The notes under the pieces were generated by a model, which worked only from the letters and a program-made list of their open reading frames with translations, did no database searches and was not told the origin of the DNA. The translations under genes and the position numbers were made by a program. Shown here piece by piece: positions 1 to 59,998 of a stretch of 59,998 nucleotides of DNA. Origin of the DNA: Byssothecium circinans (taxonomy: Eukaryota; Ascomycota; Dothideomycetes; Pleosporales; Massarinaceae). The stretch covers positions 668,770-728,767 of the forward strand of contig ML976992.1 of assembly GCA_010015675.1 (NCBI GenBank). Reading direction: 5' to 3'. Every line of letters starts with the position of its first letter. Within the stretch, counting starts at the first letter, position 1.

Positions 1-555
1 ACTTTACTCCTAAAAAATATTATTTTTAAATTTTAAAGACTAAAGTTTTAGTACTTTTATACTTTTTTTATAAAACTAATTATTATTAAAAAACTAAAAT
101 TTTAGAGTTAGAGAGATAGTCTTTCTCTATAACTTTAGTTAAGAAAGCTTTTAAAAAGAAAAAGTAGTTAAAGAGTTATATAGCTTTAAAGTTACTTATT
201 TTCTTTAATTTTCCTAGTAAAAGATCGGGCGTTTCGCCGTTGCGGGCGTTTCGGGGTCATCCTCGGTAAGCTGACAGTTGAGCTGAAATATTTGCATCCC
301 AGCACCTGGCGGTTAAATTGTTGACGTATTCATTCATTGAATTTCATTTATCGTTATCCAAGCCTAATCAGGCAAAGCAAAAATCACAGCCACAAAGGAA
401 CACTGGGAAAATGGGGACTGGGTAAGTAAAGAAATTGAACCTGGCGCACAGAACTCTCCGCTCCAAGGTATATTCGGGGAAAGAAGGAACCTCAACAAGA
501 TAATGACATGCCGCTAAAATGACAAAGGAGAGTACCAACTTCCCGGTATGGTAAG
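1..555. other. AT-rich edge and gene-free flank
   Basis: The first roughly 225 bases are strongly AT-rich, with long A and T runs and no reading frame. The composition then switches abruptly to ordinary GC content. At the switch a 10-base direct repeat (GGGCGTTTCG) occurs at 227-236 and 244-253. This looks like the border of an AT-rich, RIP-affected block such as those in many Dothideomycete genomes. From 226 to the end of the UbiA gene I see no gene, only its presumed 3' flank. Confidence 0.6.
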
Positions 556-1627
556 CTAAAACCATAGCTTGAGCACAGGCAACATGTAAATTGTCGTAAC
601 CCAACCATTCCAGATGAGGAATGTCTTCTTGTCGGACTTGACGGAGCGATACAACATTGTTCTCGCTGACACAGTCGCTGCAACGCTCCCAATCAGTAAA
701 TACGGGACAATGCCTACATTCCAGAACAGGCAGCAGGTAAAAGTCCAGAACCATACGCCGATAACCATTGAGACTCTTGCGGGGACATCGCCGATGACAA
801 GTGGCACGGTGTGCCGGCCTCGGAGGCTGTCGCCTTCTTGGTCGTGGATGTCCTGAGCGTGCGCGGTTGTCGTGATAACCGTTACAAGGATGGCTACCCA
901 CTTCCAGAAGAGGATGCGGTCGGGCCGGGCGGGGTTCAACATTTCAGAAAGACTGAGGGGCACGTTGGTGTAGGGCAAAAGGCCCATCCCGAGCGCAACT
1001 TCTGTGGCACCGGACGCGAAGCAGTTGTATCCAAGACCGTTGATGAAGTTGCGGATGATGCAACTGGTGTCGGATCCGCCGAGGTCGTTGTACCAATACC
1101 CTATCTCCTGTTAATGTCAAACATAGGATGGAAGAACCATACAACTTACCCAGAGCCATGAGTCCGAGGCATTGAGCTACTCCTCCGATTCTCCCGCTGA
1201 CGAATGCGGCTATGCAGTACAGACATAGCATCAGCTTGCGCGCCTGCTTGGGATTCATACGTCCCGAAGGTAACACTCGCCAGGGCTTGTTGATTCGATC
1301 CTCTTCGATAGAGACGTCATGACGCTGGTTGTCAATGTCGAAAGGGAGAAGGTTTATCCAGATCCAGAAGGCAGTCAAAGGAACTCTGCGCAGAACGTCG
1401 ATGGGAGTACTGGGAGAAGCAGCGGTCGCGAAGCCAAAAGATGGTGCTGCCAGAGCACTCAAAGTTCCAAAGATGGTCTTGGGAGCCCAAATCGTTTTGA
1501 TGTCGCTGTAGGTGAACAGCCAGATGGAACGAAGGTTGTAGCGTAGAGACTTGGTTGCTTGCGCAATCTCCACGCGGACTACAGGGATCGAGTAACGGGA
1601 AGACCGAGTCTTGGTCGAGACCGTCAT
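556..1627 (-). CDS. UbiA-superfamily prenyltransferase / membrane terpene cyclase
   Basis: Two exons, 1627-1150 and 1100-556, joined over a 49-bp intron (1101-1149), give 340 residues. The first Asp-rich region reads DIDNQRHDVSIEEDRINKPW (about residue 95-115), the fungal version of the NDxxDxxxD prenyl-diphosphate/Mg site. The second reads QDIHDQEGDSLRGR (about 243-256), the DxxxD site. Several hydrophobic helices lie between and after these sites. UbiA proteins transfer prenyl groups to acceptors inside membranes; some fungal members, such as the fumagillin-pathway Fma-TC, cyclise farnesyl diphosphate instead. Lying 2.4 kb downstream of a same-strand PKS, it probably belongs to a meroterpenoid or polyketide-terpene pathway. 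Which of the two activities it has cannot be told from sequence alone. Start chosen as the first Met of the open frame before a charged leader and the conserved FTYSDIKTI segment. Confidence 0.85.
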
Positions 1628-3130
1628 GATGGAACGAAGAATGTCGGGGAGTTGTGGGCTAAAGAAAATTGTACTCCGGGTACAGAAATTTTGGAGAGCG
1701 AGCGGTGAACTTGGGGATGCCCTCGCCCATTAATGAGCTAGCAGAGGGCCTCGCTGGGGGTGAGACATACGGCTAGGTCCTTCGGGTACCACTGTATCTA
1801 ATTCTATCCTGCGGTTCTCAGAATGGCCTGTCCTCCGAAATCATCTGTTTCAAGCTGCGGGGTGGGCGCCTCGCCACAGACCGGCCTGTGCCATGCCATT
1901 ATTATTACCGCCGTTCAACGGCCGTGTATCGCGTGTGTGCCTAGACCCTCGTCCGTTGATCCCTGGCAGTTCTTTCATTTCTTGGATATATGTACATAAA
2001 GCACCTGCCAATCTTTGTACATACTTACATAACCTAGGAACTGTGCCACTTTGTGTATGCTTGCGTCGGTTCAATAACTGTGCTCACTGGGGAACATCGT
2101 GATCGCCCATAACCGACCGTTGACAGTGTGGAGAAAAACCTATGTCAAAGCTTACGCCTAATGCTCTAGTATTATTCCACATGTTTTGGGGAGAGCGGTG
2201 CGGTTTGGCGTGAAAAAGGTATCGAGGCAAATCTGCGTGCTCCTCTCCGCGGAAGACTTCGTCAATTTCTCAAGCCGCGCTGAAAAGGCGTTTAGACCCG
2301 TTGCCGTCCCGCTCTGGCTTGCTCGGCGTATGTTCCCTTATATCGTCCAATGGATAATCAAACCGAGAGCAGTGTGTACCAGTTAGGCCGGAAGTCCTTG
2401 CTACATGCTTTGCATGCATTAACCTCGTGTCCGCAGGCGCAGTTATGAAATCCCGCACGGAGGCGGCAAATGCGTCTTGCGGGTCATCCGTACCCAATGA
2501 AACACATCGCCTCAGAAATGTCGCAACCACGTCGCTGGCGCTCTTTCACCGCTGCTTCCGCCGAAAAGAAGCCGGTCCACGTGTGTTCTATAGATACAGC
2601 CGCGCCGTACAAGTACATGAGCAGATACTTGCCGCTTTGTGATACAGTGGGGTTTTACAAATGAGGTCATCTTTAGGCCTGCATGGCTTCGGACCGTCTC
2701 ATATCCATGCAAGTTCCACATGCAAAGTGGGTCCTTCCGGCGTGACCGGACTCGTCCATACCCGCCCACAACCGCCATCGATTCAGGGGAACAATAAGTC
2801 ACGTGACGGACTTTATGTTGTTCATACGAGCTTCACCACTTGCACCTCACCTGAGCAGGGTGTTGCCGCGTTCCTGCACCATATTTATGATTCTAGCATC
2901 CGGACGATCCGCATATACTTCTTTGAGAACGTATCAGAGCTGATCCCCACCAATTTCAACGTTGAGTGCGAGATCTGCTTGCTTCGGTCTCCGAAGAACC
3001 TTGGATTGACATGGCTAAATACCCTAGCACACGCGATTAACGAAACTCCCCGCACACTAAAAAGCTTCCCCATACCTTTATATCTACACCAGAAAGCTCC
3101 TTTAGGCAAATTTCCTTCATGTATAGGATA
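1628..3130. other. gene-free stretch
   Basis: Upstream region of the UbiA gene plus unexplained sequence. Several short open frames exist on both strands (for example plus 2661-3131), but none has a recognisable domain, splice-consistent structure or signal peptide. I see no RNA gene or clear repeat. Confidence 0.5.
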
Positions 3131-4058
3131 GTAGGCTTACCTAAATAATTCTATGTGTTTCTAGCTCCAAAGGAACTTATATAGTTGTACTGTCGTAAGT
3201 ATTCGGCGCGGCGAATCTTGTTAATCGCGTTGCACAGTAGGTTTGGGGCGGGATATAGCACCCACGCCAAATTCTAGCTCTTGCTCTTGCATTGAATCCT
3301 TCCATCGAACCCGTACCTTACGTAGGTCGTTGCGTAACCGATTGAGGGTTAGACGGAAGCGCTGGACTGGGTAGCCCCGGACCTAGACTATCGAATTGCC
3401 GCAAGGCCTCATTGAATGGCATGTGGACGAGAACTGATGGTCAGTGGGATACCATAGAGTACCTAAGTGCATTTCCTGCACAACCCTCAAGGCTAAGTAG
3501 TTGATGCTAGAAATCCCAGACGTTGTTGTAAAACGCTTGTTGATACCTGCCTTAATCCAATAGCTACGCTGTAAAATATTTGGAATCTTAACTACTAGGA
3601 TCCCTAGCATCAACCACTTACCCTTGACTCTTTGAGGCGGCGTATAGTACACCCACCTACCTGTTACGCCCGCGCTTAGTATTACGCCTAGCGCGCGTAC
3701 ATGATATAGACTTTTACGGGAAATAACTTCCCAGGACGTAATACATCGTCTACACGATAGACAATGCTCCCATACGCCGGTAAAGGTATGAACTTGGGAA
3801 TGTAAAAGGTCCAGACATTCTCTCGCTCGTTGAACTGGAAGCTAACTGGTCTCTTTCTGAACCAATCGTGGTCACTCAATGTAATATTCAACCTAGACAC
3901 AAGCAACGATAGGTGCAGAAGGCAGACAAAGTCCAGATAGATGGTCAAGCAAGAAGGAACATTCATTACTTCTATAAAACACCAATAGTCGCGATCATCA
4001 TCTAGGGGTATAATCAAAAAGCCACGATAAGGAAATAAGCCAAAGATATCAAAACGCC
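3131..4058 (-). other. possible decayed coding relic
   Basis: Between the UbiA gene and the PKS 3' end, two minus-strand open frames (4017-3688, 109 codons; 3652-3383, 89 codons) follow each other with stops between. The inferred peptides look protein-like, with aromatic residues and charged stretches such as NERENVWTFYIPKF, but I recognise no family. Many TA dinucleotides and in-frame TAG/TAA interruptions would fit C-to-T decay such as RIP. It could equally be chance open frames in the PKS 3' flank. Confidence 0.25.
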
Positions 4059-7000
4059 CTAAACCACCACAAGCTTGCTACTCCTCGCAATCTGCCCAGC
4101 GAGCTCAAGCAAACTCTTCGTCCCCATGATATCGAAAACACTAACATCGGCCCGCATCTCTTCACGCACCCAGCTCTTGATCTGAACCGCAAGAAGCGAG
4201 TCTACCCCGGCCTCATGCAACGGCAGGCTAGGATCCACATCTTCTTCACATGACCCCAAGTCGGCCGCTATCTTCCACCTCAGGCCTTGCACGGCCGTAC
4301 TCTGCGCTTCTGCCATGCATGTCGCCTTCGCCAGCTGTGACGACACGGCGAGGCGCTTCTCTGTTTCGGGCAATGTGGGGGTTGCGGGATGCGTTGTTGT
4401 CGTTGCTGCTGCGGCGCTTGCCTGGACTGTTGCTGCGTGCAGCATGTGTCTCCACAGCGGCCTGTCGAGGTATCCGCGCTTCCAGCTCGCTTCTGTGCCT
4501 TGGGCTTGGATACCTATTGTTGTGTGTCTTGCCGATACTGCCCTGATTCTTCCGCTGTCGCAGTAGTAGTCTAGTAAGCCAAGCATTTCGTCCTCCGTGA
4601 TCGGTCGAGCGCATTTGGTGTCTTTCATCCGCTGGGTAATGGCTTGAGATTCTGCCACCGTGCCGGCAAAGCTCATCCACCCGAGGTCAATGGATATGAT
4701 TGGAGACTCCGGTGTGGAGAAGTGTGCCGCGAACGCGTCTAGGTATGTGTTCGTCGCGGCGTAGTTGGCTTGCGAAACTGAGCCGAGGAGACCGTTGACT
4801 GACGAGAGTAGGATGAAGAAGTCCATGGCTTGCGGAAGCACTGAGTGCAGGTTCTTGGTGCCTTGTACGCGCGTAGCTACCGTGGTTGTCCACTGTTCGT
4901 GGGTCATTCTCTCGAAGACGGAATCCTATCATATCCGTTAGCCTTGCCTCTCGCGAACGATAACCGAGTAGAAAACAATGGAACTTACGCGAAGTACGAG
5001 GGCTCCTTGAATGCAGCCCTTGATTGGAGGCATTCTCGACCCATAGGAGGTAACCACGCTGGTGACTTGAGCAGCATCTGATACATCGCAGGCCGGACAC
5101 TCCACACGAACGCCCTGAGCCGAGAGTCGTGAAAGCAAATCCTTGGACGTAGCAGAAGACGGACCGGATCGTGAAAGAAGCAATAAGTGACGGGCACCGC
5201 GACGCGCCATCCATTGGCAAATGCTCCGAGCTAGACCGCCGAAGCCACCAACGATGACATAGGTCGCGTTCGGATCAAGAATGCAAGCGATGCTGCTGAT
5301 GGATCCAAGACGACCCTGCGGCAGTGACGGATCGACTGTAAGTGCCAGACTCGGTGTTGCTACCATGGAGGCTATGTGCCTGTTGACTTCGGTCGCAGGC
5401 ATCGCGCGGCCGATGCAGAGCTTGTCATCAACATCCTGAAGTTCGAGCTCAATGCCACTCTCTTCATCCGAAGACATGTCCTGCACAAGTCTTGCGGCAT
5501 TCTTTAGAACACTGGACTGTTCAGTGTTGGACGATATAGCGTAGGAAACATATTTCGTGCCAGTGTTCTCAGACCTCAGGACGCGGAACAAACCGTCACT
5601 CAACTGGAAGTCAGGCGAACCGGATCCCGTATTGCGAATCCAAAGCACACCATTGGTCTTGAACAGAAGCTCGCGTAATGCGACAAACTTCGACTCATCC
5701 ATCGACACCAGAAATGGGTCAGTGAACTCAAGCAAGCTGACAACCAGCCGACTTGACATATCGCGTGTACTGGCCTCCTGGAGAGAAAGAATATCAACGT
5801 CGACATAATTGAGTTTCTTTCTGAGTGCGGTGGCGAACATCAACGCTTCAGAGCCGTTGGGGCCGAAAACAATGGACACTGACGGCCCGTAGGAAATGCT
5901 CACTTCATCAGAGACGGCAGTGGCGACGATGATGCTGCACATGCGACAGTCGGGATCGTCAGAGTCATGGAGTACAATGTCAGTACCCGAAAATCCGTTC
6001 TTCTGGAGAACAGTATTCCACGTTTCGTGCGTAATGCAGGGACCAGCCGTTCGATACTCATCGTCGCTCAACCACCATCCGGGAAGAGTGCCAAACATGA
6101 CCTGTGGGAGCCACTGATTGGCAGTGATTTCGAACAACACTAGTTTCCCGCCCTCCTTGAGCAGCTTGCGGACATTGGTGATGGTTGTATTGAGATTGGG
6201 AGTCGCATGAAGCACGTTCGCAGCTACCACAAGGTCGTAACTGTGTGCTTTGAAGCCCTGCGCCAACGGATCCTCCGAGACATCGAGCACCAGGAAGTTC
6301 ATCGTCGGATCAACACCTTCAAACTTCGTCTTAGCGGCGGAAAAGAAAGCAGGTGAAATGTCCGTAAAGTCGTAAGTCGAAACGGCTGATGCAGCTTTGC
6401 CTCCGAAGCCCCAACCCTGTGAAATGGTGTGCTCGAGGATATGTTCCGTTGTTGATCCCGTCCCGGCGCCAATCTCCAGAACCTTCAGCCCTGGGTTCTT
6501 GAAAGAGACGAGTTCCATTATGTGTTGAAGACCCTTCTTTGCGTGGTTGTTCAACATCTGGTAGTATTGCTCGGCCCAGTTGGATGTGAAGACCGTCTCC
6601 ACTGGATCGACTTCTCCAGATAAAATACCACGAAGGTACTGTGCAGCTAAGGTTAGGCCCCTGCCATCGACGCTTTCTTGAGCTATCTTGTCAGATAGGC
6701 CCGGGACTTTACTTGTGTGGAGCAAAGCATTCTCCAGATCCTCGGTACTCACTTGCGATGCACACTCTGACATCCATCGGAGATAGGTCTGGAGATACAG
6801 CCGTGATTGAGGGAGATCGCCACTGTCAAAGTCTTTGAAGAGTTGTGCGCAGAGAAGAGAGAACGATCGCGACATGCTTGCGTAATGTTGTTTCACTGAT
6901 AAGTCCGACTCCGAGCGCTGCAGCTGTTGCGGCGTTTGGCTGTAGTTGAGGAAGTCGACGTCTGGTTGCCAGACCACTTGATGGCACAGATGCTCTTCGG

Positions 7001-10000
7001 AATGTACTTCGACAATTTCGTCGTCGTCGACGGGCGAATCGACAAACGTGGTCTCCAAGCCAGTAACAGAAACCAGTACTCTGCCATTTGCATTCCAAGC
7101 AGATGCAGACGAAGTAGTCGTGACAGATGTTCGCTCAGCGACTTTAGCATACGCCGTCAGTGATGAGATTTTCGGCGCTGAAGCGCCTGAACCATCAATG
7201 TAAAGCTCTTCGAGTCTAGTCGGAACGGCAGTAGGAGCTCGCTTCCTACCACCTTGGACGAGTGCGCTCATGATAGTCTGGAAGATGCCATCCAGAGTGA
7301 TCGGATGAATGACGTGGTCTTGGGTCTGAACTGAGGCACTGGCGGTCCATGGGAAAGCGTTGACAGTGGAGGACGCGTCTTCTTGCGAACCGATAGTGAC
7401 GTTAGAGAGGCTCCGGAAGGTCGTGCCAAAGCTTAATCCCATTTTGTCAAAGAACTCATACAGTGCGGTCGGGTCAACATTCCTCGTGCAGGTTGTTGGA
7501 TCGTAAGTGTTCAGTAGGCACGTGTCGTGGCCTTCGGCAGCGTACTCTATACGTATGCAACCAGAGCAGTTTTGTGTCCAGGTGCTATCCTGTAGGCTGC
7601 AGAGATTGAACCGAAACTCTGACGTATACTTGGTGCCAGTAGAGATAGGAGTGAGTTCAAGCTGAGACTCTACTCCATCCTTGTCGTCAGGTACATGTAG
7701 AGCACGTGCAAGGTCAATGTCGGTGAGACGGTATGACTTGACTCGCCTGTTCGCATCTGTAGTTTGTTTTGCGGCCTCAATCGCCATGCATATCATACCA
7801 GCGGCCGGGTAAAGAATGCTCCCACTGACAACATGGTCACGAACCCAAGGAGTCTCGGATATCTTGGTGTATTTGCGCCATCTTCGAGTCATTTGTGGAG
7901 GCCCGTCAACGAACATCTGCAGTCCTAGCAAATCTGACCGGGGCTCTTTGCGCATTGCCAATCGTTGGTGTGTCCGACTCTTGTGCCATTGGGATGTGGA
8001 GTGGTCAAAGGGATATGCAGGCAAGTCGTTAACCACCTGTAATGTGTGCCGACTATCGTCTTGAAGATTGTTTGCAGCCAGGAGATTTACTGAATGGCCC
8101 AGACAGTGGAGGCGACCAACGGCATTGAGCAGTGTGTGAGCGGCATTCGAATAGCGATCCATCACCGTGTCGTAGCGCATAAACTTCGCATCTTCGAATG
8201 ATGCCATGATGTTCTTGACAGGTCCCTTCAACGCGCAGTGGGGCCCAATTTCGAGAAGGTCTAGCGGCTCCACTGAGGTTAAGTCGCTGCCATCTGGTCG
8301 GGTTTCCGAATGCAGTCGGATAGCTTCACTAAGCGCCTCGCAGAAACGAACTGGCGATTCCATGTTCTCGACCCAATACTCTGGGTTCATCGCTTGGACA
8401 CGATCCAGTGCTTGACCAGTGACGGACGACACCATCGTACAGTGACCTTTAGTTTGACGACCTTCAGTGTCCAGGGGTCCGAGTAGGGTACGGTATAACG
8501 GAGACACCTGCTCAACATGTGGAGAGTGGTAGGCGACTGGAACTTTGAGCTTGCGTGCGAACATGCCGTCTTCATCAAGTCGTAACCTGAGTGCTTCAAT
8601 GGCATCTGCATCTCCGGCGAGTGTGACGCTTGTTGGGCTGTTGTTACAAGCAACGACGATTCGGGACGACGGATGTTCTTGTCGGTATTGGTCGAGATAT
8701 ACTGAAGTTTCGCGTTCGGATAGACCGACTGCCATCATGGCGCCACGGATTGGTGCTGCAGTGAGCTCAGCAGCACTCTTGCCGCGCAGGTACGCCACCT
8801 TGACCGCTGTCTTGGCCGATAGCGCGCCCATGGCATAGCTGAGTATGGGTCAGCGAAGTACTATAGTTGAAAGGCAAGAGGACTTACGCAGCAGCGATCT
8901 CACCAGAAGAGTGGCCGACAACCTTGTTGGGCGTGATGCCGAAGCTCGCAAGTTGGTCAACGAGGGCGATCTGAAGCGCTGTGCAGACAGGTTGACTGAG
9001 CTCTGGTTCGTTCACTCGAGTATTGCTTTCCGCCTTGCTGATCTCCTCCGAAAGGTTCCATTCACAGCCTAACTCTTGTAACCATGCTTCAGCATTTTCC
9101 ACACTCTTTCGGAAGACCGGGTATCGCAGAAGTTGGAGTCCCATCTGGCTATACTGAGCACCCTGTCCAGTAAACACGAATAGTGTACTGCGGGGGCGTC
9201 GGTCCTTGATCGGTGAAGACGCAATCTTGCTCAACTGGGAAAGATCTGTTTGGCAGTCGACCACCGCAAAGCTTCGTGTGTGAAGGTTGGTCCGTCGTTC
9301 AGATAGAGTGTATGCCAGACTGTCCAGAGTGAAGGGTGTGTAGTTCTCGTTGATGTTCCTTGAGAAAAACTGTTCCAGGGCTTCAGTGAGTCTGTTCGTG
9401 CCTTTCTCATCTGATCCTGACCATGTGAGTAGTTTTGGTAGTGATTGTGTACGGTCGATGTCCAAATCTTCTAAGCTCGAGGGTGTCAGAGGTGTACATG
9501 GCCGCGAGCTGAGCTGCGAATTGGAGCGCCTAAATGGGGAGACTGTGTCCACTGATAGGTGGTGTCCGTGTAGATCGTGCAATCGGAGAAAGCTGCATGC
9601 GTCATCGAGCACAGCATGTGCGTTGGTACCACCGAAGCCGAAGGAATTCTGTCTTGAGTTAGTTTCAGTTGTTCCAATTCTTCGTCAATTCTGCGTGAGC
9701 TTTTAAGGAGGCATGTGGCATTGGACACACTTACCACTGAAGCTCTCCGAAAGTCGCTTGATGGCCATGGCGTACTCTCGGTTGGGAACTTGATGTTTAA
9801 CGCATCAGCATCAATGCTAGGATTGAGCTTCTCAAAGTTGGCGTTGGGTGGTACGACGGCTCGTTCCAAGGAGAGAACAGCCTTGACGAGACCAGCTATG
9901 CCGCTCCCACCCTCCAAATGCCCAATATTCGACTTCAAGGCGCCACTAAGATCCCAGTTAGAAATTGAATAAGTAAACAGTGGAAAAATCAGACTTACAT

Positions 10001-11186
10001 ATACACCGGGTCACCAACAGGTCTTGAAGCACCAAATACCGAACCCAAGGCTCTCGCCTCGATTGGATCTCCCACCGGCGTTCCAGTCCCATGTGCTTCC
10101 ACAAAAAGGGTGTCTTTAGGATCGAGGCCAGCGATCCGGTATGTATCTCTAATTAGTGCTTCCTGAGCAACTTGAGACGGTGCAGTCAAGCTAGGGGTCC
10201 TGCCATCTTGATTGACGCCTGTAGCGCGAATTACCGCGCGGATAGTATCGCCGTTGGACAAAGCATCCGAGAGCTTCTTAACAACGAGGAAGCCGAAACC
10301 TTCGCCCCGAGCATAGCCGTTCGCTCGATGGTCAAAGCTGTACGATTTGCTTGAGGGGGAAAGCATGGATAGATTGGACATGAATAGGTACTGCTCCACT
10401 GATGAGAGCACGTTCGATCCACCTACCAGGGCCTACGAATCATGTTAGCGAGTGCAGACGCAGGGGTTGTATCAAATCACCATCGACGACTCCCCATTGT
10501 GGAGTGACTGGCACGCCAAATGCAACGCTACTAGTCCACTGGAGCAAGCAGTGTCGATATGAACACTTGGACCCCTGAAGTCGTACCACCAACTCAGTCG
10601 ATTCGCCAAAATTGACCAAGCAGTACTGCTGCCCGCGTATGGTGAAAGCAGCTCCGGATCTTTCAAGCTCAGCATCCGATGGTCGTCTGAGAACGATGCC
10701 GTAAAGACGGCTGTCTTCGAGCCGGCAACGGATTTGAGTGGAAGACCAGCTACAAGGCCAATTAGTATCCCTTTTTCCACGATGCTATTGCGATTGCTCT
10801 TACCGTTTTCCAACGCATGGTAAGAGCTTTCCAGCATTCCTCTCTGCTGCGGATCCATTGCGCTTGCCTCGAGCGGGCCAATTGAGAAGAAGGCATTGTC
10901 GAATGCACCCAATTCCCCCTTCATGAAGTGCCCGCCTCTTAAATTCAACTTGTCATCGTCAGCTCAGTTCATCGCAATTTTATTGAGTAATTCTCACCGT
11001 GTCGACTCTTGAGGCGTCGTCGTGGTAGAATGCATCGATGTTCATGCGCTCAGGGGGTATCTCCTTCATCACACACCGTCTCCCCTCCATCATCTTCCAG
11101 AAGCCTTCTGGAGTATCCGCATCTTCTGGGAACCTGAAGGCTAGGCCCACGATTGCCAGCGGTTCATACTCGTTCGAGCCTGCCAT
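4059..11186 (-). CDS. reducing type I polyketide synthase (KS-AT-DH-CMeT-KR-ACP, no ER)
   Basis: Eight exons: 11186-10998, 10948-10804, 10749-10481, 10432-9999, 9945-9735, 9648-8888, 8838-4989, 4925-4059. All junctions keep frame, giving 2241 residues. KS spans about 10-425 with DTACSS (Cys about 181), EAHGTGT and KSNIGHLEGG. AT has GHSSGE (Ser about 664). DH has HVVSGSILYP (His about 1004) and HPITLDG (Asp about 1188). C-methyltransferase has LEIGAGTGSTT (about 1454). KR has the NADPH loop VIVGGFGGLA (about 1861) and the SSVNGLLGSVSQANYAA active site (Tyr about 2006). The ACP has GVDSLLA (Ser about 2195). The MT-KR gap is about 400 residues and lacks the GxGxxG motif of an enoyl reductase, so the enzyme should make an unsaturated, alpha-methylated chain, or borrow a trans-ER. 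There is no thioesterase or reductase release domain. All catalytic residues are present, so it is probably functional. An alternative in-frame Met lies at 11204. Confidence 0.95.
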
Positions 11187-12448
11187 GATATCTGAGAAGC
11201 GCACCGTGGGAGGGAAGCGTCGTGTTCATGAATGCTATAAGGGTACCCACCGCCTTTGTCGCACAGGAGGAGGACAGGAGGCACCTTTTCATGGCGCATC
11301 GTTTTGGATGACAGGACCTCGGAACGCATTTGCGCCACACGGACATTCCACCCCAAGTCGGAAACACGTGGTGTTACTCGGCGGCTATTATTGCGCTCAT
11401 CCAAGACAGCGGCAGAACCTGAACGCCGGGCATCGTGCAGCACGTTTGACGCGACCAAGTCTTGGGCCGGTGTGTGAATGGTGGACTTGGACAAACGCTT
11501 TCCTCATCCGGTGGACAATATACGCTGACGCATGGTGCGGCTTTTCTCTCCAATCACAAGGGTGAAGTGCTATATCTGAGCGCGTCTAAGGTCTGGCCAC
11601 TCGGTACGGCGGACTCCCAAGCGTTCGATGGAACGTGGATGGCAGGGTCTAGCCATGTAAATGTGCGAGTGTGAACCGGCAATTCAGGTTGTTTGATCCT
11701 TGCTGACCACATCTTGTCAGCTTACTCGTGTCCCGTCTTGCGCAACAAAGAACTGGTCAAGAACGGGTGGAGAATGCCCCTCGTTGCTGCAACATTCACT
11801 GCACACACTAATTGCATGATACATTAAGCGGGGAACCCCAAATGTAGGAGAATGCATTATTCGATATTGCTCCGCCAGCTTCGCCGCATAGGCGCATGCG
11901 GGCGCGAGCAGAATTGGACGGACTGTTTACCGCTTCTGACGTACGTACTGGTCCCTCGATTTGTCAGGCTCATTCAACGATGCGGCCCTCAGTGTGTAAC
12001 GATGATAACAAACACTGCCACGGCAAACCTTAGTTCTTTTCGCGAGCTGAAGAACACTCGGTTATGCAGGAAGTGGGATGATGCAGCTGTCTCTTTGTCT
12101 CCTCCAGTCAGGCACTAATCATCGAAGGCGTTCAGCAGCCAAGGCGTCAGTTTGATTGACCGCCGCGCTTCTGTTCTTGGGTCCGGTCGCAAGAGACAAC
12201 CAAGTCCGGCCAAGCGTTTAGACGTAGCGCCTAAGGAATATTCGGCCCGCAGAGGTTAGAACTTAGAAGGATCAAACGCCGTCGCGAGCGGGGCGCCTTA
12301 TCCATGTTCCGTTCTACCGGACTTTGCTTCCACGCGTGCATGGCGGGGCCGCGGCTGCGCAGTCTCCATGCACATATGACAATAATTAACCATTATTCGC
12401 TGGCATCTCGACGCTGTGGAGATGAACGTTCCATCAGTTCATACCACC
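11187..12448. promoter_or_regulatory. divergent intergenic region, PKS / alpha-beta hydrolase
   Basis: About 1.26 kb separates the PKS start (minus) from the hydrolase start (plus), so both promoters must lie here. Short open frames on both strands have no recognisable product. I could not pick out a convincing palindromic CGG-type Zn2Cys6 site by eye. The shared position suggests co-regulation but does not prove it. Confidence 0.5.
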
Positions 12449-13280
12449 ATGAAGCCGACCGTCGTGATTTGCCCCGGCGCATGGCAACTGGAGTCCTTCT
12501 TCCAACGACTAAAGGAGGCATTCAAGGGACTTGGATACCCCACCGTGTGCGAGCTTGCGAACGGCTACCCTGACCACGACCCTGCGAACCCGCCCAAAAT
12601 CAACCCTGATGCTGCCTATCTTCGGGAGCACGTGCTGAAGCCTCGACTGGAAGACGGTGAAGATGTTGTCCTCTTCATGCACTCTTACGGCGGCATCTAC
12701 GGGCCTGCAGCTCTCCAAGGGCTCAGCAAGCCGGAAAGGGACCGGAATGGCTTGAAAGGTGGTGTCATTGCTGCTGTCTACACAGCCGCGTTTGTGGCCA
12801 AGAAGGGTACTTCCGCCATGTCGGCTATGGGGTTCAGTCCTGATAGGATACCTGATTGGATCGACCACGACGTATGTGTTGGCACAATATGTCGGTACAA
12901 TCACAGATGCTAACTATACACAGGAGGCGACCGGATATGTCAGTTTCAAGAAAGAACATGCCAAGTTCATGGTCTTTCATGATCTGCCAGAGGACGAGGC
13001 GGAAAAACTAGCGTCGGCGCTGCCGAAGCAACCGTACGCTTGCTTTTCTGAACCGGTTCATTGGGATCCGTATGACGATGAGAGCTTTAGAGGTCGTCTT
13101 GGGTACATCTACACCGAGGCGGATAGGATTCTTCCCCTGCTCATCCAGGAGCGGTTCACTCTAACAGCTGGAATTCAGCACACTCACATGTTGAAAGGCT
13201 GCTCGCATTCTCCTCACCTTGAGATGCCGGAAAAGCTAGCCGAGACTGTGGTTGGAATGCTGGATACGTTAACTCGTTGA
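12449..13280 (+). CDS. alpha/beta-hydrolase (AB hydrolase 6-like)
   Basis: Two exons, 12449-12871 and 12924-13280, joined over a 52-bp intron with a GCTAACT branch site, encode 259 residues. The N-terminus TVVICPGAW holds the oxyanion-side HG/PG turn. The nucleophile elbow is FMHSYGG (Ser about 77), where the first Gly of GxSxG is replaced by Met. A late GCSHSPHLEMPE segment carries the probable catalytic His. The family includes fungal esterases, hydrolases and acyl-transfer enzymes. Being divergent from the PKS, it is the obvious candidate for releasing or transferring the polyketide chain, since the PKS has no thioesterase. That role is inference. In-frame Met codons also occur at 12416 and 12422; 12449 gives the usual family start just before the first beta strand. 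Confidence 0.85.
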
Positions 13281-15421
13281 GACTTGTGGTATGGGTACAG
13301 CCCGCCAGTGTCTGTGGCTCGGTCAACACTCTTTGGGAATCGCGGCATGCAAGATGAGACTAGATTTTAGCGGGCATGGGTCTTAGACGTCTAGAATTAA
13401 AGATGGATATGCGCAGTAGACAAAGGAAAACATTACACAGCCAGGTGGCTTCCAACTTCTTCGAACTCGCTTACAATAACGCTCTACCTGCGAAGTAACA
13501 TCAGACTAACCAGCTGAGCAAGTACTAGTACTTGAATTCACGGCTACACAGCCGCCAAGTTGCTGGTGGCCGCCTACCACGCTAGTCACGAGTAGGATCA
13601 AAGATAAAGAGCAAGCCCAGGACACTAAGCGCAGTGGCTTCCATCACGCGATATACTAGTGCTTATACCAACAGTATTCAGGATTTCCAGAAAATATCGG
13701 ACATTATTAATCCACTACGCATCCCGTACAAATCTACAGATTGGGTTCTGGAACCCTAGCGTTCCAACACTCAGATCATTTTCGTCTTACAGTGCACGCA
13801 TTCCTCCGTGACGCAAGATACGCATACACATGAGACGAGACAAACACAACCACTGTCGCTCTACGGAACGCTAGGATACCAGAGAATACTTCAGCTGTTC
13901 AGGCAGCGCGCCAGGCAAACCCTTTGCCTACTGTCATCGCCGACTTGCTTCGTATATGCACGTCTTAGCAGGGCATAGCGAATCGCGATAGGCCACTCAA
14001 TCGATCCTACTCCCACTACACTCCCCTCGCACTCCACGTGGGGAACAGGACTCATCGATCCTACGGAAGGGAGAAAAGCCACATGGTATTTCAGGTCACT
14101 GCGTTAGCCTCGCATTAGCATCTCTACGTACGGGTTTTCGTACTGGCAGCCGCCGCCGTCACGAAAGTAGAGGCTCGAACTTTAATCTCTACGCTTTGTC
14201 TATGTGGTAGACTAGGCTTGCAGAGGGTACAGTACCATGGTTGACCTGATTTTGGCGGTGAGTCCTCCTCGTCGAGTGTTCTAGACATGGGGGTTTCCCG
14301 TCGGAGATAGTACGGAGGTGTTGCGTGACGGGTTTTTGGCTTTGAGGACTTGGTTCCGTGGCTGAGGGCGCTGTTGTGTGGTATAGAGGAAGTAGATTGG
14401 TATCGCTTCTTCCTGCTCGATGCGGATGTTGAGTAATGTGGACTGTCACTGATTAGGTGTCAAAAACTACTAATCAGTGGAGGTTGCGCACAAACCCGTT
14501 GGCGTAAACGAATGTTCGAGTTTGTGTGTTAGGCTATCCGTTACAAGTGCAGTTGTTGTAACAGTTCTTTCTAGTACGTTACTTCCGCTCCCTTGCTTCA
14601 TACTCAGGTAGCGCATCCACTTACTGACCTGCCCAGGCATCAAGTACTTTACGTCTGATTGAGACCTCTCTGCACAGTTAGCCCGCGTAACTATGCCGAT
14701 AACGAGTAGATTACCATACAGTAGAAGAAGAGTTTAGAGATGCAGAGGAATTGTGGGAAATGCACCCACACTATCAACATATAATTGTGCCCCTACCATG
14801 GTATCCTTAACACTACTGTGACTTTAAAATCCATAACGCATTATCACTAAACGAGGAAAGATATTAAGTCCCAATCTATGGGAGGTAAGAGGTTCTATTA
14901 CATTTAGTCAACGTCCTTAGCATGTTACTTATTATTGATGTAGGACTTAAAACGGCAGAGACTTGACTCCATGGAAATACACATATTGTCCCTAAGGTTG
15001 CTTTACGCGGGGGAAGGTGCATTAAAGATCGCTTCTAACTAAAGGAAATATGCATTCGCTGTCTTAAAGCAGACATTTAGGGAGATTAAGAGTAATAATG
15101 TTAAAGAGGAGAGGGAAGATAGTGGGAAGACTGTATAAAAAATTGCAGTGCTGAGAATTGTAGGACATCAGGGGCAAACGAAATGCAGGTCTAGAGGCAG
15201 TGTGAGTAATGATCCGCAAGTAAAGCCAGACAACGAAAGGGACTTCTTCGACGAAGCAAACTTTCAGCGAAGAGCAAAACAACAAGGAGAGAAGAAAGCC
15301 AGCGTGATATGTACGTATTGTTCCTCTACAAGCTACAGCTAATCTTAACAAACTAAACGCAGTCATTAGATTCACCTCTACCTCCTCCACATCTCTACAG
15401 CCCCCTTCCCAATCCCAACCC
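13281..15421. other. gene-free stretch
   Basis: Over 2 kb with only short, scattered open frames (for example minus 14449-14189) that look like noise. No domain, tRNA-like structure or repeat was recognised. It separates the biosynthetic locus from the housekeeping block, and contains the 3' flanks of the two convergent genes. Confidence 0.5.
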
Positions 15422-17483
15422 CTACGCCAACCTAGCCTTCCCACTCTTAACCCCCTCCCAATCCCCTCTCTCAAACGGCCTATACCGATCCGCCCCAAGC
15501 GGCAACCAATAAATGCGATCACCCCCTGTAATCAAATCTAAATCCACGCCCTCGGACTTGAGCCTTCCCTTCTGCACCTTCATCGTCCCCGTATACTCCA
15601 ACGCCAGCGTAACCCTCAAAAACAACGGCACCGCATACCCGGGCAGCACGGCCCTCGCATGCTCCGCCAAGCCCCTGAAGTTGAAGTTCGCTTCCGTGAC
15701 GCCGTCGGCCATGACGATGGACGCAGCGCCGGCGCGCCCGTCGTAGCCCGGCACGGCGACGCCGTAGACGTTCGTTTCGGCGATCTGAGGGAACTTGCCG
15801 AGCATGTCTGCGACTTCGTTTGTGGAGACGTTTTCTGATTTCCAGCGGAATGTGTCGCCGAGACGGTCGACGAAGAAGACGCGGCCGTCGCCGTCCTGGC
15901 GCATCATGTCGCCTGATTTGAACCATCTGGATAGAATCTCATGAGACTCAGGTTTTTCGACTTTTAGTAGGGCAGGGTTACAGGGAGAACTTACATGTCA
16001 CCTTTTTGAAACACGTCTCTTATCAGCCTCCCTTGGGTAGCTTTCTCGTTCTTGTAGTATGATGGCGCAGCGGCCACCGTTTCGGGCGTCAGTCGATGCA
16101 GGACCTGGCCGGGCTCATCGACTCCGCACTTAACTGCCCATCCATTCCTATCTCTCATAATATCCTCAGTATCGACATCCATCTTCACCCGAACTTCGTC
16201 ATTGCCAAACCTCCAGTTCCAAATCAGACCCCTCAAGCCCACGGCATGAGCTGTGAACGGGCCGTTATTGCGATTAAACATAGGGCCCATCCCGTCCGTC
16301 CCAGCATACAGCTCGATGATAGTAGGGATATTGAAGCGTTCGCGAAAGCGTTCCCACACATCGGGCCGCATGCCGTTTCCCCAAGCCGTTGTCGCGCGGT
16401 GTTTCCGCTCGTATTCGTTCGGGGGCCCGTTTAAAAGATACCTACACAGCTCGCCTACGTATTGGATGATATCTGCTTTGCCCGTCGCGACTTCGGGCCA
16501 GAACGTCCGATGGCTGAACTTCCTGCCTAGCACAATCGTAGACCCGGCGTAGGTACATGACGTCACGCATAGGCCGTGGCCGGAGCCGTGGTAGAGTGGC
16601 ATGCAAGTATACATGCGGGTCGACGGTTTGAGGTCGAGGTATTGGGCTACCATACGGCTTCCTAGGAGCTCGCGCCCTGTACTCCCGATAACGGCCTTGG
16701 GCATACCCGTCGTTCCGGATGTGTACATGAGATTGCGGATGGACTGGACGGTGATGCCTGAGCGGCGCGAATCGGGGATCCGCGTGGTGTTCGACAGCGA
16801 GGAGACGAACGAGGGGTCGTAGTATTTAATCGTGCAGTTGAGGTCTTCGAGCTGGGAGCGTACGGGTTCGACATTTCCGCGGATATCGGAGTCGGTGAGG
16901 AGGTATCTGGTATCACATAGCTTGGTTGCATCAGCACTGTTTTGTTCCGTGGTAGTGACGATGATTGAAAATGCATACCTTGATACAATGTATCAACCCA
17001 TCCCCCGTCAAATTCCAATTAACAAAACTTGCAATGGCCCCAACAGCGTCAATAGCAAACCAAAGTACCAAGTACTCTGGACTATTCCCGCCATTAAGCG
17101 CAACAATCTCCCCCGGTTGCACGCCCAGCTCATCAATCAACCAGTTCCCCGCGCGCGTCAATGCGTCGAGGAATTGGCCGTATGTCCATTGCTGGCCCTC
17201 GAATATCAAAAAAGGGTGCTGCGGTCGCTTCTTCGCGTGTTCTTCGAGGATGTAGTAGAGGATCGTTTTCTTCTGCATGGCTTGCTTCGTGAGCCAGTCC
17301 ATGTCGGGTTGGGCGGGTGTTAGGCCGCCGCGACCATGCTTGATGTCGTAGGCGATATGGTACTTTGCATTAAGGTATGCGGAGAGGGCGGTCACGCCTG
17401 CAGCGCCGGCGACGATGGGTACTGTTTGTGAGGGGTGAGTTGAGGAACATGTCGGCGTAGTGCATAGGGGACTTACGCGCCAT
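15422..17483 (-). CDS. FATP/Fat1-type very-long-chain acyl-CoA synthetase
   Basis: Four exons: 17483-17477, 17421-16979, 16920-15995, 15926-15422, giving 626 residues, normal for the FATP family. The first exon is only 7 nt (ATGGCGC), but splicing restores an N-terminus MALPIVAGAAGVTALSAYLN, a hydrophobic leader followed by the family body. The AMP-binding P-loop reads YTSGTTGMPKAVIG (about residue 215). The FATP signature segments RYLLTDSDIR, IELYAGTDGMG and FVDRLGDTFRWKSENVST are present. The enzyme activates long and very long fatty acids to CoA thioesters at ER, lipid-droplet or peroxisomal membranes and helps import them. The C-terminus (GKARLA) is not a canonical PTS1. It lies 4 kb from the PKS but looks like the conserved primary-metabolism form. 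Confidence 0.93.
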
Positions 17484-19217
17484 ATTTAAGTACCGATAGA
17501 TGGAGAACAAGATCAAAGTGTTCCCGAAGACATCAAAAGTCGTTTATCTGTTCTAATGCGACTTTTTTTATGCATGTAAAGTAGAAATACAATCGTGAAG
17601 CCTTGAAAAAAGTACAGTGGAAGGCTTCCATCGCTGCGCCGTTGCGATCGACCTGACTCGTACGAGGCTAAACTCCTTTGCAACTCAGACCTCGGGAGGG
17701 CCGCACGACGCTGTCCTGTCCCTTTTCATGCAAGTCAGTGACGGCCCCGTCTCACCCCGCATTTCGGACCACGAATGCTTACTCTCCCGTTCCTAACTCA
17801 ACTCACTATCCCCTCCCAAAGCTCGTACAGTACGTACCGCAGAAGCATACCAGCAGAAGAGTTTTCATTATTATGTTAACCTTAAGCGCATCCTTACATC
17901 TAGCTGCTGCATAAACTTTCACTCCAGTGTCCTAACCTCTTGTAACCTCTCCGCAGCCTGTATTTTCTCCATCGGGCCGAAAAACAATACCGATATACGA
18001 GTCACCAGCTCACCGACAGGGCCGGTCTCACCCGCATTATTGTCTGGTAGTTGTAGCAACGCTCCGCACGCAAGACCATCCATCAAGTCCTTAGATACAG
18101 TCAATCCCACACGAGATCTGGTGGCCCAAACCTGATTCTCCAACACGGTCTACCCATTGCCGCCTGCAAGATTTTCTTTCCAGTCCTCTTGATCAAGAAA
18201 CAGTGCTCGCATACACTCATAAACTCACCCAGATACTCGAAGTAGTCTATAAGATACCATACACAGCTGCCTTACATAAAGCATACCAATCTCAAAGCAC
18301 CGCTTATACTTACATAAACAGTTCCTTCCACTGTCCACATCAAGGTACTGTACCTTACCATGGCATATAACCATATATCGATCGACTCCTTCCAGTGACT
18401 TCTAGGGCCCCACTCAGGCATCAGACTCAGGCTATTTCGCGCGAAAGAAAGACTTTCTTGGGCCTTGGTTGGGTAGTAACCACAACCACAACCATAACCA
18501 TAACCATAACCATAACCATAACCATAACCATAACCATAACCATAACCATAACCATAACCATAACCATGACCATGACCCTATCATATCATATCATCTTACT
18601 TGGAGGGAATACGTGGGGTGGGGTGGAGGAAGGTTAGAGCCCAAAACTGACTTTAACAACAAGCAATACCTGTGTGCAAGTTAACACACACACATGTCCC
18701 AACTATAACGTCGCCATTTCCATTTCCATTTCCACACTCCAAAACCATCTCCTCCAACCAATCCCTCGACCATCGTCTCCGGCATCTCCATCCAAACGGC
18801 ATTCAAACGGTGCGAGTACGTCAATGATTTCCAAGAATGCTACTGTAGGGATACAGGAAACCAAGCCCCCTGTATTACGTCTATACCTACTACCCAGCAT
18901 ACAGTACACCCAGCACCCAACGCCCAACGCACCCCACACCCCTAACGAACCCAAACCCCGCCTTCTACTACCACTACCACTACCATTCATAGTCTATGTC
19001 CATGACGCCGACCCAATGCAACCCTCAACACCCAACCCAACTCCCAACTACCCCCTACCGCCCCTCAGGAAACAAAACCCTAACCACCTCATCCAAAAGC
19101 GTAAAAGCAAGATGCGTACTACAATCCACAAGTTAGCCAACGATCCAACGAACCAACGATCTCCTACTCCCCCCCTACCCCCCCTACCCCCCCTCTTCTA
19201 GGAAAAAACAGTCCTAC
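17484..19217. other. gene-free stretch with simple repeats
   Basis: Upstream of the acyl-CoA synthetase and downstream of the Mdm1-type gene. Contains a hexanucleotide array (listed separately), a short CCATTT/CATTTC run near 18715-18735, and CA/CCCCTA-rich low-complexity sequence up to 19200. A minus open frame of 75 codons (18146-17919) has no recognisable features. Confidence 0.5.
18492..18567. repeat. (CCATAA)n hexanucleotide microsatellite
   Basis: About 12.5 near-perfect head-to-tail copies of CCATAA (TTATGG on the other strand), degenerating to CCATGA/CCATGACC at the right end. It differs from the usual fungal telomere unit TTAGGG and lies internally, so it is a microsatellite rather than a telomere. 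Confidence 0.95.
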
Positions 19218-22200
19218 TCACTTCAACCGCTGATTATTAACCGTCGCCTCGATCCTCTCGGCCGCCATCTTCGCATTCGCCCTCCCGACCACACTCCCCG
19301 CAACCTCAGGGACAAGCACACCGAGCACACTCTCCGCCTCCTTGCGACTCTTAGCCCTCTCTTTAAAGCCCCTTACACCGCCTGCTGCTGCACCACCGTC
19401 CTTTGCACTGTCCCTCCCTCCACCCTCCTTTCCACCCTCCTTCCCTATCAGCCCCCCGGGCCACATGCGCTCCCTAACCCCATCCACCCACCCCGCCAAC
19501 CGCCCCTCCTCAGTAACCGCCGCAAACGACTCCCTAACCTTCCGCTCAATCGTGCCCCCCAGTAACTGATGCAGCACAACAACCACCGCGCGCCCGCGAA
19601 GCCAGTTATTCTCTCTATTAAGTTCGAACAGTTCGAGGAACAGGTCGCAGATGGGTTTCACAAACGGAGGCAGCTCTTTATTTTCAAAGGCGAGGAGTTC
19701 GGCTTCCGCTTCCGCGTCTGTGGTGGTGCTCGGACCCGCGGGTCCGGGAGGGATGTTGGTGTCGCTGGGAGCTGCGCCGCCAGCGTTGGTGCTGGTGGAA
19801 GAAGCGAGTTGCGAACTCGCGGCGGAGATGAGATTCTGGCCCGCGACGGAGAGCTGGTCGAGCACGGGGATGTTGCCAAGGAATTCCTCCATGCCGTCGG
19901 CGACGGACGAGTAGATGCGAGACACGAAGTCGTTGTTGGGCGTTTGTTGCGACGAGGACGACGAAGGGTCGGCGGAGGGGAGGGCGGCTTGGGAGAGGAA
20001 GGCGCGGAATTCGCGGCTGCGACAGACTGCGGGGATAGTTAGGAGGTCCTACGATATGTTAGCTTCGTGACTTCGTCATCTGAGAATATGATATGTTTGG
20101 TTCAAGGGGTTTGAACAAACAAGAAGGGAGGGGTTTGCGTACTCTGAGATACTTCTCCAAGCCCAATCGCCGTTTGTGCAGAAAATCTTTTTGAAGTTTC
20201 GGGATCATCTGTCGACGCGGTAACTCCAGATTGCGAACCTGCGGGAACTTTGCGCGAAGCCGCTTGTTCAAGTCATGGAACTCGCTGTACCTTCTCGACA
20301 CCACCCAAGCAGCCGCTGGCATCTGATCGCCCGCACGACGGCGAACCTCAATAACATCTATACCGCATATTAGCAACCACTCAAGACCTCACAAGTCACA
20401 ACTCTCTCTTCCATCCATCCATCTCTCCATCCCCTGTCCACAAAAGAAAAGAACAAACGTACACAAAGCATACTCCCTGCCATCCTCATCCGTCCCCACC
20501 ATAAAACTCTGAATAAACACAGTCGCCCTCCCATACAAGCTATTATCACTCTCCTGCACGATATACTGCTGTCTCTGCAACTCCTTCCTCTCAATCTCCC
20601 TCTTCAGACTGGCCTTGCTCTTTCTCAGGATCCTTAGCTCCGCCGCGTTATTCGTCAACTCCGCTTTACTGGTCAGCGAATCGACAATGGATTCCTGCGT
20701 GACCAGGCGTTCGATGTCAGAGGTGAGTGCGTCAATGGCTTCAGCGAGCCCCAAGTCACCGGGCGCTGCTTCGTGGATCTCATCCTCGGCAGATGTCAGG
20801 TTGTGAGCATCTTCTACTTCGTCTTCGAGGAATTTTTCTTCTTCGCCGAAGAGGTCGTCGTTGAAGACGCCGCGGGTGCGTGGTGCACCGACGAGGCCGA
20901 GCGAGGCGATGCTAGGTTTTCCTTTCTTTTGCATGGCGAGAGGGTCGGGGGACATGGTGCGAGGGATCTCAGTGGATGCTGCCATGGAGCTGTTATCAAG
21001 AGGTGAATGCAAGGACTCGTGGAACAATGAGCTTTCGGGTTCGTCGCCCATGATATCGTTAAGTGCTGCTGACATCGCATCAACGACTCCTGAATTGTCG
21101 CTTTGACGACCAAAACCAGTATCGGAGTCCATACTCAAAACCGAGTTTGCTAGAGGGTCGCTGTCGTACTCATCGTCAAAAAGCGGCGCTCGCACACGCG
21201 CGCCATCGTCCAGAGAGCGCCGGGGCGATGGATCAAGATCTCTGACTTTGCCCAGACTGTTGAGATCGGACGACGACGCTACAGCTCGACGCAGATCCGG
21301 TGGTTGCAGGCTAGTCTTCTGCGCAGATTGCGTCCGCACCATCCTCTTCGGAACTACCAAAGCTGGGTTCTCAAGCGTTTGAGTGACGGTCTTCGTGCTC
21401 ACAGGCGTCTTCTCCGTACTAGCAGCTTCATCCATAGCCAGCCACTTGTAGTACAGATTCGATCTCTTGAAGCGTCTAAAATGCGGTTCCTGCATCTGAT
21501 CGTAGGCGGCGGTCTGAGCCTGAAGAAGTGTCCTCCTTGCAGTGTAGTACTGCTGAGGGGTGGCATTTCGACCAGCTTTGAGGAACTCGCCGACAGCCCT
21601 CCGCGCTTCAGGTAGGATATTGAGCTCAGGTTTCGAAAGATAACTTTCGTAGATCTGCGCCATATCCGCTCGATCCGAGTCCTTCCACGACGGCAACGAC
21701 CCCGGATCGTCCAAAGGTTCATCCGTATCCTGCTCCAGCGGATTACGGAACCCATCGACAACAATCCAAAACTGCACCAGCCGCATAAGCTCCACCTGAT
21801 CCATGAACTCCATGAAGCAAGACAATCCCGCCGCATCATACAGCACATCCCTTAATGACGCATTCTCGAATCTTGACGTTGTCCGCTTGTGCTTCGACTT
21901 CTCTTTCGCAGCGACTTTATTCCTGACCGAACCACCGGCACTCAGATTTCCAATCTTCTGATCCAGAATCCGCCGCGCAGTCTCCAGCCTCCTCAGATAA
22001 ACCGGATCCTGGGCCTCGACCATAGAATCCTTCCTCAACTGGCCCGAGATCTCCGTACGGAACCGCCGCGCATCAGCCAGTGTATTCGTCTGCCTGATAG
22101 CCCTAATGAACCTCTCGAACTTCCTCTCATTATCCCCAGGAGCAAGTGAAGGAAACTGCAGACTCCTTGGCATTTTCGGGGACGGCGGCGCATGTTTATC

Positions 22201-23154
22201 CAACTCAGCACGGAGTTTCCTAACCGTCTTTCGTTCCTGCAGGAGCGTCCGTCCATAGCCCTCCATGAGCTGGTTCCACGTATCCGCATCAGCCAGCATC
22301 TGCATAAGCGGCGACAGCACCGCACATGCCACAATCTCCTTGATCAGCACATTGACCGCCGGACTCGTGACCATACTCGGCGGCAGAACCTTGGGCAGTA
22401 ACTTGCTCACAATGCCCCTCAGATGCTGCTGCTGAATCAACTTGGTATTCGAATACGCCAACGACGCCGCAGGATGCAACTGGCCCCCCTTATACTTGGC
22501 CGCAATAGCCAAGTCCAACTCCTCACTCTCCGTCATATTCCTCGAGAGCTTCTTCCCCCTGACTACGCGCTCCGCCTCGTACGCCGCGCGCAAATGCTCC
22601 GTAACAATCGGTATCATGCGCGAGACGACCACGTCCACCATATCGACGGCCAGCACGCGATTGCTGATCTCGCCCAGCGCGGCCCGCACCGCGCGATCCA
22701 CCTCATTGACAAACGTAGGACTCTTGCTTATCTTGCCGTACCAGCTCTTGACGAAATCCCGCAGGATCAGCCCAAGCAGCACGTCCACGCTATCCGAGAC
22801 GAGGAACGACGAGGGATAGATGGGTTCCATCATGTACATGCTTCGCTTTGTGAGCGCATCCCGTTCCCTTTTCCACTTGTCTGGTGCCAGGAACACTGCA
22901 TGTCTGGGGCCGTAGATGCTACGATGCTTCCCCTCTTTCCCGCCTGCTTTGTCCACTCTTCCATATCCAGACCGAACATCCTTATCCCAGGCAATGGTAA
23001 GCGTCAGCCATGCTCCCACCCCAATCGTCGCGAACACGCCGGCGAGGAACGCATAGGGCAGGAATCGTAGGCCGGGCTGCCAGTGGGTCAAGTAGCCCCA
23101 GGCGATGAAGACGGCGACGGCGGCGAGGGCTACATCTCGGGATTTAAGGGCCAT
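19218..23154 (-). CDS. mdm1: Mdm1-type sorting nexin (PXA-RGS-PX-Nexin C)
   Basis: Three exons: 23154-20463, 20357-20143, 20048-19218, giving 1245 residues; introns are 105 and 94 bp. Two hydrophobic segments sit at about residues 5-45, followed by a PXA-like region (about 105-300). An RGS-like helical region carries FENASLRDVLYDAAGLSCFM (about 465-600). A PX domain follows near 860-960 with RRYSEFHDLNKRLRAKFP, and then a nexin C-terminal region (about 1080-1240). Yeast Mdm1 is an ER-anchored protein that binds vacuole/endosome phosphoinositides at ER-vacuole contact sites; this domain order matches. The linker between RGS and PX is long and Ser/Asp-rich. Start set at the Met before ALKSRDVALAAV; an earlier in-frame Met (23256) would add a charged leader that blocks the membrane anchor. 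Confidence 0.9.
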
Positions 23155-23570
23155 AGTCGTGCGGGCGGTGGTGCGCTCTTGTCGGCATTTTGTATGCGTT
23201 GGGGAAATGTGGGGGTGGGAATGTTTGTTGGCGATGACGACGCCGCGGGAGTGCAATGGCCGAGCTCTGGATGCACGTCCCGACTGTGCCCTGGCAATAA
23301 AACTCGGCTACTGTAACAAATCACCCCTATTGTACCCAATGCCCGTCTCTGCGAGGGGAACCTCTGCGCCCTTTAAGGTAATAGCAAGAACTATTTGCAT
23401 TCCAAACGAATTAATATCAAGTATCTAATCTAAAAAGTCCAGCACCCCGCTACAAAAGCAACACCAACAAATACAACTTCTCACTTCCCCCTCCCCACCC
23501 ACCACTCACCACTTCCACCAACTCCCCTCCCCGTATCGAACAGCTCCCCCTACCTCCCTCCCCCACCCAC
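23155..23570. other. intergenic, promoter of mdm1 and 3' flank of DDHD gene
   Basis: About 415 bp between two same-strand genes. The 23440-23570 part is C-rich and runs into the DDHD stop codon. No other element recognised. Confidence 0.5.
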
Positions 23571-26438
23571 TCATCGCACGACCCCCTTCTTAACGGCCCT
23601 CATCGCCCACAACGTCCCCTCCCTCCCCGGCCCCCTCCCCACCTCCCCCACAATCATCCTCACAAAATCCCTACTAACCCAATAACTACTATGCGCCCCC
23701 AACATAGTCAAATACTGAATCTCGAGCGGGCCCCCACCGTACCGGAGGTAAAAGTCAACCTGCCCGTTATCATTCAGTAGATACGCTCTCTTCTCCGCAA
23801 TCTCTTCGCGGGTAAAGTTGTGCGTTTCGAGCTCGACGTTGGAGGGAAGACGGATAGCTGCGGGCTTGTTTCTGTGGGTGTGAGGCAAGGAGGAAGCTGA
23901 CGAGGAGGGGTGGGATTTGAAGGGGTTGGAGAAGGCGAAGATGGAGGATGTGGCTGAGGGGATGATGGCGGGTTTGAGCATGGCGGCGTAGTCGACGTCG
24001 ACGGCCGCGTTGAGCCGGTAGGCTACTGGGTCGTAACCGTTGACGACGTTGTATATGTTCTCCACCGCTATGCAGCCGAACTGGCCCCTCTCCCCGGCTA
24101 CGCCGGACATGGCGTATGCTTCTGTGCCTGGTTTCTCTCTGTCGCGGCGCGGGAGGAGGGTTGCTTTGCGGAGGAGGAGGAAAAAGCCTACGGGGCTGCC
24201 GCAGACGAAGAGGGAGGTAGTGTTGAAGATGAAGTGGTCTTTTGGGAGGTCTGAGGTGGGTTCGATCAGTTCGGGGGAGACATGCGTGGGTTGGTTGCTT
24301 AGGATGTCCATGGCCATGACGGAGCCGAGGGAATGCGCGATTAGGTGTACTCTCCCGTGCTCCGAAAAGCCGGGATTGTTTTGGCACCAGAGGCGGTAGA
24401 TGCGGTTTGCTTCGTCGATGCATGCCGCGACCATTTTGGGGTGGTGTTCAGGGGAAAGGTAGTAGGGCACGTCGAGCATGACGTCTGACACGATGCCGCG
24501 GACAGAAGGTAGTGTGTCGGGCGTTATGTCTTTCAGTGTGTATTTGTTGGTTGCTGGGTCTTCGTCGTTGGTGACGGTAGTGGTCATGCTTGTAGGGTCG
24601 TCTTCGAGGGACATCCCGATGCGCCAGTTAACAGGTAGAACCATAATGCCTCCCATGTCCGGCCTTAAGCCTCGTTTAACTTCGTTGACACCTAGCTCGA
24701 CGTTAACTTCTCGTCTGAACGCGTTGATGGCGTGCGTGAAGTGAAACGTTTCCATTCGCTCGGAAAGCTTTTGGCCAATGCCGTGGATTACGAGGACTAG
24801 GTCAGTGACCTGTGGACGTTCCGACTTCGCGAGTGCTGGATCAGACTTCTGTCGCCGGTATGGAGGTACTCCAGCGTGAGATGTAGAAACGCCTTCCCTC
24901 GCCATTTGAGCCATCGGCGTCTTCTTCGGAGGATGCAGCTTGTCCCAAATCGCTTGATCAAAGCCCCGAACCACATGGATCCCAATAGGTCGATTCTTCC
25001 GTATGTAGTTGGCAAGCGGCCGTCTGCCATAGTAAGCCGAAGGCTGAAGCGACGGCCGTAGAATATAAGCATCTTTCTCATTCGAATAGATAATTCCAGC
25101 GCTCCGATACAGATTCCTGCGCCCACCGTGTCCATACTCGGTATCACCAGCAGCCTTATTGTCAGGACCATCCGGCCCAGTCGAGATGTCAATGACATCG
25201 CACGCATTCTCGACCACATCCCGCCGCTCTTTCTCCAGATCATCCGGCTCGTTGGGAAGGGTACTCTGCACCAAACCGGCCGAGATCATCTGCTGCGATG
25301 TTCCTGGTCGACTCTCCGCCTTTTTCGATCTCTCAGGCCACAGCTTGTGCAAGATCTTCATCTCGCCCAACGCGCCTACTTCTATGGCACTATTCAGTTC
25401 ATCGTTCCACGTCTCGGTCCAAGGCTTCATCTCCAGATACCCTGCCTCCAACATATTTGCCACCTCGACCTCTACAGGCATCATGTCGTCTTTGTAAAAC
25501 CATGTCCCTCTCAACACCTTCGCGATATCGTTGACAGGTGCCCAGTATATCGGCTCCATGCGTATCGACTCTGTATCCATGACCACATGATGCAGCCTCG
25601 ACACTCCAACCGGCACCTTCGCGGACGGTCCCTTCCTCGGTTTCGGCGGTCTTCGCATTGGACCTTTCTCCTTCAGCCCCGATAGCGCAGGCTCCGTGTC
25701 ATCATCCCACTTGTAGCTATCCAGCTCATGTGGCGCCGGCCGGCTCTGCGTATCCCTTGACGTCGTTGTCTGTCTCTGCTGTGCTGACGTATTCCCTCTT
25801 GAAGGCGCCCGGATGAACGGTGTCCCCGTCGTCGTAGGCCCCAGCAACGGAGAAGAAGACTCGGCAGGATCCAAAGTCATCGCCCTCAACGACCCCGTAA
25901 GCGTGACGCCCTTCGCACCACCGCTTGAACCAGGCCTACCCTCTTCCACAGACCTCGAAAATTGTCCTCTGCTCGTCGATCGCGAAGGAGGAATATCCCT
26001 CGCCGCAGAAAAGCCCTTGCTATCCTCTCCCGACACACTTCCACCTCTTTTGCGCTTTAGCCTGGCCAACGCCGGATTTGTGGGTGTGCCGGGACTGTCC
26101 ATGCTCCTTCTCTTCTCGCCGAGCTCTTCATTATGCTTGAGGATCTTTTTCCGCAGCTCGAGCCACGTTGTGTTGATAGCATCGTTGTCGTATTCCGAGA
26201 ACGGCCTCGGTGGCTGCCTACGCGCAGTCGAGGATCCGGTAACAGGCGGCGGGAGCGGTGAGAGGGGATCGTCGATAGCGAGCGGCGAGGTGTAGAAGTA
26301 GCGAGCATTTATCGTAGATGGTGCTTCGGCGGAATGCAGGATCTCGCGGATGTATTGGTTGGCATGGGAGGACATCGAGGGATCGTCTTGGGTGGAGGCG
26401 GACGAGTTGAACGGCGAATCCGAAGAGGAACTGACCAT
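23571..26438 (-). CDS. DDHD-domain phospholipase (PA-PLA1 family)
   Basis: A single exon of 955 codons. The N-terminal 260 residues are Ser/Pro/Arg-rich and probably disordered. A WWE-like or central region follows (MEPIYWAPVNDIAKVLRGTW, about residue 293). The lipase part has LVIHGIGQK (about 550) and the elbow HLIAHSLGSVMAMD (Ser about 698). The C-terminal DDHD domain (about 740-935) shows the metal-type acidic/His residues in NGYDPVAYRLN, VDFYLRYGG and GAHSSYWVSRD. Family members (mammalian DDHD1/2, yeast Ddl1) hydrolyse phosphatidic acid and other phospholipids on ER/Golgi or mitochondrial membranes. Fungal orthologues have the same long disordered N-terminus. Nothing is missing from the catalytic core. 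Confidence 0.93.
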   Translation of the reverse strand: MVSSSSDSPFNSSASTQDDPSMSSHANQYIREILHSAEAPSTINARYFYTSPLAIDDPLSPLPPPVTGSSTARRQPPRPFSEYDNDAINTTWLELRKKILKHNEELGEKRRSMDSPGTPTNPALARLKRKRGGSVSGEDSKGFSAARDIPPSRSTSRGQFSRSVEEGRPGSSGGAKGVTLTGSLRAMTLDPAESSSPLLGPTTTGTPFIRAPSRGNTSAQQRQTTTSRDTQSRPAPHELDSYKWDDDTEPALSGLKEKGPMRRPPKPRKGPSAKVPVGVSRLHHVVMDTESIRMEPIYWAPVNDIAKVLRGTWFYKDDMMPVEVEVANMLEAGYLEMKPWTETWNDELNSAIEVGALGEMKILHKLWPERSKKAESRPGTSQQMISAGLVQSTLPNEPDDLEKERRDVVENACDVIDISTGPDGPDNKAAGDTEYGHGGRRNLYRSAGIIYSNEKDAYILRPSLQPSAYYGRRPLANYIRKNRPIGIHVVRGFDQAIWDKLHPPKKTPMAQMAREGVSTSHAGVPPYRRQKSDPALAKSERPQVTDLVLVIHGIGQKLSERMETFHFTHAINAFRREVNVELGVNEVKRGLRPDMGGIMVLPVNWRIGMSLEDDPTSMTTTVTNDEDPATNKYTLKDITPDTLPSVRGIVSDVMLDVPYYLSPEHHPKMVAACIDEANRIYRLWCQNNPGFSEHGRVHLIAHSLGSVMAMDILSNQPTHVSPELIEPTSDLPKDHFIFNTTSLFVCGSPVGFFLLLRKATLLPRRDREKPGTEAYAMSGVAGERGQFGCIAVENIYNVVNGYDPVAYRLNAAVDVDYAAMLKPAIIPSATSSIFAFSNPFKSHPSSSASSLPHTHRNKPAAIRLPSNVELETHNFTREEIAEKRAYLLNDNGQVDFYLRYGGGPLEIQYLTMLGAHSSYWVSRDFVRMIVGEVGRGPGREGTLWAMRAVKKGVVR

Positions 26439-27051
26439 GGTGACAGCGTAAGGCGGTGATGCTTTTCACATTATGAAATATTTTGGTGTTGAGGACACAT
26501 ATACAGAAAAGGATGACAAAACGTGGTATCTTTGAGTCTCTGCGACTGTGGTCTGCGGTTGGGAATGCGTTGGAAACCTTGAGGCTCTGACGCAACTGTG
26601 CCTGCTTAGCGCAACGCCTGGACATGTGAGATTCCCATGCCCCCACGCCCACATGCACGGTGGGGTGGCAGACGACCAGCCCTGAAGTGCCATCCATGGA
26701 GTGAAAACCCGACACATCGGTATGGAAACCACAACACGGCAAAGTGATTCAATATATAAAACACTATATATCTAAGGTCACCTTCGGTAAGCAATACAGG
26801 CGCTGTGCGTACCATTAGTAACCAAATCGGGACGGTGAGAAGCCATTCAAAACTGAGAGTAGAAAAACGAAATTCAGTACGATCCAATTTCTCAAATCTG
26901 AATTGTATACAGAGGCAATGAGAGATCCTCCCCTTATCTCTTGTTCAGCATATGTAATTGTGTATCATTCTCATTCATAATCGTGACAGTGACAGTTCGG
27001 TCTCCATTCCCCCGAGCCTACTCCAACACACCTACACCACTGTATGCAAAG
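26439..27051. other. intergenic
   Basis: Promoter side of the DDHD gene and 3' flank of the aldehyde dehydrogenase. Moderately AT-rich around 26740-26930. Overlapping minus open frames (26887-26466) have no recognisable domain and sit where the DDHD promoter/5' UTR should be. Confidence 0.5.
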
Positions 27052-28740
27052 CTAACCGAAAAGCGCGTCACCCAAACGGATAGACACAGTCTTGACCTGC
27101 GTGTAGCTGTCCAGGGCAGCCTCGCCCAACTCACGGCCGATACCAGACTCCTTGTAACCACCAAAGGGCAACTGCCAGTGAAGCGTGTTGTACGAGTTGA
27201 CCCATACAGTACCTGCGCGGAGAGCATTTGACACGTTGATGGCAGTGTTGAGGTTGCTGGTATGCACGGCGGCAGCGAGACCGTAGGTTGTGTTGTTGCC
27301 GATCTTGACGGCTTCGTCTAGGGTGCTGAACTTGGCGATTGTGCACACCGGGCCGAAAATCTCTTCTTGTACGATCTTCATGTCCTCGGTGACGTTGGAG
27401 AAGATGGTGGGCTCGATGAAGAACCCCTTGTCGCCGATACGCTTGCCGCCGGTCTCGATCTTGGCTCCAGCCTTTTTACCCTCCTCGATGTAGCTGTGAA
27501 ATGTCAGTGTAAAATCTTTGGATCAACGGTTCTGAAGGTCTTACCCCAGGATCCTGTCGAGCTGGAGCTTTGATACTTGAGGACCTTGGAAAGTATCTTT
27601 GTGGAAGGGGTCGCCGACCGCGTTCTTCTCGGCACGCGCCTTGAACCTCTGGATGAACTCGTCGTAGATGGTATCCTGAACATAGATACGGGAGCCTGCA
27701 CAGCAGCACTGTCCGTGATTGAAGTAAATACCAAAGTTGACCCATGAGATGGCGTTCTCGATGTCTGCATCAGCGAAGACAATGTTGGGGCTCTTGCCTC
27801 CAAGCTCTAGAGTGACCTTCTTAAGGTTAGAGCCAGCGGCGGATTTCATGATCTGTCGGCCGACGACGGTTGAGCCAGTGAAGGCGATCTTGTCGACGTC
27901 CATGTGCGAGGAGAGGGCAGCGCCAGCGACCTTTCCGAAACCGGAAATGATGTTGATGACACCCGGGGGGAAACCAGCTTTCTTCACAAGGCCAGCGGCA
28001 ACGAGTCCTGAAAGTGGAGTCTGCTCAGCAGTCTTGAGAACAACGGTGTTGCCAGCAGCAATAGCAGGACCAATCTTCCACGACCACATGAGAAGCGGGA
28101 AGTTCCACGGGATGATTTGACCGCAGACACCAATCTATCCATGTCAGCGAACCGCATTCGATGAAGCACGTAACACATACCGGCTCCTTCTTGATGTAGT
28201 TGAAGGTGTCGGGCGTGGTGTCAACGACCTTGCCCTCGATCTTGTCGGCCCAGCCGCCGTAGTACCTCAAGCAACCAGCCGAGGCAGCAATGTCGCCCTT
28301 GGCCATGGCAACAGTCTTGCCATTGTCTAAAGCCTCGACGGCGGCAAGCAGATCTACATTCTCCTCCCAGAGTTCGGCCAGCCTAATGAGCATCTTGCCT
28401 CGCTCGCCGGGAGTGATCTTGTGTCTCCAGTCGCCATTGAAGGCCTTGCGCGCAGCGGAGACGGCAATGTCGACATCCTTCTCGGTAGCCTCATGGACCG
28501 AGCAGATGACCGACTCGTCGGTGGGGTTGATGACCTCGAAGGTCTTGCCATCTACACCCTTGACCCATTCATTGTTGATGAAGCTGTTCACGCGTTAGCT
28601 TATGAATTATGCTGGGGAGGTGATGTTCACTGCAGCGAGTACTGCGCTGCTAATGCCATGATGGAGAAGACTTACAGGCCGGTTGGCTGGTCATACTCGC
28701 CAGTGTGCGGTGTCTTGAGCTTGATGTGAAGGTCGCCCAT
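27052..28740 (-). CDS. aldA: NAD(P)-dependent aldehyde dehydrogenase
   Basis: Four exons: 28740-28676, 28583-28181, 28134-27545, 27493-27052, giving 499 residues, the normal ALDH size. Landmarks are [16 protein letters not shown] (substrate/NAD entry), [11 protein letters not shown] (Rossmann turn), [11 protein letters not shown] (catalytic Glu about 266), [12 protein letters not shown] (catalytic Cys about 300) and [13 protein letters not shown]. It oxidises acetaldehyde and other aldehydes to acids, in the cytosol since no targeting leader is seen. It is close to the cytosolic fungal ALDH known as aldA in Aspergillus and as the allergen Alt a 10 in Alternaria; that match is from memory. Introns are 92, 46 and 51 bp. 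Confidence 0.93.
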
Positions 28741-30168
28741 ATTGTCTGTCGAAGTCGAAATGGATACGGTTACAAGAGAGAAAGGTGGAGGAGAGGAAAT
28801 GTCTTTGACGTAAGTGAGGGGCAAGGACTGCTTAAGTACTGACGGCTATGCCATATGACAGCATAGAGAGCCGATATACGTTGAGCAGCTACCGCTAAGG
28901 AGACTCGGCCGTCAGGAGCCCCGTCTGAAATCTCTGTCCCAGCCTATAGCAAATGTCGCTGGCGGACATCTGGGGTGGAGTTGGAGCAACAAAAGAGACA
29001 TGCCCCGCTCCAACGACCACTAGCGTGCTACCCCTCCCCCCACACATTCTTAGTCCTTGCTACACCTGCACTATCCTGCAGCCCTCCCGCTCCAATCTAG
29101 CCAACATGTTGTACACACGGGCTCCGACTACTACTAATGTGCGATCCCGGTGCAGTGTGTAGAACTCGGCATCTAGCATGCGATTGACATGCCAGACGAA
29201 AAATAGACGACACCTGAGCCTCCCCTCCACGGTGACAGTGACAGTGACAGCACCCAAGCTCACCACCCAGCTAAACAGCTACATACCCACCGAGCTAGCA
29301 CAAACACGGTATCCCCACGCGTCAACGGGTCTTCCCTCGGTTTCCATTCGAGCGAGAACCGGCGTACAGTGTGTGCACGTCTGCCTCTGCAGTAGTGGTA
29401 CAGATTCGCCTGCAGAAATCTACTCCCAAACACGCTGGGCCGCGATTAGCCATGCAGAAGGCACCGTGAGCATCTCCTGAGCGAGTCGTAAATGCGTCCA
29501 TCCGAGCCATACGAACAACATCGGCACATATCGGATGCGCCTTCCATTGGCCCACGGCTACCGGAACCTGTCAGAAACCATTACAAATGATGCGAGGAAC
29601 GGTTTGGCGGGAGAGCCAGCAATTTTGGCGCCATTCTCCGCACAAAAGGAAACCTTAAAGCCTGCGCAGGGCGTACAGCTGAATGTTGGATGCTGGAGTG
29701 AGTAGGTGGTGCGATTGTGAATTCTAGACTTCGCAGCTTTATGTAAAAGTGGCTGAAGAACAGGCGGGGAAGTGCATGGTGAACGTCGCACGCGCGACGC
29801 GGGGTACATCAGCATCAGTCCAGGCGCGGAATGGTTCCAGTAGAGCGTGGTTGATGCATGGACACGACAATGGTGAACGGATATTTGGTGGTAGTCAACC
29901 GTATATTGGCTACCTACTCAGCAGATTGGAAAACAGGCCGAAGGACCGGGGCACCTGCTGTGTCTATAACTGTACAATCGAGTCGTGCAATCTGGTATGA
30001 AATCCCTTGTCAAGCCCTGTCAAACTCTGACGGCAGACTTGACGTTCCACCAAACTGGGAAGAAGGTCGCCAAATAATCATGCTGAAGCCCCCAGCAGCC
30101 CAAAGAAAGGAAGAGTGGCGTGAAAGTTGGTGGAAGATTGATGCGTGCCCAAGAGGTCGTGGAGACCA
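28741..30168. other. gene-free stretch
   Basis: About 1.4 kb between the ALDH start and the end of the export-adaptor gene. Short open frames only. A small (GTGACA)-like run occurs near 29230-29255. No RNA gene recognised. Confidence 0.5.
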
Positions 30169-31609
30169 CTAGATCATCTCGTCATCCATGTTAGTGTCGG
30201 CCACAGCGCTCTGAACAGCGCCGCCATTAGTGACCATGGCATCGTTTCCGCCGTCAGCAGCCGGGAAGTAGTCGTCCATCTCGGCGTCAAGCTCCTCAAC
30301 CGTCTTCTTCTTGGTGCGCTCGCGGCCACCACGGCCATCACGACCACGTCCACGACCAGCACGACCGCCGCGAGCTCCCCGGGCCCCACCAGGCGCGGCC
30401 TTAGTCTCAGTGACTGGCTTCGGCTTGTCCTTCTTCGGCTGGCTGGAGCGAGCATTAGACTTGGTCGAGTTTATATGGGGAGGAGTAGCGTACGTGACAC
30501 GGTCGGCAAGGTTGTTGGGGCGCGCCGTAGCAGCGGCAACGTTGGCGGCACTAACCAGCATCTCCACACGGATGGGTCGGGAGTCGATCTTCACACCCTG
30601 GAGTGCAGCAGTGGCCTTGGCGGCTTGCTCCTGACGGGTGAAGGTGACAGTGGCGGTTCCCAAGCTCCGACCATTGGCTCCATACTGTACGGTGACCTTC
30701 TTAGGCCTGCCAACCTGAACAGCTGTAGCGAAGTAATCCTACAAGGGTATTAGTCGTCGTCGCAGATGTCAATCGAAGTGAGAAGCAAGATAAGCGAGTC
30801 CGGGCGGGAGACATTGATGGGCGGTTCCAGGTTCGCGGACGGAAGAGTGTGCTCAGAAACAGAATCAATGTCCAGATGCGGCAGCGGCAAACTCTGACGA
30901 AGCAGATACAGTATGGCATGAGCGTGGTGCATGCGAGGGAAGCGTTGGATCTGCATAGACACCAGCTCTTTATGCGCTTCATCCATCCCCACTTGTTCGC
31001 ATTATTCCCTCTTGTGCATGTGATGTTGCTCGCCTCTTGTGTGGTGCACGCACTGCCGCGTACGCAGTTGGCAGTTCTGGACAAGGATCTCTGACTTTCG
31101 TCGTCGCAGCACTTGCGAGTGTCGCATGCTGCAAAGCACAATACTGGTCGTGACTGCCCGACACAGACGTTTGTATGGCTCGTATGCAAGCATGACTATG
31201 ACGCCTGCGCTTCAAGCGAGCTTGATGCTCGTAGTCGGACTCGCGTTCGCTCGCAATTCGACAAAAGCAGGTTCAAAGACCTTCGAAGGTCTTACATACC
31301 TTGAGTTGAGTCTCCTCTACGTCTTGGGGCTGCGTCGTGTTAGTTGCGTCCGTGGAGAAGGATATCGACTTGGCTTACTAGGTTGGAGATCATGATCTTG
31401 TGGTCACCGCTGGCAGGGCCAGTGGGAACGGTAGGAGCGGCCTTGATGGGCTGCTTGGCCTTGGTGGGCTTGGAGACGCCGCCGACGGGAGCACCGGTAG
31501 AGCGACGTCCAGCATTGTTGCGACGGGCACCACGGCCACGACGGCCAGCGCGCTCAGTCATGAGGATGTCGTCGAGCGACGTGTTGAGCTTGTTCTCGGT
31601 TCCGGACAT
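30169..31609 (-). CDS. yra1: mRNA export adaptor Yra1/REF/Aly (TREX)
   Basis: Three exons: 31609-31379, 31329-31300 (30 nt), 30738-30169, giving 276 residues. The N-terminus LNTSLDDILM is the UAP56/Sub2-binding motif of REF proteins, followed by Arg/Gly-rich sequence (RAGRRGRGARR). The RRM runs about 71-150; its RNP2 strand HKIMISNL and the PQDVEETQLK helix are split by the small introns, and RNP1 is RSLGTATVTF. An RGG region (about 205-235) and a C-terminal EELDAEMDDYF follow, the second Sub2-binding end. Yra1 hands mRNA from the TREX complex to Mex67 in the nucleus. The second intron is 561 bp (30739-31299), ten times the local norm, and starts with GTATGTAA, close to the non-optimal donors of regulated introns. 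Yeast YRA1 also has one long, autoregulatory intron. Confidence 0.93.
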
Positions 31610-32099
31610 GTTTAGAGTCGGTAGTGGGTAAGTACGGGAGTGTCGGGGTTGACAGGTAGAGGTGGAGGATGAAGTGGAGCCGGTGTGTGGGCTAGGCTTT
31701 ATGCGCGCGTTGATGAGGCTATCACGGCGGCGAGACGGCGTCGGGCGCTGTGTTGACGGTGACGCGTTGAGCGAAGGTGTTGCAGCGGCAAGACTCAGTG
31801 GGTGAAGAGTCGGAAAACAAAGATTAGGCGCTATGTAAAGAGCGCGAGAAAGTAATGGGGGTGTGGAATGAAGTGGAGTTGCAGTGGGAGGGCGGAGGTG
31901 GTGGATGGAAGAGAAGGCGACAGCGACGGAGAGCGAAGGCCTAAGAAGGGGAAGGCAGCAAAAGGAGCAGGAACAGCCGCGCTAAGCCACACCCAAAGCT
32001 TGGCATTCAACCCCCACGTCATTGGCCCATCGTCGCTGCCTTCACAGCGCGACTTCTCAACTCCAGGAAGGCGCGGTGATGGACTGGCAACACTGAACC
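31610..32099. promoter_or_regulatory. divergent promoter region, yra1 / vps11
   Basis: 490 bp between two divergently transcribed essential housekeeping genes; both core promoters must be here. GC-rich and G/A-rich, without a clear TATA box on either side. Confidence 0.5.
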
Positions 32100-35000
32100 A
32101 TGGCAGTCACTCCGGTAAGCTTCAGTGAACAACCATTCACCCACATATATAAAAGGCGAGCATGTTCCCGCTGACGCCTACACAGTGGCAATTCAAGTTC
32201 TTCGACGTCTCGCAAGTCAAGCTCCCGCCCGACGAGAGCTCATTCCTCTCCGAGGTATGACGCTCCCCTCACGTTGACGCTGGCTACCGCTTCCTCACAC
32301 TTTTCAGATCGGAAATGTCACATCGGTAGTCTCTGGATCCGAGAGCATCTTCTTCGGCAGCGCAGATGGCGTCGTGCGCATCCTGTCGCAGGCCTTCAAG
32401 GTCGTGCGCTCGTTCAAGGCCCACGAGGCGGGCGCAATAACACACATGAAGCAAGTGCCGGGGACATCGCTCCTAGTCACGATAGCTGAGGATCTGTCGA
32501 ATGAACCGGTGCTGAAGGTATGGGCGTTGGACAAGCTCGAGAAGAAGACGGGCATCCCGCGCTGCCAGAGCACCCTCACCATCCAGAATGGCCGCAAGCA
32601 GTTCCCTATATCGGCCTTTGCAGCCCTCGACGACCTGTCTCAGCTCGCAGTTGGTTTCGCGAATGGCGCCGTCACAGTGGTCAGAGGCGACCTCATACAC
32701 GACCGTGGCGCAAGACAGCGGACCGTTTTCGAATCCGAGGAGCCCGTCACTGGCATAGCTTTCCGCGAGGACAACATCACCACTCTCTACATCGCCACGA
32801 CGGGCCGCATAATGACGCTCGTCATCTCAGGCAGAGGGCAAGGGCAGCCCGCAAAGTCGCTCGACGAGTACGGCTGCGGTGTTGGATGCATGGCTGTAGA
32901 CAAGACAACGCGTGATGTCGTGGTTGGAAGGACCGATGCTATCTACTACTACGGCCAACATGGTCGGGGCCCACCATACACGTACGAAGGCGAAAAGAAG
33001 CTAATCGCCACGTTCAATGACTATGTTGTGATTGTTTCGCCTCCCAAGTCCAATCAAGCGGCCCGTACCAACCCTCTCCGAGCATTGGGCATTGGTGCAG
33101 CGGATGTCTTCAATACCTCAACTTTCACCCTTCTCAATACTGAGCTGCGATTTGTGGCCCATCAAGAGCAGATGTCAACCGAGATCAAGGCAATAGTGTC
33201 TGAATGGGGCGACCTCTTCATCCTCACCACAGAGGGGAAAATCTTCCGCTACCATGAAAAACCGTTCGCTCAGAAGCTCGACATTTTATATCAGCGAAAC
33301 CTACATGTGCTTGCCATCAACATGGCGCAAAAGGCGGGCCTCGGTTCCTCACAACAGAATGTCATCTTGCGAAAGTATGGCGACTATCTGTACCAAAAGC
33401 AGGATTACGATACTGCTATGCAGCAGTACCTCAAAGCGATCGATAATACCGAGCCATCTCAAGTTATCCGCAAGGTAGATTCACGTACTGCGCAGGTGGA
33501 TTCTCAGCTGACATTGCCCAGTTCCTCGATACGCAGCGAATACATAATCTGATTGAGTATCTCGAAGAGCTGCATGACCATCACAAAGCGACATCGGATC
33601 ACACAACACTACTCCTGAATTGCTATGCCAAACTGAAGGATGTGGAGAAACTGGAGGAGTTCATCAAATCGCCAGACGATCTCAAATTCGATCTCGACAC
33701 AGCCATATCAATGTGCCGCCAAGGAGGTTACTTTGATCAAGCGGCGTACCTCGCACGCAAGCATGGTGAACACGAGCTCGTCGTTGACGTCCTGATTGAA
33801 GATTCGAAACGCTATGCAGAAGCACTTGCCTACATTTGGAGGTTAGAGCCCGAAGTGGCCTACTACAACCTTCTGAAGTACGCAACAGTGCTTCTGGAAC
33901 AATGCCCGAAAGACACTACTCGACTATTCATCGATTATTACACTGGCAATTTCAGACCGAAAAAGGACGCCATCGTCTTACCCAATTCCCCTTCTCCTCC
34001 AGGCATGGGGATGGGCTTTGGTGCTGCATCAAGCGCAGTGCAGAACCTGGCTGCGCTTCTTCCCCTTCCCTACATGAACACCAGTGCGGTTGCAACACCG
34101 CCGCCTGGTGATTCAAAGTCGACAATGAGCCAAGCCCAAATTGTAGAGACGAACACCGATGACCCGCCGCCCGAATACAAGATACCCAAGCCTCGAACAG
34201 CCTTTTCTGCGTTCGTGGATCATGCGCAAGAGTTTATTGTCTTCTTAGAAGCCTGCATCAAGTCAGAGAACCTACGCGAGGATGACAAAGTCGACCTATA
34301 CACCACCTTGTTTGAGATGTATCTCCACATTGCGTCATCGAAGAAAGACGATGAACGTCAAGAGTGGGAAAACAAGGCCAAGAAACTTGTCAAAGGCAAC
34401 AACATCCCAATCGATACCTCAAACGTGCTCTTGCTCTCCCACCTCTCCAACTTCCGCGACGGCACAATACTCGTCCGGGAACAGCAAGGCCTCCACTCTG
34501 ACATCTTCCGCTCCTACACCGCCGCCAACGACACCCAAGGCGCCATCCGCGCGCTCCGCAAATACGGCCCTGAAGAGCCCGCCCTCTACCCAGCCGCCCT
34601 CGCCTACTTCACCTCTTCCCCAGAGATCCTTGCTGAAGCCGGCGACGAGCTCGACACAGTCCTCCGCAAGATCGACGATGACGGCCTCATGGCGCCCCTC
34701 CAAGTCATCCAAACCCTCTCCACCAACGGCGTGGCCACCATGGGCATGATAAAAACCTACCTCAGCACCACCATCTCCCGCGAACGCCAGGAAATCGCCA
34801 CCAACCGCAAAACCATCGAAACCTTCCGCTCCGACACGGAAACCAAGAAACTCGAACTCCAGAACTTGAACACCAAACCCGTCGTCTTCCGCGCCACGAG
34901 GTGTAAAGTCTGCGGCGAGGCGCTGGATCCGCCCATGGTGCATTTCTTGTGTAAACATAGTTTCCACCAGAGGTGTTTGAGCGTGGATCGCGATGTTGAA

Positions 35001-35192
35001 GAGGACGAGAGTGTGGAGTGTCCGGTTTGTAGTTCGGCGAATCAGACGGTGAGGGCGATACGCAAGGCGCAGATTGAGAGCGCGGAGAGACACGATCTGT
35101 TTCTGGATGCGCTTAAGAGGGGGAGGGACGGGTTTGCGGTTGTTAGTGAGTGGTTCGGCAGAGGGGTTATGGGGGTTGGGACGGTGGAGTAG
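32100..35192 (+). CDS. vps11: Vps11/Pep5, HOPS and CORVET core subunit
   Basis: Four exons: 32100-32114 (15 nt), 32186-32254, 32308-33474, 33522-35192, giving 973 residues. The N-terminal half forms a beta-propeller (WQFKFFDVSQVKLP start; repeated GxxdGxVxxl units such as FGSADGVVRIL). The middle and C-terminal half is an alpha-solenoid with clathrin-repeat helices (for example YLARKHGEHELVVDVLIEDS). A RING-type domain lies at about 875-930: CKVCGEALDPP, LCKHSFHQRC and ECPVC. Vps11 scaffolds the class C core of the HOPS and CORVET tethers that drive endosome and vacuole fusion. Introns are 71, 53 and 47 bp. The 15-nt first exon is needed to provide the start codon. Confidence 0.95.
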
Positions 35193-35528
35193 GGGGGCTT
35201 TTCAGATGGGTCGGTGTTGATTAATTCGATATATCTCTAGGAATGAAAAACTATCTGAGAGCAACCTTGTCATGGGTTGGGTATTGCATTACCTGGTTTC
35301 CATGGAGGACAAGCGTCTGTATACCATTTTTTGATACCGATAAGTTTTTTATTTGTTCCTATGTATGTAAATCCTCTGGAACTTCCCCTGACGCCAAAAC
35401 GCATACCTACATAGGCTATCTTACCCTCCCTTTCCCCTTGGACTCCCTACACTATCGTCCTCTAACAGCTGCCTCCCATCCCATCACAGCCCTAACCCCA
35501 TGCAGAACCGAAACCATCCCTCCCAACC
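35193..35528. other. intergenic between convergent genes
   Basis: 3' flanks of vps11 and the coiled-coil gene. Nothing else recognised. Confidence 0.5.
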
Positions 35529-36509
35529 TCACATCCCCTCCATCTCCGTCTCCGTCTCCGTCTCAACCGCATTCACGACTTCAAAGCCATCAGCCTCGTC
35601 TTCATTTCCGACATCGACATCGAGAACGGGGACGGCGGCGGGAGCGGAGACAAGGCCTCGCACATCATATCGAACACGCGGATCCTGCGCGGCCAAGAGG
35701 TCGCGGGCACTGGTGCGGGTCCGGGCGCGGGGTAGGGAGAGTGCTGTTGTTGCGTGGGATACGTTAGTTTTCGTCGCTTGCTTGCTTGCATGCTTTCCTG
35801 CTTGTGGAGATGTTAGGAAGGAGGAAGACTTACACAAAAGCTGTGCCTCAATGCGCTCTCTCTCCGCTCGAAACCTGGCAATAAGGACTTCGTTCCGCGC
35901 AGTTATTGTTGACAACGACGACGAGGAGGAGGAGGAGGAGGAGGAGGAGGAGGACACCAGGTACCTTGCACCGTGGTGTCTGCCACTATCGTCATCGTCG
36001 TCGTCATCGTCGGTGGTGCGGGGACGGGGACGGGGTGCTGGGGGCACTGTTAGTACATCCCGTTCTTAAAAATACACGGGGCATGTACGAAAGCGTAGGG
36101 GGAAAGGAGGAGGGAAGAAAGGGACTCACCACCAGCAGCACCGCCACCAGCACTACCACCGTCCACGCTCTCCCTAACCGCCACCATCTCCGCGAGTCGC
36201 TGCACATCACGCTGTATCTCCCGCTCCAGGACGCAGTCCCGCTGCGTCAATTCCGCGAGTTCTTCTTCGAGGCGCTGCGTTGTGTCCTCGAAGCTCTCTG
36301 CGCGGCCGCGCTGTTCGCCGATCAGAGGGTCTGCAAGGATAGGGGGGGGTGGGGAGATATGTATCGTGTCGGAGATCCTGCCTCACGGCCTCTAGGTGCT
36401 GCCTCATGGCCTCAAGGGTGTCTGTATGGTCTTGTTGGCCGTGGGGCTGGGGCTCAGGGGATGGGGATGGGAGATGTGAGGTGTGGTTGTGGGTGGGTGG
36501 GGTGGACAT
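35529..36509 (-). CDS. unknown coiled-coil/acidic protein, frame broken at a G8 run
   Basis: I do not recognise the family. Three exons fit together: 36509-36130, 36046-35834 and 35743-35529. Introns are 83 and 90 bp with good borders; both have CTAAC branch sites, and both junctions are phase 1. The first exon is one base too long: the frame shifts at a run of eight G (36342-36349, C8 on the coding strand). Seven would restore a continuous protein of about 268 residues. The protein would have a helical coiled coil (for example TQRLEEELAELTQRDCVLE), an Asp tract, a Ser tract of about 13, a second helix (NEVLIARFRAERERIEAQL) and a Glu/Thr-rich end. The long repeats are simple-sequence expansions. 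The frameshift may be an assembly error, a population polymorphism or a recent loss. Confidence 0.5.
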
Positions 36510-37081
36510 CTTGGATAGTGCTGGGTATGCTTATGCGTATGTTGAATGCCGAAGGTAGAAGAGTATGTGGAAGAATGGGTGTAGTAATCGAACTAGAGGC
36601 AACGAGAATCAAGGCAAGTTACCTGATGCAAGACGAAGATGAAGACGAAGACGAAGCAAACGAAAGTCGAAAGGTGCGCAAGTGCTCCTTATAACTACAA
36701 CATAACACAGCGTCACCATCGAACAAAAAAAGAAGGGGAAAAAAATATCCCTGCACCATGTAATTGCTCTCGCCCATCTCCGCCCCTTTCCTTGCTTTTA
36801 CGTATTGGCTAGGCACGTATCCGAGAAAGTGTGATGAGTCGACCTATAACCACGCAAGCGAGCGTAAAAACACGGTGAGTGTCTAAGACATCAATCAAAC
36901 TGCAATGCGTCTGCCCGGGTCAGGAGAGGAGGCGGTGAGAGAATGATACTTCCCCCCTATGAGAGAAATGACGAGCGCAAAAGCGAAGCAGTAGATTGAT
37001 CGGGTCAAGACGAAAAGGTATATGATTCCGCACTCAACTATTTCTACAAGCCTCATGATTTTCGGCCGTCGAGCGAGACGT
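36510..37081. other. intergenic
   Basis: Promoter side of the coiled-coil gene and 3' flank of V-ATPase subunit C. Contains a short GAAGAC-type imperfect repeat near 36635-36660. The plus-strand open frame 35906-36694 runs antisense over the coiled-coil gene and looks like a shadow. Confidence 0.5.
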
Positions 37082-38424
37082 TCAGTTAATCTCAAACTCA
37101 TAGTACACATAAGCGGAGTACTCCTGGTCCGTGTGGCCGGCTGTCTGCATGTCGGTTGCCGTGGCAGAATCATCCTTCTTGATGCGACCTTTGCTGTCTC
37201 GGCCAAAGGCGTTGCCGCCTAGGTATGAGTAGCTTTTGTCCAGATTCGCTTTTGCCTTCTGTGCGAGCTTACGATTTGTCTATGCACTGTCAGTATTCCA
37301 GTCGCCACGTAAAAAAAGAAAATAGGGGGGTTGAAACGGACCTGCACCAGCCCGCAGACGAAATCCAGCGGCAGGCCGTACCGGAGCACCGTCTCGACGA
37401 AAACTCTCAGCGCCAGCACATGTATCCAGATCATGGCGCTTTCGCTATACCCTGTCCTGCCTAATCTTAAGGCCTCATTCCACAGTTTCTGGGCATCTTG
37501 GGCCAATTGATTCGCTTCCTTTGCCTCCTCTTCCTTGCCTCCCTCCTTATACGTGTAGTCCCGTGGCGTCCACCGCTTTTCTCTGCACTTGTGAACAAAT
37601 TCCGGCGAGTGCTTCTTGAACGTCACAACAGCGAAGAGGACGAATTCGTCGTCGGCGGCGACCTGGGTCGCGGAGCGCGGGACCACCATGGGCGTCAGTG
37701 ATTCGTAGGATTTGAGGAAGTCTTTGGCTTGATTTTTGGGGACGGCGATGAGATGCGTGTCAAGATATTCCGAGTCTCGGATCAGGAGGTTGGGATCTAC
37801 TATCGTGGTGAGCGATTTGGTGGAGAGGTTGCCTGTTCGTCGGCGTTCGGAGGCAGCGAGGTTGGTTTTGGTCTGGTTGTACTGCTGGAACTTTGCTTTG
37901 ACGTCGTTGTCGATGCCTGCTATTTCCTGCCAGTCTTTAATAAGGGGACTTGCTGGGGAGTTTGAGAGCGCACCTTCTGCAGCGAGTCTATCAGGTCGGC
38001 GATGGGTTTGTCCGCCCGGTACTTGATCTTGTTCCACTGGAACGTCCGCAGATACTGGTCCACCGGCTCTACACATAGTTAGTCCTCATACATGTCGTAT
38101 ATATCTCTAGCACATCAACCTACTATCATTGATGGTCTTGTGCTGCTGCGTCCGCTCGTCATCCCCATCCATGAGATTCTTCAAACTATCCGCTACCTTC
38201 CCCACCACGCCCTCACACGCCGTATTGAGCTTAGTCAGATCATCTGCCTGTTGCACCAGTGCATCTAGCGTTCCAATCTTGAAGTTTGGTATCGCGAAGG
38301 GGGACGTCGTGCCGTTGTCGTTGCCGATGGTGGACCGCAGGGCTGTGAGGGCTTCGTCGACGTGGTTCGAGGGTGATATTGACGTCGGCAGCGACACCAG
38401 CAGATATTTTGTGCCTTTCGACAT
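37082..38424 (-). CDS. vma5: V-type H+-ATPase V1 subunit C
   Basis: Four exons: 38424-38124, 38068-37974, 37926-37342, 37279-37082, giving 392 residues, the same length as yeast Vma5. Recognisable blocks include MSKGTKYLLVSLPTS, NDKPVDQYLRTFQWNKIKY, DNDVKAKFQQYN, VVPRSATQVAADDEF and the conserved tail DQEYSAYVYYEFEIN. Subunit C bridges the peripheral stalks and the V1/Vo sectors and is released when the pump disassembles under low glucose. Introns are 55, 47 and 62 bp. The structure is complete. Confidence 0.95.
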
Positions 38425-38809
38425 CTTGGCAGAGACTTACGAGAGAAGAGGCGGAGGTTTCGAGAAATAACGATGACGATGTCGTCGTGGTGAGCTTGGT
38501 GGGCGGCCGTGAGCTCGAAAGCTTGGGGCGTGATGAGGTCTGGGCGGTGTTGCTGGTGCGTCCCCGCCTAGTGGGAGTGGGAGCTCACAGCTGCACAAAC
38601 ATTGGGAACTCATATGTTCCGCCCTATAACCAAGTGAAAGCTCTAAAAGACGTTAAAACTTCTCATTAGTAGACTCTTGACTTAATTAGAGAATACCATT
38701 GAGTGAGGGCTCGGGAATCATGACCTAATTCGGAAAGCTCAGTTTCGTAGTAGGATTCTACAAAGGCCGTCTTTATCCGCCCGCGACTCTTTTCCTCCCA
38801 CACCACACA
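38425..38809. promoter_or_regulatory. divergent promoter region, vma5 / gcvT
   Basis: 385 bp between two divergent housekeeping genes. No clear motif picked out. Confidence 0.45.
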
Positions 38810-40228
38810 ATGGCTTCGAAAAGAGCAGTTCCAGCGCTGCAAAAAGCCCTCAATGGTTACAGGATAACGTCGGCTGGTCTACGACAGGCCTCTGAGCCTT
38901 TAAAATCTTCACGATGCCTCTCATTTCAGACTTCACAGCCCCGTTCGCTCACCAAAATCACCCAGCCCTCAGTGCGTTATGCTTCGACCGAGGCAAAAGA
39001 AGAGCAATTGGGAAAGACGGGATTGTATGAGCTCCACAGCAAGCATGGCGCTAAATTTGTGCCATTTGGCGGATACCATATGCCAGTTCAATACAGCGAT
39101 TTGGGAATCGTAGAGTCTCACAACTGGACACGAGAGAAGGCGAGCTTGTTCGATGTTGGCCATATGTGAGTCTATTCTTTGTAGACTTGAGACGAGGCTG
39201 AGGGTATCAGGGTACAGCACCACTTCTCTGGTCCCGGCGCCGAAGCCTTTCTCCAGCGCATCACCCCGTCCTCGCTGTCCACCCTCAAAGAGTACAACTC
39301 CACACTCTCCGCACTTCTCCACCGCGAGACCGGTGGCATCGTCGACGACACAGTCATTGCACGTATTCCTGGGAAGTTCTACGTCGTCACGAACGCCGGG
39401 TGCCGGGAGAAGGATACGGCGTACTTGACCGAAGAGCTTGAAGCATGGAAGAAGGATTTCCCTGACCAGCCGGTGGAATGGAAGATTTTGGATGGCCAAG
39501 GCCTCATCGCTCTGCAAGGTCCCCTTTCCGCTGACATTCTGAACCGCATCCTGGCCGACGCATCTGTGAACAACCTAAAAACATTATACTTTGGACAGTC
39601 TATGCCTGCGACCATCAAGGATACCGATACCGAAGTGCTCGTCAGCCGTGGTGGGTACACCGGCGAAGACGGGTTCGAAATTAGCATTCCCTCTTACGCT
39701 ACCGAAGCCATCACAGAGTTTCTCCTCGAGTCTGCAAAAGATGATCTGCGTCTCGCCGGTCTCGGTGCGCGAGATACCCTCCGCCTTGAGGCGGGTATGT
39801 GTCTCTACGGCCACGATCTAGACGACAGCACCACTCCTGTTGAAGCCGCACTCTCCTGGATCATAGGCAAAGACCGACGTGCCACCGGCGGCTTCCACGG
39901 CGACTCGGTCATCCTCCAGCAGCTCAAGAAGAAGTCGGAAGGAGGTGGCGTGACCCGCAGACGCGTCGGCTTCATCGTCGAAGGAGCCCCTGCGCGCGAA
40001 GGAGCTGAAGTCGTGGACGAAGCGGGCGAGAAGATCGGCAATATCACCTCTGGGTGCCCATCGCCGACTGCGAAGAAGAATATTGCTATGGGGTATATCA
40101 AGGACGGAATGCATAAGGCGGGCACGGAGGTGCAGGTTGTGGTCAGAGGGAGGAAGAGGAAAGCTGTCGTGGCGAAGATGCCGTTTGTGCCTAGCAAGTA
40201 CTACAAGGCGCCGACGGTAGCGAAGTAG
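38810..40228 (+). CDS. gcv1: mitochondrial aminomethyltransferase (glycine cleavage T protein)
   Basis: Two exons, 38810-39165 and 39211-40228 with a 45-bp intron, encode 457 residues. The first roughly 65 residues are Arg/Ser-rich without acids, a mitochondrial presequence. The body starts at [20 protein letters not shown], the folate-binding GcvT start, and has [36 protein letters not shown] and [18 protein letters not shown]. The T protein takes the aminomethyl group from lipoyl-H protein, releases ammonia and makes 5,10-methylene-tetrahydrofolate. Other subunits (P, H, L) are not in this window. Full length with all motifs. Confidence 0.95.
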
Positions 40229-40467
40229 AGTAGGTTAATGGTTCATACATTTCTCTGGTCTATTGATATTCTCTGATTGCTTCGTTTCAACTGGTTTTCT
40301 CACGCTCCTTCCTTGCGTTTCGCTGTCGGGGGCGGCGAAATTATTACCCGGGCCTTTCTCGTTTGCTTTCTTCTACCTCTTTCCCTACCCTCCAAACCAA
40401 CCCACACAAACGTCACCGATATACCTGCACTCACGACGCCTCCCTTCTACCCACGCAACCATTCACC

Positions 40468-41083
40468 ATGTCCGACCTCCAAGATCCGGAGAAGCTCAAG
40501 CATGCCAAAGACCACCTCATCAGTAAGTAGAAGCTCGCCAGGCAGCTGACGCCGTTGGATTCTATGGGTAGCAAACTGATTGTTTTGTCTTGTAGGTCAA
40601 ACTCGCGCCGTATACTCTCCGCGGTACCCCGATGCTACCTTCGACGTCGTGATCTTTAAGAAGTACTCCCAACAAGGGGACGTCTGCCCGTGGGCCATTG
40701 ATGACTTAAGACGCCAAGAAGGGGAGCGTGTGAGCAAGGTCTGGGCTGCTATCATCGTCTATCCCAAGGACAGCGAGGGCGAGTGGAAATTGATAAAAAA
40801 GAGCGCGGAGATGACCGACACCTTCGCGGCGATTGACGACTTGCTTGACTATCTCTACAAGGCTTTGGAGCTTGTTGTTCGTAAGTATGATGGAAGTTTA
40901 CGGTACCCTTTCACTGGAGCACTGCTGACCGTGCTGGATGGTAAGGTAGCATGGGTTTTCCATTCGAGGCTAGGCTTGGCAAGCAGCGCATGGACGTCTT
41001 GTTCTAGGCAAACGTCGAAGAACCGGCGTAGTTGGGTCGCGGGCTGGGAGGCTTGGGTTATTTCGTTGAGCTTGGATTCGTGA
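40468..41083 (+). CDS. small unknown protein, 3' end uncertain
   Basis: Exon 1 40468-40522 and exon 2 from 40596 (73-bp intron) encode SQTRAVYSPRYPDATFDVVI and a following conserved-looking helical segment (AAIDDLLDYLYKALELVV). If read straight through the frame ends at 41083 (180 residues), but the part after residue 113 has the look of non-coding sequence. A strong donor (GTAAGT) at 40881 with an acceptor at 41007 would give a 133-residue protein ending at 41069. I do not recognise a domain. It is a soluble, probably cytosolic protein with no leader. Confidence 0.55.
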
Positions 41084-41964
41084 TAGAACTGGGCTTGAGT
41101 ATGCGGATCACTGTGCCTGCAATAAAGCATTGGGAATTCAATTGGCAAAGACGTGGGCGTGAAAGACCGTCTACTGTGAATGATAGGATCCTGTGACTCA
41201 TGATCATATCGAACTCCTCTAAGCGCATATTTTGTCTATTCGTGATTGAACTAATAGGTTTGTGGCTTTCATATCGTTTACGTGTGGAGGTCTTCAGTTG
41301 ATGGCTCGCTTCTTGGAGTCAAGTTTTATGAGGATGCGGCGACGTCTGGAGCCCAAGCGTCCTTTCAAATTAAAAATCTCGGGATGAGAGACAGTCAATC
41401 GTATCCTGTAAACCTCATCTTGGAGTACGTCGAGACATATCACTTTCAATAGAAAGGAGGTTGTAGCAGCTTGTTTGTTTCACTGATGGTGCTGAAGAGG
41501 TCACGGGAAGACCTACCTGCCTATGTGTTGTTATCTTCGCTTTGTAGTGCGATATACGCTACACTAATGGAGTCTTGATAGTAGTGCATATATGGAAGAT
41601 GGTGCTGCATCGAACCATTCAAGTCAGTTTGCTTCTGATAGCAGGGTGATGTTATGCACCGGTGTTGATGCTATGGTTCAGGTTATTATTACTCTTGCAA
41701 TATATGATACTATGTAAAACTCCGCTAAGGGAGCTACGAAACTTAATGTATCTGATGGTAAGTAGGGATTTATGGTTGTGTTGCCTTCCTGCATGGCCTG
41801 TTCTATATGCACACCGTCTCTCCGAAGAAAGATGGGAACTATCAACCTGTTCTTAACACTACTGAATGGGCCCGGGAATCTGTTTGGTTAAAGGATGATA
41901 GCTAGGTCAATATCCATATCGCTATTACGTTCCTACACGACCTTTCCATTAAATACATCTCCCA
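41084..41964. other. gene-free stretch
   Basis: About 880 bp between convergent genes. AT content is raised and short open frames only are seen. No repeat or RNA gene recognised. Confidence 0.5.
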
Positions 41965-43372
41965 TCAACCCGCTATCAGCGCTTCAAACCGTTCCAAAGC
42001 ATCCTTCTTATGTGCCGCATGATCATGACCATAGATAAAGGCCCACCTCTCTGGCAAAGCAGCCTGCACTTTTTGAAGATCCACACCACTGTCTGGTCCC
42101 CGGCCACACAAAATAAGTCCAGTGCCATAACTCGAGTGAACAATCCCCTGCGTTCGCGGCCTTCGAACTTCATCATAAGCACGGAAAGCCGCAGCGATCT
42201 GATCTGGACTTCTGACCTGTTCGAATAAAACCTCTAACACCATCGCGTCTTCAATTGCCTGCCCAGCTCCAGAGCCTTGCCATGGAGTCATACAGTGAGC
42301 CGCGTCGCCCATGATACACACGCGATCTTTCGCATACGTAGGGGCGTCGATCTCATGATGTTCTTGCGCAAAAGCTTTCAGGTCTGGATTCTGCAGCATG
42401 GCCTGAAAAAATCAGCTCAGTCTCCGAAACCCTATTCAATGATCTAACAATCTCACCTCAACCACGCCGTCCTTCATAGAAGGATCTACCCACTTCCCCA
42501 CCACCCTATCAAGCGCACCCCGATCCAATTCCCTACTCCACTCCCCCTCTTTCCAATCCCCACCATCCATCATCCCGCTTATTACGCACTGCACCGTCTC
42601 CCCGCTGTCAAGAACGTCGTGCATAACGAAACCCCCATCACCGATCCACCCGTACTGTCTATCAACCTCGAAGTACTTCTCACCAAGGAGCTCTCTCGCC
42701 TTCTTCATCGGAATCAGTGCCCTCGCATCCCAGAACCCTGCTGCTCTTGCGGGAACCGCCGCATGCTTAGCGCCCAAGACGTGGCCGCGAACGTACCCAC
42801 GTAGACCATCTGCTCCGACGATGGCGTCGGCTTGGAAATCTGTGCCGTCGTCGAAGTGAATCGTCATGTCACCTTGCTGGTAATCTTCGATCCGGATGAC
42901 TTTTTTCTTTGTATGCTTTCTATTCGCGGCGAGGGGTTTGAGTAATTCGCCAAGGAGAGCGGCGCGATGGACAACTTTTCCGCGTTCTTCGCCTGCTAGA
43001 TCAAAAACTGTGGACATGGCATTGGGTCCTGACGCCTATGCACGGTTACCAACTCCTCCTTCCACTTCAACCAATAAAATAAATGCGGAAGAAAGGATGG
43101 AGAACACATACCATGCATAATCTAGATGAGCTCATAGTAACGCCTCCGGCACGCTCGATGACACCTGCCACCGACCCTCCGATTTCAGCAAGTGCTGCTT
43201 GCGCAATCGCGGCTAGACCGACTGCTGCACCTCTTTCTGAAAACTCTGGGGCTGCTTCGAAGATGTGCACGTCTATGTGTTGGTGTTTTAGCAGTGCGTT
43301 GGCTAGGATGGCGCCCGCGAGGCCGCCGCCGATGATGGCGACTTTGAGCGGTATTTTCCTATGATCAGCCAT
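41965..43372 (-). CDS. FAD-dependent monooxygenase (salicylate hydroxylase-like)
   Basis: Three exons: 43372-43112, 43035-42457, 42402-41965, giving 425 residues, typical for single-component aromatic hydroxylases. The N-terminus holds the FAD Rossmann motif VAIIGGGLAGAILANALL. The middle has the second FAD/NADPH segment ADAIVGADGLRGYVR (DG motif). Near the end is RVCIMGDAAHCMTPWQGSGA (GD motif). These enzymes use NAD(P)H and O2 to hydroxylate, often with decarboxylation, aromatic acids such as salicylate. The substrate cannot be read from sequence. It is divergent from a DAL5-type acid transporter, which suggests uptake and degradation of a small aromatic or carboxylate compound. No signal peptide. 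Confidence 0.9.
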
Positions 43373-44217
43373 GGATAGTTGTGAGATGAGAAAGTGGGAA
43401 GATGTTTAGCCTTCGATTCTTTTATGGTTTTTATATATTTTGGTTGAGACGGCGGGTGCGGCGGGGTACGGCACAGTTGGATACAGTAAGCTGATTGTGG
43501 TATGTGTTTTGCAAGAGTAAATGCGGTTGAGGCGTGTCGTACAATGAAAGGCGGCGCAGCAAGTTCTCACGCTCATTTAATGTGTATGACGGAACTTCCC
43601 ATGTTCATCTCGCATAGTGCAGGATTTACATTTCCTATCGAGTTTCTGTTCCATGTTACGATTGCAGTGAACAAAGGGTCGAAGTAAATTCTTTTAACGT
43701 CTGAATATTTTAGCGTTAAATCAGTAACTTCGAGATGTACGATTTGAAAATCGGGTGTACAGCTCACTTTGCCATCTATGAGCAAACTGGTGTGCTATAA
43801 ATCAATCACTCATAATTCGTGTACCTGCGTGTGAAGGATCTCGGCCCTAGCTACGCCACTCCAAAGTCATCCAGCCCATCAAGATCAAAACGAATATAAG
43901 AGAACTAGATGGTTGCGCATACATGTGATACATGTCGGTAGCAAGCTAGCTACATCGGTAATTGGGGATGTACCATGGTAGTTGCATCAAGCGTCCCCGC
44001 AATGATGTGCTTTGGAACGTCACATCTTTCGTAACCAAGCCGCAAAACCGTTATCTTTCACGACAAAAGGGCATACCTCCCGGCGTCTTGCATACTTACA
44101 GGTAATTAGCGGTTATCACGCCAGCCCCAAGATTTATCTTTAAAGATCAACCATCGATGTCTTGTCTATCTCTTTCGCACAGTTTCCTCACCCTTTACAA
44201 GCTCGAGCGCGAACATC
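43373..44217. promoter_or_regulatory. divergent promoter region, monooxygenase / transporter
   Basis: 845 bp shared between two divergently transcribed catabolic-type genes. A minus open frame of 70 codons (43785-43573) has no recognisable features. No operator picked out with confidence. Confidence 0.45.
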
Positions 44218-45822
44218 ATGGTTCCCAAGGTCATCAAGAATGCAGGTCTTTCTCTCTCTTGCTACCGCAGCATCATCGCTGACATTCTACGCAGTTCCGG
44301 TCTTTCATATGGGACTCAGACACCCACCTCAAAACACATGCAGAGCGTAAGCTACTGCGTAAACTCGACTTTTCCATCCTCACCATCGGCTGCGTAGGCT
44401 TCTTCCTCAAGTACCTCGACCAAGCCAACATCGTCAATGTCTATGTCTCCGGCATGCAAGAAGACCTCCACATGGTCGGTAACGAATACACCTACGCCAT
44501 AACATGTTACACAGTCGCCTACGCAGTCATGCAGATCCCTTCAAACATCATTATCCAGTACATCCGGCCTTCGTACTGGCTTGCAGCTATGGAGATCGCC
44601 TGGGGGACTTTCACGTTTGCGCAGGCTGGTGTGCGTAATGTGAATCAGCTGTATGCGTTTAGATTCCTGGTGGGGTTGTTCGAGAGCTCTTTCTTCCCGG
44701 CTCTGTTGTTTGTGCTGGGGAGCTGGTACACGAAGACTGAGCTCGCGAAACGGATTGCTATATTCCATATGACGGCACCAGTTGGCACGGCTTTTGGGGG
44801 GTATCTGCAAGCTGCTGTTTACAAAAGCCTTGACGGTGCTCATGGTCTTGCGGGTTGGCGATGGCTATATATCGTCTGCGGGGTGCGTCTCACTCTGATG
44901 CTGCCTTGAAATCGTACGCTAATGATCTCCAGTGCATGACCGTTCCAGTTGGCTTCGTAACGTGGTTTATTCTCCCGGATACGCCATACACGACCAAGGC
45001 ATGGTTCCTCACTGAAGAAGAGAAACAACTAGCCCTCTCCCGCGTACAAATCGCCGGCAAAGCAGCGCCTCAGAAACTCACATTTTCGACGTTCAAACGC
45101 ATCCTCACTCGATGGCGTTGGTACGCATTCGTCTTTGGTTACGTCCTCTACGGAAACGCATGCGGTGCCGGTGATTATTTCGGTATCTGGCTAAAGTCAG
45201 AAGGCTACTCGGTTGTGGATCGAAACATCATTCCTACAGGCACAAAGCTCATCGCGGGCTTCACAATCGTCCTTTGGGGATTTCTGTCAGATTACTCTGG
45301 GAGTCGGTTTTGGTTCGTGTTTGGACCACTGGCGTATGGACTCATTCCGAATGGAATCCTTGCGTTCTGGCCGGCTAGTCGGGATGCGAAGCTTTTCGCG
45401 TTTTTGACCACGGGAGTGCAGATAATGACTGCCATCTTGTAAGTTCCAAACCCATATCCTCTTTGATCTTTGCAAAAGATGCTGATGCAAAAAACAGCTA
45501 CACTTGGGCCAACGAAGTATGTGCCGGAGATAACGAAGAACGCGCCATCGTGATCAGTAGCATGAATGGGTTCCAATATGCGGTCGCGGCGTGGCTACCG
45601 ATCGTGATCTTTCCTCAGACCCAAGCACCTACATTCCGCCACGGTTACCCCAGTACGTTCGGTTTAGTAATTGCTGCTTTGATAGCGATTGTAGCCATAC
45701 AGCTTTTGCATGTCAGATCACAGAGGAAGCGCACCACTTCTATTGAGGAGGATGACGTGTCTGAAGGTTCGGAAACAAATGAGGGAGACCGGTCCTCTGT
45801 AGTTCCGAAGAGTTTCTCTTGA
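44218..45822 (+). CDS. MFS transporter, allantoate permease (DAL5) family
   Basis: Four exons: 44218-44245, 44344-44882, 44933-45438, 45498-45822, giving 465 residues with about 12 membrane helices. Family signs are the N-terminal KLDFSILTIGCVGFFLKYLD helix, DQANIVNVYVSGM, the RFLVGLFESSFFPALLFVLG helix and WYTKTELAKRIAIF after helix 4. The first exon is 28 nt and its donor is an unusual GTCTTT; it is required to reach a Met in frame. DAL5-family carriers import anions such as allantoate, nicotinate, pantothenate or aromatic acids with protons at the plasma membrane. The divergent hydroxylase suggests an aromatic or carboxylate cargo. The C-terminal tail is Ser/Glu-rich and cytosolic. Confidence 0.9.
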
Positions 45823-46230
45823 GCCCAAATGCCTGTAGAGAAAATCATTGGTTCGAAAGAGAGTTTGATTGTCTGTTCACATATTTTCACAAGGCGAACG
45901 TAGTGTGACGAGCACCCTACGAGTAATGTAGCAAAGGCTGAAATAGATTGGTCCCTTCTCGCGATGGAGAAATGGTAGAATAGTGCAGTTAATTTCATAA
46001 CTGCCCCCTTGGAGCTCTAAAGAGTGGCGACGAAGTTCGTGATTGCTTAACACCTTCCGCACTTGGCATCAACCTGCCGATCGTTGCTTATGGACCTATC
46101 ATGACGCAATGCCCGCTTTGATGTCGCGATAACATACTTTGGGGCGTGAAATATATAACTTTCAAGAAAAGTAGATAAACATGAGGTATTCGCGCTTGTG
46201 TTAAGACACGTCAACTTGGGAGAAGTCAAG
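45823..46230. other. intergenic
   Basis: 3' flank of the transporter and promoter of the S51 peptidase gene. Nothing else recognised. Confidence 0.5.
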
Positions 46231-47121
46231 ATGCTGTTCTCCGCCTTCGTTTCTGCTGCTCTTGCAGCGACCACACTCGCCTTTCCAACACCAAATGGCA
46301 CCAACACTACCGTCGGCCCCGAAAACGGTCATCTTGTCATCGTAGGCGGAAATCTTCAAAGCGACAGCATCTGGCAACGCATCATCGAGCTCGCCGGAGG
46401 ACCCGAAGCACCAATCGTAGTCGTGCCAACAGCCGGCGGCGACCCAACATACAGCCAGAACTTTTCCTCAGCAGTGACCCTTCGAAACCTCGGTGCAAAG
46501 AACGTCACAGTCCTACACACATACGACCCGAAAGTAGCCGACACGGATGAATTCATCGCACCTCTTGCTGCAGCCAAAGGCATCTTCTTCGGTGGAGGCC
46601 GACAGTGGCGTCTTGTCGACGCATACGTTGGCACGAAGACTGAGAAAGCATTCGCCGCTGTTCTTGATCGTGGAGGCGTTATTTCAGGATCCAGTGCAGG
46701 TGCGAGTATTATCGGTTCTTTCCTCGTCCGAGGCGATACTGCGAATAATCAGATCATGATTGGAGATCATACTGTCGGGTTTGGATACCTCAAAAACACT
46801 GCCATTGATCAACACGTTTTAGTCCGAAATCGCCACTTTGACCTGTTTGATATTTTGAAGGTGTATCCAGAGTTGCTTGGCGTGGCTATTGACGAAGACA
46901 CCGCGTTGGTTGTGAGCGGTAATGATGTTGAGATCATTGGAAGCACGTATGCGCTGTTCTACGATCGCGGATTCTGGTCAAGAGAAGAACTGAGCGAGTT
47001 GAAGAACCTGCCTCCGCCGGAAAATAGATTTTATTTCTTGAGGCCGGGGGATAAGTACGATCTGGAAACGAGGAAGGTTGTACAAAGTGCTGCAACAGTA
47101 GGTGGCAACGATGAGCTCTGA
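46231..47121 (+). CDS. secreted peptidase S51 / cyanophycinase-like protein
   Basis: One exon, 296 residues. Start set at MLFSAFVSAALAATTLA, a clear signal peptide; an earlier in-frame ATG (46198) would put a charged leader in front. The mature part has GHLVIVGGNL, VVVPTAGGD, IFFGGGRQWRLVDAY and the nucleophile loop ISGSSAGASIIG (Ser about 162), all of the S51 fold. Cyanophycinases are serine exopeptidases that cut beta-Asp-Arg bonds; fungal secreted relatives have unknown substrates, since fungi do not make cyanophycin. N-glycosylation sites (NGT, NVT) fit secretion. No intron. Confidence 0.92.
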   Translation: MLFSAFVSAALAATTLAFPTPNGTNTTVGPENGHLVIVGGNLQSDSIWQRIIELAGGPEAPIVVVPTAGGDPTYSQNFSSAVTLRNLGAKNVTVLHTYDPKVADTDEFIAPLAAAKGIFFGGGRQWRLVDAYVGTKTEKAFAAVLDRGGVISGSSAGASIIGSFLVRGDTANNQIMIGDHTVGFGYLKNTAIDQHVLVRNRHFDLFDILKVYPELLGVAIDEDTALVVSGNDVEIIGSTYALFYDRGFWSREELSELKNLPPPENRFYFLRPGDKYDLETRKVVQSAATVGGNDEL

Positions 47122-47421
47122 GCCGTGTCTCAACGTGTGAGACGGAAGTGGAGTTGGAGGTTGATTGCCCTCGATTCAGATAAAATCATCAGTTTGGTCA
47201 TCTTTCACCTGACACGTGGGATCTGTGTTGTGAATCAACAAAGAAAACCTCGAACAAACGATATCCGAATTTCGGCCCCTAAACATTATAAACTCACCGT
47301 CACCGTGAACATAAAGCTTCCAAGCATACAACCCACCAAGCACACAACCCACGACCACGAAAACCCGAATATCTAATATTCACTGCGATACTCACCGCTC
47401 GCACCATTCATCAACGGCAAC

Positions 47422-48150
47422 ATGATCTACGACGCTTTCACTCTGCTGCAGGTCCTTCAATGGCAACAGTATCAATCGCTCTTAGTTTTGTCGATACATA
47501 TCACCATGCTTTTATCGACTCTAATCTACCTTCTTGTCATCTATATCATGAGCATTGTGACTGTTATACTGGACCCTGCTGCGGCTATATGGGTCTCTGC
47601 TGCGGCTATATGGCATCATCCTCGACAAGTACCCCTGCTCTTTTTCCAGTTGACGTTTTGGACAATAACCATGCCATACCAATGTTTTCGAATCTACAAA
47701 AACTTCACCTGGAATACCTGGGCTGTCCAGGCGCCATTGTTTCCAGCACAAACCTCCGGACCCGCTCTCCCCGAAATTATAATGCCGTCGTTCATGGTAA
47801 CAGCCATTCCTCTTGTCCTCGTATACGAACAGCGCTGGTTGCCGGAGGTGATCGAAGCAGCGAATATCCATTGCCGAGGAATGGGGCTTAAAGTCTTCCT
47901 GTCCCCTGACGATAGCGCATTTACGGCATGCATCCAGCTTGCTTGGGCTCAAGCTGTCGTTATTTTGAGCCTGTTCGCCTTATTTGTCTGTTACAAGCTC
48001 TGGATCGAGCGGCTTAGGAATTGGCATTGGTGGTATGCACTAAGTCATGGCAATCAGAGGCCGCGAATGACTGAGGAGGAAGAGTTGGAGACACAGGCCG
48101 ATGTTTTTGAGGTTGAGGTGGACGATATTGAGGAGGTTTTGACAATCTGA
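47422..48150 (+). CDS. unknown integral membrane protein
   Basis: An intronless frame of 242 codons with at least four hydrophobic stretches (about residues 22-50, 70-88, 118-135, 165-190), a WIERLRNWHWWYAL segment after the last helix and a strongly acidic tail (EEEELETQADVFEVEVDDIE). There is no signal-peptide cleavage site. I do not recognise a family. The acidic tail and helix pattern argue for a real protein, but orphan or lineage-specific status is likely. Confidence 0.5.
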   Translation: MIYDAFTLLQVLQWQQYQSLLVLSIHITMLLSTLIYLLVIYIMSIVTVILDPAAAIWVSAAAIWHHPRQVPLLFFQLTFWTITMPYQCFRIYKNFTWNTWAVQAPLFPAQTSGPALPEIIMPSFMVTAIPLVLVYEQRWLPEVIEAANIHCRGMGLKVFLSPDDSAFTACIQLAWAQAVVILSLFALFVCYKLWIERLRNWHWWYALSHGNQRPRMTEEEELETQADVFEVEVDDIEEVLTI

Positions 48151-48783
48151 CGTTGATAAATTCCGCTTGCACTGTGAGATAGGTGCGTCGGTATTGTCGG
48201 GAAGCATTTGACGGAGGCTTGGGCGCTTGGGGAAACAGGTCAACTTGATGTAGAAGAAGATGGAGGGTATGATTGTCGAACAAAGTGTGGAGCATGTTTG
48301 GATTTCCCGAAGGGGGTGGGGTAGGAGGGGACTTGATTTTGAGGTGATGATCATATGTTTCAGAATACGTAGGTACTCCTGAATTTGGACAATCTTCATT
48401 AGATGCAAGGTCGAGAGCAAACAGTAAGCCTTCCGAGAGGCAAAGAATACATGGATTCTTAGGTCTAAAGTGCGTTGATCACTTCAACTAGCTTTAAGGT
48501 TTAGATCTTCCGGTATTACAGCTACGACGACGCTCATTGACAACCCTTTGGATAAGCTTTGCTAAAATTGTAACCCCTCCTTCTTCAGCTAGGAAACTTC
48601 TAGATAAAAAGTGCGCTAAGCACTCTAAGGCTTCGCAGCTTCCTGTCTAAGTGTTAACACCATACGTAGTGACACCCCTCTGGATGAGCTTCGGTAACTT
48701 TTTGCTCCATAATTGGGTGCTTTGAAATATGCAATCCCTAATGATTATTCGAGTTAAGAATCATAGTTTACAAAAAAGGATGA
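48151..48783. other. gene-free stretch with degenerate tandem repeat
   Basis: Separates the membrane-protein gene from the six-cysteine array. Contains a two-copy diverged repeat, listed separately. Confidence 0.5.
48467..48735. repeat. two-copy degenerate tandem repeat, period about 141 bp
   Basis: AAAGTGCG occurs at 48467 and again at 48608. It is followed in both by a CACT..CTA..AAGG segment and a later GACA-CCCTTTGGATAAGCTTTG / GACACCCCTCTGGATGAGCTTCG type segment. Differences are largely C/T and A/G changes, which would fit RIP-type decay. I aligned it by eye only. Confidence 0.55.
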
Positions 48784-49477
48784 TTATGACAACCCTGCAA
48801 TAAACCCCGTCACCAAAATACTAATCAGCAGCCCCCAAAAGCTTCCCACTGTTTTCGTCATCCCCCCGCTCACCCCAAACTCGTACTCCGTCACCCCCTC
48901 AACTTTACAAACAACCCATCTTTCATTGAAGTTCTTCAAAGTGGTTAGACCCGTAGTGTTTACCAGCTGAGGTAGCCCATCTTCCCCCTTTCGGCAACGA
49001 AATATACTCCTATTTTCGCATCAGTACACCGTTATTTCCACTCTCTCCATGCAGATAATAGGAAAATACCCGAAAATGGTGTACGTACGAGTAAACGCTA
49101 CAAGCGCAAGCCTTGTTAGTCAACTCAACCTTGTTGATCGGAGCTGACTGTCCCACGAATTGACTTCCATCGTCCAAACGAGTGCAGACACCGAACCCGA
49201 GAAGGGGAACCGTATGTGTCTTCCCTGGATGCGCAGGGTCTAGTGCAAAGTGGGAGGCTTCGCCGCAGATGGTGATGTTGGGATAGCGGCGGGTGATGTT
49301 GGCGTACCGTCGCGCGAGGGTGTTGGTGTGTGTTACATTTGGCGGAAGGTAGTGGACGGAGTCGTGGAGGGCGTGATCGCGTTGAGTATAGCTTTGCTTC
49401 GCTGGTGCTGAGAGTATCGCTAAGGTAAAGGCGAGGAATGAAGCGATAAACGTGAGGAAACGCATGATGATGGGCAA
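48784..49477 (-). CDS. six-cysteine secreted protein A, GPI-anchor-like tail
   Basis: Exons 49477-49089 and 49009-48784 (79-bp intron, phase 2) encode 204 residues; an in-frame Met at 49465 starts the cleaner signal peptide MRFLTFIASFLAFTLAILSA. The cysteine domain shows ITICGEASHF (C1), LLGFGVCTR (C2), KACACSVYS (C3-x-C4), then after the intron SIFRCRKGE (C5) and RWVVCKV (C6). The C-terminus is a hydrophobic helix (FWGLLISILVTGFIAGLS) after a small-residue stretch, as in GPI-anchored fungal wall proteins. N-glycosylation sites (NVT, NIT) are present. It is the closest neighbour in sequence to gene B (VPLLGFGVC versus VPLLAFGSC). Function unknown; likely cell surface or wall. Confidence 0.85.
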
Positions 49478-49834
49478 AGCGAATGAAGACTACCGGAGTC
49501 GTGTACTGGTTAGAAGTTGAGGATTTTGCACGAGGATGGGCATGGGAGGCTTTTCATTGGTACAGGTGCTTGAAGAGATGTGTACTTGAACGGGAAACAA
49601 TCAGTGACGTTGGGGTATCTATTGACAAGCTAGTCTGTGATCTTCTCTTGAAGATTGCTTTGCACCAAGTGAAGGTTACTGGAGCTTCACATAACCTAGT
49701 CTATGGCCTGTGATAGTCGGCAATCGTAATTCTATCTGCTCATGCGAGGTCAAATTTAACCACAAATAAAAAGCCAAAACTAACGACCTGCGCCATGATT
49801 CAACTGCCCCAAATTCCGGTTATCAAAACCCCTT

Positions 49835-50525
49835 CTAGAACAATCCAAACACAAAACCCATCCCCACCATCAACATAACCGCCCATAGACCACCAGACTT
49901 CAAAGAGGCTCCTACCTCACCATTGGACGCCGCATCTCCATCCAAGCTCCTCGCAGTCAGTGCTGCTCCCACCTTGCAATTAACCCACTTCCTTGGCTGC
50001 GTTAAGTTCGTCGTATTCGCCACCCCTCCAACCCATTCAGACTTTCCGTTACTGACGCCCTTGTCGCAAGTATCTTTGCTCCTGAGTACACTTCATCAGC
50101 AGACGATGTCCATTTCCTTGAGTTCTTACCCAAGTCCTTGAGCCATGCGGGAGCTGTAATACGTACGCGTAAAAACTGCAATTACACCTCCCCTCCACTA
50201 ACCCCACGCGATCGACGCTCCTCCCAGTCCTTTCAGCATCCACACTGTTATCGTCCGCGCGATGACAGGAACCGAACGCCAAAAGAGGGACGCCGTGGGA
50301 TTTGTACGTCGAGCCGTTGATGAAGACGAGATGTGCGAGACCGCAGATGGTGACATTCGAGTTCGTGTACTCGCTGCGGCGTGTGAGGTTGGTGAGTGAA
50401 GCGTCGTTGGGTGGGATATAGGATATGAAGGGTGCACGCTGATGGAGAGGTGTTGAGAGCGCTGGTGCCAGCACCGCGAACGTGATGGAGAGTATGGCGG
50501 GGATGATGAGGTGTGGCAAGATCAT
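49835..50525 (-). CDS. six-cysteine secreted protein B, GPI-anchor-like tail
   Basis: Exons 50525-50167 and 50081-49835 (85-bp intron, phase 2) give 201 residues. A signal peptide is followed by VTICGLAHLVF (C1), LLAFGSCHR (C2) and RCNCSFYA (C3, C4). Beyond the intron come SKDTCDKGV (C5) and KWVNCKV (C6), and a Ser/Gly-rich stretch ending in LWAVMLMVGMGFVFGLF, a GPI-type tail. The domain aligns with A along its whole length, so A and B are a tandem duplication. The intron sits at the same residue and phase as in A, C, D and F. Function unknown. Confidence 0.87.
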
Positions 50526-50606
50526 GCTGTGGGAAAAAGGGGGAGGATTGACGCAACTAAGTGTAAGGTTCTGTGTAATTGATTGGAAGCTAGAAACACT
50601 GAAAGG

Positions 50607-51288
50607 CTATCTAAGAAATGAAAGGGTATGGCCGTAACGAAACAAACCATGTGTGAAATAGTAAAGTGAATCAAAGACGGAAAACCAAATCCCAAATTGA
50701 AGAGCACAGAATGAAAACCTCAATGCCACGGTGAAGAAGCCAACCGGCCGCAGCCACAAATACCCCCTTCGACGCATGAACTTCGCCGCTCGTTCTCCGC
50801 CCCCTTCCGCAGAAATACTAGAGCAGTTGTACCATTTCTCCCACGTCCCATTTTCTTCGTGAAATCCTTCCAACCACGACAGCGGAGAGATTCCTTTCGA
50901 ACTTTGCGTTACATTCACGCCCTGCAAACACTCCTCTGGGCTTCTATATGCACGTTAACTTCTCTAGATTCGAAACGGTGAGCGCTCACAAAGTAAGCTA
51001 GTTGACGCACCTGTAAAATTTACAGTCACAGTCTGTGTCGTCGATCCTGAAGGCCCGTAAAGTGAAGTTTAAACTACCGAAGCTGATTCTAAGCTTCTTG
51101 CAGTGACTGGATCCGTTGAGTGGAATTCCGTTGTCTTTCGCGTCGCTGAGGATTCGATATGTGTAACCGCAAACTTTGGCGTCTCCGCTAGAAGGATTTT
51201 CGCGAGCGGCGTTGGACTTGCTGAGCCCGAGAGACATAGCGATAGGGCAGAGTGCTGCGAGGATGGCTGTGATTCGCATTTTTGGCAC
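50607..51288 (-). CDS. six-cysteine secreted protein C
   Basis: Exons 51288-51011 and 50943-50607 (67-bp intron, phase 2) give 204 residues; Met at 51279 begins the signal peptide MRITAILAALCPIAMSLG. Cysteines: KVCGYTYRIL (C1), GSSHCKKL (C2), TDCDCKFYR (C3, C4), then SPEECLQGV (C5) and KWYNCSS (C6). The tail has a basic patch (KFMRRRGY) then a long hydrophobic stretch and a polar end, so it may be membrane-anchored rather than GPI-anchored; the exact 3' end is less certain than in A and B. Diverged from A/B outside the motifs. Confidence 0.75.
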
Positions 51289-51831
51289 GAGCGAAGAAGT
51301 TGTTCAAAGCTGGGCAGTTGATGAGGAATGAGGATGGCTGAAGGATTCTTATCCATATCGAAAGTGTGGATGAAGAATGAAGGAAGATGGGCGAGAGAAA
51401 CAGTAAGGCTCGAATTTATACGGTGCGACCTTAATGTGAAAAGCCCAGGCCTACCATGGTAGAGAATTCAACCCGTGTGAAGCTAGTAGATATTAGTAAT
51501 AACCGCTACAAACTTGGCCCTCATGGCCCTCCATCCAACTCGCGATGGCCGCAACTCCAGTTGGGCAGGTGAGAAATGGAAGGGAGGTAGGAGTGAAGGA
51601 TGCGGGCGTAGTTATGAACAAAGGAGCCATGTTATATACCCTGTATGATTCATTTATCCAAGAGTCATCTACCCAAAGATGACTCGGCCAAGTATGACTC
51701 TAAACCCATAACACATAATTATGAGATCTCATCCCGAGACCATCACGCCCGAAGCATTGCCCCAATGAGTCCTCGCTTAGGCCCATCCATGAACCCGAAG
51801 AAGTCGCCACAAGCCGCCCGAAGCCGCTAAG
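51289..51831. other. intergenic
   Basis: Promoter of gene C and 3' flank of gene D. No further array member or other gene seen. Confidence 0.5.
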
Positions 51832-52261
51832 TTAATGCGGCATGACATGGCAAGCATAATTCTGAATCGCCGGATCAACGTCCTCGACATCCTTCTCGAT
51901 GACAACGAACGGGAGATCGTCCATGCAGTCCTTCACCCTGAAAAAGGTCAGTCAGTAAGCCTCGTTATCCTTTCCACCATCATAGATACAAGGCATTCTT
52001 TTGTAACCCGCGCTTTGGGCGAAGGAAGACTTACTTGTAGAAAAGACACGCGCAGTTCGGCCCGACACTAATTCGCTCCGTGGGGACGGTGGCCTCGAAC
52101 GGTACACACTTGGCCGTAGAGTAGAGCGGGTTGAGGATATCGTCGTTGTCGACACGACCGATGGCGAAACCGCAGATCTCGCCGAGCTTGACTGGGTTCG
52201 CGAGGGCCGTGGAGAAGAGGAGGGTGGCGAGGAGGGTGGCGAGGAAGTTGAGGAAGTGCAT
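51832..52261 (-). CDS. six-cysteine secreted protein D, short form
   Basis: Exons 52261-52035 and 51937-51832 (97-bp intron, phase 2) give only 110 residues. The signal peptide is MHFLNFLATLLATLLFSTALA. Then EICGFAIGR (C1), TAKCVPFEAT (C2), PNCACLFYK (C3, C4), VKDCMDDL (C5) and NYACHVMPH (C6, close to the C-terminus). It has no anchor, so it should be freely secreted: the minimal form of the family and the one most like a soluble small secreted effector or wall-binding protein. The AEATxP-type segment after C2 (VPFEATVP) is shared with decayed copy E. Confidence 0.85.
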
Positions 52262-52708
52262 GGTGTATGATTGGTTGGTTGGTTTGTGTGTAAAGGTATT
52301 TTTGGGATAAGAAGGTTTGGTGGGTTGGAGAGAGGGAGTGAGAGTGGTGGATCGTGGGTGGGGGAGAAGACCTGGGGAGGGCAGGGCTTATATACCGAGT
52401 GGGAGGTTAGTAAAGTAAGAAGCTCGAGTCCGCGTGAGGTACGTAAACGCTTTTGGTGGTAATTTCTCTAGGTCACGCCGGCGGGATTCGTCAGTTTCCG
52501 CAAACGCTTGATACAGCTTTGGCTGGCTCCGTTGGCACATCCACTGTACCTCGACGCAAAGGCTGGTATATCATCATGAATTATTTATGCAACTCGGTAT
52601 GTTAATATGTCCAACGCGTGAAAGCCCATGAGCAAGAAGTTCAAACTCACGCCAGCCCCAGACAACAAGCATATAACTGTATTTTTGGATTGCTAGATAT
52701 TCCCAGAT
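52262..52708. other. intergenic
   Basis: Promoter of gene D and 3' flank of the decayed copy E. Nothing else recognised. Confidence 0.45.
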
Positions 52709-52996
52709 TCAGTCTTCGTCTGCGCAGTCGTCTCTCCCCAATAATGCATACCCAATAGACGCATAAATCTTATCCCGTTTTCCCGTCCGCGTGACATACT
52801 CGTAGAACCCGGAATAGCTTTGATCCGTGGTAGCAATACTGTTCCCCTGCATCGGCACAGCCTCGAACCAAACGCACTCACCAGGCTGTAAGAAAAGCGA
52901 TCACGCGGTCATCTTCGTTTACCACATAAGCGTTGCCACAGGGGATGTTGGACCAGGCGTTTGCAGGATCGGCGAGTAGGAATTTTCAAAAGAGGG
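52709..52996 (-). pseudogene. decayed six-cysteine family copy E
   Basis: Reading minus from about 52996: a leader remnant KFLLADPANAWSN, then IPCGNAYVVNEDDRV (C1), a frame change near 52890, then PGECVWFEAVPMQ (C2) and DQSYSGFYEYV where C3-x-C4-x-F-Y should be, ending GRDDCADED with a stop at 52709-52711. CGNAYVVNEDD and CVWFEAVP match gene D (CGFAIGRVDNDD, CVPFEATVP). Both cysteines of the CxC motif are Ser, no start codon is in frame with the leader, and the frame breaks once. A very short intron (about 37 bp) could instead explain the frame change. Most likely a relic of a D-like gene. Confidence 0.65.
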
Positions 52997-53274
52997 TCCC
53001 TTATTCCGGTCCAAGGAAACATTCCAACAACCTAACAATACCCCTAGTCCGGCTGCATTGAATCGCTTCACACACCGACTTGACGAAGTGAAAATTCTCT
53101 TTGGGTTGAGTGAATGCTTGTGATAACCTAGTTCTGAGTCGTAATACTATGCTCTATCTGCTGCTGTTGCTCCCGAAGAAGTGAACCATCCGGTTTCGAT
53201 GTTCGTGGCCTTCGTTGGCAGGGCCGATCCACTGTTGAGGGTAGCATGGTTCGAAAGAGACCGGTTCGGCACGC

Positions 53275-55278
53275 TCATGTTATCCAGACGGGTGTCTTAT
53301 TCGTATATAAGGAGCTTGGGATTGGCTTTCCAAGAATTTGCGATGCAGCAAGGTTCGAACCACGTGTTGACAAGTGCCAAACGAAGCCTCTCAACTGCAT
53401 GACCCACCATGCTGCTTCTGTTCGGCCGTCATTTGGTTCCCCAATCTCGTAAAATCGATGGAGACTTTTATCAATGACCAGTTCGACATATCGTGTTGCC
53501 AAGTCGTGTAGCCCGACTTGAGCAAGGACACCAGTATACGATAGACCATCCTCGAAATCCCGCCGGTAATGCTCATCCTTCGGTAGATATTGTTCCATGT
53601 ACTGTTTGAGCATATCATGCTCTGATTTACCCTTCTCCAGTTGCTCAATGAAGGCCCTCGATCGTTCAGCGGCTATACTAGCTATTGCGCAATGGGAAGC
53701 GACTAAATTGACATATCCGGTGAGGCCAGCAGACCGTTGGTAACAGAAACCTTCTTTTATAAAATAATTCGTCGTCCAGTCAAACATCTCGCGAATGTCG
53801 TCCATGAATTTGGACTTTTGAATCTGACTAGCGGAATACACATATGGTCTTTTCATCACCCCAGCCAAGGGGAACATGTGCTGATGATCCATGAAGAGGA
53901 GTTTTAGCTTATCCAGCCTTTCGAGAATCTCAGTCAAAGATTGAGTAAGATATGAGTTGAAATTTTCGCTCCCTATACGATGGCGCAGCAGAAAATTTAA
54001 CGCAAATAAACCATCGAAGGATGTGTAAATGCTTCGAATATTTGGATCAAGAAGCCAACCAGGGAAACAAAAAGACATCAGGAATGACTTATTCAGCGGA
54101 AGAAATGGGAGTAGAAGGGTGATTGCGTCATTTTGGACTTCAGTATAGGAGTTTTTACCAATCTCTTTCGCGCAAGTGCCGATAGCGTAAATCCGGCGCA
54201 ACAAACCGTTTGGGTCCGCAACATCTGTGACCTCCCCTTGCTCGTTGACCATAGGAAAGTCGAATTTGACAAGGTCAGGATCGCCAGGAAGGATGCCGAG
54301 AACCATTTTATCGACAGCGCGGCTGGGTATGAGGCGAGGATAGTATAGATGGGGACCAGATGCAGTGAATCGAAGCACAAGACCCAGGCCGCGCACGTCA
54401 ATGGCCGAAATAGTGTAGCCATTGCCGTTGGCCTGCATCTTCCCTAGTTCAGGCTCTATGATACGCCAATGTATACCGAGTCGAACAGCCAGAAGAATAA
54501 TGTCGCAAACGCTGACTACAGCTAGTGGTCTAATCATATCCGGGGGCATGAGATCCCAAGACCATACTCTGTAGATGACGGCGATATCGGTGCGAGCCAT
54601 GGTTGGAACTTCGTCGATCCAGGTTTCCTCATCATAGACAGCATCCCAATTCGTCTTGGTGATCTCGGTGTCGTTCTTGATATGATTGGGTGCAGTACAA
54701 GATGGGCAATCCTCGGGCCAGTAAGTAACGGAAAGTCGATGAAGCTCCTGCAACAGGCGTAACCAGCTCACTATGTTGTCACTTTCGACTATTGAACGCT
54801 GAAATTTGCGATTCGGCTGTCGCTTCGGAGACGCTGCATCTTTCTCAACGTCCCCATTTACATGCGAGCTAACAGCTGAGGGCCTCGTAGATTGAGGTTT
54901 ATTTTTCTTCCGTCCATGGTGACGATACTCCTGGTGTACAGTCCTATCGAGTTCGGCACATTCTTCTTTAGCCAGTCGTGGGCTGTTGATAGCATAGACC
55001 TCTCTGTGTTGTTCCGCGTACTCTTGAAATTCGCGAGGCGTGACAAGAACGATCTGAGGAGTGACGTAGAGAGTCTCGAAGCGAAACTCTGACCACCTCC
55101 ATTTCCGATTGCGGAGCCGATGCCAGACTCCAATGACGGATTCGCTGCATCTACGATAACCCTCCGCGGAACTGAGGACCTGGGCGAGGAGCTGGTTGCT
55201 CGTGACGATGAGGGCAATAACGGAAATGATGAGTGCAACGATAGCCACATTGACTTCGCCCTTGTCTGAGTCGCCCAT
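53275..55278 (-). CDS. fungal protein of unknown function, modin-like
   Basis: One intronless frame of 667 codons. An N-terminal membrane helix (VAIVALIISVIALIVT, about residue 11-26) leads into a region LLAQVLSSAEGYRRC. A basic, disordered stretch (about 110-165) and a long globular part follow. It contains a zinc-like CPSCTAP near 195 and DVRGLGLVLRFTASGPHLYY. The overall design resembles fungal proteins annotated as modin or heterokaryon-incompatibility modifiers; that match is from memory and not certain. No catalytic motif is visible. It interrupts the six-cysteine array and is divergent from ORC6. An alternative is an orphan membrane-tethered signalling protein. Confidence 0.7.
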   Translation of the reverse strand: MGDSDKGEVNVAIVALIISVIALIVTSNQLLAQVLSSAEGYRRCSESVIGVWHRLRNRKWRWSEFRFETLYVTPQIVLVTPREFQEYAEQHREVYAINSPRLAKEECAELDRTVHQEYRHHGRKKNKPQSTRPSAVSSHVNGDVEKDAASPKRQPNRKFQRSIVESDNIVSWLRLLQELHRLSVTYWPEDCPSCTAPNHIKNDTEITKTNWDAVYDEETWIDEVPTMARTDIAVIYRVWSWDLMPPDMIRPLAVVSVCDIILLAVRLGIHWRIIEPELGKMQANGNGYTISAIDVRGLGLVLRFTASGPHLYYPRLIPSRAVDKMVLGILPGDPDLVKFDFPMVNEQGEVTDVADPNGLLRRIYAIGTCAKEIGKNSYTEVQNDAITLLLPFLPLNKSFLMSFCFPGWLLDPNIRSIYTSFDGLFALNFLLRHRIGSENFNSYLTQSLTEILERLDKLKLLFMDHQHMFPLAGVMKRPYVYSASQIQKSKFMDDIREMFDWTTNYFIKEGFCYQRSAGLTGYVNLVASHCAIASIAAERSRAFIEQLEKGKSEHDMLKQYMEQYLPKDEHYRRDFEDGLSYTGVLAQVGLHDLATRYVELVIDKSLHRFYEIGEPNDGRTEAAWWVMQLRGFVWHLSTRGSNLAASQILGKPIPSSLYTNKTPVWIT

Positions 55279-55793
55279 ACTGGAGGTTGGCAGAGGAGAT
55301 GATGAGTGGAGTGGACATGTCGGGCGTCCCGGATGATATAGGGAATGAGGGGCGTTGAAGAGGTAACCAGGCTTACGGATGGCGTCGAATGATAGTTCAG
55401 GCTACTGAGTACAGATACACATGTGCACGGAATAAATTCGTAGCGGCATCATACAGTGACCTTACACAACAGGATCTTGCTCTCCTCCAGTTGTTACAAC
55501 CGCTTGCGTGCGGGGAAGGCGCGCGGTGTTCTGAAAAACGGCGATACATGACGTGTACTTATTATTGAAGGGAAATTCCTTATACGGAGTATAGGGTGGA
55601 AGATAGAGGAAGAAGGCGAAGAGAGAAATGACGGCGGTGCTGCCAGAATGAATGGAGTGTTGACTCAGGGTGGATGTGTCACTCGCCGATCTAGTTCTAA
55701 TAGGGCTAAGCGGCACGTGAGCGCGCGATCTCCACTGAGGTTTGACGCGCAGTCTCGTCTTTGTCATCGATACAGCACCTCAAGCAACTCACA
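55279..55793. promoter_or_regulatory. divergent promoter region, modin-like gene / orc6
   Basis: 515 bp between two divergent starts. Short open frames only. Confidence 0.45.
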
Positions 55794-56931
55794 ATGAGCC
55801 GAGCCACGATTGAGCAGTCTCTCAATAGCCTGGTGCCCACACTGAATGGTGCACTACCTGCAGAGCTCGTTGAGATTGCGCTGTCGCTCCTCACACAGTC
55901 GCGAAGCGTTGGGAATTCACTCAAGCCAGACGAGGAAATTGCGCGGCCGTATGCATGCGCCCACTTGGCCTGCGATAGGTATTTCAAGCATCAATTTTCC
56001 CCTGCGTACGTACTGATCTATACCTAGGTTGAAGAAGCGCCTCAACCTCCCCTCCCTTACCCCTCACCCACCGTGCCCCCCGCGCATCTACAAGAAGCTG
56101 TACAAGTACCTCGAGAGCACACTGCCAGCTGCAGCCCCCCGTGAACCTCAGACACCTCGCAAGAATGCTACCACGAGTGCACCGCTGTCAGGTCGAACGA
56201 CACCGAGGACACCGATGAGTGCGAGGAAGACGCCGAGAAGCGCACGGAAGGAAGAACACACGACTCAGGATGCCCCTGACTGGGTCATGCCCTCCATACG
56301 CGCCGCTGTGAAGGCCCTCTCATATCCCAACGCGGCCCCGCACATCTACACTGGCGTCATCTCGATTCTGCCGCTCCTTGCGCGCATGTCCGCTGCGGCT
56401 GCTGAGACGCCTAGCAAGCGGCCGCGACGAGCGACTGCAGTACAGACATCTTCGGCCGAAGTCTCCGATGCACGCACGCTGGGTCTCACTGCTGTGCTCC
56501 TGTTTTACGTGCTCTCGCGGATGACGGAAGAGGACATCACTCCTCAGCAGTACGTCGAATGGCGAGAGAAAGCCATCACCGCAATGCTCTCCTCCTCACT
56601 CGACAAGGGAGTCTCTGAAGAAGAGGTGGAGGCTGAGATCGAGTCGTTGATGCCCATGGCCCAGGAAGAAGGCTGGCTGCAGATGGAGTGGTTCTCCAAC
56701 ATCACCCAACCGGGTGACGGAGAAGGGATGGAAGGCGTTGAGACCACCAACGGTGGCTCCCGTGCTTCATCTTCGAAGAGTAAAGGGTTGAATGTTGGAG
56801 GCAGCGACTACATTGGCCTGGGAACGATGATGCAGGATGCTACTGACTATTTGGGCGCACGACAGCGCGAAGAATACCGGGAGTGGAAATCGAGCATCAT
56901 GGCGCGGATTGAAGAGATTGAGGCTTCGTAG
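55794..56931 (+). CDS. orc6: origin recognition complex subunit 6
   Basis: Exons 55794-55978 and 56028-56931 (49-bp intron) give 362 residues. The N-terminal cyclin/TFIIB-like fold starts SRATIEQSLNSLVPTLNGAL and continues LKKRLNLPSLTPHPPCPPRI, YKKLYKYLE. A Thr/Pro-rich linker with many S/T-P sites (RTTPRTPMSARKTPRSARK) matches CDK sites known in ORC6. The second TFIIB-like domain follows (DWVMPSIRAAVKALSYPNAA) and a conserved helical tail. Orc6 binds origin DNA with the rest of ORC and helps load Mcm2-7. Single-copy housekeeping gene, so its position inside the cysteine-protein array is by chance. A Met at 55761 is in frame but unsupported. Confidence 0.92.
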
Positions 56932-57598
56932 CTATCATAACCAGGGCACTCCATTGGGAGTACTTACTCGTCTCCTGTCTCGCACCCCAGAATGATTGTT
57001 GTGCGAAGGCGTGAAGGTAGAATTCAGACTTTGTTTGACTACAGTACATGAGCATCGTTAGCTACCGGGGGTCCAGAGCGGTGTTTTACATGTGGACTAG
57101 CGGTTTATATGTTCACCAAGAGTGATAGGGAAGGGGTTTCGTATTTGAGAACATGAGTGAGAAGGATGCAGAGAGATATTCGACATGAAAATGGCTAGCG
57201 CCATTGCTGACGTAGACAGAATCTTTAGTGTACTTGTTCATCAAGTTTGGCCACATTGTACACCGTCTTAGTTGTATGAAGCGTTGCCAGCGTTGCAATG
57301 CATTGTGGTACGCCCATTGTTGGCTTGCCTCTTTCAAAGCCTAAAAAGGTCCTTTGTTAACATGTCAAAGGAACTGTACGAATACGAGCTCCACAAAGAA
57401 CAATCCCTCTGCCGTGACCGCAAGAAAACCAAACACCACACAAAACTGCATTTTTCACATTTTCTCAACCAAACCTACAAACTTCAATATCCTCGACTGT
57501 TCGCACCCTTCAATCACAGATCCCCACATACTACTGTAAGGTCCAGCAGCCTGAAAATATCCCCACTTGAGCTACGCCCCAGAGCCTCCTGAGCAACC
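56932..57598. other. intergenic
   Basis: 3' flank of orc6 and promoter of gene F. Short open frames only; nothing recognised. Confidence 0.5.
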
Positions 57599-58658
57599 AT
57601 GTATTTCCCTAAACCCTACGTTTTCCTCCCCATCCTCACGTACGCAGTGCTAGCCACGTCCACGTCCACGAATACCTCTCTTCCACTACCCACCAACGCG
57701 CTCGCTATCCGAGGCGCCCCAGAGCCCCCAACATGCGGGAGAGCATACGTTACCCTCGACTTCGGCAAACCCCTTCTCGACTCGCCCACTTGTAGCTTCC
57801 TAGGTGAACCGATGAAGAATAAGATCTTCGGTTTTATTCAGTTACAGAATCTTTATCAGGAGTATAGGATTGAGCGGAAAGAGTGTTGGTGTATGTTTTA
57901 TTGGTAAGCATCTCTTCCCTTCTCCCTCTCCCTTTCCATAATCACTCGCTCTGTGTGTGTGTGCGCGAGGGAGGGGGTAAGTGTGTAGTGCTGAGCTAAC
58001 GTGAATGCGTGCTAGGAACAAAGACGACTGCGAGCAGAAGAAAAATCCGGCAGAGGGATGGAAGGGGAAAAGGTTGAGGAATATGTTCGAGAATCGGAAT
58101 TTTCATCAGCATAAAGTGAAATGGTATCGGTGTACGAGTCAGCCGGACAACAAAGTGAGACCGCCTGATCCGCCGAAAACACCACCACCACCTCCTCCTC
58201 CTCAGCCAGCACCACCGCCGCCAAAACCAGCACCACCGCCGCCAAAACCAGCGCCACCTCCGACAAAGCCAGCACCACCTCCTCCACCCTCTTCAAAATC
58301 ACCGTCGTCAGCCGCAACACCCACGCCTCTGCCGTCTACCATGCCTCCATCATCCGCCACAGGCCACAATTCGACATCGTCATCGTCTAGTGTTGTTATT
58401 ACTTCGACACCAGCACCGTCGTCTTCACGGCCCTCCACCACGAGTTCGAATTCAACAACGGCGAGCACGTCATCTCCAACGGGTTCAAGGATGTCAAACA
58501 CTACATCAGGAAACGCATCACAAACATCGAAATGGAACTACCCGTACCCTCGACCAACTACGAGTCTGGCTACTCGCGGGCTGGATTCTCACTCTGTGGA
58601 GGTACTTGCGCTGGTTGCGTTTATCACGTTGTTTTCTTTTGTGTCTTTTTGCTTTTAG
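57599..58658 (+). CDS. six-cysteine secreted protein F with Pro-rich stalk and GPI-like tail
   Basis: Exons 57599-57903 and 58016-58658 (112-bp intron, phase 2) give 315 residues, the longest member. Signal peptide YVFLPILTYAVLATSTS; then PTCGRAYVTL (C1), DSPTCSFLG (C2), KECWCMFYW (C3, C4), and after the intron NKDDCEQKK (C5) and KWYRCTS (C6). Next comes a proline-rich stalk of PPPKPA-type repeats (about residues 150-190), then a Ser/Thr-rich mucin-like stretch with NST sites. It ends with VLALVAFITLFSFVSFCF, a GPI-type tail. This layout, domain plus rigid glycosylated stalk plus anchor, is that of a wall-exposed surface protein. It is the only member on the plus strand and lies 5 kb from the others. 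Confidence 0.85.
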
Positions 58659-59998
58659 GCGGTTTATCTAGTATTTTAATGTCTTTTTCACATCATTTCG
58701 TACGATGTACTGGTTGATTGTTTCACTTCGTGTATTTCACACTCTACGCCTTCAGCCTTTCTCGCCTCTTATGCTTCAAGTTGATATCTCGATATCAAAA
58801 CGAACCCAGGTTCCTCGTGGACGCTGCAAGGATTCCTCTCGAACGCCGCTGTGGTCATAAAAGATTCTCGTCGTGAGGGCGCTGCTCATTCCAGGACAAG
58901 ATTCTCATCGTGGTGGTCCTCTCACAGATGCCGTCAATTATTCTTCAATCTTTCAGGCGAGGAGATATGAGTAAACTCCCATGACATGTGGTGTGGTCGC
59001 CTCCAGACCGGACAATGATGGTACATGAGGCTAGGCGCCAAACATGCAGAGGTGAAGCAACCCTTTTTAGCTATCGTGCCTTGGGTAATGTCGCGAGTCT
59101 TTCGGGTCCATTCGCTGTCCGGCGCAGTTGCGAGCGATAACCTCTTCCTGATTTGATAGCTCGTACTTCGGTGACTGGGTAACGAGTGAGGCGGGTGTGG
59201 CTTCTGAAGGAGTATATTGTATGGTATATACACATAATGAGATATTTTATTGGCAAGACGGCGGAAGAAATCTGCCTTACATGTGCATTGAGTATTGTTG
59301 AAGGGGCCTTTGACTACGTCGTTACGGAAGAATGTTGTCATTGACTAAATCGCTTGATCTCACCACTTTACATAATCATCCAGGGGGATTGAGCGTCCGA
59401 AATGGTGTCTACGGGTCTCATGATTCTCATTTGGCTGCGCATCATAACCAGGATTTATCACAGCTAGGCACCCCTTAGCCTCCGCACAAACTCCTCGTTA
59501 TATTACCAAGTGCCATAGACGAGGACTCTCCGATTGCTATTCGTTTTGTGTTGTCAACTTGCCGAGGTCGATTATTCATCGACCAATCTTCGTGAGGTTC
59601 CGACCGCATGTTGATCGGTCAATCAGGTCCATTATATGATTATTGACCCTGAGTTGTTTCATTCAACACGACCTATCAAAGCCGACTCTAAACCTTTTAC
59701 TCCACACCCTACAAACCGTCTCCAAACCCCAACCCTGCTCTTGCGTTTGACACACCACATGCCTCCCACGGGCCCCATTGAATCACGCACTCAACCGCAC
59801 CCCAGCCCAGAACCAAAAGAAAGTCCCAACCACCTTCATCCAACATGGGTAACATGTTTTATAAGCGAGCGCCGCATACAAGCGAGCGCCGCACCCTACT
59901 GACTTTTCACACCTTTACAAGCATATAACTCAACCAATTTATAAGCTACTATATAGATTTTGAAATAGCATATTAAACAGCATCTAAAGAATCTTTTT
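58659..59998. other. gene-free right flank, AT-rich at the end
   Basis: No gene recognised. Near 58855-58925 two similar segments (AAGATTCTCGTCGTG / AAGATTCTCATCGTG) lie in direct repeat. A 14-base element (AAGCGAGCGCCGCA) is tandemly repeated near 59862-59892. From about 59900 to the end the sequence becomes AT-rich, mirroring the left edge and suggesting another AT-rich block starts here. Confidence 0.5.

Follow-up and report, generated by a model that had tools for sequence, protein, structure and literature searches.

Most fungal small secreted proteins are sequence orphans, and fungi often secrete crystallin-like proteins. Orphan candidate effectors, as characterized in the available part of PMC10462633, are small, secreted, cysteine-rich, clustered and diverged. 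In the same portion of that source, the βγ-crystallin/WmKT double-Greek-key candidate effectors of Pezizomycotina are also small, secreted sequence orphans with a conserved core and a diverged surface, and such folds occur in fungi of all lifestyles. The CSEPs/RNase-like effectors of Blumeria form a large secreted family with little identity and a common intron position and cysteines, an N-terminal YxC and a proposed RNase T1-like fold (PMC3582587, available part), while the FOLD effectors of Fusarium oxysporum are two-domain proteins with six cysteines and conserved spacing in the N-domain (PMC10942635, available part). No crystallin was found among the Venturia effectors in the accessible part of PMC9632046.

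Here, a window of 59,998 nucleotides from the Byssothecium circinans genome was analyzed, together with its surroundings. It holds a tandem family of small secreted six-cysteine proteins, which differs from the βγ-crystallin/WmKT effectors in an extra C1-G and C3, in its tandem expansion, in the lack of a Pfam match and in the GPI-type tails of A, B, F and G, although the fold may be present here. Like the Blumeria proteins, its members have little identity and a common intron position and cysteines; in contrast to them, the motif CxCx[FV]Y lies in the middle of the domain, and no RNase match was seen in Pfam or structure comparison. The likeness to the FOLD effectors was judged by the six cysteines; unlike those two-domain proteins, D and H each consist of one small domain.

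Spliced models show five intact genes in the window, A, B, C, D and F, each with two exons, an N-terminal signal and six ordered cysteines (Table 1). This agrees with the gene set of an earlier sequence-only reading, except that the starts given there, 49477 for A and 51288 for C, precede the ATG by 12 and 9 bases. All five have the order of motifs described in that reading, with Y-A-C as the end of D, and C1 to C6 span a domain of about 76-100 residues. A single phase-2 intron lies two bases past the Y codon of CxCx[FV]Y in each. Deposited proteins P0002 and P0003 are identical to the models of D and F, P0005 has exon 1 in common with A and a different end, and P0001 is B fused with exon 1 of C. 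Gene A carries dibasic RR at residues 52 and 59, and the C-terminus of C beyond the domain differs from that of the other members. Scanning the window for Rfam families and tRNAs gave no match. A relic, E, had also been claimed; this could not be upheld, with an exon-1 HMM E value of 8.1, no support from its frames and 5/500 as the best of 14 piece comparisons.

Table 1. Positions of the family's features in the window
Feature	Position	Strand	Description
Gene A	48784-49465	-	Signal peptide, six-cysteine domain, GPI-type tail; splice model
Gene A intron	49088-49010	-	Phase 2
Gene B	49835-50525	-	Same architecture as A; splice model
Gene B intron	50166-50082	-	Phase 2
Gene C	50607-51279	-	Six-cysteine domain; splice model
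Gene C intron	51010-50944	-	Phase 2
Gene D	51832-52261	-	Shortest member, 110 aa, no tail, probably released; splice model
Gene D intron	52034-51938	-	Phase 2
Claimed relic E	52690-53060	-	Without statistical support as a member
Gene F	57599-58658	+	Six-cysteine domain, stalk rich in Pro and in Ser/Thr, GPI-type tail; splice model
Gene F intron	57904-58015	+	Phase 2

The family is larger than first described, since the window ends before G, H, J, K and N. With G, H, K and N past its edge, nine intact loci (A, B, C, D, F, G, H, K and N) lie within about 24 kb, in addition to a remnant, J, in which the first-exon core is absent; I is a possible dispersed copy. G, H, K and N have the intron at the same site, in N after CxFF, and in I it was read by eye at a C-x-[hydrophobic]-[YF] motif. 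I has neither C2 nor C5, which would predict a C2-C5 bond in the other members.

Leave-one-out profiles over the whole core were compared with 500 shuffles per gene, either free or with the cysteines kept. A, B, C, F, G and H were recovered at 33.7-55.4 bits (A, 33.7; B, 48.4; C, 45.6; F, 55.4), scores reached by 0/500 shuffles, also with cysteines kept; by these profiles the six genes are homologous, and the claim of a local, strongly diverged secreted six-cysteine family is supported. D is weak by sequence (8.7 bits, reached by 7/500 free shuffles and 42/500 with cysteines kept), K and I gave 15/500 and 5/500, and N was not recovered by its leave-one-out profile (337/500). Exon 1 alone recovered A, B, C, F, G and H at E values of 1.1e-4 or better and D at 0.19, while exon 2 alone gave clear recovery only for C, F and G; an alignment by separate exon pieces, in which exon 2 fell on exon 1, was left out of the modeling. 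Membership in the family is suggested for D, tentatively for K and I as judged from their sequences, and for N by its layout. Identity over the core minus the cysteine columns is 12-27% in 20 of the 21 pairs among seven genes and 37% for A/B, as low between the motifs as had been stated, with A/B the exception. Synonymous sites (dS) of A/B are saturated, and selection is therefore not measurable.

None of A, B, C, D, F, G, H, I, K, N or J reached a Pfam cut-off, in line with the earlier view that no recognized family is involved, and no HMM search placed all members in one well-characterized family. Among A, B, C, D, F, G, H, I, K and N, CFEM, hydrophobin, cerato-platanin and LysM gave no Pfam match at E values up to 10, and P0002, P0003, P0004 and P0006 had no NCBIfam match above cut-off. 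Searches of the PDB by sequence (five-member alignment, K and the genome locus L070) returned weak unrelated rows only, phage records searched with D gave no match, and viral structures gave no significant match. Of the RNase-like (RALPH), MAX, KP4, KP6 and FOLD structures, only MAX was among the matches listed (one list being the best 50 of 67), at Foldseek E values of 5 or more. In large protein databases, the five-member and seven-member alignments and K matched only Byssothecium's own proteins; the search tool requires shared 5-residue words, and in one case the best 7997 candidates were scored, so that a relative with an identity of about 25% would escape it; restriction to the species is not claimed. 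The UniRef name of D, fungal calcium binding protein, was rejected: those proteins are likewise small, secreted and cysteine-containing, but D has no PF12192 match at E values up to 10, and the sole PF12192 match in the genome lies on a different contig, C10.

Pattern searches of the genome gave 13 sites versus 3 in the reversed control, 15 versus 7, 8 versus 4, 34 versus 24 (30 of the 34 listed as loci) and 28 versus 26 (counts only, without loci). The cluster genes, I, L070 and a crystallin-like gene, X6, were kept; L004, L015, L040 and L041 aside, the other sites read had no fitting frame, and site C16:742929 had no clear gene model.

In our view the cluster is a tandem family of small, secreted and fast-diverging proteins, with a domain that most likely derives from a fungal βγ-crystallin-like double-Greek-key module, a reading to which we give a probability of about 0.5; it would make the family a diverged form of that module. 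A crystallin origin is suggested by the spacing of C2, C4, C5 and C6, common to the family and crystallin-like genes of the same genome, which also resemble it in a C-x-[FL]-[FY] strand. The C4-C5 and C5-C6 spacing and C2-x-x-[LF] agree with four crystallin-like domains; the intron is common to two of the three crystallin-like genes, and both domains of X6 carry it at the same codon. In the low-confidence model of D (pLDDT 59.6), six βγ-crystallins are among the ten VIA rows, and C3-C4 sit in a strand as proposed from the sequence. Together, the partly shared cysteine frame, the intron and the likeness of the D model weaken the claim of a wholly unnamed fold, of which the lack of a Pfam family still stands. 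The evidence could instead reflect a separate six-cysteine fold, of a known effector type or new, with the crystallin likeness limited to a C-x-F-Y strand and chance placement of the intron. This we regard as possible, somewhat short of an even chance: the intron partners came from selection for that very layout, the matches listed for the H model include no βγ-crystallin, and no member matches PF00030, PF03995 or PF08964 at E values up to 10. X6 does match a Pfam crystallin-type model, and such models therefore work on this genome; a PF03995 match at a single C41 site had internal stops and was set aside. Most sequence tests of the link fail. The family profile gave 1-6/1000 for Y7 and 13-65/1000 for domain 2 of X6, and the crystallin-like profile gave 1/1000 for D, 19/1000 for C and 65/1000 or worse for eight others. 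The Greek-key signature is aromatic-x4-aromatic-x-G; by eye, the second motif of the family has F-Y followed by C where the later aromatic is expected, the following G (C-x-x-G) occurs only in A, B and C, and the first motif is indistinct. The idea that a lineage-specific six-cysteine domain with its own fold expanded around the ORC6 gene, with wall-anchored and released sisters making up a recognition or antagonism set that is in part shown at the surface and in part diffusible, and that varies while cysteines and intron stay fixed, seems doubtful to us.

Under the crystallin-derived reading, each protein would be one disulphide-stabilized domain behind a signal peptide, in which the second Greek-key motif would open with C4-x-F-Y, the intron and C5 and have C6 in its last strand. 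The rigid β-scaffold would display variable loops, which we infer could bind partners on the hyphal surface or beyond it, such as a host molecule or the wall or a protease of a competitor; the copies would therefore diversify while the cysteine frame stays. Judged by C-terminal hydropathy alone, A, B, F and G have hydrophobic tails (2.33-2.78; A, 2.42; B, 2.33; F, 2.68), C is ambiguous (0.69), and D, H, I, K and N have none (0.33 or less). The wall-anchor-type tails fit the earlier description of surface proteins; from their sequences, A, B, F and G probably bear a GPI anchor that ties them to wall or membrane, and D, H, K and N are probably released copies. Whatever the fold, the proteins might instead be host-directed effectors of a plant-associated fungus and not wall or antagonism proteins, with the profile of orphan candidate effectors given in PMC10462633. 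We think this unlikely, since the GPI-type tails fit the fungal surface better and such folds are not tied to one lifestyle in the available part of that source. Decay of a duplicate array with little selected function, to which remnant J, the odd C-terminus of C and the A/B saturation would lend themselves, is very improbable given that cysteines and splice sites are kept in nine intact copies despite such low identity.

The cluster holds nine copies that have cysteines, an intron and a strand motif in common but little else, and anchored-type and released-type versions adjoin within it. K and N, which profiles do not recover clearly, were found by the combined signature of intron and cysteines, which therefore offers a cheap way of tracing such families. 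If the crystallin link is true, it would tie an orphan cluster to a widespread fold of fungal candidate effectors.

Rebuilding A, B, C, D and F with introns gave proteins that each have a hydrophobic N-terminus and the cysteine order C1-G, C2, C3-x-C4-x-[FV]-Y, C5, C6. Each gene has one intron, in phase 2 and two bases 3' of the Y codon, although the coding stretch ahead of the donor varies (A, 377 bases; B, 359; C, 269; D, 227; F, 305). These models bore out the sequence-only reading of five intact tandem genes sharing a six-cysteine order behind a signal peptide. The window spans C16:668770-728767, and its proteins are on deposit as Byssothecium circinans (Massarinaceae, Pleosporales); the D and F models are identical to deposited P0002 and P0003, and, in the 48784-51279 region, P0001 is C exon 1 fused with B and the end of P0005 differs from rebuilt A. 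UniRef names D after PF12192 (fungal calcium binding protein), an assignment rejected here: D gave no PF12192 match at E values up to 10, and the genome's PF12192 match (L019, C10:3160-3321; 40.6 bits, over the cut-off) is unrelated to D.

An ORC6 gene lies between D and F (55794-56931; first exon PF05460, E 4.4e-13), which places a housekeeping gene inside a rapidly evolving cluster. Between D and ORC6, a minus-strand open frame of 667 codons (53275-55278) had no Pfam match at E values up to 10. The cluster is flanked by a peptidase family S51 gene (46231-47121; PF03575, E 1.4e-18). A TAACCA array at 18477-18577 (16.8 copies, 96% match) sits in a strongly C-rich-skewed stretch (GC skew -0.289, 18001-20000).

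The genome (48,443,569 bases in 109 contigs) was searched at the DNA level for C-x-C-x-[FVLI]-Y plus a donor, yielding 13 sites versus 3 for a reversed control. Seven of the 13 fall in this cluster, and two of these, G and H, are additional genes that lie beyond the end of the window. A layout scan of the window and 30 kb downstream, for signal-peptide frames ending in C-x-hydrophobic-[YF] followed by two bases and a donor, returned nine sites, all of them cluster genes. Among the matches of the protein searches with the 5-member alignment, the 7-member alignment and K, neither G nor N was represented by a deposited protein. J, a remnant between G and H, retains a signal peptide and part of exon 2, ending in W-Y-K-C, and its first-exon core is missing; 1/500 shuffles reached its score against G. 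I, a possible dispersed copy on contig C11, retains C-G, C-x-C-x-F-Y and C6, lacks C2 and C5, and has a phase-2 intron as read by eye. Between the window end and G lies a long open frame (L016:665-2546), most of it masked as N, the readable start of which resembles a transposase.

Additional cluster loci and crystallin-like genes of the same genome
Locus	Coordinates	Description
G	C16:730437-731153	phase-2 intron, same place
H	C16:734027-734453	deposited P0004; phase-2 intron, same place
K	C16:734917-735466	without C3; within deposited P0006; phase-2 intron, same place
N	C16:741473-741900	C-x3-C-x-F-F; phase-2 intron, same place
X6 (L046)	C6:1189434-1190315	two-domain βγ-crystallin-like gene
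L070	C35:140757-141444	crystallin-like secreted gene; intron shared
Y7 (L078)	C7:1274308-1274586	crystallin-like secreted gene; single-exon

Homology was weighed against chance using leave-one-out core profiles and 500 shuffles that left the C-x-[hydrophobic]-Y motif untouched, a second variant keeping the cysteines in place. A, B, C, F, G and H scored 33.7, 48.4, 45.6, 55.4, 50.3 and 45.8 bits, respectively (0/500 each, cysteines kept or free). Exon 1 by itself recovered these six at E values of ≤1.1e-4, with D at 0.19. Exon 2 by itself recovered C at 0.005 and F and G at ≤6e-5, and did not recover A, B, D, H or I. Given this leave-one-out and by-exon recovery, A-C and F-H are homologues. D scored 8.7 bits (7/500 shuffles; 42/500 with cysteines kept), and its membership depends on cysteine order, intron and genomic place. 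Against the 7-member profile, I reached 7.9 bits (5/500; 79/500 with cysteines kept) and K 6.2 bits (15/500; 8/500 with cysteines kept), and both are tentatively included. N scored -0.6 bits (337/500), and its membership rests solely on layout, intron and place. Leave-one-out within the ten-member set gave 9.2 bits for K (5/500) and 1.2 for N (131/500). Relic E, previously put forward as a sixth locus, failed the sequence tests for membership. The low identity noted earlier outside the motifs, except in A/B, held: with Cys columns excluded, core identity was 12-27% in 20 of 21 pairs versus 37% for A/B, a pair with a dN of 0.73 and saturated dS.

The best single explanation for the family, at roughly even odds, is a crystallin-like origin. 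X6 matches Inhibitor_I36 in Pfam over the cut-off (4.4e-7), with Crystall_3 (2.2e-4) and Crystall (0.18) under it, and its best PDB matches are to nitrollin (E 0.2). The two X6 domains each have an intron at the matching codon and in the same phase (phase 2, two bases past C-x-F-[FY]), and L070 (Inhibitor_I36 at 0.018, under the cut-off) has one likewise two bases after the motif, the two genes having been found with patterns that select for this intron layout. Y7, picked up through its resemblance to X6 (E 2.8e-7), has no crystallin match of its own in Pfam and presents C2, C3, C4, C5 and C6 in the family's order. C4-C5 spacing is 8 in all four crystallin-like domains and 7-9 in 8 of 9 family members; C5-C6 spacing is 25-33 versus 25-35 in the family, C2-C4 spacing is 25-30 versus 20-33, and C2-x-x-[LF] occurs in 12 of these 13 sequences. 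X6 and L070 differ from the family, however, in lacking C3 and in the place of C1. Profile tests of the link are mixed. With 7 and 10 members, respectively, the family profile gave 6/1000 and 1/1000 for Y7, 13/1000 and 65/1000 for X6 domain 2, 56/1000 and 47/1000 for X6 domain 1, and 186/1000 and 77/1000 for L070. The crystallin-like profile gave 1/1000 for D, 19/1000 for C and at least 65/1000 for the eight other members (D 4/1000 and C 43/1000 with Y7 added), and profile-profile comparison gave E values of 0.026-0.4. We do not class the six-cysteine family as a member of the crystallins.

In published work, the βγ-crystallin/WmKT double Greek key is one of eighteen orphan candidate effector folds, which are present in >80% of 20 Pezizomycotina species (PMC10462633); a shared intron position is taken as evidence of common origin for Blumeria effectors (PMC3582587), and cysteine spacing serves as a criterion for FOLD effectors (PMC10942635). 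None of the papers listed by searches of the open-licence literature was recognised as describing this Byssothecium circinans cluster.

At the level of predicted proteins, the conserved cysteine frame and the secretion signals are the established part. By hydropathy, the only measure applied to the tails, the C-termini of A, B, F and G average 2.33-2.78, 1-4 residues from the end, those of D, H, I, K and N are ≤0.33, and that of C is 0.69. Dibasic sites lie N-terminal of the domain in A, B and K, and F has a Pro-rich repeat (58206-58286) plus a Ser/Thr-rich stretch. The domain may be a β-sandwich with three disulphides, one of them possibly C2-C5, since C2 and C5 are jointly absent in I. Some copies would be anchored and others released, and they may act by binding a partner instead of by catalysis.
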